Positions 1 through 64,000 of a stretch of 64,000 nucleotides of DNA are shown in pieces; the stretch's first letter is position 1, and each line of letters starts with the position of its first letter. Made by a program: the position numbers and the translations under genes. Source of the stretch: Albimonas marina (GTDB lineage Bacteria; Pseudomonadota; Alphaproteobacteria; Rhodobacterales; Rhodobacteraceae). The notes under the pieces are model-generated. The model made no database searches, was not told the DNA's origin, and was given only the letters and a program-made list of their open reading frames with translations. Location of the stretch: positions 186,001-250,000 of the forward strand of contig NZ_JARHUC010000002.1 of NCBI RefSeq assembly GCF_029223255.1, read 5' to 3'.

Positions 1-1
1 G

Positions 2-1600
2 CCGCGGCGCTTCCGGATCTGGAACGCGCTCAGCGCGCTGCCCTACGCGGCGGTGCATGTGGGGCTGGGCTATGCGCTGGGCGACGTGCTGGCGCGGGTC
101 GGCCCGCAGATGGAGCGCGCGGCGATCCTCGCCGCGGTGGTGCTGGCGGCGCTGGCGCTGATCTGGGCGGTCTCGACCCAGCTGCGCCGCGGCCTGCCGC
201 TGGCGCTGGCCGCGCTGGGCGCCGCGCGCGACGCGCTGCTGGCGAAGCCCTGGGCGCGACGGCTCGCGGCGGCGCATCCGGGGCTGACGGGGTTCCTCGC
301 CCGCCGCGTGGCGACCGACCGGTTCGAGGGGCTGGCGCTAACCGCGCTCGCGGCCGTGGCGGTCTACGTGGTGGCGGCCTGGGCGGACTCGGCGCTCGAC
401 TTCCTGTTCGAGGCGCAGGTGGCCCAGACCGACCTGCGCCTGTCGCGGCTGATCCACGCCTTCTGGAACCCCCAGGCGCTGCACGCCTTCGGACTGGTCA
501 CGCAGCTGGGCCACTGGACGGTGGTCACGGCGATGCTGGCGGGGGCGACGGCGGCGCTGGCGATCGCGGGGCGGCGCGCCTCGCTGGCGCAGCTGTGGGT
601 GGCGCTGGCGGGCGAGCTGATCACGGTGCGCCTGCTGAAGAACGCCTTCGACCGGCCGCGGCCGGAGCTGGGCTTCTTCGTCGAGACCTCGGGCAGCTTC
701 CCCTCGGGCCACGCGACGCTGTCGGTGGCCTTCTGGGGGACGCTGTGCGTGATAGCCTGGCGCGAGCGGGCGCTGGGCCCGACGACGGCGCTGGTGCTGG
801 GCGCGACGCTGGCCTTCCTGATCGGAGGCAGCCGGATCTACCTGATCGAGCACTATTTGTCCGACGTGGTGAACGGCTGGCTGGTGGGCACGCTGTGGCT
901 GGTGATCGGGCTGGCGGTGGCCGAGCGGATGCGCGCGGCCGGCCCCGCGCCGCGCCCCTCGCGCCCGCGCCTGCGGGCCGCGGCGCTGGCGGCGGCGGCG
1001 GGGGTCGTCGCGGCGGGCGTGCTGGCGGCGCTGGCCGATCCCCCGCGCGCCGCCGCCCAGGCCGAGGCGCCGCCCGAGATCGTGGACCCGGTCGCGGCGG
1101 CGGGAACCGCGGACCTGCCGCTGGCCGTCGAGTCGCTGGGGGGCGAGGCGCGCGACCCGGTCGCGGCGGTGATCGCGGCGCCCGACCTCGGCCACGTGGT
1201 CGCCCGACTGCGCGCGGCGGGGTGGCGGGAGGCCGAGCAGCCCTCCCCCGCCTCCCTCCTGCGCGGCGCCTGGCACGACCTGACCGAGGCGACCTGGGCG
1301 GACGCGCCGCTGTTCCCCCGCTTCTGGCTGGGCCACCCCCAGGACGCGGGCCTGCGCAGCGCCGACGGCGCGGCCGAGCTGCGCCTGTGGGACAGCGGCG
1401 AGCGCACGCCCGAGGGGGCGCGCCTGATCCTCGCCGCCCCCTCGCCGCCGGGCCGCGACGCGCTGGCCCGGGACATGGCGACGCCGGCCGCGGGATCGGG
1501 CGGCGCGGCGGGGGCGGCGGAGGGCGCCGGGGCGACGGCGCCCTGCCCCGTCGGCATCGCGGTCGCGGACGGCGCGGCCTGCTATATTCCCGCCCCCTGA
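2..1600 (+). CDS. DedA / PAP2 phosphatase / LssY-like fusion membrane protein (5' partial)
   Basis: The reading frame is open from base 2, so the N-terminus lies outside the window. The first visible residues (RIWNALSALPYAAVHVGLGY) resemble the C-terminal end of a DedA membrane domain. A PAP2 phosphatase domain follows, with its three motifs in order: KNAFDRPRP (near nt 640-666), PSGHA (near 702-715) and SRIYLIEHYLSD (near 832-867). These hold the family's catalytic histidines and phosphate-binding residues. After further membrane segments comes a soluble tail resembling LssY C-terminal domains (PLFPRFWLGHP, LRLWDSGERTPEG); it ends soon after and may be short. DedA proteins move lipids and PAP2 proteins dephosphorylate lipid phosphates at the membrane, so a role in envelope lipid turnover is inferred. 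The GTG at 53 is only an internal candidate start. mprF follows at 115 bp. Confidence 0.8.
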   Translation, partial: PRRFRIWNALSALPYAAVHVGLGYALGDVLARVGPQMERAAILAAVVLAALALIWAVSTQLRRGLPLALAALGAARDALLAKPWARRLAAAHPGLTGFLARRVATDRFEGLALTALAAVAVYVVAAWADSALDFLFEAQVAQTDLRLSRLIHAFWNPQALHAFGLVTQLGHWTVVTAMLAGATAALAIAGRRASLAQLWVALAGELITVRLLKNAFDRPRPELGFFVETSGSFPSGHATLSVAFWGTLCVIAWRERALGPTTALVLGATLAFLIGGSRIYLIEHYLSDVVNGWLVGTLWLVIGLAVAERMRAAGPAPRPSRPRLRAAALAAAAGVVAAGVLAALADPPRAAAQAEAPPEIVDPVAAAGTADLPLAVESLGGEARDPVAAVIAAPDLGHVVARLRAAGWREAEQPSPASLLRGAWHDLTEATWADAPLFPRFWLGHPQDAGLRSADGAAELRLWDSGERTPEGARLILAAPSPPGRDALARDMATPAAGSGGAAGAAEGAGATAPCPVGIAVADGAACYIPAP

Positions 1601-1714
1601 GCCCGCCCGCGCCGTCCCTCCGGCTTGCCAGCGGCGGGCGCGGCGGGTCATAGGGCGCTCAGGCGGGGCGCGAGGACCGGACCCGGAGGCGCGGACGCGC
1701 GAGGAGGAGACGCG

Positions 1715-4312
1715 GTGAGCGAGGCGAACATCGAAGAGGGAGGCGCGGACCCGGTCTCGTGGCTCGCGCGCCTGCGCATGGCGGCGCCCTACCTCGTCGC
1801 CCTGTTCCTGTTCGGCCTGGGGAGCTTCGCGCTCTACCGCCTGCTGGCCCCCGTCGACATCCACGAGGTGGCGATCCAGGTGCGCGAGACGCCCTGGCGG
1901 ACCATCGCCGCGGCCCTTCTGGCGACGCTGGGGGGATACCTGTGCCTGGCGGCCTACGACTGGTCCGCGCTGCGCCACATCGGCAAGCCGCTGCCGGCGC
2001 CGGTCGCGATCTCGGGCGGGTTCCTGGCCTATGCCTTCGGCAACACCGTGGGGCTGTCGGCGATCTCGGGCGGGGCGGTGCGCTGGCGGCTCTATTCGGG
2101 GCTGGGGCTCGACGGCTACGACATCGCCGCGGTCTCGACCTTCACCGCCATGGCCTACGGGATCGCGGCGACGCTGATCGGGTTGACCGCGCTGGCGGTG
2201 CATCCGGCGGCGCTGGCCTCGGTGCTGCCGCTCGAGCCGGGGAGCGTGCGGCTGGGGGCGATCGCGGCGACGCTCGCGATCCTCGCGCCGCTGCTCTGGG
2301 CCTCGCTCAGCCGGCGGCGGCTGACGCTGGGGCGGTTCTCGCTGCAGGCGCCGACGCCGGGGCTGCTGGTGGCGCAGCTGCTGATCAGCCTGGGCGACAT
2401 CGCCTTCTCGGCGCTGACGCTCTACCTGCTGCTCCCCGAGGGCGCGCCGGGGTTCCTCGCCTTCGTCGCCATCTTCGCCGCCGCCACCATGGCGGGCGTG
2501 CTGAGCCACGTGCCCGGCGGCGTGGGCGTGTTCGAGACGCTGATCGTCGCCGCCCTGCCCAAGGCCGCGGGCGTCGACGCGGTGGCGGCCGCGCTGCTGC
2601 TGTTCCGGCTGATCTACTACCTCGCCCCCTTCGCCGCCGCCCTGGTGCTGCTCTCGCTCTACGAGGCCTGGCGCGCCTTCGGCGGGCGGGCGAGCGCGGC
2701 GGGGCGCGCCTTCGCGGCGACCGAGCCCGCCTTCCGCGCCATCGAGCCCGCCGCCCCGTTCCTGCTGGCGGTGATGGTCTTCGGCTCGGGCATGTGGATG
2801 TCGCTCTCGGCCCTGCTGCCGCCGCTGGGCAAGGCGGGCGAGGCGGCGGAGGCGTTCTTCCCCCTCGCCTTCCAGGAGGGGTCGGCGCTGCTGACCTCGG
2901 CGCTGGGGGCCTTGATGACGGTGGTGTCGCTCGGCCTCGCGCGGCGCAGCCTGGGCGCGCTGTGGCTGACCATCGGGGCGATGATCGCGGGCGCGGTGGT
3001 GGCGCTGGCGCAGGGGGTGGAGCCCGAGCAGGCCGCGACCCTGGCGCTGGGGGTGGCGATCCTGCTGCCCTTCCGCCGGGCGTTCCGCCGCCGCTCGGTC
3101 CTCACCCACTCGGCGATGACGCCGGGCTGGGCCGCGCTGATGCTGGCGGCGGTGTTCTCGGTCGGCTTCGTGCTGTTCTTCACCCACAAGAGCACCCCCT
3201 ACGCCCATGAGCTGTGGTGGCAGTTCGCCGAGGACGCCAACGCGCCCCGCGCCCTGCGCGCCGGCCTGCTGGTGAGCCTGGGCGTCAGCGCGGGGGCGCT
3301 GCTGCTGCTGCTGCGCGCCCCCCGCTTCCGCCCCACGCCCCCCGACGCCCATGCGCTGCAGACGGCGGCGCGCATCGCCCTGGCGGGCGAGCGGCCGGAG
3401 GCGGGCTTCGCCCTGACCGGGGACAAGTCGATCCTGCTCTCGGACGACGAAAGCGCCTTCGTGATGTTCGGCGTCTCGGGCGGATCCTGGCTCGCCTACG
3501 GCGGGCCGGTGGGCGAGGCCGAGGCGGCCGAGGAGGTGGCCTTCACCTTCGTCGACCGCGCCCGCCGCGCCGGCGCCCGGCCGGTGTTCTACGAGGTGGG
3601 GATGCAGGCGGTGCCGCTGATGCTCTCGCTCGGCCTCGCGCTGCACAAGATGGGGGAGGAGGCGGTGGTCGACCTCTCCCGCTTCTCGCTCGAGGGCTCG
3701 GCGCGCAAGAAGCTGCGCACGGCCCACGCGCGGGCGGGGCGCGACGGGCTGAGCCTGCGGATCGTCGAGCCGCCCCACGACGCGGCCCTGCTGGCGGAGC
3801 TCAAGCCCATCTCGGACGGCTGGCTGGTCGCGAAGGGGGCGCGGGAGAAGGGATTCTCGGTCGGCCGGTTCGACCCGGCCTGGCTGAACCGCTGGCCGCT
3901 GGCGCTGGTGTTCCACGGCGGCTCGCCGGTGGCCTTCGCGACGCTGATGGTCACCGCCTCGCGCCGCAGCGCCTGCATCGACCTGATGCGCCACGCCGAC
4001 GCCGCGCCGCCGGGCACGATGGAGTTCCTGTTCACCGAGACCATGCTCCAGCTCAAGGCGCAGGGGTTCGAGCGGTTCTCGATGGGCATGGCGCCGCTGT
4101 CGGGCCTGACGCCCGAGCGCAGCGGGCGGCTGTGGGACCGGTTCGGGACCACGATCTACCGCCACGGCGGGGGCTTCTACAATTTCGAGGGGCTGCGCGC
4201 CTTCAAGGCGAAGTTCGACCCCGAGTGGCGCCCCCGCTACCTCGCCACCCCCTCGGGCCGCCCGCCGCTGCTGCCGCTGGCGGACGCGGCGCGGCTGATC
4301 TCGCGGAGCTGA
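1715..4312 (+). CDS. mprF: Bifunctional phosphatidylglycerol lysyltransferase/flippase MprF
   Basis: 865 residues. MprF-family proteins transfer an aminoacyl group from aminoacyl-tRNA to phosphatidylglycerol and flip the product to the outer leaflet, lowering surface negative charge and sensitivity to cationic peptides. The N-terminal 500 or so residues are strongly hydrophobic with many membrane segments, including the flippase-type stretch SHVPGGVGVFETLI. From about residue 547 a soluble DUF2156-type synthase domain follows (GVSGGSWLAYGGPVGE, LRTAHARAGRDG, GMAPLSGL). The GTG at 1715 was chosen because GAGGAGGAG lies just upstream; the frame is open further upstream to 1625 without a comparable site. 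The amino acid transferred (Lys, Ala or other) cannot be read from sequence. The neighbouring DedA/PAP2 fusion suggests a lipid-modification pair, which is inference. Confidence 0.9.
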   Translation: MSEANIEEGGADPVSWLARLRMAAPYLVALFLFGLGSFALYRLLAPVDIHEVAIQVRETPWRTIAAALLATLGGYLCLAAYDWSALRHIGKPLPAPVAISGGFLAYAFGNTVGLSAISGGAVRWRLYSGLGLDGYDIAAVSTFTAMAYGIAATLIGLTALAVHPAALASVLPLEPGSVRLGAIAATLAILAPLLWASLSRRRLTLGRFSLQAPTPGLLVAQLLISLGDIAFSALTLYLLLPEGAPGFLAFVAIFAAATMAGVLSHVPGGVGVFETLIVAALPKAAGVDAVAAALLLFRLIYYLAPFAAALVLLSLYEAWRAFGGRASAAGRAFAATEPAFRAIEPAAPFLLAVMVFGSGMWMSLSALLPPLGKAGEAAEAFFPLAFQEGSALLTSALGALMTVVSLGLARRSLGALWLTIGAMIAGAVVALAQGVEPEQAATLALGVAILLPFRRAFRRRSVLTHSAMTPGWAALMLAAVFSVGFVLFFTHKSTPYAHELWWQFAEDANAPRALRAGLLVSLGVSAGALLLLLRAPRFRPTPPDAHALQTAARIALAGERPEAGFALTGDKSILLSDDESAFVMFGVSGGSWLAYGGPVGEAEAAEEVAFTFVDRARRAGARPVFYEVGMQAVPLMLSLGLALHKMGEEAVVDLSRFSLEGSARKKLRTAHARAGRDGLSLRIVEPPHDAALLAELKPISDGWLVAKGAREKGFSVGRFDPAWLNRWPLALVFHGGSPVAFATLMVTASRRSACIDLMRHADAAPPGTMEFLFTETMLQLKAQGFERFSMGMAPLSGLTPERSGRLWDRFGTTIYRHGGGFYNFEGLRAFKAKFDPEWRPRYLATPSGRPPLLPLADAARLISRS

Positions 4313-4388
4313 CGCAGGGGCCGGGCCGGCGCGGGGCGAGGGCCCGGCCGGAGGCGCGCGCACGCCCCCACGGAACGCCCGGCCGCCC

Positions 4389-4417
4389 TTGACGCCCCTT
4401 CGGGAAAACCCTATCCC
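4389..4417 (+). promoter_or_regulatory. Sigma-70-type promoter of tRNA-Cys
   Basis: TTGACG (4389-4394) and TATCCC (4412-4417) are separated by exactly 17 bp and end 11 bp before the mature tRNA, which is typical spacing for a tRNA promoter. The -35 matches five of six consensus bases; the -10 keeps TAT only. This is read from sequence and not tested. Confidence 0.6.
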
Positions 4418-4428
4418 CACGCTCGGAT

Positions 4429-4502
4429 GGCGACGTGGCGGAGTGGTTACGCAGCGGATTGCAAATCCGTGTACACCGGTTCGATTCCGGTCGTCGCCTC
4501 CA
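4429..4502 (+). tRNA. tRNA-Cys (anticodon GCA)
   Basis: The 74-nt sequence folds as a cloverleaf. The acceptor stem GGCGACG pairs with CGTCGCC, the anticodon loop carries GCA at 4461-4463 flanked by TT and AA, the T-arm contains GGTTCGATTCC, and the CCA end is encoded (4500-4502). No integrase gene or repeated tRNA 3' end was seen nearby, so there is no evidence of an island attachment site here. Confidence 0.95.
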
Positions 4503-4674
4503 TCCCCCCTTCCTGACCGAACGCCGGCCCCTCGCGGGCCTGGTCCGCGCCTGAACCGGCCACGCCTCCGGCGCGCGGAGCGAGCGATTCCGGGGGCTTG
4601 AGCTCCATTCCGCAGGCCTCCCTCATTCGGACGATTGACTTGCGCTTCGCGCGGCGGCTCGCTTCCCGGGCGGG

Positions 4675-7200
4675 ATGCGGATTGGAGCCCGGGGATTGGA
4701 GAGATTTCTGCACGCGATCGCGGCGCGGGCCGCCGAGGCGCCGGGGCGGGACGCCGCGGTGGACGTCGCGCGGGGCGCGGCGATCAGCCGGGGCGGGCTC
4801 GAGGCGGCCTCGGACCTGCTGGCCGAGGGTCTGGCGGCGCTGGACCTGCCGCGAGGCGCGACCGTGGCGCATATGGGCGGGCCGGGCACGCCCCGGATCG
4901 TCGCCTTCACCGCGGCCTGGAAGGCGGGCTTCGCCTTCGCGCCGCTCGATCCCGTTCTGCCCGACGCCCAGATCGCCGCGGTGGTCGAGGAGATCGGCGT
5001 GCGCGCGGCGATCCTGGACGACGCCGACGGGCGCGGGCGCTTCGGGGAGGGCATGCCCGTCCTCGTGCCGCCCGCGCCGGAGACGGTGCGCCCGGGCGAG
5101 GCCCCGCCCTTCGCGCGGCGGCCGCCGGACGCGGGGATGCGGGTGGCGGTGCGCTTCACCTCGGGCTCCTCCGGGCGGCCGAAGGCGGTGGAGCTGCACC
5201 ATGAGGCGAACGAGGCGCTGTTCGACCTCTACGACACGCTCCAGCTCTGGACGCCGAAGGATCGGCCCTGCCTGACCGGCTCGTGGTGGATCCACACCTA
5301 CCTGACCACGCTGATGGCCGGCGCGACGCTGACGGTCGCGGATTTCGCGCGGCTGGGGCCGGCGGGGCTGGCCGAGACGCTGGACGCGCGCCGCATCACC
5401 CACCTGCGCACCTTCACCGCGGCCTTCCGCGCGCTGGCCGCCGCCGGCGCGGGGCCCTTCGCGGACCTGCGCACGCTGATCCTGAGCGGCGAGGCGCTGA
5501 CCGCCGAGGACGCCGCCGCCTTCGAGCGGATGACGCTCCCGGGGGCGGTGCTGCGCAACAGCTACGGCTCGAACGAGGCGCCGCTGATGACCACCCACGA
5601 CCACCGGCACGGGGACGCGGTGGCGCCCACGGGGATGCCGCTGGGCCCGCCGGACCGGCCGGGGGTGGTGGCGGTGCTCGACCCCTCCGGCGCGCCCGCG
5701 GCGGTGGGGGAGATCGGCGAGATCGTCGCCCGCGGCCGCCACATCGCCCGCGGCTGGATCGGCCGGCCGCAGGAGACCGCCGCCGCCTTCGAGGAGACCG
5801 ACGAGCCCGGCGTGCGCCGCTGGCGCACCGGCGACCTGGGCTGGTTCGACGCGGCGGGCGTCCTGCACGCGGCCGGGCGGATCGACGACCAGGTGAAGAT
5901 CCGCGGCTACGCCGTGCGCCTGATCGAGGTGGAGCGGGCGCTGGTCGCCCTGCCCGGCGTGGCCGAGGCGGCGGCGAGCGCCTGGGAGGGCCCGGGCGGG
6001 GCGCGTCGGCTGGCCGCCCATGTGGTGCCGGAGGCGGGGGCGCGGCTCGACCCCTCCGCCCTGCGCGCGGCGCTGGCGCAGGCGCATCCGGGCTGGATGG
6101 TCCCGGGGCGGATCCGGGTGGTGGCGGAGCTGCCCCGCATCGGCGTCGCGCGCAAGCTGCACCGCGCGGCCCTGCCCGACCCGTTCGCCGAACCCGCCCA
6201 CGACGGCGAGGGCGAGGGCGGCCCGCCCCGCGGCGAGGTCGAGACGCTGGTGGCCGAGGCCTGGCGGGAGGCGCTGGGCGCCGGCGGCTTCGGGCGGGAG
6301 GACGACTTCTTCGACATCGGCGGCGACTCGCTGCAGGCGATGGCCATGGCGCTGGGCTGCGAGCGGCGGCTGGGCGTGAGCCTGCCGCTCGAGTCGCTGG
6401 TGCTGGAGGGGGCGACGGTGGCGGGGCTCGCCCGGCGGCTGGAGGCGGCGCGCGCCGCCGGCGCGCGGCTGGCGGGGGCGCGGCGGGCGGCGCTGAACCG
6501 CACGGCGCCGGCGCGGGGACGGCCGCGGCTGCATGCGATGCACATGGGGCCCGGGGGCCTCGCGGACCTGATGCCGCTGGCGCAGGCGCTGGAGGGGCGG
6601 GCCGAGGTGATCGGCGTGCGCCCCCCGCCCCGGCGCGATCCGCCCGCGCGCATGGCGGCCTACGGGCGCGACGCGGCCGAGGCGGTGGCCGCGGACCTCG
6701 ACCGGCGGAGCGAGAGCGCGGAGGCGGCGACGCTGCTGGGCTACAGCTTCGGCGCGATGGTGGCGGGCGAGGCCGCCGCGGCGCTGGTCGCGCGGGGCCT
6801 GCCCGCGCCGCGCCTGGCGCTGATCGACCCGCTCGCCCCCTGGACCGAGCCGCGGCTGGCGCTGCGGCGGGTGGCCGAGGCGGCGCGGGCGGGAGAGCTG
6901 CGCGCGGCCGGAGCGCTGGCTGGCCGCCTGATGGGCCTGCCGCGGGTCGGCGGACGCGAGGCGGCGACGACGGTGGCGATGGCGCTGTGCGCCCCGCCCG
7001 CCCTGCCCGCGGGGACCCGGACGCTGCTGGTCATCGCGGCCGACGATCCCTCGGCCGACCGGCGCGAGGCCGAGTGGCGGGCGCTGGCGGGGCCGCAGGT
7101 CGAGGCGCTGCGTCTGCCCGGCGACCACCTGGCGATGGCGGGCGCGGGGGCGGCGCCGGCGCTCGCGGCCGCGATCCTGCGCTTCCTGGCCGAGGACTGA
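4675..7200 (+). CDS. Single-module NRPS-like protein (adenylation - carrier - thioesterase)
   Basis: 841 residues. The N-terminal two thirds are an AMP-forming adenylation domain: TSGSSGRPKAV (about 160), NSYGSNEAPLM (about 297), RTGDLGWF (about 384) and DDQVKIRGYAVRLIEVE. A carrier domain follows with FFDIGGDSLQA, whose Ser552 should take phosphopantetheine. The C-terminus is an alpha/beta-hydrolase thioesterase with nucleophile Ser691 in GYSFG and His818 in GDHLAMA. One acid would thus be activated, tethered and released. No condensation domain is present. At the place where amino-acid-activating domains carry the Asp that binds the alpha-amino group, my hand alignment gives Ser (in GSWWIHTYL), so an alpha-amino acid is a less likely substrate. 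The ATG at 4675 lacks an obvious ribosome site. Two possible partner genes follow. Confidence 0.8.
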   Translation: MRIGARGLERFLHAIAARAAEAPGRDAAVDVARGAAISRGGLEAASDLLAEGLAALDLPRGATVAHMGGPGTPRIVAFTAAWKAGFAFAPLDPVLPDAQIAAVVEEIGVRAAILDDADGRGRFGEGMPVLVPPAPETVRPGEAPPFARRPPDAGMRVAVRFTSGSSGRPKAVELHHEANEALFDLYDTLQLWTPKDRPCLTGSWWIHTYLTTLMAGATLTVADFARLGPAGLAETLDARRITHLRTFTAAFRALAAAGAGPFADLRTLILSGEALTAEDAAAFERMTLPGAVLRNSYGSNEAPLMTTHDHRHGDAVAPTGMPLGPPDRPGVVAVLDPSGAPAAVGEIGEIVARGRHIARGWIGRPQETAAAFEETDEPGVRRWRTGDLGWFDAAGVLHAAGRIDDQVKIRGYAVRLIEVERALVALPGVAEAAASAWEGPGGARRLAAHVVPEAGARLDPSALRAALAQAHPGWMVPGRIRVVAELPRIGVARKLHRAALPDPFAEPAHDGEGEGGPPRGEVETLVAEAWREALGAGGFGREDDFFDIGGDSLQAMAMALGCERRLGVSLPLESLVLEGATVAGLARRLEAARAAGARLAGARRAALNRTAPARGRPRLHAMHMGPGGLADLMPLAQALEGRAEVIGVRPPPRRDPPARMAAYGRDAAEAVAADLDRRSESAEAATLLGYSFGAMVAGEAAAALVARGLPAPRLALIDPLAPWTEPRLALRRVAEAARAGELRAAGALAGRLMGLPRVGGREAATTVAMALCAPPALPAGTRTLLVIAADDPSADRREAEWRALAGPQVEALRLPGDHLAMAGAGAAPALAAAILRFLAED

Positions 7201-7283
7201 AGCCGGAGCGCAACCGTGGCGCGCGGGCGCGGGCGCGATATGATGCCCCTCCAATGATAATCGAACGAGGGGAGGGAGAGGTC

Positions 7284-8243
7284 ATGGACCTCGTGGTCAC
7301 CGGCGGCGCCGGGTTCCTGGGGGCGCGCCTGGTCGCCTCGCTGCTGGCGGCGAAGGACGCGGGCGCGCCCCGCCCGGCCTTCGAGCGCATCGTGTCGCTG
7401 GACCTCGCGCCCTGCCCGACGCCGGACCCGCGGGTGGCATCGGTGATCGGGAGCGTGGACGACGAAGCGGCGCTGGCGGAGGTGATCGGGCCCGCCACGG
7501 GCGCGGTCTTCCACCTCGCCGCCGTGGTCAGCGGCCAGGCGGAGGCGGAGTTCGAGACGGGGATGCGCGTGAACCTCGACGGCACGCGCCGGCTGCTCGA
7601 CGCCTGCCGCACGCGGGCGGATCGGCCGCTTTTCTTCTTCGCAAGCTCGCTGGCGGTGTTCGGGGCGGACTGCCCGCCGGTGGTGCCCGACGACCAAGTG
7701 CTGCGGCCGCGCTCGAGCTACGGCACCCAGAAGGCGATGGGGGAGCTGCTGGTCGCGGACGCCTCGCGCCGGGGCTTCGTGGACGGGATCGTGGGGCGGC
7801 TGCCGACGGTGGTGGTGCGCCCGGGGCGGCCCAACGCGGCCGCCTCGTCCTTCGCCAGCTCGATCCTGCGCGAGCCGATGGCGGGGGAGATGGCGGTCTG
7901 CCCGGTGGACCTGGACCTGCCGCTGTGGATCGGCTCTCCCGACGCGACCCTTCGCAACATCGTGGCGCTGGCGGCGCTGGAGCGGGGGCGGCTGGGCGAC
8001 CGGGTCGAGGTGAACCTGCCCGGCATCGAGACCACGCCCCGCGCGATGCTGGCGGCGCTGACCGAGGCCTGCGGACCGGAGGCCGCGGCCCTGGTCGCGC
8101 ACCGGCCCGACCCCGCCATCGAGGCGATCTTGGCGAGCTGGCCCAGCCGCTTCGACACCGCGCGGGCGGAGTCGCTGGGGCTGGTCGGCGACGCCGGCAT
8201 CGGCGCCATCGTCGCCGCGCACCAGCGGGCGATGGGGCTCTAG
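7284..8243 (+). CDS. denD: D-erythronate dehydrogenase-like SDR (NAD-dependent epimerase/dehydratase family)
   Basis: 319 residues of an extended short-chain dehydrogenase. The Rossmann motif VTGGAGFLGARL is at the N-terminus, and a YGTQK tetrapeptide near residue 146 matches the catalytic YxxxK. Conserved stretches (FHLAAVVSGQAEAEF, VRPGRPNAAASSFASSI, REPMAG) match the DenD group, which oxidises D-erythronate to 2-dehydro-D-erythronate. I infer this function from overall likeness only. The ATG at 7284 follows GGAGGGAGAG at good spacing; the upstream ATG at 7254 has none. The usual DenD partners (a four-carbon acid kinase, an isomerase) are not seen here. Instead the gene lies between the NRPS-like gene and the convergent FkbH-like gene, so it may supply a small polyhydroxy acid or act on a product of that locus. 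Confidence 0.72.
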   Translation: MDLVVTGGAGFLGARLVASLLAAKDAGAPRPAFERIVSLDLAPCPTPDPRVASVIGSVDDEAALAEVIGPATGAVFHLAAVVSGQAEAEFETGMRVNLDGTRRLLDACRTRADRPLFFFASSLAVFGADCPPVVPDDQVLRPRSSYGTQKAMGELLVADASRRGFVDGIVGRLPTVVVRPGRPNAAASSFASSILREPMAGEMAVCPVDLDLPLWIGSPDATLRNIVALAALERGRLGDRVEVNLPGIETTPRAMLAALTEACGPEAAALVAHRPDPAIEAILASWPSRFDTARAESLGLVGDAGIGAIVAAHQRAMGL

Positions 8244-8292
8244 GCGCGGGGCCCGTCGGCAGCGACTGCCGCGCGGCGGGCTGCCGGCCGGC

Positions 8293-10434
8293 TCAGCCGG
8301 GGCGTTCGACCGTCAACCACTCCGGCGCCTGGGGGATCGGGTCGCCGGGCGACCAGGTCCAGGCGTTCTCGCCGGCAGGGGCGAAGCCGGCCTCGGCGTA
8401 GACCTCGCGGCAGGGGCCGTTGACCAGGGTGGGCACGATGCGGGCCCGCACGCCCTGGCCGCGGCTCTCGGCCCAGCGCAGGGTCTCGGCCAGCAGCGCG
8501 GTCTCGGCGCCGTAGCCGAACACGCGGCATGAGAGCACGAAGGCTGGAACGTCGACCTGCCCCTGCGAGCCTTCGGCGGCCGCGTCGGCGGCCAGCACCG
8601 AGATCACGCCCATGTCGCCGAACTTGTCGGACATCGAGGCGACGAGGACCTTGTGCTCCCCGCTCTGCGCCCATTCGAGCATCTGGGCGTAGCTGACGCG
8701 GGCGGCGGTGGTGTTGAACTGGTTGGTGCGGTTGACGAGCTCGGTCGCGCGCTTGAGGTCGGCCTTGCCGGCCTCCCACACCTTCAGGGTCAGGCCCAGG
8801 GTGGCGAACATCGCGGCGCGGTCGGCGCCCTCGGCCTCCTCCTGGGCCTGGAGGGCGGCCTCTCGCTCGGCCCGGTCGCGATACATGCGGGTGCGGTCCA
8901 TGTCGGGGTCGGGGTCCAGCAGCCGTTCCCACAGGGCGAAGGCGGCCCAGGTGCGCGGCTCGACCGGGTCGAAGGCGCGGACCTCGGGGTAGGTCTCGGT
9001 GACCAGCGCGCGTTCGTCGGCGCGGTCGTCGAGCATCACGAAGTCCTTCCGCTTCAGGTTCAGGTCCTTCTCCATCCGCGGGAAGGCCAGCGCCTTGGGC
9101 TGCCAGGAGATGTTGTGGTGCACGAAGTCGGCGTCGCCCAGGGTGGCGCCGTCCCAGCGGACGTTGGCGGGGTCGTTCTTCGACAGCGTCGCCAGCAGCA
9201 CGCCCTTCTCGCGCAGGCGGCGCAGGACGGCCTGGCGGTCATGAAACTGGGTGACCGCGCCCTCGCCGATCTCCCCGTCCCAGAGCGTGTTGTCGAGATC
9301 GCAGGCGACCAGCTTCTTGCCCAGCAGATGGGCGACGGTCTCGAGCGCGAGCGCATAGTCCTCGGCAAGGCGCGCACCGAGGCGGGCGGGGTGCTGGAGG
9401 CCGTGGTGGTGGAGATAGGCGCCCAACTCCCCTTCGTCCGCACGCTCGAGCCAACGGGTCTCGTCGAGCTTGTGCAGGTGGGGAAATGTCTCGGCGTTCA
9501 GGGCGGCGAGGGTCGCGTCGACGCGGGCGTCGATCTCGGCGCGCAGGGCCCGGCGCAGGGGGGCGGTGACGAGGCGCTTCGCGGCCTCCTTCACCGTGCC
9601 CATGTGGCGGGGCACGACGGCCGAGTTGTGCACGAAGATCGGACCCGAGAAGGTCGTGGCGAGCGCGCGGGCCACCGTCTCCATCTCGCCGAACATGGCC
9701 GCCTTGGCCTCGTCGCGGGCACGGCCCGCGAGGACCGAGCGGCGCGCGTGCAGCAGCTGGGGCCAGGCGAGGCCGTTCTCGTAGGTGAAGGGGCTGTAGA
9801 AGATCGCGTGGAAGCTGCGGTCGCGCAGGCGGCGGATCGCCTTCGCAGCGCCGGCGGCGTCCTTGTCGGTGATGAAATGGGGGGCGATGCCCACCCCGGC
9901 TCGGGCCAGCGGCTCGGCCAGGAAGGAGACCACGTCGAGGTGCAGGCAGTCCCCGACCAGGAGCACGTCGAGCTGCCTGGCGGGCTTGCCGAAAAAGAGC
10001 GACGCGGCCTGCGCGAAGCCCTCGCGCACCGCGGCGCGGGCGGGCGCGGGCGCCTCGGCGAGGGCGGCCTCGAAGATGCGGGCGTCGCTTTCGAGCAGGG
10101 CGCGGATGGCGAGGTCGCGGGCGGCGGCGTCGTGGGCCGGGTCGTAGGCCATCTTGGCCCGCTCCCCGATGTAGAGGGCGCGGGAAGTGGCGTCCCCGCG
10201 CGCCAGCCAGCCGACGGCGTAGTCGACGAGGCTGATGTTCTCCCGTTCCGCAAGGTCGCGGCCGTCGTCGCCGGCGGCCTCAATCTCAGCCGCGAAACGG
10301 GGGACGAGGCGGGCGGTGGCCACCAGGTCCAGCGCCAGCCGGTCCCGCCGGGCGGTCAGGAGGGCGGGGTCGATCCCGCCGGCCGCGGCGCGGCCCGGGG
10401 CGTTTGCGGCGTGCGGGATGCCCGTCTGCGTCAA
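8293..10434 (-). CDS. FkbH-like HAD-IIIC family protein
   Basis: 713 residues, longer than minimal FkbH proteins. Three parts are visible: an N-terminal region with an SGNH-hydrolase-like strand (DVLLVGDCLHLD, about 160), a central HAD-IIIC domain with the DxDxT-type motif ACDLDNTLWDGEIGEG (about 377) and later LSKNDPANV and MLDDRADER, and a C-terminal acetyltransferase-like region ending LVNGPCREVYAEAGF. FkbH relatives convert 1,3-bisphosphoglycerate into carrier-bound glyceryl units or help in NRPS/PKS assembly. The start is TTG at 10434, with GGGGAG about 12 bases upstream. It converges on the SDR with a 49-bp gap, and its expected partner, a carrier protein, is encoded in the NRPS-like gene 1 kb away. 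Substrate unknown. Confidence 0.78.
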   Translation of the reverse strand: MTQTGIPHAANAPGRAAAGGIDPALLTARRDRLALDLVATARLVPRFAAEIEAAGDDGRDLAERENISLVDYAVGWLARGDATSRALYIGERAKMAYDPAHDAAARDLAIRALLESDARIFEAALAEAPAPARAAVREGFAQAASLFFGKPARQLDVLLVGDCLHLDVVSFLAEPLARAGVGIAPHFITDKDAAGAAKAIRRLRDRSFHAIFYSPFTYENGLAWPQLLHARRSVLAGRARDEAKAAMFGEMETVARALATTFSGPIFVHNSAVVPRHMGTVKEAAKRLVTAPLRRALRAEIDARVDATLAALNAETFPHLHKLDETRWLERADEGELGAYLHHHGLQHPARLGARLAEDYALALETVAHLLGKKLVACDLDNTLWDGEIGEGAVTQFHDRQAVLRRLREKGVLLATLSKNDPANVRWDGATLGDADFVHHNISWQPKALAFPRMEKDLNLKRKDFVMLDDRADERALVTETYPEVRAFDPVEPRTWAAFALWERLLDPDPDMDRTRMYRDRAEREAALQAQEEAEGADRAAMFATLGLTLKVWEAGKADLKRATELVNRTNQFNTTAARVSYAQMLEWAQSGEHKVLVASMSDKFGDMGVISVLAADAAAEGSQGQVDVPAFVLSCRVFGYGAETALLAETLRWAESRGQGVRARIVPTLVNGPCREVYAEAGFAPAGENAWTWSPGDPIPQAPEWLTVERPG

Positions 10435-10658
10435 AACCTGCGCTCCCCGAACTTGCTGGTGCGCCGCGCGATCCCCCCGCGCGGCGCGTCGGGCGGAAAA
10501 TAGCGTCGCCGACCCGCCGCGTCATGGCTTTTCATGTGGATGACCGGGGCTGCGTCGATGGGTCGGGGCGGGCGAGGCGCCCCACGCCCGGTTCGGCGCG
10601 GGGGCGCGAGGCCCCTGGCCACGCGCCCCTCCAGTCCACGCGTATCGCCGCGCGGCGG

Positions 10659-11693
10659 TCAGGAGAGGGCCTTGACCACCTCCTCGGCGCGGATGATGCC
10701 CAGGTCCTCGCCGTCCTTGCCGCGGACCTGGAGGGTGGGGCTGTCGGCGAGCCGCTCCAGCACCTCGCGGACCGGCATGTCGGGGCCGATCACGCCGCAG
10801 CCCTCGGGCGCATGGCCGGGCTGGGCGACGTCGGAGGCGCGCAGCACCCCCAGCGGGTTCATGTGGGCCACGAAATCCTCGACGTAGTCGTTCGCAGGCT
10901 CGCGGATGATCTGCTGCGGGGTGCCGCATTGCACGATGCGCCCGCCCTCCATGATCGCGATCCGGTCGCCGATCTTGAACGCCTCGTCGAGGTCGTGGCT
11001 GACGAAGATGATGGTGCGCTGGAGGTTGCGCTGAAGCTCCAGCAGCTCGTCCTGGAGACGGGTGCGGATCAGCGGATCGAGGGCCGAGAACGGCTCGTCC
11101 ATCAGCAGGATCGGCGCCTCGGTCGCGAAGGCGCGGGCGAGGCCCACGCGCTGCTGCATGCCGCCCGAGAGCTCGGCCACCTTGCGCTCCGCCCAGTCGG
11201 TCAGGCCGACGAGGTCGAGCTGGGCGCGGGCCTTCGCCTCGCGCTCCTTCTCCGACATGCCGGCGAGCTCGAGGCCGAGGCCCACGTTGTCGACCACGTT
11301 GCGCCAGGGCAGCAGGCCGAACTGCTGGAAGACCATGGCGACGCGGCTCAGCCGGATCCGGCGCAGGGTCTTCGCGTCGCAGGTCGAGACGTCGGTCATC
11401 CCCTCGCCGTCGTTGACCAGCACCCGGCCGCGGCAGACCGGGTTGAGGCCGTTGACCGCGCGCAGGAGCGTGGACTTGCCCGAGCCCGAGAGGCCCATGA
11501 GCACGAGGATCTCGCCCTCGCCGACCTCGAGGCTGCAGTCGTGGACGCCCAGAACCTGGCCGGTCCGCTCCTGGATCTCGGCGCGGGTCTGGCCGCGGTC
11601 CATCAGGGGGAGGGCGGCGTCGGGGTCGCCGCCGAAGACGATGTTCACCGCGTCGAAGGTCACGGCGGCGGGGCGGGTCTGTCGCGTGGTCAT
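10659..11693 (-). CDS. choV: Choline/glycine betaine ABC transporter ATP-binding protein
   Basis: 344 residues. This is the ATPase of a quaternary-ammonium importer. Walker A is GLSGSGKST, the signature is LSGGMQQRVGLARA, and Walker B runs ILLMDEPFSALDPLI; the ISRE-like stretch after the H-loop (SHDLDEAFKIGDRIAIM) is typical of the ProV/OpuA family. A C-terminal extension (REVLERLADSPTLQVRGKDG) resembles half of a CBS-type regulatory domain. The N-terminal insertion (MDRGQTRAEIQERTGQVLGV) is characteristic of ChoV proteins. The ATG at 11693 starts 11 bp after the choW stop, so the two are co-transcribed. Last gene of the divergent choXWV operon. Confidence 0.92.
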   Translation of the reverse strand: MTTRQTRPAAVTFDAVNIVFGGDPDAALPLMDRGQTRAEIQERTGQVLGVHDCSLEVGEGEILVLMGLSGSGKSTLLRAVNGLNPVCRGRVLVNDGEGMTDVSTCDAKTLRRIRLSRVAMVFQQFGLLPWRNVVDNVGLGLELAGMSEKEREAKARAQLDLVGLTDWAERKVAELSGGMQQRVGLARAFATEAPILLMDEPFSALDPLIRTRLQDELLELQRNLQRTIIFVSHDLDEAFKIGDRIAIMEGGRIVQCGTPQQIIREPANDYVEDFVAHMNPLGVLRASDVAQPGHAPEGCGVIGPDMPVREVLERLADSPTLQVRGKDGEDLGIIRAEEVVKALS

Positions 11694-11704
11694 GCTCGCC
11701 CCCG

Positions 11705-12541
11705 TCACTTGCGCTGGCCGATGCGCAGGATGCGGTCGAGCATGATCGCCACGACCACGATGATGAAGCCGCTCTCGAAGCCGAGGGCCGTGTTCACCTG
11801 GTTGAGCGCGCGCACCACCGGCACGCCGAGGCCGTCGGCGCCGACCAGGGCCGCCACGACGACCATCGAGAGCGAGAGCATGATGGTCTGGTTCAGGCCC
11901 GCCATGATCTGCGGCAGCGCATAGGGCAGCTCCACCTTCCACAGCTTCTGCGAGCCGGTGGCGCCGAAGGCCTCCGCCGCCTCGAGCAGCGGCTTGGGGG
12001 TGGAGACGACGCCCAGGTAGGTCAGGCGGATCGGGGCGGGGACCACGAAGATCACCGTGGCGATCAGGCCCGGCACCATGCCGATGCCGAAGAAGACGAT
12101 GGCCGGGATCAGGTAGACGAAGGTGGGCAGCGTCTGCATCAGGTCCAGCACCGGCTGCATCCAGGCGTAGAGGCGCGGGCGGTGGGCTGCGGCGATGCCG
12201 ATGGGCACGCCCACGGCCATGCACACGATGCACGACGAGACGACGAGCGACAGCGTCTCGGTCATCTCCTCCCAGTAGTCCTGGTTGAGGATGAAGAGGA
12301 AGCCCAGGAACACGCCCAGGCACAGCTTCCACGAGCGCTGCAGGAACCAGGTCAGGGCCACGAAGACCGCCACCACGAGGATCGCCGGCGGCTCCTGCAG
12401 GATCCACAGCAGCGCCTCGATCATCGCCGACATCACGTCCGCGAGCCCGTCGAAGAACCAGCCGCCGTGATCCTGCAGCCAGTCGAAGAACGCGCCGGCC
12501 ACCTTGCCGACGGGTATCTTGTAGTCGCTCAGCCAGTCCAA
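11705..12541 (-). CDS. choW: Choline ABC transporter permease
   Basis: 278 residues, an inner-membrane permease of the ProW/OpuAB type with several hydrophobic segments. The coupling-loop region contains AAEAFGATGSQKLWKVELPYALPQIMAG, of which the EAFGATGSQ..PYALP pattern is the conserved EAA motif. The start is TTG at 12541 with GAGGGG about six bases upstream (MDWLSDYKIPVGK...). A 344-bp gap separates it from choX and contains a strong hairpin (see the 12697-12759 entry). It should form the channel for choline or betaine delivered by ChoX and powered by ChoV. Confidence 0.9.
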   Translation of the reverse strand: MDWLSDYKIPVGKVAGAFFDWLQDHGGWFFDGLADVMSAMIEALLWILQEPPAILVVAVFVALTWFLQRSWKLCLGVFLGFLFILNQDYWEEMTETLSLVVSSCIVCMAVGVPIGIAAAHRPRLYAWMQPVLDLMQTLPTFVYLIPAIVFFGIGMVPGLIATVIFVVPAPIRLTYLGVVSTPKPLLEAAEAFGATGSQKLWKVELPYALPQIMAGLNQTIMLSLSMVVVAALVGADGLGVPVVRALNQVNTALGFESGFIIVVVAIMLDRILRIGQRK

Positions 12542-12885
12542 GCTGGTCCCCTCTTCCCTCGAAAGCGTCGGCGGAGCGGCGCCCTGCCCGCCGCGACGCG
12601 CCTCCCCTGGGGACGCGGTCTAGCCTGCGGGCGGTGCGCGCGCACCGGTCTTTCTCCGATCTCCGGCGACCCTTGAGCCGGGGCGCCCGCCGGGATCGGG
12701 GCCTCTCCCCCGGCGCGCCGGGGAGGGCGGGCGGGAGGCGCGTCGGGGGAGAGGCCCCGCGCGCCGTCCCTGGATCTTCGGGCGCCGGTCGGACCGGCCC
12801 CCTCGCGGCGGGCCGGGCCCCGGGCGCCGCGCCGGCCTCCGCGTGCCTCCCCGGGCGCCCCCTCAGGCGCGCCGGGGCGCGGGGC
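12542..12885. other. Intercistronic gap choX-choW with a 16-bp perfect stem
   Basis: This 344-bp spacer lies inside the minus-strand choXWV operon and holds no credible gene. Its main content is a perfect 16-bp inverted repeat, with one arm at 12697-12712 and the other at 12744-12759, separated by 31 nt that are themselves GC-rich. In many binding-protein transporter operons such a hairpin after the binding-protein gene protects the 3' end of its message or partly terminates transcription, so that the binding protein exceeds the permease. That role is inferred here. Confidence 0.6.
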
Positions 12886-13824
12886 TCACAGCCCCAGCTC
12901 GGCCTTCACCGCCGGCAGGCCGGGCTCGCCGTCCTTGGTGGTGACGCCCTCGAGCCAGGGCTCGATCACGCCGGGGTTGGCCTTCAGCCAGGCCGCGGTG
13001 GCGTCGTCGGCATCCTCGCCCTCGTCGAGGATCTTGCCCATGATCTCGTTCTCCATCGCCAGCGAGAACTTCATCTGCTTCAGGAGCTTGCCGACGTTGG
13101 GGCACTCCTCGACGTAGCCCTTGCGGGTGGTGGTGTAGACCTGGCCCTCGCCGCCGAAGAAGTCCTCGCCGCCGGTGAGGTACTTGAGCGAGAAGTTGGC
13201 GTTCATCGGGTGCGGCTCCCAGCCGAGGAAGACCACCGGCTCCTCCTTCTTGTAGGCGCGCGCGACCATGGCGAGCATGCCCTGCTCGGAGCTCTCGACG
13301 ACCTCGAAGTCCTTGAGGTCGAACTTGTTCTCTTCGGTCAGGCTCACGAGGTAGACGTTGCCCTCGTTGCCCGGCTCGATGCCGTAGATCTTGTTGTCGA
13401 GCCCTTCGGCGAACTTGTGGATGTCCGCGTAGGTCTTCAGGCCCTGGTCGTAGAGGTAGGTGGGCACGGCGAGCGTGTACTTGGTGCCCTCGAGGTTCAC
13501 CGCGATCTGCTCGATCTCGCCCTTGTCGAGATAGGGCTGGATGGCGCCGGTCTGGGCCGGGATCCAGTTGCCCAGGAACACGTCGACGTCGTCGCTTTCC
13601 AGCGAGGCGAAGGTCACCGGCACCGAGAGGACCTTCACGTCCACGTCGTAGCCCAGCCCCGTCAGCACGTGCTTGGCGATCGAGGTGGTGGTGGTGATGT
13701 CGGTCCAGCCGACGTCCGAGAAGGTGACCTCGTCGCAGTCGGCCCGCGCGGCCAGCGGCGCGCCGGCGACGGCGGCCAGCGCGATGGCGGCGCACGCACG
13801 GGTCAGGAAGGAAGAGGACTTCAT
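12886..13824 (-). CDS. choX: Choline ABC transporter substrate-binding protein
   Basis: 312 residues, periplasmic. A signal peptide is clear (basic start, hydrophobic AIALAAVAGAPLAARA, cleavage after ARA). The mature protein begins with the OpuAC-type pattern CDEVTFSDVGWTDITTTTS and contains FLGNWIPAQ and VVFLGWEPHPMN, tryptophan/tyrosine-rich segments of the kind that cage quaternary ammonium groups in ChoX and ProX. The start is ATG 13824 (MKSSSFLTR): AGGAG lies six bases upstream, whereas the other ATG at 13830 abuts it. The gene is first in the choXWV operon and is divergent from betI; the palindrome at 13896-13919 lies 72 bp upstream of its start and probably controls it. Confidence 0.92.
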   Translation of the reverse strand: MKSSSFLTRACAAIALAAVAGAPLAARADCDEVTFSDVGWTDITTTTSIAKHVLTGLGYDVDVKVLSVPVTFASLESDDVDVFLGNWIPAQTGAIQPYLDKGEIEQIAVNLEGTKYTLAVPTYLYDQGLKTYADIHKFAEGLDNKIYGIEPGNEGNVYLVSLTEENKFDLKDFEVVESSEQGMLAMVARAYKKEEPVVFLGWEPHPMNANFSLKYLTGGEDFFGGEGQVYTTTRKGYVEECPNVGKLLKQMKFSLAMENEIMGKILDEGEDADDATAAWLKANPGVIEPWLEGVTTKDGEPGLPAVKAELGL

Positions 13825-13895
13825 CTGCATCTCCTGTCGGGTCGGGCCCGGCCCCGCGACGTCGCCCCGAGGGGTGCGCCGCGCGGCGGGGTTGC

Positions 13896-13919
13896 TTTTG
13901 ATTGACGGCTCAATCAAAA
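13896..13919. promoter_or_regulatory. Perfect 24-bp palindrome, candidate BetI operator
   Basis: TTTTGATTGA (13896-13905), a CGGC spacer and TCAATCAAAA (13910-13919) form a perfect palindrome with 10-bp arms. It is AT-rich in an otherwise GC-rich stretch and sits between the divergent choX and betI genes. BetI is a TetR-family repressor known to bind AT-rich inverted repeats containing the ATTGA core upstream of bet genes and to be released by choline. The site should repress both transcription units. No unambiguous -10/-35 pair could be picked out around it. Confidence 0.8.
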
Positions 13920-13968
13920 AACAGATGGAGCCGGAAGTAAACGGTTGTGTTCGGACAAGGACCACGGA

Positions 13969-14667
13969 ATGCCCCGGATCGGAATGGAAACCATCCGCCG
14001 CGAGACGCTGATCCGCGCCACGATCGCAGAGATCGGGCGCGTGGGATCGCTGGACGTGACCGTGGGCCGGATCGCCGCGCGCGCCGGCGTTTCGGCGGCG
14101 CTGGCGCATCATTACTTCGGCTCCAAGGACCAGATCTTCCTGGCCGCGATGCGCCATATCCTAAGGGAATTCGGCGCTTCGGTGCGCGAGCGGCAGCGCG
14201 CGGCGACCGGCCCCGCGGCGCGCATCCGGGCGCTGGTCGAGGCCTCGTTCTCGGGCGAGCAGTTCGACCGGGAATGCGTCGCCTCGTGGCTCGCGTTCTA
14301 CGTGCTGGCCCAGACCGCGCCGGAGGCGGCGCGGCTGCTGCGGGTCTATGCGCGGCGGCTCGATTCGAACCTGGTCCATGACCTGCGGCCCCTGGTCGGC
14401 GAGGCCGAGGCGAGGCGAATCGCCCAGGGAATCGCCTCGATGATCGACGGGCTCTACATCCGCTGCGCCCTGCAGGACCGCGCCCCCGACGCCGAGGAGG
14501 CCAAGCGCCTGACGCTGGACTACCTCGACCTCTCCCTCGCGGCCTGCGCCGCCCGGACGCGTCCCGCGCCCGGCGGGGCCGGGGCCGCCCTGCCCGCTTC
14601 TTCGACGGCGCAGGGCGCGCCGTCCCCCCGCACCGCCAGCGACAGCCGGAGGCTTCCCGCCGAATGA
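13969..14667 (+). CDS. betI: Choline-responsive transcriptional repressor BetI
   Basis: 232 residues, TetR family. The N-terminus MPRIGMETIRRETLIRATI matches the well-conserved BetI start, which is why ATG 13969 was chosen over the in-frame TTG at 13945. The helix-turn-helix follows (RIAARAGVSAALAHHYFGSK, about 33-52). The C-terminal ligand-binding part ends LTLDYLDLSLAA, after which an extra 30-residue low-complexity tail (to PAE) is present. It should repress choXWV and its own operon when choline is absent. Its stop overlaps the start of betC by four bases, so the two are translationally coupled. Confidence 0.93.
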   Translation: MPRIGMETIRRETLIRATIAEIGRVGSLDVTVGRIAARAGVSAALAHHYFGSKDQIFLAAMRHILREFGASVRERQRAATGPAARIRALVEASFSGEQFDRECVASWLAFYVLAQTAPEAARLLRVYARRLDSNLVHDLRPLVGEAEARRIAQGIASMIDGLYIRCALQDRAPDAEEAKRLTLDYLDLSLAACAARTRPAPGGAGAALPASSTAQGAPSPRTASDSRRLPAE

Positions 14668-16199
14668 CGACCCCCGCCGCGACGCCCCGGCGTCCCAACA
14701 TCCTGATCCTGATGGTCGACCAGCTGAACGGGACCCTGTTCCCCGACGGCCCGGCGGAGTGGCTGCACGCCCCCAACCTCAAGGCGCTGGCCGCGCGCTC
14801 GGTGCGCTTCGCGAACGCCTACACCGGCTCGCCGCTGTGCGCGCCGGGGCGGGCGAGCTTCATGTCGGGCCAGCTTCCGCGGCGCACCCGGGTCTACGAC
14901 AACGCGGCCGAGTTCGCCTCCTCGATCCCCACCTACGCGCATCACCTGCGCCGGGCGGGCTACGCCACCACGCTGTCGGGCAAGATGCATTTCGTCGGCC
15001 CCGACCAGCTTCACGGCTTCGAGGAGAGGCTGACCACCGACGTCTACCCCGCCGACTTCGGCTGGACCCCCGACTATCGCAAGCCGGGCGAGCGGATCGA
15101 CTGGTGGTATCACAACATGGGCTCGGTCACCGGCGCGGGCGTGGCCGAGATCACCAACCAACTCGAATACGACGACGAGGTCGCCTACCACGCGGTGCGC
15201 AAGGTCTATGACCTCGGCCGGCGCAAGGACGAGCGGCCGTGGATGCTGACCGTCAGCTTCACCCACCCGCACGACCCCTACGTGGCGCGCAAGAAATACT
15301 GGGACCTCTACGAGGACTGCGATCACCTCGCGCCCCCGGTCCCCGCGATCCCCTATGCCGAGCAGGACCCGCATTCGAAGCGGCTGTTCGACGCCAACGA
15401 CTGGCGCAGCTTCGACATCACGGGGGAGGACGTCCGGCGGTCGCGGCGGGCCTATTTCGCCAACATCTCCTATCTCGACGACAAGATCGGCGAGATCCTC
15501 GAGGCGCTGCGCGGAACCCGGCAGGCGGAGGACACGATCGTCCTGTTCCTCTCCGACCACGGCGACATGCTGGGCGAGCGGGGGCTGTGGTTCAAGATGA
15601 GCTTCTTCGAGGGCTCGGCCCGGGTGCCGCTGATGATCGCGGCGCCCGATCTCGCGCCCCGGCGGGTGGAGACGCCGGTCTCGACCATCGACGTGACCCC
15701 GACGCTGGGGGCGCTCGCGGGGGTCGATATCTCCGAGATAGCGCCCTGGACCGACGGTGAAAACCTCGTCCCGCTGGCGCAGGGCGAGCCGCGGGAGGCG
15801 CCGGTGCGCATGGAGTATGCGGCCGAGGGTTCGAACGCGCCGCTGGTCGGCCTGCGGCAGGGCCGCTGGAAATACGTGCACTGCGAGCTGGACCCGCCGC
15901 AGCTCTTCGACCTCGAGGCCGATCCGCATGAGCTGACCAACCTCGCCGACGACCCCGCCCATGCCGAGACGGCGGCGGGCTTCGCGGCGCAGGTCGCCGC
16001 GCTGTGGGACCTGCCGGCCTTCGACGCCGAGGTGCGCGAGAGCCAGGCCCGGCGCTGGGTGGTCTACGAGGCGCTGCGCAACGGGGCCTATTACCCGTGG
16101 GATTTCCAGCCGCTCCAGAAGGCTTCGGAGCGCTACATGCGCAACCACATGGATCTGAACATTCTCGAGGAATCCCAGCGGTTTCCACGGGGAGAATGA
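14664..16199 (+). CDS. betC: Choline-sulfatase
   Basis: 511 residues. Hydrolyses choline-O-sulfate to choline and sulfate, feeding BetA. It is a type I sulfatase: [12 protein letters not shown] at the N-terminus holds metal-binding Asp, the CxPxR motif CAPGR at 59-63 carries the Cys that must be converted to formylglycine, and [20 protein letters not shown] is the second metal and substrate region. The C-terminal segment [19 protein letters not shown] matches choline-sulfatases specifically. Start codon overlaps the betI stop (ATGA at 14664). The formylglycine-generating enzyme is not encoded in this window. Confidence 0.95.
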
Positions 16200-16250
16200 G
16201 GCGCGCACGCAGGCCGCCTGCGGCCCGCGCGACAAGCGAGGAGAGCTTGC

Positions 16251-16916
16251 ATGGCGACGATCAAGGTGCATGGGCGCGCCACGTCCTCGAACGTGCAGAC
16301 GGTGATGTGGTGCGCGGCCGAGCTGGGGCTCGAGGTCGAGCGGACCGACGTGGGCGGCGCCTGGGGCGGCACCGACACGCCCGAGTATCGCGCGATGAAC
16401 CCCAACGGCACGATCCCCGCGGTGGAGATCGACGGCGTTCCCCTGTTCGAGAGCGCCGCGATCGTCCGCTGCCTGGCCGCGATGCACGGGGACGAGGCGT
16501 TCTGGCCCCGCGATCCGCTGGCGCGCGCGACGCTCGACAAGTGGGCGGAGTGGGCGAAGGTCACCTACCAGCCGGTGTTCCTCTACCAGGTGTTCGTGCC
16601 GCTGGTGCGCCAGACGGCCGAGCAGCGCGACCCGGCGGCGCTGGAGAAAGGCGTCGCCGCGACCGCCCGCGTGCTGGGGATGCTGGACGCGCACCTGGCG
16701 ACGTCGCCGTGGATCGGCGAGGCGTTCTCCTTCGCCGACGTGATCGCGGGGCACCTGCTCTATCGCCTCCACCGGCTGGAGGAGACCGGGGAGCTGACGA
16801 TGCCCCCGCATCCCAACGTCAGCCGCTACTACGCGGACCTGACGGCCCGGCCGGCCTTCGCCGAGCACGTGATGATCTCCTTCGACAACCAGCGCCCGGG
16901 AGGATCGGGGCGATGA
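16251..16916 (+). CDS. Glutathione S-transferase family protein in the bet operon
   Basis: 221 residues. An N-terminal thioredoxin-like domain ([20 protein letters not shown], then [27 protein letters not shown] with the cis-Pro and the E-S glutathione contacts) is followed by an all-helical domain with [21 protein letters not shown], the usual capping-box region. The likely catalytic residue is one of the serines in the TSSN stretch. GAGGAG precedes ATG 16251. The stop overlaps the betA start by four bases, so it is an integral member of the betI-betC-X-betA operon, in the position where betB (betaine-aldehyde dehydrogenase) normally sits. Whether it works in choline metabolism is unknown. 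Confidence 0.85.
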
Positions 16917-18604
16917 GCGGCACGCAGCGGCGCGGCGTCTCGATGGAGGCGGATTTCGTGGTGGTGGGCTCGGGCTCGGCCGGCTCGGCGCTGGCGGCCC
17001 GGCTGTCGGAGGACGGCGCGAACTCGGTGCTGGTGCTCGAGCACGGGGGCACCGACGCGGGGCCCTTCATCCAGATGCCCGCGGCGCTGAGCTATCCGAT
17101 GAACATGCGCCGCTACGACTGGGGGTTCCTGAGCGAGCCGGAGCCGAAGCTGAACAACCGCCGCCTGGTGGTGCCGCGGGGCAAGGTCGTCGGCGGCTCC
17201 TCGTCGATCAACGGCATGGTCTACGTGCGCGGCCATGCCCGCGACTACGACCACTGGGCCGAACAGGGCGCGAGCGGCTGGGGCTACGCCGACGTGCTGC
17301 CCTACTTCAAGCGGATGGAGAGCTGGCACGACGGCGGCCATGGCGGCGACCCGGACTGGCGCGGCCGCTCCGGCCCCCTGCACGTCACCCGCGGCCCGCG
17401 GGAGAACCCGCTGTTCCACGCCTTCGTCGAGGCCGGCGTCCAGGCGGGATACGAACGGACCGACGACTACAACGGCGAGAAGCAGGAGGGCTTCGGCCCG
17501 ATGGAGCAGACGGTCTGGAAGGGCCGTCGCTGGTCGGCGGCGAACGCCTATCTCAAGCCCGCCCTGAAGCGGGCGAACCTGGCGCTGCACCGCTGCCTCG
17601 CGCGGCGCATCGTCATCGAGGACGGGCGCGCGGTGGGCGTGGAGGTGGAGCGCGGCGGCGAGGTCTCGGTGATCCGCGCGCGGCGGGAGGTGGTGCTGGC
17701 GGCCTCCTCGATCAACTCGCCCAAGATGCTGATGCTCTCGGGGATCGGGCCGGGGGCGCAGCTCGCGGCCCACGGGATCCCCGTGGTCGCGGACCGGCCC
17801 GGCGTGGGCGCGAACCTGATGGACCACCTCGAGGTCTACATCCAACAGGCCTGCACCCAGCCGATCACGCTGTTCAAGCACTGGAACCTGTTCGGCAAGG
17901 CGCTGGCGGGGGCGGAGTGGTTGTTCCTCAAGACCGGTCTCGGCGCCTCGAACCAGTTCGAGAGCGCGGCCTTCGTGCGCTCCCGCGCGGGCGTCGACTA
18001 CCCCGACGTGCAGTTCCACTTCCTGCCGATCGCGGTGCGCTACGACGGCCAGGCGGCGGCGGAGGGGCACGGCTTCCAGGCGCATGTGGGCCCGATGCGG
18101 GCGGAGTCGCGGGGCGCGGTGACGCTGCGCTCCGCCGACCCCAACGAGGCCCCGAAGATCGCCTTCAACTACATGTCGACCGAGCAGGACTGGATCGATT
18201 TCCGCCGCTGCATCCGCATCGCGCGCGAGATCTTCGCCCAGCCCGCCTTCGACGCCTTCCGCGGCAAGGAGATCCAGCCGGGCGCGCAGGTCCAGTCCGA
18301 CGCGGAGATCGACGCCTTCATCGCCGAACATGCCGAAAGCGCCTACCACCCTTGCGGCACCTGCCGCATGGGGCGCGCGGACGACGCGACGGCGGTGGTG
18401 GATCCCGAGTGCCGGGTGATCGGGGTCGAGGGGCTGCGGGTCGCCGACAGCTCGATCTTTCCGCGGGTGACCAACGGCAACACCAACGCGCCCTCGATCC
18501 TGGTGGGCGAGAAGGCGGCGGACATGATCCTGGGCAAGCCCCCCCTGCCCGCCGAGAACGCCGAGCCCTGGATCAACCCGCGCTGGCAGGTCTCCGACCG
18601 CTGA
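16913..18604 (+). CDS. betA: Choline dehydrogenase (GMC oxidoreductase)
   Basis: 563 residues. FAD-dependent oxidation of choline to betaine aldehyde, and in many BetA proteins on to betaine. FAD-binding GxGxxG is [17 protein letters not shown] near residue 12. The GMC signatures are [19 protein letters not shown] and [16 protein letters not shown]. The C-terminal catalytic histidine lies in [10 protein letters not shown], and the end [20 protein letters not shown] is typical of BetA. The ATG at 16913 overlaps the GST stop; an alternative start is the methionine at 16943. Without betB in this operon, BetA may carry out both oxidation steps or a dehydrogenase elsewhere is used. Confidence 0.93.
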
Positions 18605-18627
18605 GAGGCGCGGCGAGGGAAGAAAAG

Positions 18628-18671
18628 GGGCCGAGGGACGGGACGCAGGGACGCCGGACCGCCCTCGGCCC
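18628..18671. terminator. Possible bidirectional terminator hairpin between betA and the VPLPA-CTERM gene
   Basis: GGGCCGAGGG (18628-18637) and CCCTCGGCCC (18662-18671) pair perfectly around a 24-nt loop. The two flanking genes converge here. There is no clear T-run, and the long loop makes this a weak call. Confidence 0.35.
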
Positions 18672-18737
18672 GCGCCGGCCGGAGGCTCGGCCGGCGGGGA
18701 CCCGGATCGCTGAGGCGTGGATCCGGGACCGACGGGG

Positions 18738-19319
18738 TCAGGCGCGGCGGCGGGCGACGAGGCCTAGGCCGGCGAGCGCCGCCCCCAGCAGGCCGGCGGC
18801 CGCGGGCAGCGGCACCGCGGCGGCCTGCGCCTCGCCCACCAGCAGGTAGCCCTCGCCGAGCTCTCCCGGCAGCGCGTCGCCGTAGGTCCAGAAGGACGTC
18901 CCGGGCTGGTTGAAGTGGAACTGCCACTGGCCGGACGAGATCTGCAGGTAGGCGTCGGTCGCGTAGTCGCCGTCGTCGTAGCCGAGTTCCATGTAGGGCG
19001 AGAGATCGGCGGAGAGGTAGAGCGCGTCGGGCGTCGCCAGCAGCCCCCAGGCGAAGATGTAGGCGTCGCCCAGGGCCCCGTCCGCGTCGCTGAGCGTCAC
19101 GCTCACGCCGCCGGTGCCGGCGAAGGTCAGCGACCAGGCGGTGATCGCGGCGTCGTCGATCTCGCCCAGCGTGCCGTCGGTGGTGATGGTCCCCGAGACG
19201 CTCGCCTGGTCGGCGCCGCCGTAGAGCGTCGGGATCCTCACCTCGTAGACGACGGTCGCGGCGGCGGGCGAGGCGAGCAGGCAGGACAGGGCGGCCGCCC
19301 CGAGCAGTGGTCGGATCAT
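18738..19319 (-). CDS. VPLPA-CTERM sorting domain protein (secreted)
   Basis: 193 residues. An N-terminal signal peptide (LLGAAALSCLLASPAAA) precedes an acidic, glycine- and tyrosine-rich body of about 140 residues without a recognised domain. The C-terminus is a textbook VPLPA-CTERM tail: the motif VPLPAAAGLLG, a hydrophobic segment and a terminal ARRRA. Such tails are recognised by exosortases of the PEP-CTERM system, which process exported proteins during surface polysaccharide-linked sorting. The start is ATG 19319. It is monocistronic and convergent with betA. No exosortase or polysaccharide gene is present in the window, so its sorting enzyme must be elsewhere. Function of the body is unknown. 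Confidence 0.75.
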   Translation of the reverse strand: MIRPLLGAAALSCLLASPAAATVVYEVRIPTLYGGADQASVSGTITTDGTLGEIDDAAITAWSLTFAGTGGVSVTLSDADGALGDAYIFAWGLLATPDALYLSADLSPYMELGYDDGDYATDAYLQISSGQWQFHFNQPGTSFWTYGDALPGELGEGYLLVGEAQAAAVPLPAAAGLLGAALAGLGLVARRRA

Positions 19320-19540
19320 CCGGTGGTTCCCCCAGGGCCCGCGGGCGCGCGCTCGCCCCCACGGCGGAGCGTCGCGCCCTCGGGCGGCGCGCCGGCCGGG
19401 GCGGCGCGCGCGACGGCGCCGGGCCCCGGCCGGGGCGATTGGGCGGAGCCTACGATCCGGCCGCGGCCCGTGCAATTCGCAAGGCCTTGGCAAGTTTGGC
19501 ATATCTGGCGCCGGCTGGAAGAGGCTGGAAGATCGCGGGC

Positions 19541-20293
19541 TCAGCGCCCGGTGCGGCTCCACCGCTCCAGCCGGCGGGCGGCGACGCCGAGCAGGACGTA
19601 GAGGAGCACCGCGCCCAGGGCGAGCACGAAGAGGGAGGCGAACATCAGGTCGGTCTTCGCCCGTCCGTTCGCCAGCAGCATCAGGTGGCCGAGGCCCTTG
19701 GAGGCGCCGACCCACTCCCCGATCACCGCGCCGATGGGGGCGTAGACTGCGGCGAGCCGCAGGCCGGAGGCGAGGTCGGGCAGCGCCGCGGGCAGGCGCA
19801 GGCGCCACAGCTCGCTCCACCGCGAGCCGCCCATCACCGCCGAGAGGTCGAGCAGCGCCGGATCGGTGCGCCGCAGGCCGTCGAGGAAGGCGGAGGTGAC
19901 GGGGAAGTAGATGATCAGCACCGTCATCAGGATCTTCGAGCCGATGCCGTAGCCCAGCCACAGCGTCAGGATCGGGGCCAGCGCGAAGACCGGCACCGCC
20001 TGGCTGAACACCAGCGCCGGCAGCAGCACCCGGCGCGCGAGGGGCGAGAGCGCGAGATGGATCGCCGTCGCCGCCCCCAGGATCGCGCCCAGCGCGAGGC
20101 CGGCGAGCACCTCGATCAGCGTGTAGGCGCCGTGTTCGAGGATCAGGGCGCGGTTGTCCCACAGCGCCTGCGCCACCCGCAGGGGACTGGGCAGGATGAA
20201 GGGCGCGACCCCGGTCGACCACACCACCGCCTGCCAGATCGCCAGCAGCACCAGCGCGGCCGCGAGACCGCCGAGCGCGGAGCCCCCCCTCAT
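19541..20293 (-). CDS. thiX: Thiamine-precursor ABC transporter permease (ThiX-like)
   Basis: 250 residues, BPD-type inner-membrane permease with about six hydrophobic segments. The conserved EAA loop is recognisable in LSAVMGGSRWSELWRLRLPAALPDLASGL. The SsuC/TauC/ThiX-like architecture and the neighbouring NMT1-type binding protein under a TPP riboswitch point to uptake of a hydroxymethylpyrimidine-type thiamine precursor. ATG 20293 overlaps the thiZ stop by four bases. The terminal gene of the thiYZX operon; no terminator was seen downstream. Confidence 0.85.
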   Translation of the reverse strand: MRGGSALGGLAAALVLLAIWQAVVWSTGVAPFILPSPLRVAQALWDNRALILEHGAYTLIEVLAGLALGAILGAATAIHLALSPLARRVLLPALVFSQAVPVFALAPILTLWLGYGIGSKILMTVLIIYFPVTSAFLDGLRRTDPALLDLSAVMGGSRWSELWRLRLPAALPDLASGLRLAAVYAPIGAVIGEWVGASKGLGHLMLLANGRAKTDLMFASLFVLALGAVLLYVLLGVAARRLERWSRTGR

Positions 20294-21045
20294 GCCCCCT
20301 GCCCCCGAACGGCGTCGGCGGGCGCCAGCAGTCGGCGGGTCAGGCGGGCCTGCGCCTCCAGCACATCGGCGCCGGCGGGGTCCCGCAGGGGGGCGGTGGC
20401 GGGGGGCGCGGCCTCCTCGACCCCCGTCTCGGTCATCAGCAGGATGCGGTGGCCCAGGCGCGCGGCCTCGTGCGCATCATGGGTCACCAGCAGCACCGTG
20501 CGCCCGGCGAGCGCGCGGAAGGCCAGCGCCTGCATCTCGGCGCGGGTGCGCACGTCGAGCGCGCCGAAGGGCTCGTCGAGAAGGGCGACGGGGCGATCCT
20601 CCATCAGCAGGCGGGCGAGCGCCGCGCGCTGGCGCATGCCGCCCGAAAGCTCCGAGGGGGTCTTGGCGGCGTGATCGGCGAGGCCGACGGCCGCGATCAT
20701 CTCCGCCGCCCGGGCCCGGTCGGGCGGGCGGCGGCGCAGGCGGGCGCCGAGGACCACGTTCTCGGCCACCGTCAGCCAGGGGAGCAGCAGGTCGGACTGC
20801 GCCATCCAGGCGACCCGGTCGCCCAGCGGCGCGCCCTGCTCGTCCCCCGCGGTCCCGTCGAAGGCGACGCCGGTCGGCAGGCCCGCCAGCAGGCGCAGGA
20901 GCGTGGACTTGCCCACGCCCGAGGGGCCCAGCAGGCAGGTCCACAGGCCCGCCGGCGCGGTCATCGAGAGGGGCGCGCCCCCGCCCCCCGCCCCGGTCGG
21001 GTCGAGGTCGAGACGACCCGAGAGGCGAAGACCGGGGGGGCGCAT
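20290..21045 (-). CDS. thiZ: Thiamine-precursor ABC transporter ATP-binding protein (ThiZ-like)
   Basis: 251 residues. Walker A is GPSGVGKST, the signature is LSGGMRQRAALARLL, and Walker B/D-loop is PVALLDEPFGALD, with H-loop VTHDAHEAARLGHRI. It belongs to the nitrate/sulfonate/thiamine-precursor (SsuB/TauB/ThiZ) group of ATPases. Its ATG (21045) abuts the thiY stop directly, and its stop overlaps thiX, so all three are translated from one message. The substrate is inferred from the riboswitch upstream. Confidence 0.87.
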   Translation of the reverse strand: MRPPGLRLSGRLDLDPTGAGGGGAPLSMTAPAGLWTCLLGPSGVGKSTLLRLLAGLPTGVAFDGTAGDEQGAPLGDRVAWMAQSDLLLPWLTVAENVVLGARLRRRPPDRARAAEMIAAVGLADHAAKTPSELSGGMRQRAALARLLMEDRPVALLDEPFGALDVRTRAEMQALAFRALAGRTVLLVTHDAHEAARLGHRILLMTETGVEEAAPPATAPLRDPAGADVLEAQARLTRRLLAPADAVRGQGA

Positions 21046-22014
21046 TCACTCGGCCGGCTGGGCGGTGACGTCGATGGCGAAGCGGGAGACGGGCCAGGCC
21101 TCGTCCACCAGCCCGGCCTCGGCCAGCCACGCCTCGAACGCGGCCCAGCGGCCGGCGGAGAAGGCGGCGGGGCGCAGGGCGAAGCGGGGGACGGTGTCGA
21201 CCCAGGCCTTCTCGTTCAGCTCGTCCTGGAGCTCGGTCGAGGTCCCGGCGAAGATCTCCCAGCTTTCCTGCGGGTGGTTGACGATGAACTGGGTGCCCCG
21301 CTCGACGGCGTGGAGGAACTTCGCGATCGTCTCGCGGTTCATGGTCTCGGGATTGGCGAGGAAGATCAGCTCGTCATAGGCGGGCAGCCCCTCCTCCTCG
21401 AGGTAGAAGCATTTGCCGGGGCGGCCCTCGATCTCCATCTGGTTGAGTTCGAAATTGCGGAAGGCGCCGATGACGGCGTCGACCTGGCCGGACATCACCG
21501 CGGGGGAAAGGGACCAGTTGACGTTGATCAGCTCGACGTCGTCGAGCGTGAGCCCGGCTTTGCCGAGGACGGCGGTCAGCAGCGCCTCCTCGACGCCCGC
21601 GACCGAGTAGCCGATCTTGCGGCCCTTGAGGTCGGCGACGGTCTGGACGGGGCCGTCGGCCATCACCAGCAGGCAGTTGAGGGGCGTGGCGACCAGCGTG
21701 CCGACGCGGATCAGCGGCAGGCCCTCGTGCACCTGGAGGTGCAGCTGGGGCTGGTAGCCCACCGCGATGTCGGCGCGCCCGGCGGCGGCCATCTTGGGAG
21801 GGTCGGCGGGGTCCGCGGGGGCGACGATCTCGACCTCCAGCCCCTCCTCGGCGAACCAGCCCTTCTCCTGCGCCACGACGATGGGGCCGTGGTCGGGGTT
21901 CACGAACCAGTCGAGCACCAGGGTCAGCTTCTCCTGCGCGGCGGCCGGCAGGGCGGTCGCGCCGGCCAGCGTCAGGGCGGCGAGGGCGGCGGAAAGGGCG
22001 GAGGATCGGAGCAT
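21046..22014 (-). CDS. thiY: Thiamine-precursor (pyrimidine) ABC transporter substrate-binding protein (ThiY-like)
   Basis: 322 residues, NMT1/THI5-like periplasmic binding protein. A signal peptide (LSAALAALTLAGATALPAAAQ) is followed by the family start KLTLVLDWFVNPDHGPIVVA. The stretch with CFYLEEEGLPAYDELIF matches ThiY-type proteins, which bind N-formyl-4-amino-5-aminomethyl-2-methylpyrimidine, a salvage product of thiamine breakdown. The ATG at 22014 has GAGG about eight bases upstream. It is first in the operon, behind the TPP riboswitch at 22127-22222, which fixes the pathway with good confidence even though the exact ligand is inferred. Confidence 0.9.
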   Translation of the reverse strand: MLRSSALSAALAALTLAGATALPAAAQEKLTLVLDWFVNPDHGPIVVAQEKGWFAEEGLEVEIVAPADPADPPKMAAAGRADIAVGYQPQLHLQVHEGLPLIRVGTLVATPLNCLLVMADGPVQTVADLKGRKIGYSVAGVEEALLTAVLGKAGLTLDDVELINVNWSLSPAVMSGQVDAVIGAFRNFELNQMEIEGRPGKCFYLEEEGLPAYDELIFLANPETMNRETIAKFLHAVERGTQFIVNHPQESWEIFAGTSTELQDELNEKAWVDTVPRFALRPAAFSAGRWAAFEAWLAEAGLVDEAWPVSRFAIDVTAQPAE

Positions 22015-22126
22015 GTCGGGCCTCGTCCAGGCGCCGCGGGATGCGGCGCGGTTGCAGGTCCGGGACCCTGGCGACGGAGGAGGCGGGTCGACGCGCCTCT
22101 CCCCTGGGGAGGGCCGTGCGCGCCGC

Positions 22127-22222
22127 ATCCGTTTCCCTTCGCCGGCATGACCCGGATCAGGTTCGACGGGTTGATGCGCACACGCACCTCTCAGCCCCTG
22201 GTCTTGGGACGCCCCGACGGAT
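22127..22222 (-). ncRNA. TPP riboswitch (thi box)
   Basis: On the minus strand the conserved thi-box elements are present in order: GGGGCTGAGAGG, then GAACCTGATCCGGGTCATGC, then CGGCGAAGGGAAA. The closing stem P1 is visible as ATCCGT (22222-22217) pairing with ACGGAT (22132-22127). TPP binding should shut off thiYZX. The 110 nt between the aptamer and the thiY start contain a CCTCCCC/GGGGAGAGG hairpin near 22095-22112 that could serve as the expression platform, either as a terminator-like stem or by controlling ribosome access. Confidence 0.95.
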
Positions 22223-22228
22223 GGGCCG

Positions 22229-22257
22229 AGCTAACGCGGGCGGACGGGGCCTGTCAA
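22229..22257 (-). promoter_or_regulatory. Promoter of the TPP riboswitch-thiYZX operon
   Basis: On the minus strand a perfect TTGACA (22257-22252) is followed after exactly 17 bp by TTAGCT (22234-22229). The predicted transcription start, about seven bases on, is at the first base of riboswitch stem P1 (22222). The agreement of promoter, start point and aptamer edge supports the call. Confidence 0.7.
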
Positions 22258-22484
22258 CGACGGGGATCAGGAACCGGACCGGGCGGCAAGACGCGGAAGC
22301 GCAAGGACCTGCCCCGCTGCTGCAGCGCAGCAATTGAGATCATGATTTCATAATGTTTTACAGACACATCCGGGCGGCCGATTCCGAATCAGGGGCGAAT
22401 CGGGCGCCCCGAACGGGCCATGCCGCGGGGCGCGGCGGGGGCGATTCGCGGGCGGATCCGGCCGCCCTGCCCCGCATATGCGAA

Positions 22485-22510
22485 GGGCCGCTCCGTGCCC
22501 GGAGCGGCCC
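22485..22510 (-). terminator. Terminator downstream of dksA
   Basis: A perfect 10-bp stem, GGGCCGCTCC (22485-22494) with GGAGCGGCCC (22501-22510), has a six-base loop and is flanked by AAA and TTT. It lies 60 bp past the dksA stop and before the divergent thi promoter region. Confidence 0.65.
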
Positions 22511-22569
22511 CTTTCGCGGTCTCGGCGTCGTCGCGCCCGCCTCCCGTCTCCCTGCGGACGGGGCGCGCG

Positions 22570-22992
22570 TCAGTCGTCGCGATACACCTTCTCGCGCCGC
22601 TCGTGCATCTCCTGCGCCGCGAGGCTCAGGGTGGCGATGGGGCGGGCGTCGAGACGTTTGAGGCTGATCGGATCGCCGGTGACCTGGCAGTAGCCGTAGG
22701 ATCCGTCCTCGATCCGGCGCAGGGCCGAGTCGATCTTCGAGATCAGCTTGCGCTGCCGGTCCCGGGTGCGCAGCTCGAGGCTGCGGTCGGTCTCGGCGGA
22801 AGCGCGGTCGGCCAGGTCGGGAACGGACTGGCCGCTTTCCTGCAGGCCTTCCAGCGTGCTGCGGCTTTCGGCCAGGATGCTTTCTTTCCAGTCGGTCAGT
22901 TTGCGGCGGAAGTATTCCCGCTGCCGAGGGTTCATGAAAGGTTCATCCTCGGACGGAAAATACTCGGCCTCAAGCACGATTTCGGACTTCAT
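22570..22992 (-). CDS. dksA: RNA polymerase-binding transcription factor DksA
   Basis: 140 residues. DksA enters the RNA polymerase secondary channel and, with ppGpp, redirects transcription in starvation. The coiled-coil tip carries the required acidic pattern DLADRA (D-x-x-D-x-A). The C-terminal zinc-finger region is recognisable (YGYCQVTGDPISLKRLDARP) but only the first of the four classical cysteines remains; the others are Thr, Leu/Ser and Ala, as in the low-cysteine DksA type known from alphaproteobacteria. ATG 22992 follows GAGGTG; an open frame extends upstream to 23037 with no ribosome site. Confidence 0.93.
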   Translation of the reverse strand: MKSEIVLEAEYFPSEDEPFMNPRQREYFRRKLTDWKESILAESRSTLEGLQESGQSVPDLADRASAETDRSLELRTRDRQRKLISKIDSALRRIEDGSYGYCQVTGDPISLKRLDARPIATLSLAAQEMHERREKVYRDD

Positions 22993-23422
22993 CGCCAGGC
23001 ACCTCGATGCTCGTCTTGCCACCCCGCGGCGACCCATCCGGAGCCGGCGGCCTCCTGGCCTGAACGCGCCGAGCGTTCGCCGGAGGGCCTGTCGCGCCGC
23101 GCCCCTTGCGTCGCCGCGGGTTCGTATAGACCCCGGTCACGATTAAGTCACGCGAAAGGTTCGTTACCGACACGCCCGGCCGTAAATGCCCATATCTTCG
23201 GCGCCGCACCGCATCATTCCGCACAGTATGTCGGCGCCCCAGACTGTTGGCGGAAGCCGACGCGGACGAGTCGTCGCCGCCCCGCGCCTCGCCCTTGCCC
23301 ATACCCGCCCGTATGTGCCACCAATTTCGTGAGGCGTCCCGACCGCCAGACGGAACGCTCCGGTCAGGAGCGGCGCAGGCGCAGGGACGCGGGAGAAACG
23401 CACCGGGGAGCGGCGAAAGCCC
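22993..23422. other. Divergent intergenic region dksA / MoxR gene
   Basis: 430 bp without a credible gene. It holds the likely dksA promoter (23123-23151) and is moderately AT-richer around 23130-23240. No clear promoter for the plus-strand MoxR gene could be fixed. Confidence 0.5.
23123..23151 (-). promoter_or_regulatory. Candidate dksA promoter
   Basis: On the minus strand GTGACT (23151-23146) and TATACG (23128-23123) are 17 bp apart. Both match the sigma-70 consensus at four positions. The predicted start lies about 125 nt before the dksA ATG. Confidence 0.4.
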
Positions 23423-24262
<840 letters not shown>

Positions 24263-24312
24263 GCGCCGCGCGCGGGGCCTGAGCGCCCCGGCCCCCGGGA
24301 TCGCCCCCTTTC

Positions 24313-24348
24313 AGCCCCCCGGCGCGGCCGCGCCGGGGGGCTTCGTTT
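24313..24348 (+). terminator. Rho-independent-like terminator after the MoxR gene
   Basis: AGCCCCCCGGCGCG (24313-24326) pairs with CGCGCCGGGGGGCT (24329-24342) and is followed by TCGTTTCG. A 12-bp or longer stem with a short T-rich tail. Confidence 0.65.
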
Positions 24349-24508
24349 CGACCGGGCGCCGCGGCGGACCGGGCGCCTGCCGGAGCCTCCCGCCCGTGGC
24401 GCGCGGCGGGCGCGGCGCCGGGCTCGGCACGGCCGCCGGCGGAGCGCCTCCCCCCGGCGGCGTCCTGACCGCTTGCCCCGCGTCGCGGGCGGCGCCACAA
24501 GATCGCGC

Positions 24509-24955
24509 ATGAGCATCGTGATCCGCCCCCTGACGACGGCCGACGAGGCCGAATGGCGCCGCCTGTGGAAACTGTATCTCGAGTTCTACGAGACCACGGT
24601 TCCCGAGGAGGTCTACGCCTCCGCCTTCGCCCGGAACCTTTCGGACGAGCACCCCGACATGAACGCCCTGGTGGCGGAACGGCCGGACGGTCAGGGCCTG
24701 ATGGGCCTGGTCCACTACATCTTCCATCGCCACAACTGGCGGCTTGAGGACGTGGTCTACCTCCAGGACCTGTTCGTGGACCCCGACGTGCGCGGCGGCG
24801 GCGTGGGCCGGGCGCTGATCCAGGCGGTCTACGACCGGGCGGACGCGGCCGGGACCCCGGCGGTCTACTGGCTGACGCAGGAATGGAACTACAAGGGGCG
24901 GATGCTCTACGACCAGATGGCGACCAAGTCGCCCTTCATACAGTACCGACGGTGA
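24509..24955 (+). CDS. GNAT family N-acetyltransferase
   Basis: 148 residues. The GNAT fold is recognised from the N-terminal strand IVIRPLTTADEAEWRRLW, the acetyl-CoA loop VDPDVRGGGVGRALIQAVY (about 92-110; the R/Q-x-x-G-x-G/A pattern) and the C-terminal AVYWLTQEWNYKGRMLYDQM, where a yeast-Hpa2-like tyrosine is present. ATG 24509 is preceded by a GC-rich leader without a strong ribosome site. The substrate is unknown. It is followed seven bases after its stop by a 57-residue membrane protein gene, so the two probably share a transcript. Confidence 0.85.
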   Translation: MSIVIRPLTTADEAEWRRLWKLYLEFYETTVPEEVYASAFARNLSDEHPDMNALVAERPDGQGLMGLVHYIFHRHNWRLEDVVYLQDLFVDPDVRGGGVGRALIQAVYDRADAAGTPAVYWLTQEWNYKGRMLYDQMATKSPFIQYRR

Positions 24956-24962
24956 GCCGCGC

Positions 24963-25136
24963 ATGCCTCTGCTGATCGCTTTCGTCCTGTTCTTCGCCTG
25001 GGGCTGGTGGCGCGCCCGCAAGGCCGGCGGCGGCGTCGCCGACCGGGTGCGCTACGGCCTGATCCACGGCCTGGCGGTGGCGCTGGTCCTCTACGCCGTC
25101 GCCACGCTGGGCGACTGGCAGGGGCTGACCAATTGA
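24963..25136 (+). CDS. Small membrane protein (57 residues), unknown
   Basis: MPLLIAFVLFFAWGWWRARK opens the protein and a second hydrophobic segment (GLIHGLAVALVLYAVATL) follows, with a basic loop between: two likely membrane spans. It starts eight bases after the GNAT stop, and its TGA overlaps the TTG start of the lipoprotein gene (TTGA at 25133), which argues for real translation. No family recognised. It could be an apolipoprotein-N-acyltransferase-independent envelope factor or simply a partner of the following lipoprotein; this cannot be decided from sequence. Confidence 0.6.
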   Translation: MPLLIAFVLFFAWGWWRARKAGGGVADRVRYGLIHGLAVALVLYAVATLGDWQGLTN

Positions 25137-25588
25137 GCCGGCTGGCGAGGCTCGCGGGCCTGGCGGCCGCGCTGGGGGCGACGACGCTCCTGGCGGGGTG
25201 CGAATACGCCGAGCAGTGGCGCCTGAAGCAGTCGGAGGAGGCCGCCTTCTCGCGCGAGATCGCGGCGGTCGACCGGGAGAACTGGTGCGGCCTCTACAAC
25301 CCCGAAGTGGACGTCCAATACGTGGGCCCGCCCGCGCAGGGGGCCGAGGCGCCGGTGTTCTACACGTTCGAGCTGATGGGCCTGCCCGACTTCCGGGCCC
25401 TGGGCTACGACGCGATGATCTCGAAGCGGATCTGGCACGCCGAGGACTCGACCCATGAGGTCCTGATGCTGGTCGCGGCCGAGAGCGGGACCGACCACCT
25501 CACGATCCTGCAGCGCGCCGCCGACCGCACGCCGGTGAAGACCGACGCCTCGGCCCGCGCCTTCCTGGAGTGCCTGGTCGGGCCGTGA
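25133..25588 (+). CDS. Putative lipoprotein, unknown function
   Basis: 151 residues from a TTG start that overlaps the stop of the upstream 57-residue gene. The signal peptide LAGLAAALGATTLLAGC ends with a lipobox (LAGC), so the Cys near residue 22 should be lipidated. The mature part has a conserved-looking core (NWCGLYNPEVDVQYVGPP, DFRALGYDAMISKRIWH) and a second Cys near the C-terminus that could pair with C in NWCG. No family recognised. A GC-rich hairpin downstream (25601-25626) may end the transcript. Confidence 0.65.
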   Translation: MSRLARLAGLAAALGATTLLAGCEYAEQWRLKQSEEAAFSREIAAVDRENWCGLYNPEVDVQYVGPPAQGAEAPVFYTFELMGLPDFRALGYDAMISKRIWHAEDSTHEVLMLVAAESGTDHLTILQRAADRTPVKTDASARAFLECLVGP

Positions 25589-25600
25589 CGCCATCCAGCT

Positions 25601-25626
25601 GGCCCGCGCGCCACGGCGCGCGGGCC
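25601..25626 (+). terminator. GC-rich hairpin after the lipoprotein gene
   Basis: GGCCCGCGCGCC (25601-25612) and GGCGCGCGGGCC (25615-25626) are perfectly complementary, and AGC/GCT flanks extend the stem. No T-run follows, so the terminator role is tentative. Confidence 0.45.
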
Positions 25627-25717
25627 GGCTAGAGGCGGTCACGCCGCCGTCACGTCTCCTGCGGCAGGGTGAGTCCCGACCGGCCGGGCCGCGCCCGGCG
25701 CCACGATGGAGACGCCC

Positions 25718-26173
25718 ATGCCCGCCCTCGCCCTCGCTTCCCGTCGGCCCTTCGCTCCGGCCGCCCTGCGCGCCGCGCGCGACGCCGCCCTGGTCGGCGT
25801 GGCGCTGACGCTGCTGACCCTGCCCGCGCTCGCCCAGGACGCGCCGACGAAGAACGAGGGCCTGTCGGGCAAGCTGCTGCACGAGATGCCGTTGGCGCCC
25901 GAGTTCCAGGAGACCGGGACCCGCATCCTGCGCGCCCGGTTCCTGCGGGTGGAGGCCGGCGGCGTGGTGGCGCGCCATTCCCACGCCGATCGCCCCTCGA
26001 TCGAATACGTCCTGTCGGGCGAGGCGGTGGAGCATCTCGACGACGGCACGACCACGGTCTACCGCGCCGGCGACGCGATCCCGGCGGACCACTCCAAGAC
26101 CCACTGGTGGACGATCGGCGACCAGCCGGTGGAGATCCTGGCGGTCGACATCTACGTGCCGCAGGCGAACTGA
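25718..26173 (+). CDS. Exported cupin-domain protein
   Basis: 151 residues. A signal peptide is likely (ALVGVALTLLTLPALAQ, cleavage after ALAQ or ALA). The single cupin domain shows RARFLRVEAGGVVARHSHADR, with two histidines, then EYVLSGEAVEHLDDG and AGDAIPADHSKTHWW, giving a plausible metal site of three histidines and a glutamate. Start chosen at ATG 25718 because GGAG lies six bases upstream; an ATG at 25706 in the same frame adds four residues and has no ribosome site. Substrate unknown; periplasmic location is inferred from the signal peptide. Confidence 0.75.
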   Translation: MPALALASRRPFAPAALRAARDAALVGVALTLLTLPALAQDAPTKNEGLSGKLLHEMPLAPEFQETGTRILRARFLRVEAGGVVARHSHADRPSIEYVLSGEAVEHLDDGTTTVYRAGDAIPADHSKTHWWTIGDQPVEILAVDIYVPQAN

Positions 26174-26390
26174 GGCTCAGACCCGGGACGCAGGGCGCCG
26201 GCCCCTGCCCGTCCGCTCGACGCGAGGCCCCGCCGCCCGCCCCGGGCGCGCCCCCCGCCGCGCGCCGCGGGCGCGACCCCCGCCACGGGCGCGCGGCCCG
26301 ACGCGGCGCCTCCTCCGGCTTCCGCGCGCGCCTGCCGGCGGTCGGCGGATTCCCTGTCGCGATCTACGCGTCCCCCCTTCCCCGCGGGGG

Positions 26391-26410
26391 GGCATACTTG
26401 CTAGTATGCC
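26391..26410 (+). promoter_or_regulatory. Perfect palindrome abutting the VWA gene start
   Basis: GGCATACT (26391-26398), TGCT, AGTATGCC (26403-26410) form an 8-bp perfect inverted repeat ending three bases before ATG 26414, where the ribosome site should be. TAGTAT at 26402-26407 also resembles a -10 box, which would give a leaderless message. It could be an operator, a translation-blocking hairpin or a -10 region. Confidence 0.45.
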
Positions 26411-26413
26411 GCC

Positions 26414-27601
26414 ATGTTCACCGATCTCTTTCTGGGCCTCCGCGAGGCCAAGGTGCCGGTCAGCCTGCGCGAGTATCTCACGCTGCTGGAGGCCATGGAC
26501 AAGCGTCTGGTGCAGTACGACGTGGAGGGGTTCTACTACCTCGCCCGCTCGGCGCTGGTGAAGGACGAGCGGAACATCGACAAGTTCGACCGCGTCTTCT
26601 CCGAAGTGTTCAAGGGGCTCGAGGCCGTCTCAGGCGCGCCCGAGGGCGCCGAGGCCATCCAGCTCCCCGAGGAGTGGCTCCGCAAGATGGCGGAGAAGCA
26701 CCTCTCGAAGGAGGAGATGGCCGAGATCGAGGCGCTCGGCGGCTTCGAGAAGCTGATGGAGACCCTTCGCGAGCGGCTGAACGAGCAGAACGGCCGCCAC
26801 CAGGGCGGCAACAAGTGGATCGGCACCGCCGGCACCTCCCCCTTCGGCGCCTACGGCTACAACCCCGAGGGCGTGCGCATCGGCCAGAAGGAATCGCGCC
26901 ACCGACGCGCGGTGAAGGTCTGGGACCGGCGAGAATTCAAGGATTTCGACGACTCGATCGAGCTGGGCACGCGCAACATCAAGGTCGCCCTCAAGCGCCT
27001 GCGCCGCTGGGCCCGCGACGGCGCGGACGAGGAGCTGGACCTCGACGGCACCATCCGCTCGACCGCCGAGCACGGCTATCTCGACGTGAAGACCCGGCCC
27101 GAGCGGCGCAACGCCGTGAAGGTGGTGCTGTTCCTCGACGTCGGCGGCTCGATGGACGACCACATCAAGGTGATGGAGGAGCTGTTCTCCGCCGCCACCT
27201 CCGAGCTGAAGCACATGGAGCACTACTACTTCCACAACTGCCTCTACGAGGGCGTGTGGAAGGAGAACAAGCGCCGCTGGTCGGACAAGATCCCGACCCA
27301 TGACGTGCTGAACAAGTTCCCCAAGGACTGGAAGTGCATCTTCGTGGGCGACGCCTCGATGTCCCCTTACGAGATCGCCTACCCCGGCGGCGCCTCGGAG
27401 CACTGGAACGAGGAGGCGGGCGAAGTCTGGCTGCGGCGGGCGATCGACAAGTGGCCCTCCAACATCTGGATCAACCCGGTGCCCGAGAGGCAGTGGCGCT
27501 ACACCCACTCGATCGGGATGATCCAGGAGATCTTCGCCGGCCGCATGCACCCGATGACGCTCGAGGGGCTGTCGGCGGCGATGAAGGAACTCAGCAAGTA
27601 A
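26414..27601 (+). CDS. VWA domain protein, CoxE-like (MoxR partner)
   Basis: 395 residues. The N-terminal half is the CoxE-like helical region (FLGLREAKVPVSLREYLTLL; the conserved NKWIGTAGTSPFGAYGYNPEG). The C-terminal half is a von Willebrand factor A domain with the metal-site motif written D-V-G-G-S (FLDVGGSMDDHIKVMEELF), where the first Ser of the canonical DxSxS is Gly, as in others of this family. Ends GLSAAMKELSK. Such proteins work with MoxR ATPases; the likely partner is at 23423. No Shine-Dalgarno sequence precedes ATG 26414; instead a perfect palindrome does. Confidence 0.88.
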   Translation: MFTDLFLGLREAKVPVSLREYLTLLEAMDKRLVQYDVEGFYYLARSALVKDERNIDKFDRVFSEVFKGLEAVSGAPEGAEAIQLPEEWLRKMAEKHLSKEEMAEIEALGGFEKLMETLRERLNEQNGRHQGGNKWIGTAGTSPFGAYGYNPEGVRIGQKESRHRRAVKVWDRREFKDFDDSIELGTRNIKVALKRLRRWARDGADEELDLDGTIRSTAEHGYLDVKTRPERRNAVKVVLFLDVGGSMDDHIKVMEELFSAATSELKHMEHYYFHNCLYEGVWKENKRRWSDKIPTHDVLNKFPKDWKCIFVGDASMSPYEIAYPGGASEHWNEEAGEVWLRRAIDKWPSNIWINPVPERQWRYTHSIGMIQEIFAGRMHPMTLEGLSAAMKELSK

Positions 27602-27744
27602 CCTCCGGGACGGGGGCGCCGCGGCGGCCCGCGCGCGGGTCGCGAAGGCGCGCCCGCGGCGCGGGGCGGGCGTCGGCGCCTTGGGGACGGTTTCTCCAAG
27701 GGCGAGGGCGCGTGGGCTGCAAGGGCGCGGGCGCTTCCGGAACC

Positions 27745-27923
27745 CACCAGAGAACAAGGCCCGCGCCTGTTCTCCGGATCCGTCCATCGCTGAAGATGCC
27801 TGAGCGACTCGGCGGGCGGGGTCAAGGACAAGCCCCCTTCGGGGGTCGCTGCGCGATCCCTGACCCCGCCCGCCGAGTCGCTCTGAACGGCATCAGCGAT
27901 GGACGGCTCCGGAGAACAGGCGC
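27745..27923 (+). repeat. Long palindromic element, copy 1
   Basis: A 161-bp near-perfect palindrome (27763-27923) in an intergenic region of 442 bp. The outer arms (31 bp, starting GCGCCTGTTCTCCGGA) match with one mismatch. After short unpaired strips come inner arms of 23 bp, which match perfectly and hold GAGCGACTCG, a variable block GCGGGCGGGG and TCA, then an asymmetric centre (AGGACAAGCCCCC, TTCG loop, GGGGGTCGCTGCGCGATCCC). Left of the palindrome CACCAGAGAACAAGGCC is also shared with copy 2, giving the element a direction. Copy 2 lies 0.9 kb away in the opposite orientation, across the M48 protease gene. Confidence 0.85.
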
Positions 27924-28043
27924 TGCCGCGGGGGCTTGGGGCGGGCGGCGCGGGCGCCCGGTAGGCGAGGCTTGCTCAAAAGGGCGACGCTTCGCGGGCG
28001 CGCAGGCGCTGACAGGACGGGCGGGAGCGCCTATCTAGCACGG

Positions 28044-28754
28044 ATGCTGAAGTTCCTGCCCTTCCTCCTCGTCATCGGCTACGCCCTGATCGCCTGGCGC
28101 TGGTCCGCCTGGCGGCTGAAGCGGGAGCTCGCCGAGCGGGCGCGCCCGCTGGATCATCCCGAGATCGAGGCCGCAGTGCGCCGCCTGGGCCGCGCGCTGG
28201 AGATCCCGCACCTCCAGGCGCATGTCTACGACGTGCCGGTCTTCAACGGGCTGGCCGCGCCCGACGGGCGGGTGTTCGTCACCGCAGGCGTGCTGGACCA
28301 GCACCGGCTGGGGCGGGTGAGCACGGACGAGGTCGCCTCGATCGTGGCGCATGAGCTGGGCCACGTGGGGCTGGGGCACTCGCGCCGCCGGATGATCGAC
28401 TGGACCGGGCAGAACGCGATCCGCTGGGCGGCGGTGGCGATCCTGGGCCGGTTCATCCCCTTCATCGGCCCCTGGATCGGCGCGATGCTGGCGAGCCTGC
28501 TGGCCGCGCGCCTGTCGCGGCAGGACGAATACGAGGCCGACGCCTTCGCCGCCGCGCTGATGCGCAAGGCGGGCCTCTCGCGGGACGCCCAGGCGAGCCT
28601 GCTGCGCAAGCTGGAGCGGATGAACCCCGGCTCCGGCGGCGTCGCCTGGCTGATGAGCCACCCGCCCTCCGAAAAGCGCGCCCGCGCCATCGAGGCGCTT
28701 CAGGCCGACTGGGACGCCCGCGGCGCCCCCGACCCCGCCCTCCGCAACGGCTGA
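28044..28754 (+). CDS. M48 family metalloprotease (HtpX/Oma1-like)
   Basis: 236 residues. An N-terminal membrane anchor (FLPFLLVIGYALIAW) is followed by the zinc-protease motif HELGH at residues 103-107 (ASIVAHELGHVGLGHSR), a second hydrophobic stretch (RFIPFIGPWIGAMLASLLAA) and the third-ligand region RQDEYEADAFAAALM. The C-terminus MSHPPSEKRARAIEAL is the usual M48 ending. It is about 50 residues shorter than classical HtpX and resembles the compact YggG/BepA-type core without TPR repeats. A role in membrane or periplasmic protein quality control is inferred. ATG 28044 was chosen as the first start after the repeat region. The gene stands alone between two inverted copies of a long palindromic element. 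Confidence 0.85.
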   Translation: MLKFLPFLLVIGYALIAWRWSAWRLKRELAERARPLDHPEIEAAVRRLGRALEIPHLQAHVYDVPVFNGLAAPDGRVFVTAGVLDQHRLGRVSTDEVASIVAHELGHVGLGHSRRRMIDWTGQNAIRWAAVAILGRFIPFIGPWIGAMLASLLAARLSRQDEYEADAFAAALMRKAGLSRDAQASLLRKLERMNPGSGGVAWLMSHPPSEKRARAIEALQADWDARGAPDPALRNG

Positions 28755-28807
28755 CGGCGCGCCGCCCGCCCCACGCGCCCCGGCGCGACGCCGGCCACGG
28801 CCGCAAA

Positions 28808-28993
28808 GCGCCTGTTCTCCGGAGCCGTCTCTCGCGGATGCCGGAAAGAGCGACTCGTCCCCGCCGGTCAGGGATCGCGAAGCGACCCCGCGCTTGCGCG
28901 GGGCTTGTCCTTGACCGGCGGGGACGAGTCGCTCAGGCATCCCTCAGCGAGAGACGGCTGCGGAGAACAGGCGCGGCCCTGTTCTTTGGTGAG
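28808..28993 (-). repeat. Long palindromic element, copy 2 (opposite orientation)
   Basis: A 167-bp near-perfect palindrome (28808-28974) with the same plan as copy 1 but reversed. The outer arms begin GCGCCTGTTCTCCG and the inner arms are again 23 bp: GAGCGACTCG, the block TCCCCGCCGG, then TCA. That block replaces GCGGGCGGGG of copy 1 in both arms at once, and the outer arms carry TCT instead of CAT in both arms. The asymmetric centre (GGGATCGCGAAGCGACCCC, a GCGC-TTGC-GCGC loop, CTTGTCCT) is shared. The extension GGCCCTGTTCTTTGGTGAG (to 28993) corresponds to the left flank of copy 1. It fills most of the 376-bp gap before the MCE operon. Confidence 0.85.
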
Positions 28994-29130
28994 TCAGGAG
29001 CCCGCCGGAGGCTCCAGTCCTCCGCAATCCCGGCGCGCCCGCCTGCAACAGGCCCAAGCCCGCCCGCAGGGCGCCCGTAGACCGCGCGCGCCGCCTCGCG
29101 GCGCGCCTCCGCCCCTCGCAGCAGGCGGCT

Positions 29131-29829
29131 TCAGTAGCCCGGGTAGCGCGCCGGGCGGCGTTCCTCGGCCGCGTCGATGGTGCGGATCGTCCATTCCACC
29201 GCGTTGCGCATCGCCCGTCCCAGCGCCTCGTCGAAGGCGTTGGCGACGGCGAGCATGCCGGGCTCGGTCGCCTCGACCGCCGCGGGGAAGGCCTGGGAGC
29301 CGATGATCAGGCCCTGCGGCTCCTGGATGATCTTGATGTTCAGGCGCACGCGGGCCAGCACCGGCTTGGAGTCCGGCCCCTCGACCGGGGCGCCCTGCTG
29401 GAGTTCGCCCTGGAACTCGCGCAGGTCGGTGATGACGGTGAAGTCGTTGCGCAGGCCCACCGAGCTCTGGCTCACGGCGGCGACCTTGCCGGTGTTCTCG
29501 AAGCTCTCGACCATCAGGCGCTGCACCACCAGGGGGGCGCGGTCGACCCAGCGGGCGCCGGAGAAGTACTTCACCTGCAGCGGGTTGGGCTTGATGGCGA
29601 TGCGGTCGGTGTTGACCGAGGCGTCGGCCGTCGGCGCCTCGACCACGATCTGGGCGCCGACCTCGGGCAGGTCGGACGCGAAGGTGCTTTTCGGCGACAG
29701 CGAGTAGAGGTCGGGCGCGGTGGCGACGCCGCCGATGCTGGCCAGCTCGGCGCAGCCGGTCAGGCCGAGGCAGGCCGCGGTCGCGAGGACCAGGCCCCGG
29801 CGGGCGCGGAAGGCGGCGGTCGGGCTCAT
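29131..29829 (-). CDS. ABC-type transport auxiliary lipoprotein (PqiC-like component of an MCE system)
   Basis: 232 residues. Signal peptide with lipobox (ATAACLGLTGCAEL; Cys at about 26). The mature protein is an ABC_trans_aux/PqiC-type domain: LYSLSPKSTF at the start, then VEAPTADASVNTDRIAIKP, YFSGARWVDRAPLVVQRLM and ALGRAMRNAVEWTIRTID at the end, all recurring features of that family. Such lipoproteins accompany MlaD-type proteins that ferry lipids between membranes. ATG 29829 overlaps the MCE gene stop by four bases. Last gene of the four-gene operon. Confidence 0.87.
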   Translation of the reverse strand: MSPTAAFRARRGLVLATAACLGLTGCAELASIGGVATAPDLYSLSPKSTFASDLPEVGAQIVVEAPTADASVNTDRIAIKPNPLQVKYFSGARWVDRAPLVVQRLMVESFENTGKVAAVSQSSVGLRNDFTVITDLREFQGELQQGAPVEGPDSKPVLARVRLNIKIIQEPQGLIIGSQAFPAAVEATEPGMLAVANAFDEALGRAMRNAVEWTIRTIDAAEERRPARYPGY

Positions 29830-31949
29830 CGGGAGATCTCCGAGGACTGGGTTCCGAGAATGAAGCGGGCGGGGTCGCGCTCGACCCGGTTCGAGATCCG
29901 CTCGAGGTTCGAGATCAGGCGGCGGCCTTCCTCGACGAAGCGCACGATCTGCGGAAGGCCCGTGCGCAGGAAGTCGTCGACCTGGTACTGGTTGCGCGAC
30001 AGGGTCGAGTTCAGCGAGCCCATCAGCTGGTTGGCCGAGCCCGCGGCCCCCTTCACGTCGCCGGTGATCGCCTCGAAGTCAGACGACATCTTGGCGACCG
30101 TGTCCTCGAGCGTGCCGACCGCGACGCGCACGTCGGCGATGGTGTCGGCGATGTCGCCCTCGACCAGGCCGTTGACGCTGTCGAAGGTGGCCTGGGCCGA
30201 GGTCAGCGCCGTGTCCGCCTTGCCCATGGCCGAGGTGATCGAGCCCAGCGTGGCGTTGGCGTTGGCGAAGGTGGCGGACGCGGTCGCCAGCGCCTGCTCG
30301 GCCTGGAGCACCAACGGGTCGAGCTTGCCCGCGGCGCCCGAGAAGTCGTTCGCCACCCGCTGGATCGCCTGGTTGGCGGTGGTCGCGGCGGCGCGCACCT
30401 CGGCCACCACGGCGGGCACGTCGGACTGGATGATGCCGTTGATCGTCTCGATCGCCGCGCGGGCGTCGGTGGCGGCGAGGCGCGCCTCGGCCACCAGCGC
30501 GGCGCCGTCGCCGCGGGCAAGCTGGTCGATCCCGTCCGAGGTCTGCTGGATCGAGGCCATGGTCGCCGTCGCCTGGTCGATGGCGACGGAGGCCTTGGCC
30601 ATCACCTCCTGGGTCGAGTCGAGGCGGGACTGGGTGGTCTCGATCAGCTTCTCGGCGTCCTCTGCGATCACGGCGATGCGCTGGTCGAGGTTGATCGTGG
30701 TCTGGCGCGCGGTCTCGGCCAGCGGGCCGAGCTGCTCCTTCATCAGCGTGTCGGCGGAGGCGAGCGCGGTGCGCGCCTCGGCCACCATCGCCGCGCCGTC
30801 GCCCTGGGCGAGCGCGTTGACGGTGTTCGAGGTGTCCTCGAGCGAGGCCATCAGACGGTCGGCGTTGGCCATCGTGGTCTTGAGGTTCGCCAGCGTCTCC
30901 TCGGCCTCGCGCAGGCGCAGGGCGGCCTCGGCGCCGGCCTCGGCGAACCGGTCGAGGGTCTCGGCCGCGCGCCCGCCCAGCGCGGTGGTGGTGGTCTGGA
31001 GCGCGAGGGCCGCCTCCGACACCCGGTCCACGGCCTCGGGCACGCGGGTCTGCATCAGGGCGTCGGCGGTCTCGATGGTGCGGCCGACCTGGTCCTGGAG
31101 GCCGCGCACGGCGTCCTCGGCGGCCTTCAGCGTGGTTTCGCCCTGGGTCAGCAGGCCGGGGATGCGGTCCTTCATCAGGAGGTCGGCGGAGGCGAAGGCC
31201 TCGCCCGCCGTGTCGATGGTGGTGGTGGCCGCGTCGATGGTGGCCTTGGACTTGTCGATGGCCTCGGTCGCGGTGCGCAGGGTCTCGTCCGCCGTGTCGG
31301 CCAGCGCCTCGAGCCGGTCGGTGAAGTCGGTCAGCTTCTGGGCGGCCGAGCCCACGTCGGCCGAGAGCGTGTCGACGCTGCTGAGGGTCGAGTTCAGCTT
31401 GCTCGACGCGTCGGAGACGTTGGCGAGGATGTCGCGCACCGCCTGCTGGTTCTCGTCGTTGACGAAGCCCTTCACGTCCTCGAGCAGGTCGATGGCCTGG
31501 TTGAGCAGCGCGGGGGCGCCGTCGAACAGCGACTGGAAGGCGGAGGGCTTGGACTGGATCGTCGGCCGCCCCGGCTGGTTTCTCAGCAACGGCGCCTCGG
31601 CCGTGCCGCCCGAGAGCGAGACGTAGCTGACGCCGGTGACGCCCGCCATCTCGAGCGTCGCCTCGGTGTCGGTCTTGATCGGGGTGGTGGCGTCGATCTC
31701 GACCACCACGCGCACCTTCGAGGGATCGTCCTGGTCGAGCCCGAGGCTGACCACCTGCCCCACCGGCAGGCCGTTGAAGCGCACGTCGCCGGCCTCGTTC
31801 AGGCCCGACACGCTCTCGAACAGGATGTCGTAATAGGCGTAGCTGCGGTCCACCTGCACCTTGGCGAGCCACAGCAGGAACCCCAGCGCTCCGATCAGTC
31901 CGGCCAGCGCGAAGGCGCCGATCAGGACGTAGTTCGCCCGCGTCTCCAT
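29826..31949 (-). CDS. MCE/MlaD family protein with long helical tail
   Basis: 707 residues. One N-terminal membrane anchor (LIGAFALAGLIGALGFLLWLA) precedes a single MCE domain at about 35-120 (YDILFESVSGLNEAGDVRFN, GLPVGQVVSLGLD, GVTGVSYVSLSGG). The remaining 550 residues are almost wholly helical and repetitive, with recurring A-T-x-D/E-x-A-L/T-x patterns (for example DGAAMVAEARTALASADTLM and DGAALVAEARLAATDARAAI) that look like a tandem heptad-rich coiled coil. MCE proteins form hexamers; a long helical tail would make an extended periplasmic tube or needle as in other elongated MCE proteins. Most MlaD proteins are about 150-180 residues, so this belongs to a long subclass. Transport of phospholipids is inferred. 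Confidence 0.9.
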   Translation of the reverse strand: METRANYVLIGAFALAGLIGALGFLLWLAKVQVDRSYAYYDILFESVSGLNEAGDVRFNGLPVGQVVSLGLDQDDPSKVRVVVEIDATTPIKTDTEATLEMAGVTGVSYVSLSGGTAEAPLLRNQPGRPTIQSKPSAFQSLFDGAPALLNQAIDLLEDVKGFVNDENQQAVRDILANVSDASSKLNSTLSSVDTLSADVGSAAQKLTDFTDRLEALADTADETLRTATEAIDKSKATIDAATTTIDTAGEAFASADLLMKDRIPGLLTQGETTLKAAEDAVRGLQDQVGRTIETADALMQTRVPEAVDRVSEAALALQTTTTALGGRAAETLDRFAEAGAEAALRLREAEETLANLKTTMANADRLMASLEDTSNTVNALAQGDGAAMVAEARTALASADTLMKEQLGPLAETARQTTINLDQRIAVIAEDAEKLIETTQSRLDSTQEVMAKASVAIDQATATMASIQQTSDGIDQLARGDGAALVAEARLAATDARAAIETINGIIQSDVPAVVAEVRAAATTANQAIQRVANDFSGAAGKLDPLVLQAEQALATASATFANANATLGSITSAMGKADTALTSAQATFDSVNGLVEGDIADTIADVRVAVGTLEDTVAKMSSDFEAITGDVKGAAGSANQLMGSLNSTLSRNQYQVDDFLRTGLPQIVRFVEEGRRLISNLERISNRVERDPARFILGTQSSEISR

Positions 31950-31967
31950 GCGCGTCTCCCTATCCCG

Positions 31968-32771
31968 TCAGGTCCCCTGCGCGGCGCGCGCGCGGGGCCC
32001 GTGGAAATACTCGTGAACCCAGGGGTGATCGACGCTCAGCATGTCCTTCATGCTGCCGGTCACCAGCACCTTCTTCTCGGCCAGCACCGCGATGCGGTCG
32101 CAGATCGCGTGCAGGCTGTCGAGGTCGTGGGTCACCATGAACACCGTCAGCCCCAGGCTTTCCTGGAGCTGCTTTATCAGGTCGTCGAACGCGGCCGCGC
32201 CGATCGGGTCGAGGCCCGCGGTCGGCTCGTCGAGGAAAACGATCTCCGGCTCCAGCGCCAGGGCGCGGGCGAGGCCGGCGCGCTTGCGCATGCCGCCCGA
32301 GAGCTCGGAGGGGAACTTCGATCCCGCGAAGCCCGGCAGGCCGACGAGGCGGACCTTGAGGTTGCCCAGCGCGCGCATCAGGGCGGGCGAGAGCTTGAGG
32401 TGCTCGCGCATCGGCGCCTCGATGTTCTCCAGCACCGTGAGGGAGGAGAACAGGGCGCCGTCCTGGAAGAGGACGCCCCACCGCTTCTCGACCTCCCGCC
32501 GCTCCTTGTCCGAGAGGGTCAGGACGTCCTGGCCGAAGACCTCGATCTTGCCGGCCTTGGGGCGGTTGAGGCCGACGATGGTGCGCAGCAGCACCGACTT
32601 GCCGGTGCCCGAGCCGCCGACGATGCCCAGCACCTCGCCGCGGTAGACGTCGAGGTCGAGGTTTTCGTGCACCACCTGGCGGCCGAACTGGTTGACCAGC
32701 CCGCGGACCCGGATCACCGCCTCGCGCTCGGAGGCGGGGGCGGCGTGCAGCGCGTCGGGGGAGCCGTCCAT
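31968..32771 (-). CDS. MCE-system ABC transporter ATP-binding protein (MlaF-like)
   Basis: 267 residues. Walker A is GGSGTGKSVLL, with Val after GKS as is usual for MlaF, the signature is LSGGMRKRAGLARALAL, and Walker B is IVFLDEPTAGLDPIGA, with H-loop TVFMVTHDLDSL. The Q-loop region FQDGALFSSLTVLENIEAPM is also MlaF-like. ATG 32771 overlaps the stop of the permease gene (ATGG/TGA overlap of one base). It energises lipid transport through the MlaE-like permease and the MCE protein encoded next. Confidence 0.93.
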   Translation of the reverse strand: MDGSPDALHAAPASEREAVIRVRGLVNQFGRQVVHENLDLDVYRGEVLGIVGGSGTGKSVLLRTIVGLNRPKAGKIEVFGQDVLTLSDKERREVEKRWGVLFQDGALFSSLTVLENIEAPMREHLKLSPALMRALGNLKVRLVGLPGFAGSKFPSELSGGMRKRAGLARALALEPEIVFLDEPTAGLDPIGAAAFDDLIKQLQESLGLTVFMVTHDLDSLHAICDRIAVLAEKKVLVTGSMKDMLSVDHPWVHEYFHGPRARAAQGT

Positions 32772-33919
32772 CACACGCCCATCTCCGAGAAGAAGATCGA
32801 GAACACGGCGTCGATGACGATGACGAGGAAGATCGCCATGACCACGGCCTGGGTGGTGCGCTGGCCGACGCTCTCGGCCGAGCCGCCGACCAGCATGCCC
32901 TGCCAGCAGCCCACCACGGCGATGACGACGGCGAAGAACGGCGCCTTCACCATGCCCACGATCACGTGCCAGACGCCCGTCGTCTCGTAGAGGCGCGTGA
33001 TGAACATGCCGGGGCTGACGCCGAGGTCCACCCAGGCCATCAGCCCGCCGCCGATCAGGCCCGCCATGTTGGAAATGAAGCCGAGCACGGGCAGCATGAT
33101 CAGCAGCGCCAGCGTGCGCGGCACCACCAGCACGTCGATGGGGTCGAGCCCCAGCGTGCGCATGGCGTCGATCTCCTCGCGGATCTTCATCGAGCCGATG
33201 GAGGCCGCGAAGGCGGAGCCGGAGCGGCCCGCGACGATGATCGAGGTCAGCAGGATGCCGAGCTCGCGCAGCAGCGAGATGGCGATCAGGTTCACCACGA
33301 ACACTTCCGCGCCGAACTGCTGGAGCTGGCTCGCGCCCTGGAAGCCCAGCACGATGCCGATCAGGAAGCTCATCAGCGCCACGATGGGGAAGGCGTTGAA
33401 GCCCGCCTCCTGCATGTGGTGGAAGAGCGCGGCCTTGCGCAGAGTCCAGGGGCGCAGGATCCCGGCGACGAGGCGCGTCAGCGTCAGGCCCAGGAAGCCC
33501 AGCAGCGAAACCGCGGTGTCCTTCACGCCCACCACCGAGGCGCCGATTCCCTCGAGCCAGGCGACGAAGCCGCGGCGGCCGTCGTCGGCGGCGTCCTTCT
33601 CGGGGAGGGAGCGGGCGACCGTCTCGATCAGGGCGGCGCGGGCGGGATCGCCGGGGGCGATCTCGACGCTCGCGCCCTCGGCCTCGAGCCGGGCCTTGAG
33701 CTGGAGGATCAGCCAGGCCCCCGCGGTGTCGAGCGCCTCGACCTCGGTCAGGTCCAGCGTGACGGGCTTGCCTGAGGGGGGGCGCAGGTCCGCCGCGGCC
33801 TTCTCCAGCGCCATCAGCCCGGCCACCACCAGCCGGCCGCCGAAGCGGGCGACGGCGCGGTCGGGTCCGTCCTCGACGGCGAGCGCCGGGGGCGCGGAGA
33901 GGGTGGGCGTAGCGGCCAT
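32771..33919 (-). CDS. STAS - MlaE permease fusion
   Basis: 382 residues. The N-terminal 110 residues form a STAS-like domain (VTLDLTEVEALDTAGAWLILQLKA, about 55-80, with the DTAG turn of that family). From about 125 onward comes an MlaE-type permease: GFQGASQLQQFGAEVFVVNLIA, RSGSAFAASIGSMKIREEIDAM and the C-terminal VGQRTTQAVVMAIFLVIVID. In E. coli the STAS protein (MlaB) is separate and regulates the ATPase; here it is joined to the permease, an arrangement known in other proteobacteria. ATG 33919 follows GAGGGT. First gene of the operon permease-ATPase-MCE-lipoprotein. Confidence 0.92.
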   Translation of the reverse strand: MAATPTLSAPPALAVEDGPDRAVARFGGRLVVAGLMALEKAAADLRPPSGKPVTLDLTEVEALDTAGAWLILQLKARLEAEGASVEIAPGDPARAALIETVARSLPEKDAADDGRRGFVAWLEGIGASVVGVKDTAVSLLGFLGLTLTRLVAGILRPWTLRKAALFHHMQEAGFNAFPIVALMSFLIGIVLGFQGASQLQQFGAEVFVVNLIAISLLRELGILLTSIIVAGRSGSAFAASIGSMKIREEIDAMRTLGLDPIDVLVVPRTLALLIMLPVLGFISNMAGLIGGGLMAWVDLGVSPGMFITRLYETTGVWHVIVGMVKAPFFAVVIAVVGCWQGMLVGGSAESVGQRTTQAVVMAIFLVIVIDAVFSIFFSEMGV

Positions 33920-34272
33920 GAGCCGACCCTCGCGGCTGTCGGTCGGAAGCGCAAGGGGCCACGGGTCGCGGCGGGCGCGCATGGCGGGCGATCCCGCTCC
34001 GTGGGGCCCGCGGCGCAGGCGCGGCCCCCGGCCCGGCGCCCCCCGCGGCGGCACGCAGGCGGCGGGTTCGGGGGCGTCCGGCGACGGTCGCGGGCCGGCG
34101 CGCGGGGCCCCGGCGCGGCCCCGGCGGCCGGCGGCGAGCGGCCCCGGCGGTCGCGGGGGGCTGCGCGCATCGCCGCCCGCCCTTGCCGGAGGCTCGGGCG
34201 CGCCCCTATGTTGCCGCCGACGCCCCCGGCGGTCCGCGCCGGCCCTCCCCGTTTGCCCGAGAGGCTTTCCGC
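33920..34272. other. Gene-free region between the MCE operon and the TerB-like gene
   Basis: 353 bp, extremely GC-rich, between divergent genes. No promoter, repeat or coding frame with family likeness was recognised, though the promoters of both flanking units should lie here. Confidence 0.4.
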
Positions 34273-34710
34273 ATGTCGCTTTTCACGCCCCAGGACGCGC
34301 TGGTGGCGACCATGGTCACCACTTCCGCCGCCGACGCGCGCATGAGCTCGAACGAGCTGCTGTCGATCGACTCCATGGTCCGCGCCCTGCCCGCCTTCGC
34401 CGGCTACGACGCCGACCGGCTGGCCTGGGTCACGCGCACCGTCCTGGACCTGCTGTCCGAGGAGGACGGGCTGGACGCGATCATCGGCCTGGTGAAGGAG
34501 GCGCTGCCGCTTCGCTACAACGAGACGGCCTATGCGCTGGCCTGCGACGTGGCCGCCGCCGACGGCTCGGTGAGGCTGACCGAGCTGCGCTGGCTGGAGA
34601 TGCTGCGCCACGACCTGGGCGTGGGGCGCCTGGCGGCCGCGGCCATCGAGCGCGGGGCCCGCGCCCGCCACGCCCGCATCCCCGCCACGGCGGAGGAGGC
34701 GGCGGACTGA
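34273..34710 (+). CDS. TerB-like domain protein
   Basis: 145 residues, a single TerB-like helical domain. The repeated acidic motif is visible: VTTSAADARMSSNELLSIDSM near the start and CDVAAADGSVRLTELRWLEML near residue 95; each half resembles a D-G-x-x-x-x-E-x-x metal-binding helix pair. TerB-type proteins are linked to metal sensing and envelope stress, but no other ter gene is nearby, so tellurite resistance should not be assumed. ATG 34273 lacks a strong ribosome site. A GAAA-loop hairpin follows at 34757. Confidence 0.75.
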   Translation: MSLFTPQDALVATMVTTSAADARMSSNELLSIDSMVRALPAFAGYDADRLAWVTRTVLDLLSEEDGLDAIIGLVKEALPLRYNETAYALACDVAAADGSVRLTELRWLEMLRHDLGVGRLAAAAIERGARARHARIPATAEEAAD

Positions 34711-34756
34711 TCCGACGCCCGGGCCGGTTCAGCCCGGGCCGTTCTAAGACGAGATC

Positions 34757-34788
34757 CGCGCGCCGGAGGGGAAACCCTCCGGCGCGCG
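34757..34788. terminator. Bidirectional terminator between convergent TerB-like and dacB genes
   Basis: A 14-bp perfect GC stem (34757-34770 with 34775-34788; starts CGCGCGCCGGAGGG) closes a GAAA tetraloop. It lies between converging stops. Confidence 0.65.
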
Positions 34789-34841
34789 TCGTTCAGGGGG
34801 AGGCCCGCGTCGACCGAGGCCCGCGTCGGCCGAGGCCCGGG

Positions 34842-36695
34842 TCAGTAGCCGCCGGCCCAGGCGCGGACCATGCGCCGCTCCATCTCCCGCGCGCGGCCCA
34901 GCCAGCCGCGCGACTTGGCGCCGTCGCCGGTGTCGGCCAGCGTCTCGCGCCGGTCGAGATCCTCGGAGAAGATCGCGAAGGCGAGCCGGCGGCCCGAGGC
35001 GGCGGTGATGTAGCCCGCGAGCCCGCGCACGAAATACATCGTGCCGGTCTTGGCATGGGCCGAGACGCCGGCGGGCAGCTTCGCCTCGCCCTTCGCGGGG
35101 CCGAGGTTCACCTCCTTGAGCAGCGCCTCCAGCTCCCCCGGCCGCACCCGGCCGGCGGGGTCGCGGTCGGCCGCGCGCAGGAAGGCGACCATGGCCGCGG
35201 GGGTGACGCGGCTGTCTTCCGAGAGGCCGGAGTGGTTCATCAGCGCGATCGCGCCGGGGTCCGAGCCCTTGGCGCCCGACGTCGCGGGCGCGGCCGCGGC
35301 CGCGGCCGGCGGGGTCGCCCAGGCGCCGGGGCGCAGGGCGCCGCGGCTGGCGAGCATCGTCGCCGCGATCCCGGCCGAGAGCGCGGGGCCCGAGGCGGCC
35401 TCGGCCGTCGCGCCGCCCTGCCCGTCGCTCTTCGGGCGCACGCTCAGCGCGGTCTTGGGCGCGGGCGGCGTCGGCGGCGGCGGGGCCGAGGCGCCGGCCC
35501 CGCGCAGGGCGCGGGCGCTGGCCCACTGGTCCATGCGCCGCGCGCTCGCCTCCAGGTCGCCGGGCACCGGGCCGCGGGCGGCGCTGGCGGCGAGGCCCAC
35601 GGCCTCGGCGGTGAGGTTGGTGGAGTATTTCAGCATCCCGCGCAGGATCTCCGACAGCGGGTCGGAGCGGCGGAAGGCCAGCGTCACCGCGGTGGAGGGC
35701 GCGCGGCCCGGCTCGGCGGCCGGCAGGGTCACGCCGCGCTGCTCGGCGAGCGCCCGGAACACGTCGGCCGCATAGGCCGCGGGCCGGCGCACCGGCAGCC
35801 AGCGCTGGCCCTTGCGGTTCAGGGCGCGGTCGAGGACCGTCCAGCGCTCCAGCGCGCCCTCGTCGCGCCGCTCGAAGATGCCGTCGGCGGTGTCCCCGGC
35901 GGCGATGGCCACCCCGCGCGGCGTGGCGCGGGCGCGCACGCCATGGGCCTCGAGCGCGAGGCCCAAGTCGGCGCCCGTGCGCTCCCACATGAACAGGACG
36001 CGGTTGAAGTCGAGGTTCAGCGCCCCGACCGAGGGGTTGTAGGTCACGTCCTCGGGCTGGGCGGGGTCGATGCGGGCGGTGAGCGGCAGGGCGCTGTCGT
36101 CGACGAGGAACCGCCCGGTCGCGCCGCGGAAGCCGCGGGCGGACGCCTGGGCGACCAGTTCGTCGAGCGCGTCGGTGTCGAGCTCGGGGTCCCCGCCCCC
36201 CACCAGCGCCACGTCGCCCCGCACCCGTCCGTCGGGCCCGGGGGCGGCGGCGGCGGTGAGGCGCGTCTCGAAGCGATGCTCGGCCCCCAGCGTCTCGAGC
36301 GCGTAGAGCGCGGTGAAGACCTTGGCGACGGAGGCGGGGGGGAACAGCCGCTCGGCGGCGCGGCTCTCGAGGATCTCGCCGGAGTCGAGGTCCATCAGCG
36401 CGTAGCCGACGTGGCCGCTGACGTTGATCGCCTCGGCCACCGGGCCGGCGAGGTCGCGCCTGCGCGGCTCGGCGACCGCCTGTCCGGGCATCGGCTTGGC
36501 GCCGGGGGCGTGGGTCGCCGGGCGCGCCATGGGCAGGGGCGCGCGGCTGGGCGCCTCCGCCTGCGCCGGGGGGACGGCGAGGCCCGCGCACAGCAGCGCG
36601 AACGCGCCCGCCGCGGCGAGGCGTCGCCAAATGCCTGGGGCCGCCGGTCGGCGCGAGGGCCGCCCAGCGCGAGGTCCGCGGACGCATGCCGCCAT
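34842..36695 (-). CDS. dacB: D-alanyl-D-alanine carboxypeptidase/endopeptidase (PBP4 family)
   Basis: 617 residues, longer than the 480 or so of E. coli DacB because of low-complexity Pro/Ala stretches. Signal peptide (LAAAGAFALLCAGLAVPPAQA). The three penicillin-binding motifs are present: SVAK at 122-125 with the nucleophile Ser, STN in KYSTNLTAEAVG, and KTG in HAKTGTMYFVRGLAG. The large domain inserted between the first two motifs is typical of the S13 family. It trims or cross-link-cleaves peptidoglycan in the periplasm. An insertion of about 80 residues after STN is proline- and alanine-rich (SAPPPPTPPAPKTAL). Start at ATG 36695; AAGGAAG lies about 10 bases upstream. Confidence 0.92.
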   Translation of the reverse strand: MAACVRGPRAGRPSRRPAAPGIWRRLAAAGAFALLCAGLAVPPAQAEAPSRAPLPMARPATHAPGAKPMPGQAVAEPRRRDLAGPVAEAINVSGHVGYALMDLDSGEILESRAAERLFPPASVAKVFTALYALETLGAEHRFETRLTAAAAPGPDGRVRGDVALVGGGDPELDTDALDELVAQASARGFRGATGRFLVDDSALPLTARIDPAQPEDVTYNPSVGALNLDFNRVLFMWERTGADLGLALEAHGVRARATPRGVAIAAGDTADGIFERRDEGALERWTVLDRALNRKGQRWLPVRRPAAYAADVFRALAEQRGVTLPAAEPGRAPSTAVTLAFRRSDPLSEILRGMLKYSTNLTAEAVGLAASAARGPVPGDLEASARRMDQWASARALRGAGASAPPPPTPPAPKTALSVRPKSDGQGGATAEAASGPALSAGIAATMLASRGALRPGAWATPPAAAAAAPATSGAKGSDPGAIALMNHSGLSEDSRVTPAAMVAFLRAADRDPAGRVRPGELEALLKEVNLGPAKGEAKLPAGVSAHAKTGTMYFVRGLAGYITAASGRRLAFAIFSEDLDRRETLADTGDGAKSRGWLGRAREMERRMVRAWAGGY

Positions 36696-36802
36696 CTGAG
36701 TCGTCTTCCTTGCCTGTCCCCACCCGCTCCGCGCTTCTTGTTCGGCGTCGGCGTCGGGCTGCTCCGTCTCAGAGCCGACTCTGCCTCAGGCGCGCGCCGT
36801 GC

Positions 36803-37438
36803 TCAACGGTCCCGTGCGGGCGGCGGCCCGTCCCGCCGCGCTGCGGGCCACTCTCCCGCCTCGCGGATGCGGGTGGAGGAGAGGTCGGACATCGCGCCGG
36901 TCAGCAGCGTCCAGGCGGGGGGCCTGGCCAGCGCCAGCCCGTGCGCCGCCCCGGCGCTGCGGCGGGCGAAGGCGAAGCGGCGCGCGGCGGGCGAGAGGCC
37001 GGCGCGCAGCTGGGAGCCGGGACGGGCGAGCACCGCGATGGGCGTGGTCGTCGCGATCTCCTGCCAGCGGTCCCAGCGGTGGAACTGGGCGAGGTTGTCG
37101 GCCCCCATCAGCCACACGAAGCGCACCTGGGGATAGCGCGCGCGCAGCCGCTTGAGCGTGTCGGCGGTGTAGCGCGCGCCCAGCCGCGCCTCGACGTCGG
37201 TGACCTCGACGCGGGGATGGTCCATCAGCCGGCGGCAGGCCTCGAGCCGCGTCTCCAGCGCCGCGGGACCGCGGGCCTTGAGCGGGTTGCCCGGCGAGAC
37301 CAGCCACCACACCCGGTCGAGGCCCAGACGGCGCAGGGCCCAGCGGGTGATGTGGACGTGCCCGGCGTGGGGCGGATCGAAGGAGCCGCCCAGCAGCCCC
37401 ACCCGCAATCCCGGCTCGGCCCTCGGAAATCCCTGCAC
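36803..37438 (-). CDS. nadD: Nicotinate-nucleotide adenylyltransferase
   Basis: 211 residues. Transfers AMP from ATP to nicotinate mononucleotide in NAD synthesis. The nucleotidyltransferase core shows [18 protein letters not shown] (residues 13-30, holding the HxGH motif), [30 protein letters not shown] and, near the C-terminus, the second ATP-binding motif [10 protein letters not shown] (ISSTxIR type). Start assigned to GTG 37438 ([13 protein letters not shown]), with GGAG seven bases upstream and the usual N-terminal phrase of rhodobacteral NadD. The rsfS and rlmH genes often next to nadD are not seen. Confidence 0.9.
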
Positions 37439-37642
37439 GCGCGCTCCGTCCCCTGCCCCTCGCCGCCGGGGGCCGCCCGCGCGGGGAGGCTCGGCGGGCC
37501 GGCCTCGCGCCGGTCGCCCCGCCTGTTTCCGGCCCCCCGGCCGGCAAGTCAACGCGGGCGCGGCGTCAGGCGCGCGCGAGGGGGCGGGCGACGCGCCGGT
37601 GCGACGCGCCTGCGCGGCGGACATCTTGCGCCGAGGCGATCC

Positions 37643-37656
37643 CTGACCTAGGTCAG
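37643..37656. promoter_or_regulatory. 14-bp perfect palindrome upstream of the MarR-GNAT gene
   Basis: CTGACCTAGGTCAG reads the same on both strands and lies 68 bp before the MarR-GNAT start and 205 bp before nadD. Palindromes of this size are typical MarR-family operators, so autoregulation is plausible. Confidence 0.4.
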
Positions 37657-37723
37657 AGACCTTGCCGACGCCGCCCTGCCCGGGCCGGTCCGCTTCCTGC
37701 CCGCGATTTTCCCGAGACCTCCC

Positions 37724-38680
37724 ATGACCGACGCCTTCGACCGCGCCCAGGCGCTGTGCCGCATCCGCCGCTTCAACCGCGCGGTGGTCGCCGAGATCGG
37801 CGCGCTCGACGCCTCCTTCCTCGGCCGCGGGCGGCCGCTGGGGGAGGCGCGGATGATCCACGCGATCGGGCGCGGCGACCCGGAGGCGGGGCGCGAGGTG
37901 GCCGAGATCCGCGCCGAGCTGCGCCTGGATTCGGGCCTCGCCTCGCGCCTGCTGCGCTCGCTCGAGGCGCAGGGGCTGGCGGAGGTGCGCCGCCACCCCG
38001 ACGACGGCCGCCGCCGGGTGGCGCGCCTGACCGCGGCCGGTCGCGCCGAGAACACCGCCTACGACCGCCTGTCGGACCGCCGCGCCGGCGCCCTGATCGA
38101 GCGGCACGGCCGGCGCGGCGGCGCGGCCCTGCTCGAGGCGATGGACCGGGTGGCCTGCGCGCTGGGCGCCGACCGCATCGCGATCAAGCGGGTGGACCCG
38201 GCCTCCGACGCCGCGCTCTCCTGCCTCGAGCGCTATTACGACGAGCTGGCGCGGCGTTTCCCCAAGGGGTTCGAGGTCTCGCTGTCGCGCGATCCCCAGG
38301 CGGGCGACATGCGCCCGCCGCGGGGCGCGTTCCTCGTCGCCTCGCTGGAGGGGATGCCGCTGGCCTGCGCAGGCCTGAAAGGGGGCGAGGACTTCGCCGA
38401 GGTGAAGCGCGTGTGGGTGGCGCCCGCGGCCCGCGGCCTCGGCCTCGCCTCGCGGATGATGGAGGCGGTGGAGGCGGAGGCGCGCGCGCTCGGCATCCCG
38501 CTCCTGCGGCTCGACACCAACCGGGCGCTGCCGGAGGCGGCCTCCCTCTACCGGCGGCTGGGCTGGGCGGAGATCGCGCGCTTCAACGACGATCCCTATG
38601 CGGAGCTGTTCTTCGAGAAGCGCCTCGAACCCGCCGCCCCGCAAGCCGGCCGCATTGCACCCGGCGTCGGCCGCCGGTAG
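37724..38680 (+). CDS. MarR-type regulator fused to a GNAT acetyltransferase
   Basis: 318 residues. The N-terminal 140 residues form a MarR winged helix ([20 protein letters not shown], the recognition helix region [19 protein letters not shown] and the wing [14 protein letters not shown]). The C-terminal half is an acetyltransferase with the acetyl-CoA loop [20 protein letters not shown] and [21 protein letters not shown]. Fusions of this type are widespread in bacteria and of unknown substrate. ATG 37724. A 14-bp palindrome upstream could be its own operator. Confidence 0.9.
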
Positions 38681-38720
38681 AAGGCGCGCGACCCCGAACC
38701 CTCCAGGCAAGGACCCTCGA

Positions 38721-40388
<1,668 letters not shown>

Positions 40389-40427
40389 GGCGACCGCGGG
40401 CGCGGATGCGCCGGCGACGGGACCGAC

Positions 40428-40461
40428 CGGGGCGCGCCGCAGGGCGCGCCCCGTTTCGTTT
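40428..40461 (+). terminator. Terminator after ettA
   Basis: CGGGGCGCGCC (40428-40438) pairs perfectly with GGCGCGCCCCG (40443-40453), four-base loop, followed by TTTCGTTT. A good Rho-independent candidate. Confidence 0.8.
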
Positions 40462-40547
40462 CCGGCGGCCCCGGGCGTCGCTTCATTCGCGCTTCAGGAA
40501 TATTGACGCAGGGTCATTTCCCCGTCCCCATTCGGTGGAGCGCGTCG

Positions 40548-41252
40548 ATGACCCCTCAGGACTGGCTTCGCGTTCAGGCGCGGCTGCACAAGCTCGGCTT
40601 CAATCCCGGCCCCATCGACGGGGTGCGCGGGCGCCTGACGATCACCGCCGTCCGCCGCTTCCAGCAGGCGAACGGCCTGGTCGCCGACGGGATCGTGGGG
40701 CCGAAGACCCTCGCGGCCCTGTTCGAGGCGGCCGAGGCGCCGCCCGTCTCCTCCGTCGACGGGATGCCCTGGTTCGAGGAGGCGCAGCGCCTGGTGGGCG
40801 TCGCCGAGGCGCCGGGGGCGGCGGACAACGCGGTGATCCTCGACTGGGCGAAGGACCTCGACATCCACTACCCCGGCGACGACATCCCGTGGTGCGGGCT
40901 GTTCGTGGGCCATTGCGTCGGCGCGACCCTGCCCGACGAGGGTCTGCCCTCCGCCGTGCTGCGCGCCCGCGCCTGGGAGAGCTTCGGCCAGCCCTGCCGC
41001 CCGCAGCTGGGCGCGGTGATGGTGTTCTGGCGCAAGAGCCTCGCCTCCGGGATGGGCCACGTGGGCTTCTACGCCGGCGAGGACCCCGACGCCTTCCTGA
41101 TCCTGGGCGGCAACCAGAGCGACAAGGTCTCCCGCGCCCGCGTCGGCCGCGACCGCTTCCTCGGCGCCCGCTGGCCCCTCACCGCCCTTCCCCCCGCCGG
41201 CGGCGCGGTGCTGGTGGCAGCCGAAGGGGGGCTGTCGACGAACGAGGCGTGA
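40548..41252 (+). CDS. Peptidoglycan-binding and TIGR02594-like (NlpC/P60-CHAP type) protein
   Basis: 234 residues. Residues 5-60 form a peptidoglycan-binding domain (RVQARLHKLGFNPGPIDGVR, FQQANGLVADGIVGPKTLAAL). The rest resembles TIGR02594 proteins, which are predicted cysteine peptidases: PWFEEAQRLVGVAEAPGAADN, then DDIPWCGLFVGHCVGAT with the probable nucleophile Cys, and GHVGFYAGEDPDAFLILGGN with the probable His. No signal peptide is visible, as in phage- or gene-transfer-agent-type cell-wall hydrolases, where such proteins are common. ATG 40548 follows GGTGGAG; the frame is open from 40503. Activity is inferred. Confidence 0.8.
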   Translation: MTPQDWLRVQARLHKLGFNPGPIDGVRGRLTITAVRRFQQANGLVADGIVGPKTLAALFEAAEAPPVSSVDGMPWFEEAQRLVGVAEAPGAADNAVILDWAKDLDIHYPGDDIPWCGLFVGHCVGATLPDEGLPSAVLRARAWESFGQPCRPQLGAVMVFWRKSLASGMGHVGFYAGEDPDAFLILGGNQSDKVSRARVGRDRFLGARWPLTALPPAGGAVLVAAEGGLSTNEA

Positions 41253-41357
41253 GCGCGCGGCCCCGGTGGGGCGCATGTCGATGCGCCGCTCGTCCCTGAC
41301 CTCTGGCGCATCCGCGCCGACCCCGGCAATCTGCCCGCCGATTGCCGGAGCGTTCCA

Positions 41358-42194
41358 TTGCCTGTCGCCCACCTCCTCCGCGCGGCCGCCCGCGCCCTGC
41401 CCCGACCGCCCCGCTCCCGGCGCCTCTCCGGCCCGTCGCTCCGCGGCGCGGACCTGCGCGGGCGGATGCTGGAGAAGGCGGATCTGCGCGGCGCCGACCT
41501 GACCGGGGCCGACCTGCGCGGCGCCCGGCTGCGCTGGGCGCGGCTCGACGGCGCGCGGCTGATGCGCGCCCGGCTGGACGACGCATCGCTCGACGGCGTC
41601 GTGCTGGAGGGCGCGGACCTGCGCGGGGCGAGCCTTCGTCTCGCAAGCCTCTGGTTCGGCCATCTCGCAGGCGCTCGGTTGGACCGCGCCGATCTCACGG
41701 AGGCCGACGCCACCCTGAGCGACCTCGGCGGCGCGAGCCTGCGCCGCGCCCGCCTGCGCCGCACGATCCTGGACGAGGCGAACCTGGCGGAGGCCGACCT
41801 GCGCGGCGCCCGGCTGGACTCCACCTTCATCCACTGGACCGACTTCACCGGCGCCCGCCTCGACGGCGCGACCCTGACCGACGTCCTGTTCGATGCGCCG
41901 ACGCTGACCGGGACGTCGCTCCGGCGCGCCCGGATGGACGGCTGCGCGGCGTGGGAGGTGGAGCTCGCGCTCGGCGCGCAGATCTCGGCCCCGCAGCTCT
42001 CCCCCCTCTTCGCCGACGGCTCGGTCCGCCTGCTGAAGGACGGCTCGCCCGTCGAGCCCGGGTCCGCCGGCTGGCCCGAGGGATGGAGCGCCGCCCGCCT
42101 CGACGCGCGTCATGCAGGCGAGCGGTTCGCCGACGCCTGGCGCCGCTGGCGCGCGGCCAGCGGCGTGACCCGGGCGCTTCCCGACCGGCCCTGA
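41358..42194 (+). CDS. Pentapeptide-repeat protein
   Basis: 278 residues. From about residue 25 onward the protein is a run of A(D/N/R)LxG/x pentapeptides (for example GADLTGADLRGARLRWARLD), broken near residue 110 and resuming to about 205, which should fold as a right-handed quadrilateral beta-helix. The C-terminal 70 residues are non-repetitive. No signal peptide or enzyme domain. Start uncertain: TTG 41358 gives the full frame; the first in-frame ATG is at 41466, inside the repeats. Some pentapeptide proteins mimic DNA and protect gyrase, but nothing here shows that function. Confidence 0.75.
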   Translation: MPVAHLLRAAARALPRPPRSRRLSGPSLRGADLRGRMLEKADLRGADLTGADLRGARLRWARLDGARLMRARLDDASLDGVVLEGADLRGASLRLASLWFGHLAGARLDRADLTEADATLSDLGGASLRRARLRRTILDEANLAEADLRGARLDSTFIHWTDFTGARLDGATLTDVLFDAPTLTGTSLRRARMDGCAAWEVELALGAQISAPQLSPLFADGSVRLLKDGSPVEPGSAGWPEGWSAARLDARHAGERFADAWRRWRAASGVTRALPDRP

Positions 42195-42354
42195 GCGGGA
42201 GCGCGGGGCCGCCGTCCGCCTGCGCTCGCCCAGAGCGGCCGCGAGGCGCGCCTCGTCCCCACGGCCCGCCGCCGTCCCGCGAAAGCCTTCCCCTTCGCCC
42301 GCGCCTGTCGCATAACCCGCCCCGCAAGACCGACTCGGACCCTTGGAGGCTTCC

Positions 42355-43647
42355 ATGCACGACATTCGCCAGATCCGCGAGAACCCCGCCGCCTTCGACG
42401 CGGCGCTGTCTCGTCGGGGGGTGAAGGACGCCTCGCAGGCCCTTCTGAAACTGGACGAATCCCGCCGCGCGAAGATCGCCGCCGCGGAGACCGCCCAGGC
42501 CGAGCGCAACGCGGCCTCCAAGCTCGTCGGCAAGGCCAAGGCCTCGGGCGACGAGGCGGAGTTCGAGCGGCTGCGCGCCCTCGTCGCCGCCAAGAAGGAC
42601 GAGATCGCCCGGCTGGAGGAGGAGGCGAAGGCCGAGGACGAGGCGCTGCGCGACGCGCTCCTGTCCCTGCCCAACCTGCCGCTCGACGACATCCCCGACG
42701 GCGAGGACGAGGACGACAACGTCGAGATGCGCCGCTGGGGCGAGCCCCGCGCCTACGCCTTCGAGCCGAAGGAGCATTTCGAGATCGCCGAGGCCATGGG
42801 CCTGATGGATTTCGCCGCCGCCGCGAAGCTCTCCGGCGCGCGGTTCGTGGTGCTGAAAGGCGCGCTGATCCGCCTGCACCGGGCGCTGGCGCAGTTCATG
42901 CTCGACACCCATGTCGAAGAGCACGGGCTGACCGAGGTCTGGACCCCTGTCCTCGTGCGCGACGAGGCGATGCTGGGCACCGGCCAGCTTCCGAAATTCG
43001 CCGAGGATTCCTACCGCACGGAAAACGGCTGGTGGCTGATCCCCACGGCGGAGGTGACGCTGACCAACCTCGCGGCGGGCGAGATCCTCGAAGCCGGCGC
43101 GCTGCCGATCCGCTACACCGCGCACACGCAGTGCTTCCGCTCCGAGGCGGGCTCGGCGGGCAAGGACACCCGCGGGATGCTGCGCCAGCACCAGTTCGAG
43201 AAGGTGGAGATGGTCTCGGTCGTGGCCCCGGACGAGGGTCTGGCGGAGCTCGACCGCATGACAGGATGCGCCGAGAACATCCTGAAGGCGCTGGAAATTC
43301 CCTTCCGCACCATCGTGCTGTGCACCGGCGACATGGGCTTCGGCGCCCGGCGCACCCATGACATCGAGGTCTGGCTCCCGGGCCAGGGGGCGTATCGCGA
43401 GATCTCCTCCTGCTCGCTCTGCGGCGACTTCCAGGCCCGTCGCATGAACGCCCGCTATCGTCCTGAACCGACGGCGAAACCCGAGTTCGTGCATACGCTC
43501 AACGGTTCGGGCCTCGCGGTGGGCCGGGCGCTTATCGCGGTGATCGAGACCTACCAGCGCGCGGACGGCGGCATCGACATCCCCGAGGTCCTGCGGGCCT
43601 GGATGGGCGGCAAGTCCGCGATCGGGCCGGACGGCGCCCTGGTCTGA
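42355..43647 (+). CDS. serS: Serine--tRNA ligase
   Basis: 430 residues. Charges tRNA-Ser (and tRNA-Sec where present). The N-terminal coiled-coil arm that grips the tRNA long variable arm spans about 25-105 ([20 protein letters not shown]). Class II motifs follow: motif 2 [26 protein letters not shown] and motif 3 [18 protein letters not shown], with the serine-specific TAEVTL. ATG 42355 is preceded by TTGGAGG. It heads the run serS-SET-surE-pcm-nlpD. Confidence 0.98.
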
Positions 43648-43690
43648 GGGCGCGGGTCCGGCACCGCCTGCGCGAATATCGCTTGATCGG

Positions 43691-43721
43691 GCGCGGAATC
43701 GGCGTATTGACGATTCCGCGC
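43691..43721. repeat. 11-bp inverted repeat upstream of the SET-domain gene
   Basis: GCGCGGAATCG (43691-43701) and CGATTCCGCGC (43711-43721) pair perfectly around GCGTATTGA. It may be a serS terminator without a T-run or an operator for the SET gene. Confidence 0.4.
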
Positions 43722-43832
43722 GCCGCCCCGCGCGGGGAGCGTCCGAGGGCTGGAAATTCATCCCGCAACCCTCTGACATCCTCATGAAAAAACGTCCGGA
43801 CGGGCGGCCCGGCCTCACGGAAAATCGCGGCC

Positions 43833-44249
43833 ATGATGACGGTCCGCTGCTATCTCGCCCCCTCGTCCATCGAAGGCCTGGGGGTGTTCTGCCATGAGCC
43901 GATCCGCAAGGGCGACGTGATCTGGCGCTTCGACGACCGCTTCGACCAGAAGCTGCCCCGCGCCCTGGTCGCGGACGCCGATCCGGTAATGCGCGAGTTC
44001 CTCGAGCGTTACGGCTACGACCACCTCGACCACCCCGAGTTCCTGTTTCTGGACGCGGACGAGGGCCGGTTCATGAACCACGCCGACGCCCCCAACACCG
44101 ACTTCAAGGGCGCCGACATGGGCATCGCGCTGCGCGACATTCCCGCGGGCGAGGAGCTGACCTGCGACTATCGCGAGTTCACCTTCGGCGACCTGCACAT
44201 GCAGCCCTCCCGTCACCGGGTGGCGGCGGCCGCGCTCGCGGCCGAGTGA
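43833..44249 (+). CDS. SET domain-containing protein
   Basis: 138 residues, a minimal SET domain. Family landmarks are GLGVFCHEPIRKGDVIWRF at the start, GRFMNHADAPNT (the NHS-like motif, here NHA) and GEELTCDYREF with the catalytic-type Tyr. SET enzymes methylate lysines with S-adenosylmethionine; bacterial targets are largely unknown. There is no post-SET cysteine cluster. Starts at ATG 43833 or 43836. It is inserted between serS and surE, which are commonly closer neighbours in related genomes, and is closed by a hairpin at 44271. Confidence 0.88.
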   Translation: MMTVRCYLAPSSIEGLGVFCHEPIRKGDVIWRFDDRFDQKLPRALVADADPVMREFLERYGYDHLDHPEFLFLDADEGRFMNHADAPNTDFKGADMGIALRDIPAGEELTCDYREFTFGDLHMQPSRHRVAAAALAAE

Positions 44250-44270
44250 CGCCCCGCGGGGGCCAAGCCA

Positions 44271-44298
44271 CGGGGGGGCGGCGAAAATCGCCCCCCCG
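44271..44298 (+). terminator. Hairpin after the SET-domain gene
   Basis: CGGGGGGGCG (44271-44280) pairs with CGCCCCCCCG (44289-44298), loop GCGAAAAT. No T-run follows, so termination is inferred. Confidence 0.5.
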
Positions 44299-44417
44299 GG
44301 ACGCCTCATGGCCCGCGCCCGGCTGGACCTCGGACCCGGGCGCGGGTAATCCTGCGGCATGCGTCAACGCTTCGGACCCTTCGCGCCACAGGCGGAGGGC
44401 GGAGCAGCGGGGGCTCC

Positions 44418-45227
44418 ATGCGAATTCTGATCACGAACGACGACGGCATCACCGCGCCCGGACTGCGCGCGGCGGAGGACATCGCGCTGGCCCTGGCGGG
44501 GCCGAAGGGCGAGGTGTGGACCGTCGCGCCCGAATCCGAGCAGTCGGGCGTCGCCCATTGCATCTCCTACACCAAGCCGATGCGGATCAATCCGCTGGGG
44601 CCGCGGCGCTTCGCGGTCGACGGCTCGCCCGCCGACTGCGTGATCGTGGCGCTGAGCCACATCATGGCCGACTGCCCGCCGGACCTGATCCTGTCGGGCG
44701 TCAACCGCGGGCACAACGTAGCCGAGGACGTGGTCTATTCCGGCACCGTGGGCGGGGCGATCGAGGGTACGCTGGCCCGCGTGCCGTCGATCGCGCTGAG
44801 CCAGGGCTACGGGCCCGACAACCTCGAGCTCGACGACATGTTCGAGGGGGCGCGTCGCGCGGGCCCCGACGCGGTGCGCCGCGTGCTTGAGATGCCGTGG
44901 GAGCCGAAGGCCGATTACGGCCTGTTCTACAACATCAATTTCCCGCCCGTGCCAGGCGACCGGATCCAGGGGATCCGGGCCGCGAACCAGGGCCGGCGGC
45001 CCGGCGGCGCCTTCAAGGTGCAGGAGACGGTGGCGCCGAACGGGCGCTCCTACTTCTGGCTGGCGCATGCGCGCGGCAACGAGCTGGCCGCCGAGGGCAC
45101 CGACGCGCGCGGCACGGCCGAGGGCTGGATCACGGTCACGCCGCTGCGCTGCGACCTGACCGCCCACGACCGGCTGGCCGAGGTCGAGGCGGCGCTGTCG
45201 GGCGACGGCGCGCGGCGCACGGCCTGA
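44418..45227 (+). CDS. surE: 5'/3'-nucleotidase SurE
   Basis: 269 residues. Metal-dependent nucleoside-monophosphate phosphatase acting in stationary phase. The N-terminal metal site is MRILITNDDGITAPGL (Asp8-Asp9), followed by VAPESEQSGVAHCISYTKP and ILSGVNRGHNVAEDVVYSGTVGGAIEG with the second set of metal ligands. C-terminal DAxGTAEGWITVTPLRCDLTA is typical. ATG 44418. It is followed after 63 bp by pcm, the usual partner. Confidence 0.97.
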   Translation: MRILITNDDGITAPGLRAAEDIALALAGPKGEVWTVAPESEQSGVAHCISYTKPMRINPLGPRRFAVDGSPADCVIVALSHIMADCPPDLILSGVNRGHNVAEDVVYSGTVGGAIEGTLARVPSIALSQGYGPDNLELDDMFEGARRAGPDAVRRVLEMPWEPKADYGLFYNINFPPVPGDRIQGIRAANQGRRPGGAFKVQETVAPNGRSYFWLAHARGNELAAEGTDARGTAEGWITVTPLRCDLTAHDRLAEVEAALSGDGARRTA

Positions 45228-45290
45228 CGCCGCCGCGAGGCGGCGCACGGGCGACGATGGACGAAGAGCCGAAGGCATGAGGGGGCGCGC

Positions 45291-45959
45291 ATGACGGCGG
45301 GCGAACGCGAGGGAACGGCCGAGGAGGTCATGCAGCTGATCTTCTCGCTGCGCTCCAAGGGCGTGACCGACAAGCGCGTGCTGGACGCCATCGAGAAGAC
45401 GCCGCGGGCGGCCTTCCTCGACCGCTCCTTCAAGGACCGGGCGTGGGAGGACATCCCCCTGCCCATCGCCTGCGGGCAGACCATCTCCCAGCCCTCTGTG
45501 GTCGGGCAGATGACCCAGGCGCTGGGGGCGACGCCGCGGTGCAAGGTGCTCGAGGTCGGCACCGGCTCGGGCTACCAGGCGGCGATCCTGGCGCGGCTCG
45601 CGCGGCGGGTCTACTCGGTGGAGCGGCACCGCCCGCTCGCCCGCCAGGCCCGCGAGGTGATCGAGCGCAAATTGCACCTCTCCAACGTCTCGATCATGAC
45701 GGCGGACGGCGCGCTGGGCCTGCCCGATCAGGCGCCCTTCGACCGCATCATGGTCACCGCCGCGGCCGAGGACGTGCCCGCGATCCTGCTGGGCCAGCTT
45801 CGCGAAGGCGGGGTGATGGTCCTGCCCGTGGGCCAGACCGACGACGTGCAGCAGCTTCTGCGGGTCGAAAAGACGCCCGACGGCCTGCAATATTCCGAGC
45901 TGTCGCCCGTCCGCTTCGTGCCGCTGCTTGAGGGCGTGGCCGCGGACGTGGTTGACTGA
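45291..45959 (+). CDS. pcm: Protein-L-isoaspartate O-methyltransferase
   Basis: 222 residues. Repairs isoaspartyl residues with S-adenosylmethionine. Characteristic runs are [38 protein letters not shown] (substrate pocket) and [19 protein letters not shown] (SAM site). ATG 45291 after GAGGGGGCGCGC. It belongs to the surE-pcm-nlpD stationary-phase cluster; the nlpD-like gene starts 85 bp downstream. Confidence 0.97.
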
Positions 45960-46044
45960 GCCGCGACCCCATCGGTCGGGCCGGATCTCGCCGGCCCCGC
46001 CCCCCGGCCCTTGCGCCGCCCGAGTTCCGACGCGCAGAGACGCC

Positions 46045-47517
46045 ATGACCCAGTCGATCTTCTTCGCCGCCCCCCGTCCCGAGACCGAGGCCCGCTCCGG
46101 CGCCGAGGCCCGGCGCGCCCGGGCCTTCCCCCTGCTGATCGCCGCCTCGGCGCTGGCGCTGGCCGCCTGCTCCGACGGGTCGGGCGGCGGCGCGGAGCGG
46201 GCCGCCCCCGCGGCGCCCGCGCCCGCGGCCCCCGCGCCGACGGCGGCGCCCTTGCCCGCCAACCCCACGACCCCGGATTCGCGCGGCGTGATCGTCTACC
46301 AGGACTATTCCGCGGTGGTCGCGCGCCGGGGCGACACGGTGCAGGCGATGGCGCTGCGCGTGGGCGTCTCGCCCGCCGAGCTCGCGGCCTACAACGGCCT
46401 GCCGACCAGCTACATCCCCTCGCCCGGCGACGAGCTGGTGCTGCCCCCGCGCGCGGGCGGCTATGCCTCGGCGGGCGGATCGGCGGCGGAGGCGCCGCAG
46501 GCGCTGTCCGCGGCCCCCTCCGCCCCGAGCGGCCCCGCGCCGGCGGCGGCGGTGACCTCGGCCTCCGCCGCGTCGGTCGAGACGACCACGGCCGCGGGCG
46601 GCTGGTCGCCCTCGATGGTCGAGGGGGCGCTGCAGCGCTCGAACGCGCCGGCCGACGTCTCCTCGGGCTCGCCCCGGCTGGGGACAGGCGCGGGATCGGG
46701 CGGCGGCGGCTCGGACGTGGGCTATCACGACGTGGCCGACGGCGAGACGATCTATTCCATCGCGCGCCAGTACGGGGTGACGCCGGAATCGCTGATCTCG
46801 TGGAACGCGCTGTCGGGGCCCGACTACCGGGTAACGGCGGGCCAGGTGCTGGTGATCCCGGCGGCGGGCTCGGCCGCGGGCTCGACCGCCGCGCCGCTCT
46901 ACCCGCCGGGGGGCGAGGGCGTGGCGACGCCGCCGCCCTCCTCGGGCGCGCCGCTGCCGGCGGACACCCAGCAGGCCCGGCCCCTTCCCTCGCCGAACCT
47001 GAGCCAGTACCAGTCGCCGCCGCCGGCCCCGACGCCGGCGCCCGCCGCCGCCCCCGCGGCCGCGCCGGCGATCTCGGCCCCCGTCGAGGCCGCGCCGCAG
47101 CCCGCCTCCGTCGAGCGCGCAGCGCCCGCGCCCACGGCCAGCGTCGCGCCCGGCAAGCTGCTGCGGCCGGTGCCGGGGCGGATCGTGTCGGGGTTCAACC
47201 GCTCCGGCTCGGGCAAGCGCAACGACGGCGTGGACTTCGCGGCGACGCCGGGCGAGGCGGTGTCGGCCGCGGCGGCCGGGACGGTGGCGCTGGTCTCGCG
47301 CTCGCTGGGCGAGTGGGGAAACATCGTGCTGGTGCGCCACACGGACGAGATGATGACCGTCTACAGCCGCCTGGGAGACATCTCGGTGACCAAGGGCGAG
47401 ACGGTGGCCGCCGGCCAGCGGATCGGCGCGGTGGGCCAGCCGGACTCCGGCGCGGCCACCCTCCACTTCGAGGTGCGCAAGGGCGCCTTCTCCGAGAATC
47501 CGGAGACCTATTTCTGA
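46045..47517 (+). CDS. nlpD: NlpD-like lipoprotein: two LysM domains and a degenerate LytM (M23) domain
   Basis: 490 residues. Lipobox LAAC after ASALALAAC (Cys near 42; the start leaves a long basic n-region). LysM domains lie at about 90-132 (VVARRGDTVQAMALRVGVS) and 230-275 (HDVADGETIYSIARQYGVT), each binding peptidoglycan. Proline/alanine linkers lead to a C-terminal M23 fold (LLRPVPGRIVSGF, then LVRHTDEMMTVYSRLGDI). The zinc ligands are degraded: the first His is Asn in RNDGVDF, and the first His of HxH is missing in ATLHFEVR. That is the state of E. coli NlpD, which activates the amidase AmiC instead of cutting peptidoglycan. ATG 46045. Confidence 0.92.
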   Translation: MTQSIFFAAPRPETEARSGAEARRARAFPLLIAASALALAACSDGSGGGAERAAPAAPAPAAPAPTAAPLPANPTTPDSRGVIVYQDYSAVVARRGDTVQAMALRVGVSPAELAAYNGLPTSYIPSPGDELVLPPRAGGYASAGGSAAEAPQALSAAPSAPSGPAPAAAVTSASAASVETTTAAGGWSPSMVEGALQRSNAPADVSSGSPRLGTGAGSGGGGSDVGYHDVADGETIYSIARQYGVTPESLISWNALSGPDYRVTAGQVLVIPAAGSAAGSTAAPLYPPGGEGVATPPPSSGAPLPADTQQARPLPSPNLSQYQSPPPAPTPAPAAAPAAAPAISAPVEAAPQPASVERAAPAPTASVAPGKLLRPVPGRIVSGFNRSGSGKRNDGVDFAATPGEAVSAAAAGTVALVSRSLGEWGNIVLVRHTDEMMTVYSRLGDISVTKGETVAAGQRIGAVGQPDSGAATLHFEVRKGAFSENPETYF

Positions 47518-47557
47518 GCGTCCAGCGGCTTGCCGCGAAGACCTGAGGTTTCTCTGC

Positions 47558-47580
47558 AAGGCCGCCCTTCGGGCGGCCTT
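47558..47580 (+). terminator. Terminator after nlpD
   Basis: AAGGCCGCCC (47558-47567) pairs perfectly with GGGCGGCCTT (47571-47580). Convergent genes face it. A second small hairpin, CGGGGTCT/AGACCCCG at 47610-47627, may end the opposite transcript. Confidence 0.7.
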
Positions 47581-47706
47581 CGCGCTTTCAGCGCGGACGA
47601 ACGGCGCGACGGGGTCTCAAGACCCCGCCGCAGCTCGCTGAGTTTCTAGGGAAAAAGCTGGCTGGAGACCGCGCCGACCGGCGCAGCCGCAGCCGCGCAG
47701 GCGGCG

Positions 47707-48597
47707 TCAGCCGATGGCGACGCCCCGGCGGCCGGCGAGGTCGGTGACGAACTGCCAGGCCACGCGCCCGGAGACCGAGCCGCGGGTCTGGCGCCACTCG
47801 ATCGCCTCGGCGCGCAGCTCCTCGTCGCCGATCTTGATGCCGAAGGCGTCGCAGTAGCCGCGGATCATCGCGAGATACTGGTCCTGCGCGCAGGCGTGGA
47901 AGCCCAGCCACAGGCCGAAGCGGTCGGAGAGGCTCACCTTCTCCTCCGTCGCCTCGGAGGGGCTGATGGCGGTGGAGCGCTCGTTCTCGATCATGTCGCG
48001 CGGCATCAGGTGCCGGCGGTTCGAGGTGGCGTAGAAGATCACGTTGGCCGGCCGCCCCTCGACGCCCCCGTCCAGCACGGCCTTCAGGCTCTTGTAATGC
48101 GCGTCGTCCTTGTCGAACGAGAGGTCGTCGCAGAACAGCAGGAAGCGCCGGTCGGCGGCGGCCCGCAGATGGGTCAGCAGGCGGCCGATGCTCGGCAGAT
48201 CCTCGCGCTGGATTTCCACAAGGACCAGAGGGACTTCGCGCCCGTCGTTCACCCGCGCATGGGCGGCCTTCACCAGGCTCGACTTGCCCATGCCCCGCGC
48301 GCCCCACAGCAGCGCGTTGTTCGCCGGCAGCCCGTCGGCGAAGCGCCGGGTGTTGTCGAGCAGCACGTCGCGGGAGCGGTCGATGCCCACCAGCAGGTCC
48401 AGGTCCACCCGGCTGACCGTCGGCACCGGGTCCAGCCGGTCGGGCGAGGCGTGCCAGACGTAGGCGTCGGCCTGCGTGAAGTCCGGCGTCGCCAGCGGCG
48501 GCGGGCTCATCCGCTCCAGCGCCGCGACGAGGCGGGTGACCAGGTCCTCGCCTTCCGTCTCGGGCTTGGCGATCAGGGGGCGGGCGAAACCGGTCAT
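47707..48597 (-). CDS. DUF815 family ATP-binding protein
   Basis: 296 residues, AAA-like. Walker A is LLWGARGMGKSSLVKAAH (about 97-114) and the Walker B-like strand is RFLLFCDDLSFDKDD. Conserved DUF815 phrases include LDGGVEGRPANVIFYATSNRRHLMPRDM and the arginine region SLSDRFGLWLGFH. Function is not established; the gene accompanies tat genes in many Rhodobacterales. ATG 48597 overlaps the tatC stop by four bases, so it is the last gene of tatABC-DUF815 and may be translated by coupling. Confidence 0.9.
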   Translation of the reverse strand: MTGFARPLIAKPETEGEDLVTRLVAALERMSPPPLATPDFTQADAYVWHASPDRLDPVPTVSRVDLDLLVGIDRSRDVLLDNTRRFADGLPANNALLWGARGMGKSSLVKAAHARVNDGREVPLVLVEIQREDLPSIGRLLTHLRAAADRRFLLFCDDLSFDKDDAHYKSLKAVLDGGVEGRPANVIFYATSNRRHLMPRDMIENERSTAISPSEATEEKVSLSDRFGLWLGFHACAQDQYLAMIRGYCDAFGIKIGDEELRAEAIEWRQTRGSVSGRVAWQFVTDLAGRRGVAIG

Positions 48598-49415
48598 GTG
48601 AGGTCCATATCCTCCTCGTCCTCCTCCTCCTGGCGGGCGCGCTTGCGCTCGGCCGCGCGGACGAGGTGGATCGAGATCTCGTAGAGGCCGTAGACCGGGA
48701 TGCCCAGGCCCAGCTGGCTGAGCGGGTCCGGCGGGGTCAGGATGGCGGCGGCGGCGGCGATGGCGACGATCGCGTACTTGCGCGTGCGCGCCAGCCCGTC
48801 GGCCGAGACCAGGCCCGCGCGACCCAGCAGGGTCAGCAGCACCGGCAGCTGGAAGCAGATGCCGAAGGCCAGGATGAAGGTCATCATGATGTCCAGGTAG
48901 TCCCGGACCTTGCCGAGGAACTCCGTGGACGTGGCCAGGCCGTCGCCGTCGCCGGTGGTGCCGTAGTCGAGGAAGAAGCCGAAGGCCATCGGCGCGACGA
49001 AGAAGTAGACGAGGCACGCGCCGGTGAAGAACAGGATCGGCGTGGCCACGAGGAACGGCCAGAACGCGCCACGCTCGTTCTTGTAGAGGCCCGGGGCGAC
49101 GAACTTCCAGACCTGGGTGGCGATGATCGGGAAGGCCAGGAAGAAGCCGCCGAAGACCGCGAGGCGAAGGTCGGTGAAGAACTTCTCCTGCAGGGCGGTG
49201 TAGATCAGCCGCGGCTCCATCCCCCGGTCCAGCAGCGCGCCGCGCAGCGGGCCGGTGAGGATGTCGAAGATCTGGCGCGCGAAGATGAAGCAGAAGATCG
49301 TCGTCGCCGCGAAGCCCCACAGCGACCAGATCAGCCGGCTGCGCAGCTCGGTCAGATGCTCGATCAGGGGCGCGCGCGAGGCTTCGATCTCGTCCTCGTC
49401 GATATGGGTCGTCAT
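48594..49415 (-). CDS. tatC: Twin-arginine translocase subunit TatC
   Basis: 273 residues with six hydrophobic segments. TatC binds the twin-arginine signal peptide. Landmarks: PLIEHLTELRSRLIWSLWGF at the cytoplasmic N-terminus (LxELR motif), FFTDLRLAVFGGFFLAFPII and FGICFQLPVLLTLLGRAGL. An acidic and lysine-rich tail (ERKRARQEEEDEEDMD) ends the protein. ATG 49415; 79 bp after tatB. Confidence 0.97.
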   Translation of the reverse strand: MTTHIDEDEIEASRAPLIEHLTELRSRLIWSLWGFAATTIFCFIFARQIFDILTGPLRGALLDRGMEPRLIYTALQEKFFTDLRLAVFGGFFLAFPIIATQVWKFVAPGLYKNERGAFWPFLVATPILFFTGACLVYFFVAPMAFGFFLDYGTTGDGDGLATSTEFLGKVRDYLDIMMTFILAFGICFQLPVLLTLLGRAGLVSADGLARTRKYAIVAIAAAAAILTPPDPLSQLGLGIPVYGLYEISIHLVRAAERKRARQEEEDEEDMDLT

Positions 49416-49494
49416 CGGGTCTCACCCAGCGTTCGGGGGCCGGGGAGACCCCGGGGCCCGGCGTGCCGCCGCCGCCCCGACGGGGCGGCGGCGC

Positions 49495-50004
49495 TCACGC
49501 GGATTTCGAGGCCGGCGGCGGGGCCGCCGCGGCTGCGGGATCGGACGCGGGCGTGCCGGGCGCCGGGGTCGGGGCGGCGGAGGGCGAGGGGCCGGGGACC
49601 GCCTGTCCGGCAGCCTCCGCCTCGGCCTTGCGCGCGGCTTCCTGCTCGGCGGCCCAGGCGGCGTTCTCGGCCGCGTCCGCGGCGTCGAGCGAGCCCGCCT
49701 CGGGCTTGGTCTCGGAAGCGGTCTTGTCGCCGCCCTTCAGGAAGTCCTTCGCATAGGCCTTGGGCGCGCCGGGACCGACCTTGCGGTTCCACTCGCCCAT
49801 CGACTTCTGCACGTCCTTCAACTCGCCGAGGTCCGCGGCGTCGGCCGCGTCCTCCATGGTGCGCTGGAAGTCGCGCGCCATGCGCCGCGCCTTGGCCACG
49901 TACTGGCCGCAGGTGCGCAGCATTCCCGGTAGCTCCTTCGGGCCCACCACGATCAGCGCGAGCGCGCCGATCACCAGCAGTTCCGACCAGCCGATGTCGA
50001 ACAT
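49495..50004 (-). CDS. tatB: Sec-independent protein translocase subunit TatB
   Basis: 169 residues. The start [20 protein letters not shown] with the glutamate in the membrane segment, then [20 protein letters not shown], is the canonical TatB anchor and amphipathic helix. The C-terminal half is a low-complexity Ala/Pro/Glu tail of no recognised fold. ATG 50004, 31 bp after tatA. Confidence 0.95.
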
Positions 50005-50035
50005 TCAGGCGACCTCCGCCGTCGCGGGTTGCGCC

Positions 50036-50260
50036 TCAGGCGTCCTTCTTCTCGGCCGTCGGGGTCACGTCCACGGCGTCGTCGCCGGGCTCGCCGACCC
50101 GCTTGGTCGAGGTCGTGGACGTGTCGTCGTCCTGCATGCCCTTCTTGAAGGACTTGATGCCCTTCGCGACGTCGCCCATCACGCCGGAGATCTTGCCGCG
50201 CCCGAAGAGCAGCACGACGAGGACGGCGACGATCAGGATCTGCCAAATGCTCGGGGCCAT
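50036..50260 (-). CDS. tatA: Twin-arginine translocase subunit TatA
   Basis: 74 residues. [20 protein letters not shown] is the TatA anchor with the FGRGKI hinge, followed by the amphipathic helix [18 protein letters not shown] and an acidic tail. ATG 50260 is preceded by GGGAGG at good spacing; an in-frame ATG at 50275 would add five residues. It forms the pore component with TatBC. Confidence 0.95.
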
Positions 50261-50537
50261 GGCCCTGCCTCCCATGTCTGGCTTCCGCGCGCCTTGGCGC
50301 GGACGGTCATCGCATCATGTATTGGATACTGACGCCCGGTTGAAGCCCCCATCGCCCTGCGCGGCCCCCACGCGTGCTGCGTCAATGGTCGCGGGGGGCG
50401 GGATTCCGGCCGTCGGCGGGACATCCTGCCCAGCGAACGGGCCGGGGTGCGTTCATCGGCCGCTCAGCGGAGGCGGTCGAGCGTGCGACGTCGGGCCGCC
50501 GGACGCGGCCCGGCCACGAGCAGGGAGAGAGAAGAAC

Positions 50538-50837
50538 ATGCGTCTTGGCGCCCTCTGCGCCGCGGGAGCGGCGATCCTCACGCTGGCGGCCTGCGAGCCC
50601 CAGCACCCCGGCCACCTGAAGGAGGGCGCGCGCGACGCCCCCAAGGCGGCCGAGCGGGTCTGCCGGCAGCGGGTGAAGGCCCGGACCGGGGACAAGCCGG
50701 TGCGGATCCTGAGCTCGGATCCCTCGGGCGGAACCTCGCTGGTGCGGCTGCGCGATCATCGCGACGCGGGCACCTGGCGCTGCACGGTCGACGACCGCAC
50801 CGGGCGGATCACCGACATGGTCTACAACGCCGACTGA
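50538..50837 (+). CDS. Small putative lipoprotein
   Basis: 99 residues. Signal peptide LCAAGAAILTLAAC with lipobox LAAC (Cys19). The short mature domain (AERVCRQRVKARTGDKPVRI, then GTSLVRLRDHRDAGTWRCTVDDRTGRITDM) has two more cysteines that could form a disulfide and resembles small periplasmic domains of the YPEB/DUF-type that are found in rhodobacteral lipoproteins; no family is certain. CAGGGAGAGAG precedes ATG 50538. A small hairpin at 50864-50882 separates it from the convergent ABC ATPase gene. Confidence 0.7.
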   Translation: MRLGALCAAGAAILTLAACEPQHPGHLKEGARDAPKAAERVCRQRVKARTGDKPVRILSSDPSGGTSLVRLRDHRDAGTWRCTVDDRTGRITDMVYNAD

Positions 50838-50863
50838 CGGCGCCAAGCCGTTGGCGAGGCGGG

Positions 50864-50882
50864 CGCTATCCGGCGGATAGCG
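50864..50882. terminator. Small hairpin between convergent genes
   Basis: CGCTATCC (50864-50871), GGC, GGATAGCG (50875-50882). An AT-containing perfect 8-bp stem in the 63-bp gap; weak candidate terminator for both sides. Confidence 0.4.
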
Positions 50883-50900
50883 TCCCATCGCGGGACGGGA

Positions 50901-51986
50901 TCAGGCCGCGGGGAAGACGAAGCAGCGGTCGCGGCGCAGGGACAGCCACAGGCCGGCCCCGCGCTCGGGCAGCCAGGCGCCGGGGACGGTGGCGCGCAGG
51001 ACCGAGCCGTCATGCTCCATGCGCACCTCGATCAGGCTGTCGGAGCCCATGAAGCGCGCCCGCTCCACCCGCCCGCGGGCGGGGGCGCCGTTGGCGGCCG
51101 AGGGGCGCGGGCCGCCCTGCCCCACGTCGGGGTCGATCTTCAGGTGCTGGGGGCGGATCACGATGTCCACCTCCTGCCCGTCCTCGAGCCCCGGGGTCAG
51201 GAACAGGCCGAAGGGCGTCTCGAGCTGGCGCTGGCGGGCGCGGGCCCGGATCACGTTGAGGTCCGAGAAGAACGCCGCCGCCTGGCGATCGGCGGGATAG
51301 TTGTAGATGTGGTAGGGCGCGCCGATCTGCACGATCCGTCCCGCCCGCATCAGCGCGATGCGGTCGGCCATGCGCATCGCCTCCTCGGGCTCGTGCGTCA
51401 CCAGCAGCACGCCCGCCCCCTCGGCCTTGAGGACCGAGAGCGCTTCGTCGCGCACCTCGTCGCGCAGGCGCTTGTCGAGGCCCGAGAAGGGCTCGTCCAT
51501 CAGCATCACGCGGGGGCTGGGCGCGAGCGCGCGGGCCAGCGCCACGCGCTGCTGCTCCCCGCCCGAGAGCTGGTGGGGATACTTGGGGCCGTAGCCCGCG
51601 AGGCCGACCTGGCGCAGCAGCTCCTCGACCCGGCCGGGATCGGCGGCGCGCTGGGCGCGCTTCAGGCCGAAGGCGATGTTCTCGGCGACCCGCAGGTGGG
51701 GGAACAGCGCGAAGTCCTGGAAGACGAGGCCCACGTTGCGCGCCTCGGGCGGGCGGTGGCGGCGGGCGTCGGAGACGACGTCGCCGTCGATGGCGACCGC
51801 GCCCGCGTCCTGCCGCTCGACCCCCGCCGCGATGCGCAGGGTGGTCGACTTGCCGCAGCCCGAGGGACCCAGCAGGCACAGGATCTCCCCCGGCGCGACC
51901 TCGAGCGAGACGTCGTCCACCACCGCCGCGCCCTCGTAGACCTGGCGCAGACCGTCGAGGGCCAGGCGAGGGGGGACGTCCGTCAA
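50901..51986 (-). CDS. ABC transporter ATP-binding protein, FbpC/PotA-like (orphan)
   Basis: 361 residues. Walker A GPSGCGKSTTL, signature LSGGEQQRVALARALA, Walker B VMLMDEPFSGLDKRLRDEV, H-loop LLVTHEPEEAMRMADRI. The C-terminal third is a TOBE-type regulatory region (DGQEVDIVIRPQHLKIDPD, GRVERARFMGSDSLIEVRME). These features match ferric-iron/spermidine-type importer ATPases. TTG 51986 was chosen because AGGAGG lies four bases upstream; the frame is open to ATG 52025 without a ribosome site. No permease or binding-protein gene adjoins it, so its membrane partner is elsewhere. Confidence 0.85.
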   Translation of the reverse strand: MTDVPPRLALDGLRQVYEGAAVVDDVSLEVAPGEILCLLGPSGCGKSTTLRIAAGVERQDAGAVAIDGDVVSDARRHRPPEARNVGLVFQDFALFPHLRVAENIAFGLKRAQRAADPGRVEELLRQVGLAGYGPKYPHQLSGGEQQRVALARALAPSPRVMLMDEPFSGLDKRLRDEVRDEALSVLKAEGAGVLLVTHEPEEAMRMADRIALMRAGRIVQIGAPYHIYNYPADRQAAAFFSDLNVIRARARQRQLETPFGLFLTPGLEDGQEVDIVIRPQHLKIDPDVGQGGPRPSAANGAPARGRVERARFMGSDSLIEVRMEHDGSVLRATVPGAWLPERGAGLWLSLRRDRCFVFPAA

Positions 51987-52132
51987 AAGGCCTCCTGCGG
52001 CGGCGGATGGGGGCGGGGCGCGCACGCGCTTCCCGAGCGTTTTTCTCAGGTTCGGCGGATAGCAACCGCGCCGCGCCGTGGCAAGCGGCGGCGGGACGCA
52101 CGGGGAGATGGGGACGGGCGGACGCGGCGCGC

Positions 52133-52666
52133 TCAGAGCCGGCGGATCATCGCCACCCGGTCCACGGTGGGCAGGCCGCGGGCGGCGAGACCCGCGGAAT
52201 CGCGCCGGCAGGGCTCGGTCCAGGCCTCGGGCGGCAGAGCGGCGAAGCCCAGGCGTTCGTAGAGGGGCGCGTTCCAGGCCACGTTGCGGAAGGTGGTGAG
52301 GGTCAGGGCGGCGAGCCCCCGCTCCGCCGTGCGGAGCATCGCCCGCTCGATCAGCGCGCGGGCGAGACCCCGGCGCTGGAATCGCGGCGCGACGTCGAGC
52401 TCGGCGAGGTGGAGCGTGCCGCTCGCCGCGTCGGGCTCGAGGATGGCGAAGCCCACGACCTGGTCGAAGAGCTCCGCCACCTCCAGCCGGCGCAGGGCGG
52501 CGGCCTGCGCGTGCTCGGCGGGCGGCGGCGGCGTGCGCGCCGCCACCCAGGGCTGGGGACTGTCGGCGAACTGCAGGGCGCAGGCCGCCTCGATCCGGGC
52601 GCAGGCGACCGCGTCCTCGACCCGGCCGGGCCGAAGGACGGGCGGAACCTCGCCCAGACCGCTCAT
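52133..52666 (-). CDS. GNAT family N-acetyltransferase
   Basis: 177 residues. GNAT landmarks are PVLRPGRVEDAVACARIEAA at the start, LHLAELDVAPRFQRRGLARALIERAM (acetyl-CoA loop QRRGLA, about 110) and FRNVAWNAPLYERLGFAAL near the C-terminus. Its ATG 52666 lies 35 bp downstream of the SDR stop on the same strand, so both are probably on one transcript. The substrate cannot be inferred. Confidence 0.85.
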   Translation of the reverse strand: MSGLGEVPPVLRPGRVEDAVACARIEAACALQFADSPQPWVAARTPPPPAEHAQAAALRRLEVAELFDQVVGFAILEPDAASGTLHLAELDVAPRFQRRGLARALIERAMLRTAERGLAALTLTTFRNVAWNAPLYERLGFAALPPEAWTEPCRRDSAGLAARGLPTVDRVAMIRRL

Positions 52667-52701
52667 GACGGCCCGCTCATCGCCGTGCGCCCGCGCGCCC
52701 C

Positions 52702-53496
52702 TCACATCGTGGTGTTGCCGATGCCCCCGTCGAGCAGGACGTTCTGGCCGATCATGAAGCCCACGTGCTGGGAGCACAGGAAGGCGCAGGTGGCGCCGAA
52801 CTCCGCCGGCGTGCCGATGCGCTTGGTGGGGATGGCGGAGGCGCGCTCGGCCATCGCCTCGTCCATGGTGATGCCGCGCTTCTCGACCTCGGCCGCGTTC
52901 AGCGACTTGATGCGGTCGGTGTCGTGGGCGCCCGGCAGCAGGTTGTTCATCACCACGCCGTGCTGGGCCACCTGGCGCGAGGTGCCGGCGACGTAGCCGG
53001 TCAGGCCCGCGCGAGCGGCGTTCGACAGGCCCAGCACCGGGATCGGCGACTTCACCGACTGCGAGGTGATGTTGACGATCCGGCCCCATTTCTTCTCGAT
53101 CATGCCGGGCAGGACCGCCTTGATCAGGGCGATGGGGGTCAGCATGTTGGAGTTCAGGGCCTTCAGCCAGTCGTCCTTCTCCCAGTCCGACCACATGCCC
53201 GGGGGCGGGCCGCCGGCGTTGTTGACCAGGATGTCCACGACCCCGCCGCCCATCTCGCGCGCCGCCGCCAGCACCGCGGCCTGCCCCTCGTCCGAGGTGA
53301 TGTCGCCCGCCACCGTCGCCACCTGCACCTGGTGGGCGGAGCGGATCTCGGTCGCGGTCGCCTCCAGCGCCTCGGCGCCGCGGGCGTTCAGGACGAGGTT
53401 CACGCCGGCCTCGGCCAGCGCCTGGGCGCAGCCCTTGCCGAGACCTTTGGAGCTTGCGCAGACGATGGCGGTCTTGCCGCGGATGCCGAGGTCCAT
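52702..53496 (-). CDS. SDR family oxidoreductase with altered active site
   Basis: 264 residues. The Rossmann start is IVCASSKGLGKGCAQALAEAG (TGxxxGxG-type with CASSKGLG), then NNAGGPPPG and the catalytic-type Ser in IVNITSQSV. The YxxxK pair, however, is replaced: the aligned stretch reads SNAARAGLTG, so Ser and Arg stand where Tyr and Lys should be. The rest (RQVAQHGVVMNNLLPGAHDTDRI, GQNVLLDGG) is ordinary for the family. A recognised subgroup of SDRs shows this change; whether it still reduces substrates is unclear. ATG 53496. Confidence 0.88.
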   Translation of the reverse strand: MDLGIRGKTAIVCASSKGLGKGCAQALAEAGVNLVLNARGAEALEATATEIRSAHQVQVATVAGDITSDEGQAAVLAAAREMGGGVVDILVNNAGGPPPGMWSDWEKDDWLKALNSNMLTPIALIKAVLPGMIEKKWGRIVNITSQSVKSPIPVLGLSNAARAGLTGYVAGTSRQVAQHGVVMNNLLPGAHDTDRIKSLNAAEVEKRGITMDEAMAERASAIPTKRIGTPAEFGATCAFLCSQHVGFMIGQNVLLDGGIGNTTM

Positions 53497-53719
53497 GGGG
53501 TTCCTCCCTCTTGGTTCGAGGCGCGCGGTTCGGGTCGCGCGCGGGGTTGTCCGCGCCGCCGCGCGGCGCATCGCGCCGTCGCGGCCCGGGCGGGGGGCGC
53601 GCGAACCCTAGGCCCGCCGCGGCGCCGGGACAAGGCGGCGCAGGCGATGGCGCGGGGCGGGCGCTTATCATGGGGCGGCGGGGCGCCTAAATATGCAGCG
53701 ACTTCAGAGGGAGAGCGCC

Positions 53720-54550
53720 ATGAAAACCATTCTCGCCGCCACCGACCTGTCGCTGCGCTCGGAGCGCGCGGTGCGTCGCGCCTTCGCCCTGGCCGGAGCG
53801 CATGGCGCTGCCGTCCGGCTGGTGCATGTGGTCGACGACGACCTGCCCGAGGGCATCGCCGCCCGCCGCAGCCAGGAGGCGCGCGAGGAGATCGAGCGGT
53901 TCTGCGCCGCCCTGCCCGGCGCGCAAGGGATCGAATGGTCGGTCGAGGTGCTGGCCGGCGACGCCGTGCCCGCGATCCTGGAGGCGGCCGAGGCGGCGGA
54001 GGCCGACCTGGTGGTGACCGGCATCCCGCGGGCGCGCTGGCTGCTGGACGTCTTCGGCGGCACCACGGCGGAACGCCTGGCCCGCACCAGCCTGCGCCCG
54101 GTGCTGCTGGTCTCGATCGCCGCCGAGACGCCCTACACCTCGATCCTGACCGGGCTGGACCTGTCGCCCGCCTCCGCCGCCGCGGCCCGCACGGCCAAGG
54201 CGATGGCGCCCGGGGCGAAGGTGACCGGGTTCCACGCGGTCCACATCCCCTACGCCGGCCTGACCGCGGGCGGGGAGCACAACGCGCTGGGCGCGCCGTT
54301 CATGAGCCTGGCGAAGGCGGATCTCGAGGGCTGGATGGCGGCCACGAAGCTCGACGAAACGATCGGCGCCCCGCGGCTGGAGGAGGGCGGCGTGACGGTC
54401 GTCTTCGCCCGGATGATGGAGGAGCTGAAGCCCCAGGTGGTCGCGGTCGGCGCCCACGGGCGCGGGGGCCTGTCGCCCACCCTGCTCGGCCGCTTCGCCG
54501 CCGACCTGCTGCGCGATCCGCCCTGCGACCTGCTGCTGGTGCGCCGCTGA
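53720..54550 (+). CDS. Universal stress protein (tandem UspA domains)
   Basis: 276 residues. The N-terminal UspA half starts KTILAATDLSLRSERAVRRA and ends near residue 135; the C-terminal half carries the ATP-binding pattern GAHGRGGLSPTLLGRFAADLL (G-x2-G-x9-G type) and DLLLVRR at the end. Tandem Usp proteins respond to stress and energy depletion by binding ATP. ATG 53720 is preceded by AGAGGGAGAG, an excellent ribosome site; the frame opens earlier at 53693. Confidence 0.88.
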   Translation: MKTILAATDLSLRSERAVRRAFALAGAHGAAVRLVHVVDDDLPEGIAARRSQEAREEIERFCAALPGAQGIEWSVEVLAGDAVPAILEAAEAAEADLVVTGIPRARWLLDVFGGTTAERLARTSLRPVLLVSIAAETPYTSILTGLDLSPASAAAARTAKAMAPGAKVTGFHAVHIPYAGLTAGGEHNALGAPFMSLAKADLEGWMAATKLDETIGAPRLEEGGVTVVFARMMEELKPQVVAVGAHGRGGLSPTLLGRFAADLLRDPPCDLLLVRR

Positions 54551-54741
54551 TCCGACGCGCCCGCGCGGGTCGCCGCTGAGCCCGCGCGCCCGCTCGGGCT
54601 ACCGCTGAGCGCCCGCGACCGCGCGGGCCGAGGCCCCGTGGGCCGCGCGCGACCATCTCTCTCCCGCCCTGAATCCGCCCCTGTCCCGGCGCCGCGCGCG
54701 CCGAGACAGGGCTCACGGAATGGAGAGCGGGAGACCAGACC

Positions 54742-55590
54742 ATGAGCGACGCCCCCGGATGGGCGGTACCGGCGATGCGCATCGGCTTCGTCGGCCGCGG
54801 ACTGACCTACGCCGTGACCGGCGCCCTCGCGGTGTCGGCGGCGCTGCACAACTCGCAGGCCGACGGCACCACCGACGCCCTGCGCCAGCTTCGGAACTCC
54901 CCCTGGGGGCTGGCCGCGCTGGCGGTGATCGCGGGCGGGCTCGCCTGCTACGGGATCTTCCGGCTGGCCGCCGCGGCGCTGGACCTCGACGCCCACGGGG
55001 GCGGCGCGAAAGGGGCGGTGGCGCGGCTGGGGCTGGTGGCCTCGGGGGTGATCCACCTCGGGCTCGGGCTCTACGCCGGGTCGCTGCTGCTGGGCCTGCG
55101 GATCGGCGGCGGCGGCGAGGACGGCGGGAGCGCGCGCACGGCGACCGAGTGGCTGATGCACCAGCCCTACGGCGTGTGGGCGGTGGCGGCCATCGGGCTC
55201 GTGGTGATCGGGGCCGGCGGCTACTACGTCCACAAGGGCGTCTCGGGCAACTATCGCTGCAAGCTGCACGGCACGCCGCTAACCCGAAAGCTCGACATCG
55301 TGCTGCGCTACGGGGTGATGGCGCAGGGCGTGGTGGTGGGCGTGATCGGGCTGCTGCTGGGCTGGGCCGCCTGGACCTACGATCCCGACAAGGCGGGGGG
55401 GCTGGGCCAGGCGCTGGCGGCGCTGCGCACCGCGGCCTTCGGCCAGGCGCTGCTGCTGGCGGTGGCCGTGGGGCTGATCGCCTTCGCGCTGTTCTGCCTG
55501 GTGATGGCCGTCTACGGGCTGGTGCCGCGCTGCCGCTCGGACGAGACGCCCACGCTCGCCCGTCGGCTGGAAGTGCAGGCGGGGGGCTGA
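54742..55590 (+). CDS. DUF1206 membrane protein
   Basis: 282 residues with six or so hydrophobic segments and the DUF1206 plan of three repeated two-helix units (each with a start like RIGFVGRGLTYAVTGALAV, ARLGLVASGVIHLGLGLYAG, RYGVMAQGVVVGVIGLLLG). Conserved YxxHKGVSG-type segment VHKGVSGNYRCKL is present. Function unknown in the family. GAGCGGGAGA precedes ATG 54742. prfC follows 77 bp on. Confidence 0.88.
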   Translation: MSDAPGWAVPAMRIGFVGRGLTYAVTGALAVSAALHNSQADGTTDALRQLRNSPWGLAALAVIAGGLACYGIFRLAAAALDLDAHGGGAKGAVARLGLVASGVIHLGLGLYAGSLLLGLRIGGGGEDGGSARTATEWLMHQPYGVWAVAAIGLVVIGAGGYYVHKGVSGNYRCKLHGTPLTRKLDIVLRYGVMAQGVVVGVIGLLLGWAAWTYDPDKAGGLGQALAALRTAAFGQALLLAVAVGLIAFALFCLVMAVYGLVPRCRSDETPTLARRLEVQAGG

Positions 55591-55667
55591 GGCGGAGGGC
55601 CGAAGGCGTCGGGCGGGCGCACGGCGCCCCGTTGCGCGGGAGCGCGCCCGCCCGTATATCGCCCGCC

Positions 55668-57272
55668 ATGCAGGACCTGTCGAACGCCCCCCAGCTTCCG
55701 CCCGAGATCGCGCGCCGTCGCACCTTCGCGATCATCTCGCATCCCGATGCGGGCAAGACCACGCTGACGGAGAAGTTCCTCCTTTACGGAGGCGCGATCC
55801 AGATGGCGGGACAGGTGCGCGCCAAGGGCGAGGCCCGGCGCACCCGCTCGGACTTCATGAAGATGGAGCAGGAGCGCGGGATCTCGGTCTCCGCCTCCGC
55901 CATGTCGTTCGAGTGGAACGGGACCTGGTTCAACCTGGTCGACACGCCCGGCCACGACGACTTCTCCGAGGACACCTACCGGGTGCTGACCGCGGTGGAC
56001 GCCGCGATCATGGTCATCGACGGCGCCAAGGGCGTCGAGAGCCAGACCCGCAAGCTGTTCGAGGTCTGCCGGCTACGCGACATGCCGATCCTGACCTTCT
56101 GCAACAAGATGGACCGCGAGAGCCGGGACACGTTCGAGATCATCGACGAGATCCAGGAGATGCTGGCGATCGACGTGGCCCCAGCCTCATGGCCCGTCGG
56201 CCAGGGCCGCGACTTCGTCGGCGCCTACGACCTGCTGCGCGACCGGCTGAACGTGATGGACCGCGCCGACCGCAACGTGCGCGCGAAAAACGTCGAGATC
56301 GCAGGACTTTCCGACCCGAAGCTCGCCGAGCACATGAGCGCCGAGCAGGCCGAGACGCTGGCCGAGGAGGTCGAGATGGCCCGCGGCCTGCTGCCCGCCT
56401 TCGACGGCCAGGCGTTCCGCGAGGGGCACATGACCCCGATCTGGTTCGGCTCGGCGCTGAACTCCTTCGGCGTGCAGGAGCTGATCCAGGGGCTCGCCGA
56501 CCACGCACCGCCTCCGCAGCCGCGCCCGGCCGAACCGCGGCAGGTTTCTCCAGAAGAATCAAAGGTTTCCGGATTCGTCTTCAAGGTTCAGGCGAACATG
56601 GACCCCAAGCACCGCGACCGCGTGGCGTTCCTGCGCCTGTGCTCGGGCCACTTCAAGCGCGGCATGAAGCTCAACCACGTAAGGTCCGGGAAACCCATGG
56701 CGATCTCGAACCCGGTGATGTTCCTGGCCTCGGAGCGCGAGGTCCTGGACGACGCCTGGGCGGGCGACATCATCGGCATCCCCAACCACGGCCAGCTGCG
56801 CATCGGCGACGCGCTGACCGAGGGCGAGAACCTGCGCTTCACCGGCATCCCCGCCTTCGCGCCGGAGCTGCTGCAGACCTGCCGCGCGGGCGATCCGATG
56901 AAGGCCAAGCACCTCGACAAGGCGCTGACCCAGTTCGCCGAGGAGGGAGCGGCCAAGGTGTTCAAGCCGCAGATCGGCTCGGGCCACATCGTGGGCGTGG
57001 TCGGGCAGCTCCAGTTCGAGGTGCTCGCCAGCCGGATCGAGCAGGAATACGGCCTGCCCGTGCGCTTCGAGCCCACCCAGTTCACCGGCGCGCGCTGGGT
57101 CTCGGGCCCCAGGGAGGCCGTCGAGGCCTTCATGAAGGGCAACAAGGGCCACATGGCCGAGGATTCGGACGGCGACCCGGTCTACATGATCCGCCTGCAA
57201 TGGGACCTCGACCGCATCGCCCGGGACCACCCCGAGGTGAAGCTGTCGGCGACCAAGGAAATGCTGACCTGA
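55668..57272 (+). CDS. prfC: Peptide chain release factor 3
   Basis: 534 residues. GTPase that removes RF1/RF2 after peptide release. G1 is SHPDAGKTTL, switch I region EQERGISVSASAM, G3 is LVDTPGHDDFSEDTYR, G4 is FCNKMDRE. Domain 2 and the RF3 C-terminal domain (HIVGVVGQLQFEVLASRIEQEY, VRFEPTQFTGARWV) distinguish it from EF-G. Length matches the family. ATG 55668; the preceding open frame to 54720 is a shadow of the DUF1206 gene. Confidence 0.97.
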   Translation: MQDLSNAPQLPPEIARRRTFAIISHPDAGKTTLTEKFLLYGGAIQMAGQVRAKGEARRTRSDFMKMEQERGISVSASAMSFEWNGTWFNLVDTPGHDDFSEDTYRVLTAVDAAIMVIDGAKGVESQTRKLFEVCRLRDMPILTFCNKMDRESRDTFEIIDEIQEMLAIDVAPASWPVGQGRDFVGAYDLLRDRLNVMDRADRNVRAKNVEIAGLSDPKLAEHMSAEQAETLAEEVEMARGLLPAFDGQAFREGHMTPIWFGSALNSFGVQELIQGLADHAPPPQPRPAEPRQVSPEESKVSGFVFKVQANMDPKHRDRVAFLRLCSGHFKRGMKLNHVRSGKPMAISNPVMFLASEREVLDDAWAGDIIGIPNHGQLRIGDALTEGENLRFTGIPAFAPELLQTCRAGDPMKAKHLDKALTQFAEEGAAKVFKPQIGSGHIVGVVGQLQFEVLASRIEQEYGLPVRFEPTQFTGARWVSGPREAVEAFMKGNKGHMAEDSDGDPVYMIRLQWDLDRIARDHPEVKLSATKEMLT

Positions 57273-57288
57273 GGCGCCGGCAGGCCGA

Positions 57289-58221
57289 CTACTCGGCGGC
57301 CATCGGAAGCGGGTCGGCGCCGGCGTACGTTCGCGGATCCGAAGACGGCGTCGGCGCAAGCGACGCCGCCTCCTCGAAGAGCGAGGCGAGACCTGCACGC
57401 TCCAGCGCGGACCGGATCTCGCCGGCGTTGGCGACGACCTCTTCGAACCGCGTGGGCAACAGCTTGCTCGACTTTGAAACGACCGCGTTCGGCTCGGCGC
57501 CCAGATAGCGGCAGATCCGGTCGACCGTCGACTGGTGGCGCGTGGACGCCATCAGGTCCTGCTCATACGAGACGGCCATGTGCTCGATCCCGCGCAGCGC
57601 GGCGCGCTCGACCTCCAGCAAAGCGAGCTGCAACCGCGCCTGGGCGACGAACAGCGCGGGGTCGAGCGTGACGACGCCCGACGCCGGCCGCTCCCCCGGG
57701 CGAGCGACGTATCGATTGGTTTGCTGGGCGATGGAAAGCGACAGGGCCTGAGGAAGGGTCTCGCGCGTCAGATGCAGGATGCGGCAGCCATCGTCCGCCA
57801 GACCTCGCAGGAAACCGGCGATCGACCGTATCCGCTGCACCTCGATCAGCTGGTAGGACAGCAGCTTGCAGCCATGCACCGGGGCCTTGCGCAGCGCCGC
57901 GAGCCGCGCCAGGTGCCGCCGCGGCGACAGGACGCCGAAATGCAGCGCCTCGCCCCGGCAGTGGATATCCGCCACCTGCTCGAGAAGCCGCACGAGCAGC
58001 GTCGACCCTGACCGCGCGCGGCACAAGATCACGAACGTCGGTCCCTCGCGCCCTCCGAGCAACGCCAGCTTCGCCGTCGCCCCCGCCTCATGGACATAGC
58101 CATGTCGGCTGAAGACGTCGGGATGCCATCTTCCCATCCGGTAGGGCTCCCCGATCGGAGCCAGGTCTTCCAGAGACCTCATCGTGCCGGACATGCCGAC
58201 GAATGCACGGTTGATCGCCAT
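57289..58221 (-). CDS. Sulfotransferase-like protein
   Basis: 310 residues. The 5'-phosphosulfate-binding loop is FVILCRARSGSTLLVRLLEQ (about 63-82), followed by HCRGEALHFGVLSP and, later, the 3'-phosphate-type strand RILHLTRETLPQALSLSIAQ. This pattern matches Stf0-like and related bacterial sulfotransferases that use PAPS. The middle and C-terminus are not diagnostic. Base composition is visibly lower in GC than its neighbours, as is the 1 kb upstream. ATG 58221. Acceptor unknown; no glycan gene nearby. Confidence 0.7.
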   Translation of the reverse strand: MAINRAFVGMSGTMRSLEDLAPIGEPYRMGRWHPDVFSRHGYVHEAGATAKLALLGGREGPTFVILCRARSGSTLLVRLLEQVADIHCRGEALHFGVLSPRRHLARLAALRKAPVHGCKLLSYQLIEVQRIRSIAGFLRGLADDGCRILHLTRETLPQALSLSIAQQTNRYVARPGERPASGVVTLDPALFVAQARLQLALLEVERAALRGIEHMAVSYEQDLMASTRHQSTVDRICRYLGAEPNAVVSKSSKLLPTRFEEVVANAGEIRSALERAGLASLFEEAASLAPTPSSDPRTYAGADPLPMAAE

Positions 58222-58379
58222 GGTGCGCTTCCAGTTCGACCGATTTCGCGAAAACCGAAATCACTGCGGCCAGTACGGCCGCGCAGGGTTAAGAAGCGGT
58301 AAATGCAGCGCGCGACGTCGGATGGCATTTCTTTGTGGAGAAGCGCGGTCCCACCCTGGATGGCGACGATCTGTTCGCT

Positions 58380-58709
58380 TCATTTTGGGCGGCGCCCCGC
58401 GATGAGTCCGCGAAGGTCCGCGTGGGGTGCGAGCTTCTCTTCGGCTTGAGAGCCTGAGGCCCTGCGGGTCGCCTGCCATCCTCGCAGCCACCGTCTTCGA
58501 CGCTGCGCGCAGATGAAACGCGCAGCGAGGCGAAAGACGGCGAGGGACTCCGCCGTGGCCACGTCCCGCCGCAGGAGCGCTCCGCTCGTGGTCGAGCCGT
58601 CGAAGCGGTCATTGGCGATCTGGGTCGCCAGAGAGGGCGTCGCCACGCCCGCCGATATCGCGGCCGCGACAATGGGGCCACATGAAATGATCATGATGAT
58701 GCTCTTCAT
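58380..58709 (-). CDS. Hypothetical exported protein
   Basis: 109 residues from ATG 58709. The start MKSIIMIISCGPIVAAAISAG followed by VATPSLA is a credible signal peptide with cleavage near SLA. The rest (DRFDGSTTSGALLRRDVATA, then RFICAQRRRRWLRGWQATRR) is basic and matches nothing I know. There is no strong ribosome site and the frame could be chance in GC-rich DNA. Confidence 0.3.
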   Translation of the reverse strand: MKSIIMIISCGPIVAAAISAGVATPSLATQIANDRFDGSTTSGALLRRDVATAESLAVFRLAARFICAQRRRRWLRGWQATRRASGSQAEEKLAPHADLRGLIAGRRPK

Positions 58710-59121
58710 CGGTTGGCGTAGCAGCGCCGCCGAGATCATCCGCTGTGAACATCGCATTGGGCCAAGACTTGATGACGGGCCGGCTGCGCGGAGAAGTCCC
58801 ACGCGCCACGCCATTCAGCGCGGCCGCATGCGTGCGGCGAGGGCGAGCGAGGCCGCCCACGCGTCAGACGCCGCGGGAAGCCGCGCCAGCCTTGCCGCCG
58901 GCGGCGCGGCGGTCGGCGCGGTGGTCAGGGCCTTGGTCCGCATGACATTTCTTCGCCCCGGCCGCCGGGCGCCGCCCTTGCGCGCGTCCCCCGCAGCGAC
59001 GCCCGATGCGATGCGCCCTGCATTCGAACGCCCCGGCGTCGAACCGGGTCTCGCGACGGCCATCATGGACGGCCGCGCGCCCGAAATTCGGGTCGCGCGC
59101 GCCCTTCGCCGCCCGTTTTCA

Positions 59122-59150
59122 TTGACTTTCGCGCCCATGTGCGCAAATAG
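59122..59150 (+). promoter_or_regulatory. Promoter of the DEAD-box helicase gene
   Basis: TTGACT (59122-59127) and AAATAG (59145-59150) lie 17 bp apart, predicting a start near 59157 and a leader of about 90 nt. The -35 is five of six consensus. Confidence 0.6.
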
Positions 59151-59247
59151 GCCGCCAGACGCGCCGTCCGGGCGCGCGACGACGGGACCGCGCGGAGAAT
59201 AGCGGTCCACTTACGTGACCGAAATATCCACTCCGCGAAGGACCCTT

Positions 59248-61023
59248 ATGAAATTCTCTGATCTCGATCTCGACCCCAAGGTTCTGCAGGCCGTCGAAGA
59301 GGCCGGCTACGAGACGCCCACCCCGATCCAGGAGCAGGCGATCCCGCACGCCCTGATGGGGCGCGACGTGCTGGGCATCGCCCAGACCGGCACGGGCAAG
59401 ACCGCCTCGTTCACCCTGCCGATGATCTCGATCCTGGCGCAGGGCCGGGCCAAGGCGCGCATGCCGCGCTCGCTGATCCTGTGCCCGACGCGCGAGCTCG
59501 CGGCCCAGGTGGCCGAGAACTTCGAGACCTACGGCAAGTATCACAAGCTGACCATGGCGCTGCTGATCGGCGGCGTGAGCTTCAAGGACCAGGACAAGCT
59601 GATCGACCGCGGCGTCGACGTGCTGATCGCCACGCCCGGCCGCCTGCTCGACCATTTCGAGCGCGGCAAGCTGATGCTGACCGGCGTGCAGGTGATGGTG
59701 GTCGACGAGGCCGACCGGATGCTCGACATGGGCTTCATCCCGGACCTCGAGCGGATCTTCGGCCTGCTGCCCTTCACCAAGCAGACGCTGTTCTTCTCGG
59801 CCACCATGCCCGCCGAGATCACCCGCCTGACCGAGACCTTCCTGCACAATCCCAAGCGGGTCGAGGTCGCGCGCCAGGCCACCGCGGCCGAGACGATCGA
59901 GCAGGGCGTGATCCGTCACAAGCCCGCCCGCAAGGACCGCTCGGAAGGCGACAAGCGCGAGATTCTGCGCCGCCTGCTGCGCAGCGAGGGCGACAGCCTG
60001 ACCAACGCCATCGTCTTCTGCAACCGCAAGCGGGACGTGGACGTCGTCTACAAGTCGCTGAAGAAGCATGACTTCAACGTGGGCGCCCTGCATGGCGACC
60101 TCGACCAGTCGGTGCGCACCCGCACGCTGGACGGGTTCCGTTCGGGCGACATCTCGATCCTGGTGGCGTCCGACGTGGCGGCGCGCGGGCTCGACATCCC
60201 CTCGGTCAGCCACGTGATCAACTTCGACGTGCCGATCCACTCCGAGGATTACGTGCATCGCATCGGCCGCACCGGCCGCGCGGGGCGCAAGGGCAAGGCG
60301 ATGTCGATCTGCTTCCCCCACGAGGAGAAGCACCTGGCCAAGATCGAGGAGCTGCTGGGCAAGGAGGTTCCGCGCCTCGAGTCCCCGCTCGCGGCCGAAG
60401 CCGAGCCCGAGGCGGCCGAGACCGCCTCCGAGAAGAGCTCCGAGAAGAGCTCGTCCAAGGCCGCCGCGACCTCGCCCGAGGCCGCCGAGCGGTCGGACGC
60501 GCGCGCCACCCGCCGCCGCACCCGCACCGCCCGCGGGCGCAAGAAGGACGAGGCCGAGACGGTCGAGGCCCCCGCCGACGCGGCCGCCGAGACGCCGGTC
60601 GAGACGATCGAGGCCGAGGCCGCCGCGCCGGAGGCCCCCGCCGAGGAGGCGCCGAAGGAGCGTCGCCGCGCCCCGCGCCGCCGCAAGGCCGCCTCCGAGG
60701 ATCCGCGCGACGCGGCCCCCGTCGAGGACCCGCGCGACAGCGCCCCCGTCGCCCGGGAGGAGCGCGAGGAGCGCCCCGCCCGCCGCGAGCGCGAGGACCG
60801 CAACGAGCGCGGCAGCAACGACCGCAACGCCGATCGCGGGAACAACGACCGCAACGCCGACCGCGGCGGCCGCCGTCGCGGCGGGCCGGTGGTGGGCATG
60901 GGCGACCACGTCCCCGCCTTCATGCTGCGCGAAGTGAACCTGGAGCGGATCCTGGGCCGCGGCCCGACCAAGGCCGAGGACGCCGACGAGGCGGACGAGG
61001 ACCGGCGCAGCGAAGCCGCCTGA
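59248..61023 (+). CDS. DEAD-box RNA helicase (RhlE-like)
   Basis: 591 residues. ATP-dependent RNA unwinding. Motifs in order: Q motif (TPTPIQEQAIP), I AQTGTGKT, Ia PTRELAAQ, Ib TPGRLLD, II VDEADRMLD, III SATMP, then in the second RecA domain V ARGLDIPSVSHVINFD and VI HRIGRTGRAG. From about residue 385 the protein is a low-complexity tail: Ser/Glu/Ala-rich, then Arg-rich with a repeated RNADRG..NDRNADRGG. This tail is common in RhlE-type cold-shock helicases and probably binds RNA. ATG 59248 follows GCGAAGGACC. Leader of about 90 nt could hold cold-shock regulation, not verified. Confidence 0.95.
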   Translation: MKFSDLDLDPKVLQAVEEAGYETPTPIQEQAIPHALMGRDVLGIAQTGTGKTASFTLPMISILAQGRAKARMPRSLILCPTRELAAQVAENFETYGKYHKLTMALLIGGVSFKDQDKLIDRGVDVLIATPGRLLDHFERGKLMLTGVQVMVVDEADRMLDMGFIPDLERIFGLLPFTKQTLFFSATMPAEITRLTETFLHNPKRVEVARQATAAETIEQGVIRHKPARKDRSEGDKREILRRLLRSEGDSLTNAIVFCNRKRDVDVVYKSLKKHDFNVGALHGDLDQSVRTRTLDGFRSGDISILVASDVAARGLDIPSVSHVINFDVPIHSEDYVHRIGRTGRAGRKGKAMSICFPHEEKHLAKIEELLGKEVPRLESPLAAEAEPEAAETASEKSSEKSSSKAAATSPEAAERSDARATRRRTRTARGRKKDEAETVEAPADAAAETPVETIEAEAAAPEAPAEEAPKERRRAPRRRKAASEDPRDAAPVEDPRDSAPVAREEREERPARREREDRNERGSNDRNADRGNNDRNADRGGRRRGGPVVGMGDHVPAFMLREVNLERILGRGPTKAEDADEADEDRRSEAA

Positions 61024-61044
61024 GCCCGACGCCCGACCCGATGC

Positions 61045-61079
61045 GCGAAGGCCCGCCGGTCCGCCCGGCGGGCCTTCGC
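61045..61079 (+). terminator. Terminator after the helicase gene
   Basis: GCGAAGGCCCGCCGG (61045-61059) pairs perfectly with CCGGCGGGCCTTCGC (61065-61079), a 15-bp stem with a 5-base loop, 21 bp after the stop. Confidence 0.75.
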
Positions 61080-61277
61080 CATGACGGGGGGGCGACGGGA
61101 GACGATTCGTCTAGGCTTGGCCAAGGTCGTCCGTTCGATCCTCATCAGGCGACGCCGGCTTGACCGGCGCGTCAACCGTGTCCACCATGGCGACTGCGCC
61201 GCTGGGCGATTGACTTCGCGCGACCGCTCCACCGCAGATTGCGTCAGGAAACGTAGCGTCAAACCGACGAGACACCT

Positions 61278-61306
61278 TTGCGGCGCGGAACGCCTGCGCA
61301 TATAGA
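61278..61306 (+). promoter_or_regulatory. Candidate promoter of the Gfo/Idh/MocA oxidoreductase gene
   Basis: TTGCGG (61278-61283) and TATAGA (61301-61306) are 17 bp apart, with a predicted start near 61313 and a leader of about 76 nt. It sits in a 365-bp gap that otherwise holds the helicase terminator and no gene. Confidence 0.5.
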
Positions 61307-61388
61307 CTTCGTTCATGTCGACGTTAACGCCACGCCCCACGCAGCCGACGCCGTCCTCCGCCGCTCCGCGCCGGCGGCGGCGCATCGC

Positions 61389-62501
61389 ATGAGCGCGCCC
61401 GTTCCCGTCGTGGTGCTTGGCGCCGGACGCGACGGACTGAGGCAGGCGAGACTGATCGCGGACTGCGCGGCGCTGGAGCTGAAGGCGGTGGTCGACCCCG
61501 CCGACAGCGCGCGCGAGCGGGCCGAGGAGATGGGCTTCCCCACCGCCGGAGACGTCGAGGACGCGCCGGCGGGCGTCGTCGCCGCCGTCATCGCCCAGCC
61601 CGCCACCAGCCGCGCCCCCGCCGCCGAGGAGGCCGCCGCGCGGGGCTGGGCCACGCTGACCGACCGCACGCTGGCCGTGTCGCTGCGCGACGGGCGGCGC
61701 ATCCTCGACGCCTTCGACAGGGCCGGCGCGCCGCTGCTGGTGGGCCACCACCGCCGCCACCACCCCGCCGTCGCCGCGGCGCGGGAGGCGGCCCAGGGCG
61801 GGCTGCTGGGCCGGCTGGTCGCGGCCGACGCGGTGTGGCTGCTGCGCCGGCCCGACGACGAGCGGAGCTTCGCGTGGAAGGTGCGCTCGGGGGCCGGCGC
61901 GGCGCTGACGCAGCTCGCCAACGACGTGGACCTGCTGCGCTGGCTGATGGGGGAGATCGCCTCGGTCTCGGCCATCGCCTCGCGCGCCACGCCGCAGTCG
62001 TCGGAGACGGACTCGGCCGGGGCGCTGCTGCATTTCAGCTCCGGGGCGCTGGCGACGGCGCTGATGAGCTCGGTCGGCCTCTCGCCCTGGGGCTGGGAGG
62101 CCGGGACCGGCGACGACGACGAGATCGCGCGCAGCGGCGAGGATTGCCTGCGGCTGGTGGGCTCGGAAGGCTCGATGTCCCTGCCCTCGCTGACCTACTG
62201 GCGCCATGGCGGGGCCGGCAAAGGCGACTGGACCCGGCCGCCGATGCGCCTGTCCCTGCCCAGCCCGATGCTGGACGCGCGGGCCGCCCAGCTCGACCAC
62301 TTCGCGCAGGTCGCGCGCGGCGAGGTCGAGCCGCTGGTCAGCGGGCCGGACGCGCTGCGCACGCTGGCCGCGGCGCTGGCGGTGGAGGAATCGGCGCGCA
62401 CCGGCAAGGTGCTGGCGCCCGACCCCGACCGTCCCGACGCGTGGGAGCCGACGGCGGCCTCGATCTTCCGCAACCTCTCCGCGCCGGACCCCGAGACATG
62501 A
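61389..62501 (+). CDS. Gfo/Idh/MocA family oxidoreductase
   Basis: 370 residues. NAD(P)-binding N-terminus VVVLGAGRDGLRQARLIADC (GxGxxG-type with A-G-R-D-G), then the family helix EEAAARGWATLTDRTLA with GHHRRHHPAVAAAREAAQGG, and the C-terminal sheet domain (KVRSGAGAALTQLANDVDLLRWLMG, where the His/Asp-Lys-type catalytic pair sits). The EKP motif is not obvious (TDRTLA replaces xEKPxA), so it may be an unusual member. ATG 61389 was preferred to an upstream frame that opens at 61278. Overlaps the SnoaL-like gene by four bases. Substrate unknown. Confidence 0.85.
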   Translation: MSAPVPVVVLGAGRDGLRQARLIADCAALELKAVVDPADSARERAEEMGFPTAGDVEDAPAGVVAAVIAQPATSRAPAAEEAAARGWATLTDRTLAVSLRDGRRILDAFDRAGAPLLVGHHRRHHPAVAAAREAAQGGLLGRLVAADAVWLLRRPDDERSFAWKVRSGAGAALTQLANDVDLLRWLMGEIASVSAIASRATPQSSETDSAGALLHFSSGALATALMSSVGLSPWGWEAGTGDDDEIARSGEDCLRLVGSEGSMSLPSLTYWRHGGAGKGDWTRPPMRLSLPSPMLDARAAQLDHFAQVARGEVEPLVSGPDALRTLAAALAVEESARTGKVLAPDPDRPDAWEPTAASIFRNLSAPDPET

Positions 62502-62860
62502 GCGAGCCGATGACCCTGGCGGGGGCCCGCGCCTTCGCCGACGGCTGGCAGGCCGACTGGAACAGCCACGACCTGGAGCGGATCCTGGCCCACTACGCGC
62601 CCGACGTCGTCTTCCGCTCCCGCAAGGCGGCGGCGCTGGTGGGCGCGGGCGAGGTGCGCGGGATCGAGGCGCTGCGCGCCTACTGGGCCGCCGCCCTCGC
62701 CCGCCAGCCGGAGCTGCGGTTCGAGGTGACGCAGGTCTACGCGGGCCACGGGATGATCGCCATCGCCTACCGCAACCACCGCGGGGTGGAGGCGCTGGAG
62801 ACGCTGCGGCGGGGACCCGACGGGCGGGTGGTCGAGGCCTCGGCCTGCCACGCGGACTGA
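62498..62860 (+). CDS. SnoaL-like / NTF2-fold protein
   Basis: 120 residues. The NTF2-like fold is suggested by FADGWQADWNSHDLERILAHYAPDVVFRSRKA at the start and by RGIEALRAYWAAALARQPELRF. Such proteins are small isomerases or dehydratases or have no known activity. ATG 62498 overlaps the oxidoreductase stop (ATGA), implying coupled translation and a shared pathway. The amidase gene follows after 121 bp. Confidence 0.8.
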   Translation: MSEPMTLAGARAFADGWQADWNSHDLERILAHYAPDVVFRSRKAAALVGAGEVRGIEALRAYWAAALARQPELRFEVTQVYAGHGMIAIAYRNHRGVEALETLRRGPDGRVVEASACHAD

Positions 62861-62981
62861 GGGCCGGGGCGCGCGCCTCCGCTGACGCAATCGCACGCCG
62901 ATACGATCGTGTTGCGGGGTTTTCAGCAGCCCCGTCTGGGGCCATGGTGGGCGGGATCCATTCCGACAGGAGCCCCCGCGC

Positions 62982-64000
62982 ATGTCCATCTCCGACGCCT
63001 ATGAAGATCTCGACGCCACCGCCCTCGCCGGCCTGGTCGCCAAGGGCGAGGTGACGCCCGGCGAGCTGCTGGACGAGGCGCTGACGCGGGCCGAGCGGGT
63101 CGATCCGCAGATCAACGCCCTGACCAACCTGGTCCCCGAAAAGGCGCGCGAGCTGATCGAGGCGGGCCTGCCCGAGGGTCCGTTCCGCGGCGTGCCGTTC
63201 CTGCTCAAGGACCTGGGCGCGGGTGCGGTGGGCTTCCCGGTCTCCTCCGGCTCGAAGCTGTTCGAGGCGACGATGCCCACGGTCGACTCCTACTTCTACG
63301 CCAAGCTTCGCGACGCGGGCCTGGTGACCTTCGGGCGGACCACCTCGCCGGAGTTCGGCTGCGGGCCGGCGACCGAGTCGGCGGTCTACGGCGGCCCCAC
63401 CCGCAACCCGTGGAACCTGGAGCGGACCTCGGGCGGCTCCTCGGGCGGGTCGGGGGCGGCGGTGGCCGCGCGGATCCTGCCGGCGGCCCACGCCTCGGAC
63501 GGGGCGGGCTCGACCCGCATTCCGGCGACCTCCTGCGGGCTCTTCGGGTTCAAGCCGACGCGGGCGCGGATCAGCCAGGGGCCGACGGTGGGCGAGGGCT
63601 GGGGGGGCCTGTCGTCCTCGGGCTTCGTGACCCGCTCGGTGCGCGACAACGCGGGGCTGATGGACGTGGTCTCGGGGCCGATGCCGGGCGATCCCTACTG
63701 GGCGCCGCCGATGGCCGAGAGCTATCTGCAGGCCGCCGACCGGGCGCCGGGCAAGCTGCGCATCGGGATGCTGACCACCACCTTCAAGGGCGCCGAGATC
63801 CATCCCGACGCGAAGGCCGCGGCCGAGGACGCCGCCGCCCTGCTGACCGAGATGGGCCACGAGGTGTTCGAGGCCGCCCTGCCCCAGGCCGACGTCGACG
63901 GGATGCTCCAGGCGACCGCGCGGATGATCGCCGCCGGCACGGCGCGCACCCTGCGGGCGGTCGAGCGCGCCCGCGGCCGCCCCATCCAGCCCGGCGAGGT
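62982..64000 (+). CDS. Amidase signature family enzyme (3' partial)
   Basis: The frame runs off the window end; 339 residues are visible, two thirds of a typical amidase. ACAGGAGC precedes ATG 62982 (MSISDAYEDLDATALAGLVA). The catalytic Lys is in VPFLLKDLGAG, the Gly/Ser-rich signature is RTSGGSSGGSGAAVAARILP and the nucleophile segment is DGAGSTRIPATSCGLFGFKP, where the second Ser acts. These define amide-hydrolysing Ser-cisSer-Lys enzymes; 6-aminohexanoate-cyclic-dimer hydrolase- and aryl acylamidase-like members share this layout. The substrate is not predicted. Confidence 0.93.
   Translation, partial: MSISDAYEDLDATALAGLVAKGEVTPGELLDEALTRAERVDPQINALTNLVPEKARELIEAGLPEGPFRGVPFLLKDLGAGAVGFPVSSGSKLFEATMPTVDSYFYAKLRDAGLVTFGRTTSPEFGCGPATESAVYGGPTRNPWNLERTSGGSSGGSGAAVAARILPAAHASDGAGSTRIPATSCGLFGFKPTRARISQGPTVGEGWGGLSSSGFVTRSVRDNAGLMDVVSGPMPGDPYWAPPMAESYLQAADRAPGKLRIGMLTTTFKGAEIHPDAKAAAEDAAALLTEMGHEVFEAALPQADVDGMLQATARMIAAGTARTLRAVERARGRPIQPGE

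Follow-up and report, generated by a model that had tools for sequence, protein, structure and literature searches.

An intergenic hairpin repeat of Rhodobacteraceae with matched arms and one preserved folding strand, hugely amplified in Albimonas

The CIR repeats of Caulobacter were reportedly described by Chen and Shapiro in 2003 and are said to occur in up to 21 copies. According to PMC2229807, these CcrM-associated intergenic repeats are about 110 bp in length and contain a conserved GANTC at or in the terminal loop of one arm. The REPs are 20-40 bp in length and contain GTAG or CGTC tags (PMC3733652). Multi-base changes in both arms of a hairpin are predicted by template switching, or quasipalindrome correction, in which one arm templates the other (PMC8794818, PMC7202029).

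The window analysed here is the whole stretch of 64,000 nucleotides of Albimonas marina (contig NZ_JARHUC010000002.1, positions 186,001 to 250,000). It was found to contain a palindrome at 27763-27923 (copy 1) and another at 28808-28974 (copy 2) in opposite orientation. The outer arms of copy 1 (27763-27793 with 27893-27923) were 97% complementary and its inner arms (27802-27828 with 27857-27883) were 96% complementary, and copy 2 contained 85% complementarity across 67 nt. The folding energy was found to be z = -13.8 for copy 1 and z = -14.2 for copy 2; none of 200 dinucleotide shuffles equalled either of them. A sequence-only reading of the window had proposed that the two palindromes follow one plan as an inverted pair and that the block and the triplet differing between them are changed in both arms together. 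This observation is confirmed, and the mirrored differences are real in both copies. The conserved unit was found to extend past these palindromes. In copy 1 a 5′ frame, beginning near 27733, contains the arm end once more as a direct repeat (AGAACAGG), and in copy 2 a tail extends to about 29073. The strand containing GTCAAGGACAAG (plus in copy 1, minus in copy 2) is called the top strand, and its complement, the folding strand (minus in copy 1, plus in copy 2), the bottom strand. The features are given below with the evidence for each in brackets, R1 being a covariance model built on the tip and the inner stem.

27733..27961, minus strand: whole conserved unit of copy 1, comprising frame, palindrome and flank (flank conservation in 214 copies; family alignment)
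27763..27923, minus strand: copy 1 palindrome (arm complementarity, fold energy)
27820..27865, minus strand: three-way-junction tip of copy 1, with closing stem GGTCAAGGA/TCCCTGACC, small GNA-loop hairpin (GCA on the minus strand), second hairpin and CTTG linker (folds, covariance model R1, pair counts, loop classes)
27806..27810, no strand: GANTC site (GACTC) in the left arm of copy 1 (sequence; family-wide GANTC count)
27875..27879, no strand: GANTC site (GAGTC) in the right arm of copy 1 (sequence; family-wide GANTC count)
27751..27759, plus strand: left direct repeat AGAACAAGG, outside the copy 1 palindrome (AGAACA-like motif in the left frame of 211 of 214 copies; collapsed in deletion scars)
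27913..27920, plus strand: right direct repeat AGAACAGG, within the arm end of copy 1 (repeat counts, deletion scars)
28808..28974, plus strand: copy 2 palindrome (arm complementarity, fold energy)
28866..28916, plus strand: three-way-junction tip of copy 2, GGTCAGGGATCGCGAAGCGACCCC...GGGGCTTGTCCTTGACC (fold, covariance model R1, loop classes)
28852..28856, no strand: GANTC site (GACTC) in the left arm of copy 2 (sequence; family-wide GANTC count)
28926..28930, no strand: GANTC site (GAGTC) in the right arm of copy 2 (sequence; family-wide GANTC count)
28811..28818, plus strand: direct repeat CCTGTTCT within the 5′ arm of copy 2 (sequence, family repeat counts)
28978..28985, plus strand: direct repeat CCTGTTCT immediately beyond the 3′ arm of copy 2 (sequence, family repeat counts)
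28975..29073, plus strand: tail of copy 2, with hairpin GGAGCC...GGCTCC (28997-29015) and module AAGCCCGCCCGCAGGGCG (29056-29073) (module matches near elements)

The central motif GTCAAGGACAAGC, searched with at most one mismatch, gave 147 matches against 27 for reversed-pattern controls in the genome of origin and 160 matches against 35 in Albimonas pacifica CGMCC 1.11030. By blastn, dozens of full-length copies were found in the genome of origin, the best 40 of 208 candidates being scored. Copies were sampled from 75 regions of the genome of origin and 44 regions of A. pacifica, each up to 20 kb and picked for holding copies, together with the window. The 227 copies extracted (132 from the genome of origin, 95 from A. 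pacifica) were nearly all of full length, with 160-168 bp between the outer ends; 215 were used for the covariation statistics and 214 for the flank and frame statistics. The palindromes of the window belong to a repeat family of about 130 copies in their own genome and about an equal number in A. pacifica, so that the further copies on which the sequence-only reading had made its proposal depend are present in both genomes.

In the fold of the bottom strand, 28 pairs form the outer stem and 22 the inner one, which includes an 8-bp variable block. An asymmetric bulge separates the two stems, and beyond the inner stem lies a three-way junction. On this strand the junction is closed by the stem GGTCAAGGA/TCCTTGACC; it has one small hairpin, TCGC-GNA-GCGA, another whose sequence varies, and CTTG left unpaired. 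The palindrome is about 165 bp in length with the ends GCGCCTG/CAGGCGC, and the frame motif AGAACAGG, a direct copy of the arm end, was found outside it in 211 of 214 copies. The tail contained the module AAGCCCGCCCGCAGGGCG, with 159 of its 189 matches at most 450 bp from an element, 157 of these being in the same orientation and about 170 nt from the centre. In the fetched regions the module also stood by itself about 30 times, and it may be a separate small repeat. The copies sit in intergenic gaps; 30 of them fell in called ORFs, most apparently in over-extended ORF starts, and a search for copies on plasmids found none. No Rfam family was found above the gathering score for the palindromes, and a known RNA family was rejected, the permissive Rfam matches (microRNA precursors, for example) being low-scoring chance ones. 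No description of the family was found in the searched literature. The Rfam scan of the window also returned a TPP riboswitch at 22116-22226 on the minus strand and a tRNA gene at 4429-4499 on the plus strand.

Partner blocks lying 20-150 bp apart were found to contain normalised mutual information of 0.83-1.0 in the 215 copies, whereas adjacent blocks of the same arm were nearly unlinked (0.03-0.26). Common descent would link neighbours first and is therefore excluded, and it is pairing that couples the arms. The stem positions were at least 93% Watson-Crick, save a few that were polymorphic on one arm. The 8-bp variable block was found to contain dozens of haplotypes and was perfectly matched in 189 of the 215 copies, with one mismatch in 24 and more in 2. 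The compensatory changes anticipated by the sequence-only reading are thus found throughout the family, and independent divergence of the arms does not occur. Intermediates of one-arm conversion were nearly absent, since only 2 of the 215 copies contained two or more mismatches in the variable block.

The non-Watson-Crick pairs of the bottom strand comprised 233 G.U against 15 A.C cells in the 215 copies, 82 against 15 when the four most polymorphic positions were set aside, and 32 against 12 when distinct position-and-pair classes were counted. Split by the reading of the neighbouring gene, the counts were 64 against 3 for the bottom sense and 61 against 2 for the top sense; the excess in both directions of transcription indicates that the element itself, rather than the host mRNA, sets the folding strand, in a split that is weakened by polymorphisms shared among copies homogenised by exchange. 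The sequence-only reading had offered selection on a folded strand or copying of one arm from the other. The first is required by the excess of G.U on a fixed strand, and arm copying alone cannot explain that excess but may add to the matching. Of the 215 copies, 198 had the lower minimum free energy on the bottom strand under RNA parameters and 207 under DNA parameters. The loops of the bottom strand were GNA triloops, GNRA or CNNG, and those of the top strand were mostly their complements. Stable DNA hairpin motifs also include C-G-closed GNA/GNNA loops and CNNG loops, so the loops alone do not separate RNA from single-stranded DNA. The covariation, the strand-specific tolerance of G.U and the loop types show that the fold of one fixed strand is preserved, and the fold probably forms in the cell.

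For 67 copies of the genome of origin, the A. pacifica regions that were fetched, which are biased to filled sites, contained the syntenic site, and 60 of these sites were filled in the same orientation. The variable block was identical in 1.7% of the orthologous pairs against 2.3% of randomly re-paired copies (8-9% and 6-7% within the genomes), and the mean stem identity was 0.851 for orthologous against 0.843 for non-orthologous copies. The sites are stable, their contents turn over, and variants are shared within a genome. Block exchange among the copies is the likely cause, to which the shared haplotypes, the weak linkage of blocks and the absence of an orthologue signal point. At the A. 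pacifica site matching L112:11297 (with L198:16513), both frames were kept and the palindrome was gone, collapsed exactly at the AGAACAGG repeat. Two AGAACAGG direct repeats were found to be merged into one in four further scars (L180:7388, L130:13586, L093:11006 and L110:1066). The strict scar pattern gave 12 matches with five clear scars, and a looser pattern gave 247 matches that were mostly due to chance. Precise loss of the palindrome between its flanking 8-bp direct repeats does occur, and some other syntenic sites were plainly empty.

Outside Albimonas, the element was found by R1 in 44 of 296 sampled Rhodobacteraceae genera/genomes, with 1 to at least 15 copies each, and class-wide in a small number of genomes from other families of Alphaproteobacteria. 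In these other families, short relatives of the tip (GTCAAGGCTGCGCAGCACC...GGCTTGGCCTTGAC) were observed at L312, L320, L322 (G604) and L310 (G424), with four copies in one genome. In the cross-genus alignment, both sides had changed in 293 cells, compared with 99.9 in shuffles, and sliding by one column brought the count down to background. Many copies outside Albimonas contained a second hairpin about 20 nt downstream. The G.U and A.C cells numbered 48 and 46 when all cells were counted, most of the A.C lying in the outermost unpaired columns, and G.U was favoured there only with the obviously unpaired columns set aside. One intergenic site, the betB-betA gap (named by eye from N-terminal sequences), was found to be used in several genera (L064, L235, L284, L296, L297, L299 and L305), possibly as a case of cis-regulatory reuse.

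The copies are an intergenic hairpin repeat of Rhodobacteraceae that is neither coding nor autonomous and is hugely amplified in Albimonas. They are most likely a REP/CIR-like hairpin repeat with its symmetry kept by selection on the fold together with hairpin-templated copying. Among the readings, a replication-associated DNA hairpin element is ranked first and is given an even chance of being right. One fixed strand would fold into a long stem that ends in a three-way junction; the junction carries a CTTG linker and two small hairpins with GNA/GNRA caps. The single-stranded folded form would arise in replication or repair. Selection for folding would keep the arms matched, most likely together with template switching in replication, in which the hairpin templates its own correction, and short blocks may be swapped among copies, by which variants would spread in the genome. 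Copies are gained and lost, and exact deletion of the palindrome between the 8-bp direct repeats is seen. The GANTC pair may tie the element to CcrM methylation.

The orientation of the copies was found to agree with the regional GC skew in 96 cases and to disagree in 46 (p = 3e-5), with differences between contigs; it suggests a lean with replication, at an agreement of only about 2:1. Y1_Tnp (PF01797, RAYT) gave no match in the genome of origin and did match in control genomes, so a RAYT/REP system was rejected. No RVT_1 was found in the genome of origin, and a retron or group II intron origin was rejected for want of a reverse transcriptase there. Y2_Tnp (IS91-like) matched neither in the genome of origin nor in any control genome. 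Since the element fixes the folding strand, its orientation leans with replication and none of the searches found an enzyme of its own, a DNA-level element is favoured over an mRNA signal. Several observations weigh on the other side. Selection on a transcribed RNA would yield equal covariation, G.U excess and GNRA loops, and the cross-genus conserved sites inside operons (betB-betA) hint at a role in mRNA. The arm-copying step was not caught, as seen from the scarcity of doubly mismatched copies, a mobilising enzyme was not found, the agreement with GC skew is modest and the G.U excess is weak outside Albimonas.

A dispersed structured RNA is the alternative that survives best, and it is possible but doubtful. 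The copies would be transcribed from the folding strand, by an own promoter or by read-through, and selection would act on the RNA fold, the copies being for instance protein-binding RNAs or a family of small RNAs. Such an RNA is consistent with the strand-fixed G.U excess, with the GNRA and gCUUGc loops on one strand and with the strong cross-genus covariation and the invariant junction. It is opposed by the roughly 130 near-identical copies per genome, by their random orientation to neighbouring genes in tandem gaps (56 vs 61), by the lack of a Rfam match and by the conserved upstream flank, in which no A+T-rich promoter-like block was seen by eye. RNA hairpins usually carry tetraloops, whereas triloops outnumber tetraloops here.

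A more elaborate form of the DNA-level reading is rather improbable. The family would be a self-editing single-stranded DNA hairpin repeat, coupled to replication, with a T-shaped tip and without an own transposase. Its folded bottom strand would be the working intermediate through which copies exchange blocks, both arms would be re-perfected in a single step, and the paired GANTC sites would show by their methylation whether a fork had just passed.

A REP-like cis element of host mRNAs, in which intercistronic or 3′ hairpins would protect or terminate transcripts in either direction, is unlikely. The copies were found in 57 convergent gaps against 20 divergent ones, and in other genera the element abuts stop and start codons within operons, as at betB-betA, at a site reused across genera. 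However, any neutral insert that spares promoters would also avoid divergent gaps, the folding strand is unchanged whichever way the mRNA runs, the orientation in tandem gaps is random and no obvious U-tract was found. A transcription-oriented UTR element was rejected on the same random orientation and on the independence of the folding strand from transcription.

A CIR-like chromosomal signal linked to CcrM, in which the paired GANTC would be the functional core and the hairpin would present the sites for binding dependent on methylation state, is more unlikely still. GANTC was found in both arms of 199 of the 215 Albimonas copies, where it lies in the stem at about 44 nt from either end, with the middle base changed jointly in both arms. 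The elements contained 11.7 GANTC per kb, against 0.81 in coding DNA, 1.23 in other intergenic DNA and 2.4 expected. The genome of origin was found to contain a RAMA-domain protein of CcrM type, the orientation of the copies tracks the GC skew, and the CIR repeats offer a precedent (PMC2229807). Against such a core, only 24 of 45 copies from other genera contained GANTC in both arms, so GANTC is not required for the family to exist. In the Albimonas regions fetched, coding DNA was observed to be about three-fold depleted in GANTC relative to base composition, with the elements as notable carriers of the motif.

The protein encoded between the two palindromes was found to be a Peptidase_M48, and its flanking by the inverted pair, pointed out in the sequence-only reading, stands as a placement in the window. 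Any link between the gene and the copies does not stand. The A. pacifica orthologue (90% identical) contained neither flanking palindrome nearby, and the orthologue in the Albimonas genome G002 (72% identical) was without the left copy; with the gene in place in both genomes and palindromes missing beside it, the gene and the copies do not move together. At the place of copy 1, the A. pacifica locus (L328) was observed to hold unrelated DNA of about 1.2 kb that contains open reading frames. A mobile cassette made of the M48 gene and both palindromes, suggested by the single gene between inverted palindromes in the window, is hardly credible and was rejected, since the elements are missing at the orthologous locus with the gene in place and about 130 other copies adjoin unrelated genes.

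Within a major family of marine bacteria, this repeat family is widespread, linked to CcrM and without annotation. With more than 200 natural paralogues of one fold, scrambled blocks and perfect pairing, it provides a dataset that separates shared ancestry, selection on the fold and arm-to-arm copying; it makes the upkeep of long palindromes directly testable, as an unusually large natural test of DNA hairpin matching.

Compared with the MITEs, the Albimonas element is alike in being small, non-coding, dispersed and built on an inverted repeat, with occasional empty orthologous sites. It is unlike them in that no parent transposon or target duplication was found (Y1 and Y2 transposases were surveyed) and in that its direct repeats are part of the element, nearly constant among copies and collapsing in scars. 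Template-switch hairpins share the multi-base changes carried by both arms, but they are a mechanism and not a family, whereas more than 200 dispersed copies with a strand-specific wobble signal were found here. The REP/BIME/REPIN repeats with RAYT are alike as high-copy extragenic palindromes with composite modules, placement near stop codons and two-copy inverted arrangements; the Albimonas element differs in its 165 bp and in the absence of GTAG/CGTC tags. The CIR repeats, compared by description only, are alike in being alphaproteobacterial, intergenic and folded as inverted repeats with a conserved GANTC, and the two hairpins of many copies from other genera may correspond to their pair of hairpins joined by a linker. 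The Albimonas element consists of one long hairpin followed by a tail with short hairpins, whereas the other genera often contain two hairpins. Unlike in CIR, the Albimonas GANTC lies in the stem of both arms and not in the terminal loop, the unit measures 165-300 bp and has a T-shaped tip, and the copy number is about six times the figure reported for CIR. The family is described neither in Rfam nor in the searched literature, and its kind, that of alphaproteobacterial and REP-like extragenic palindromes, is already known. It stands out from the known extragenic palindromes by its size, its copy number, the T shape of its tip and the clarity of its covariation.
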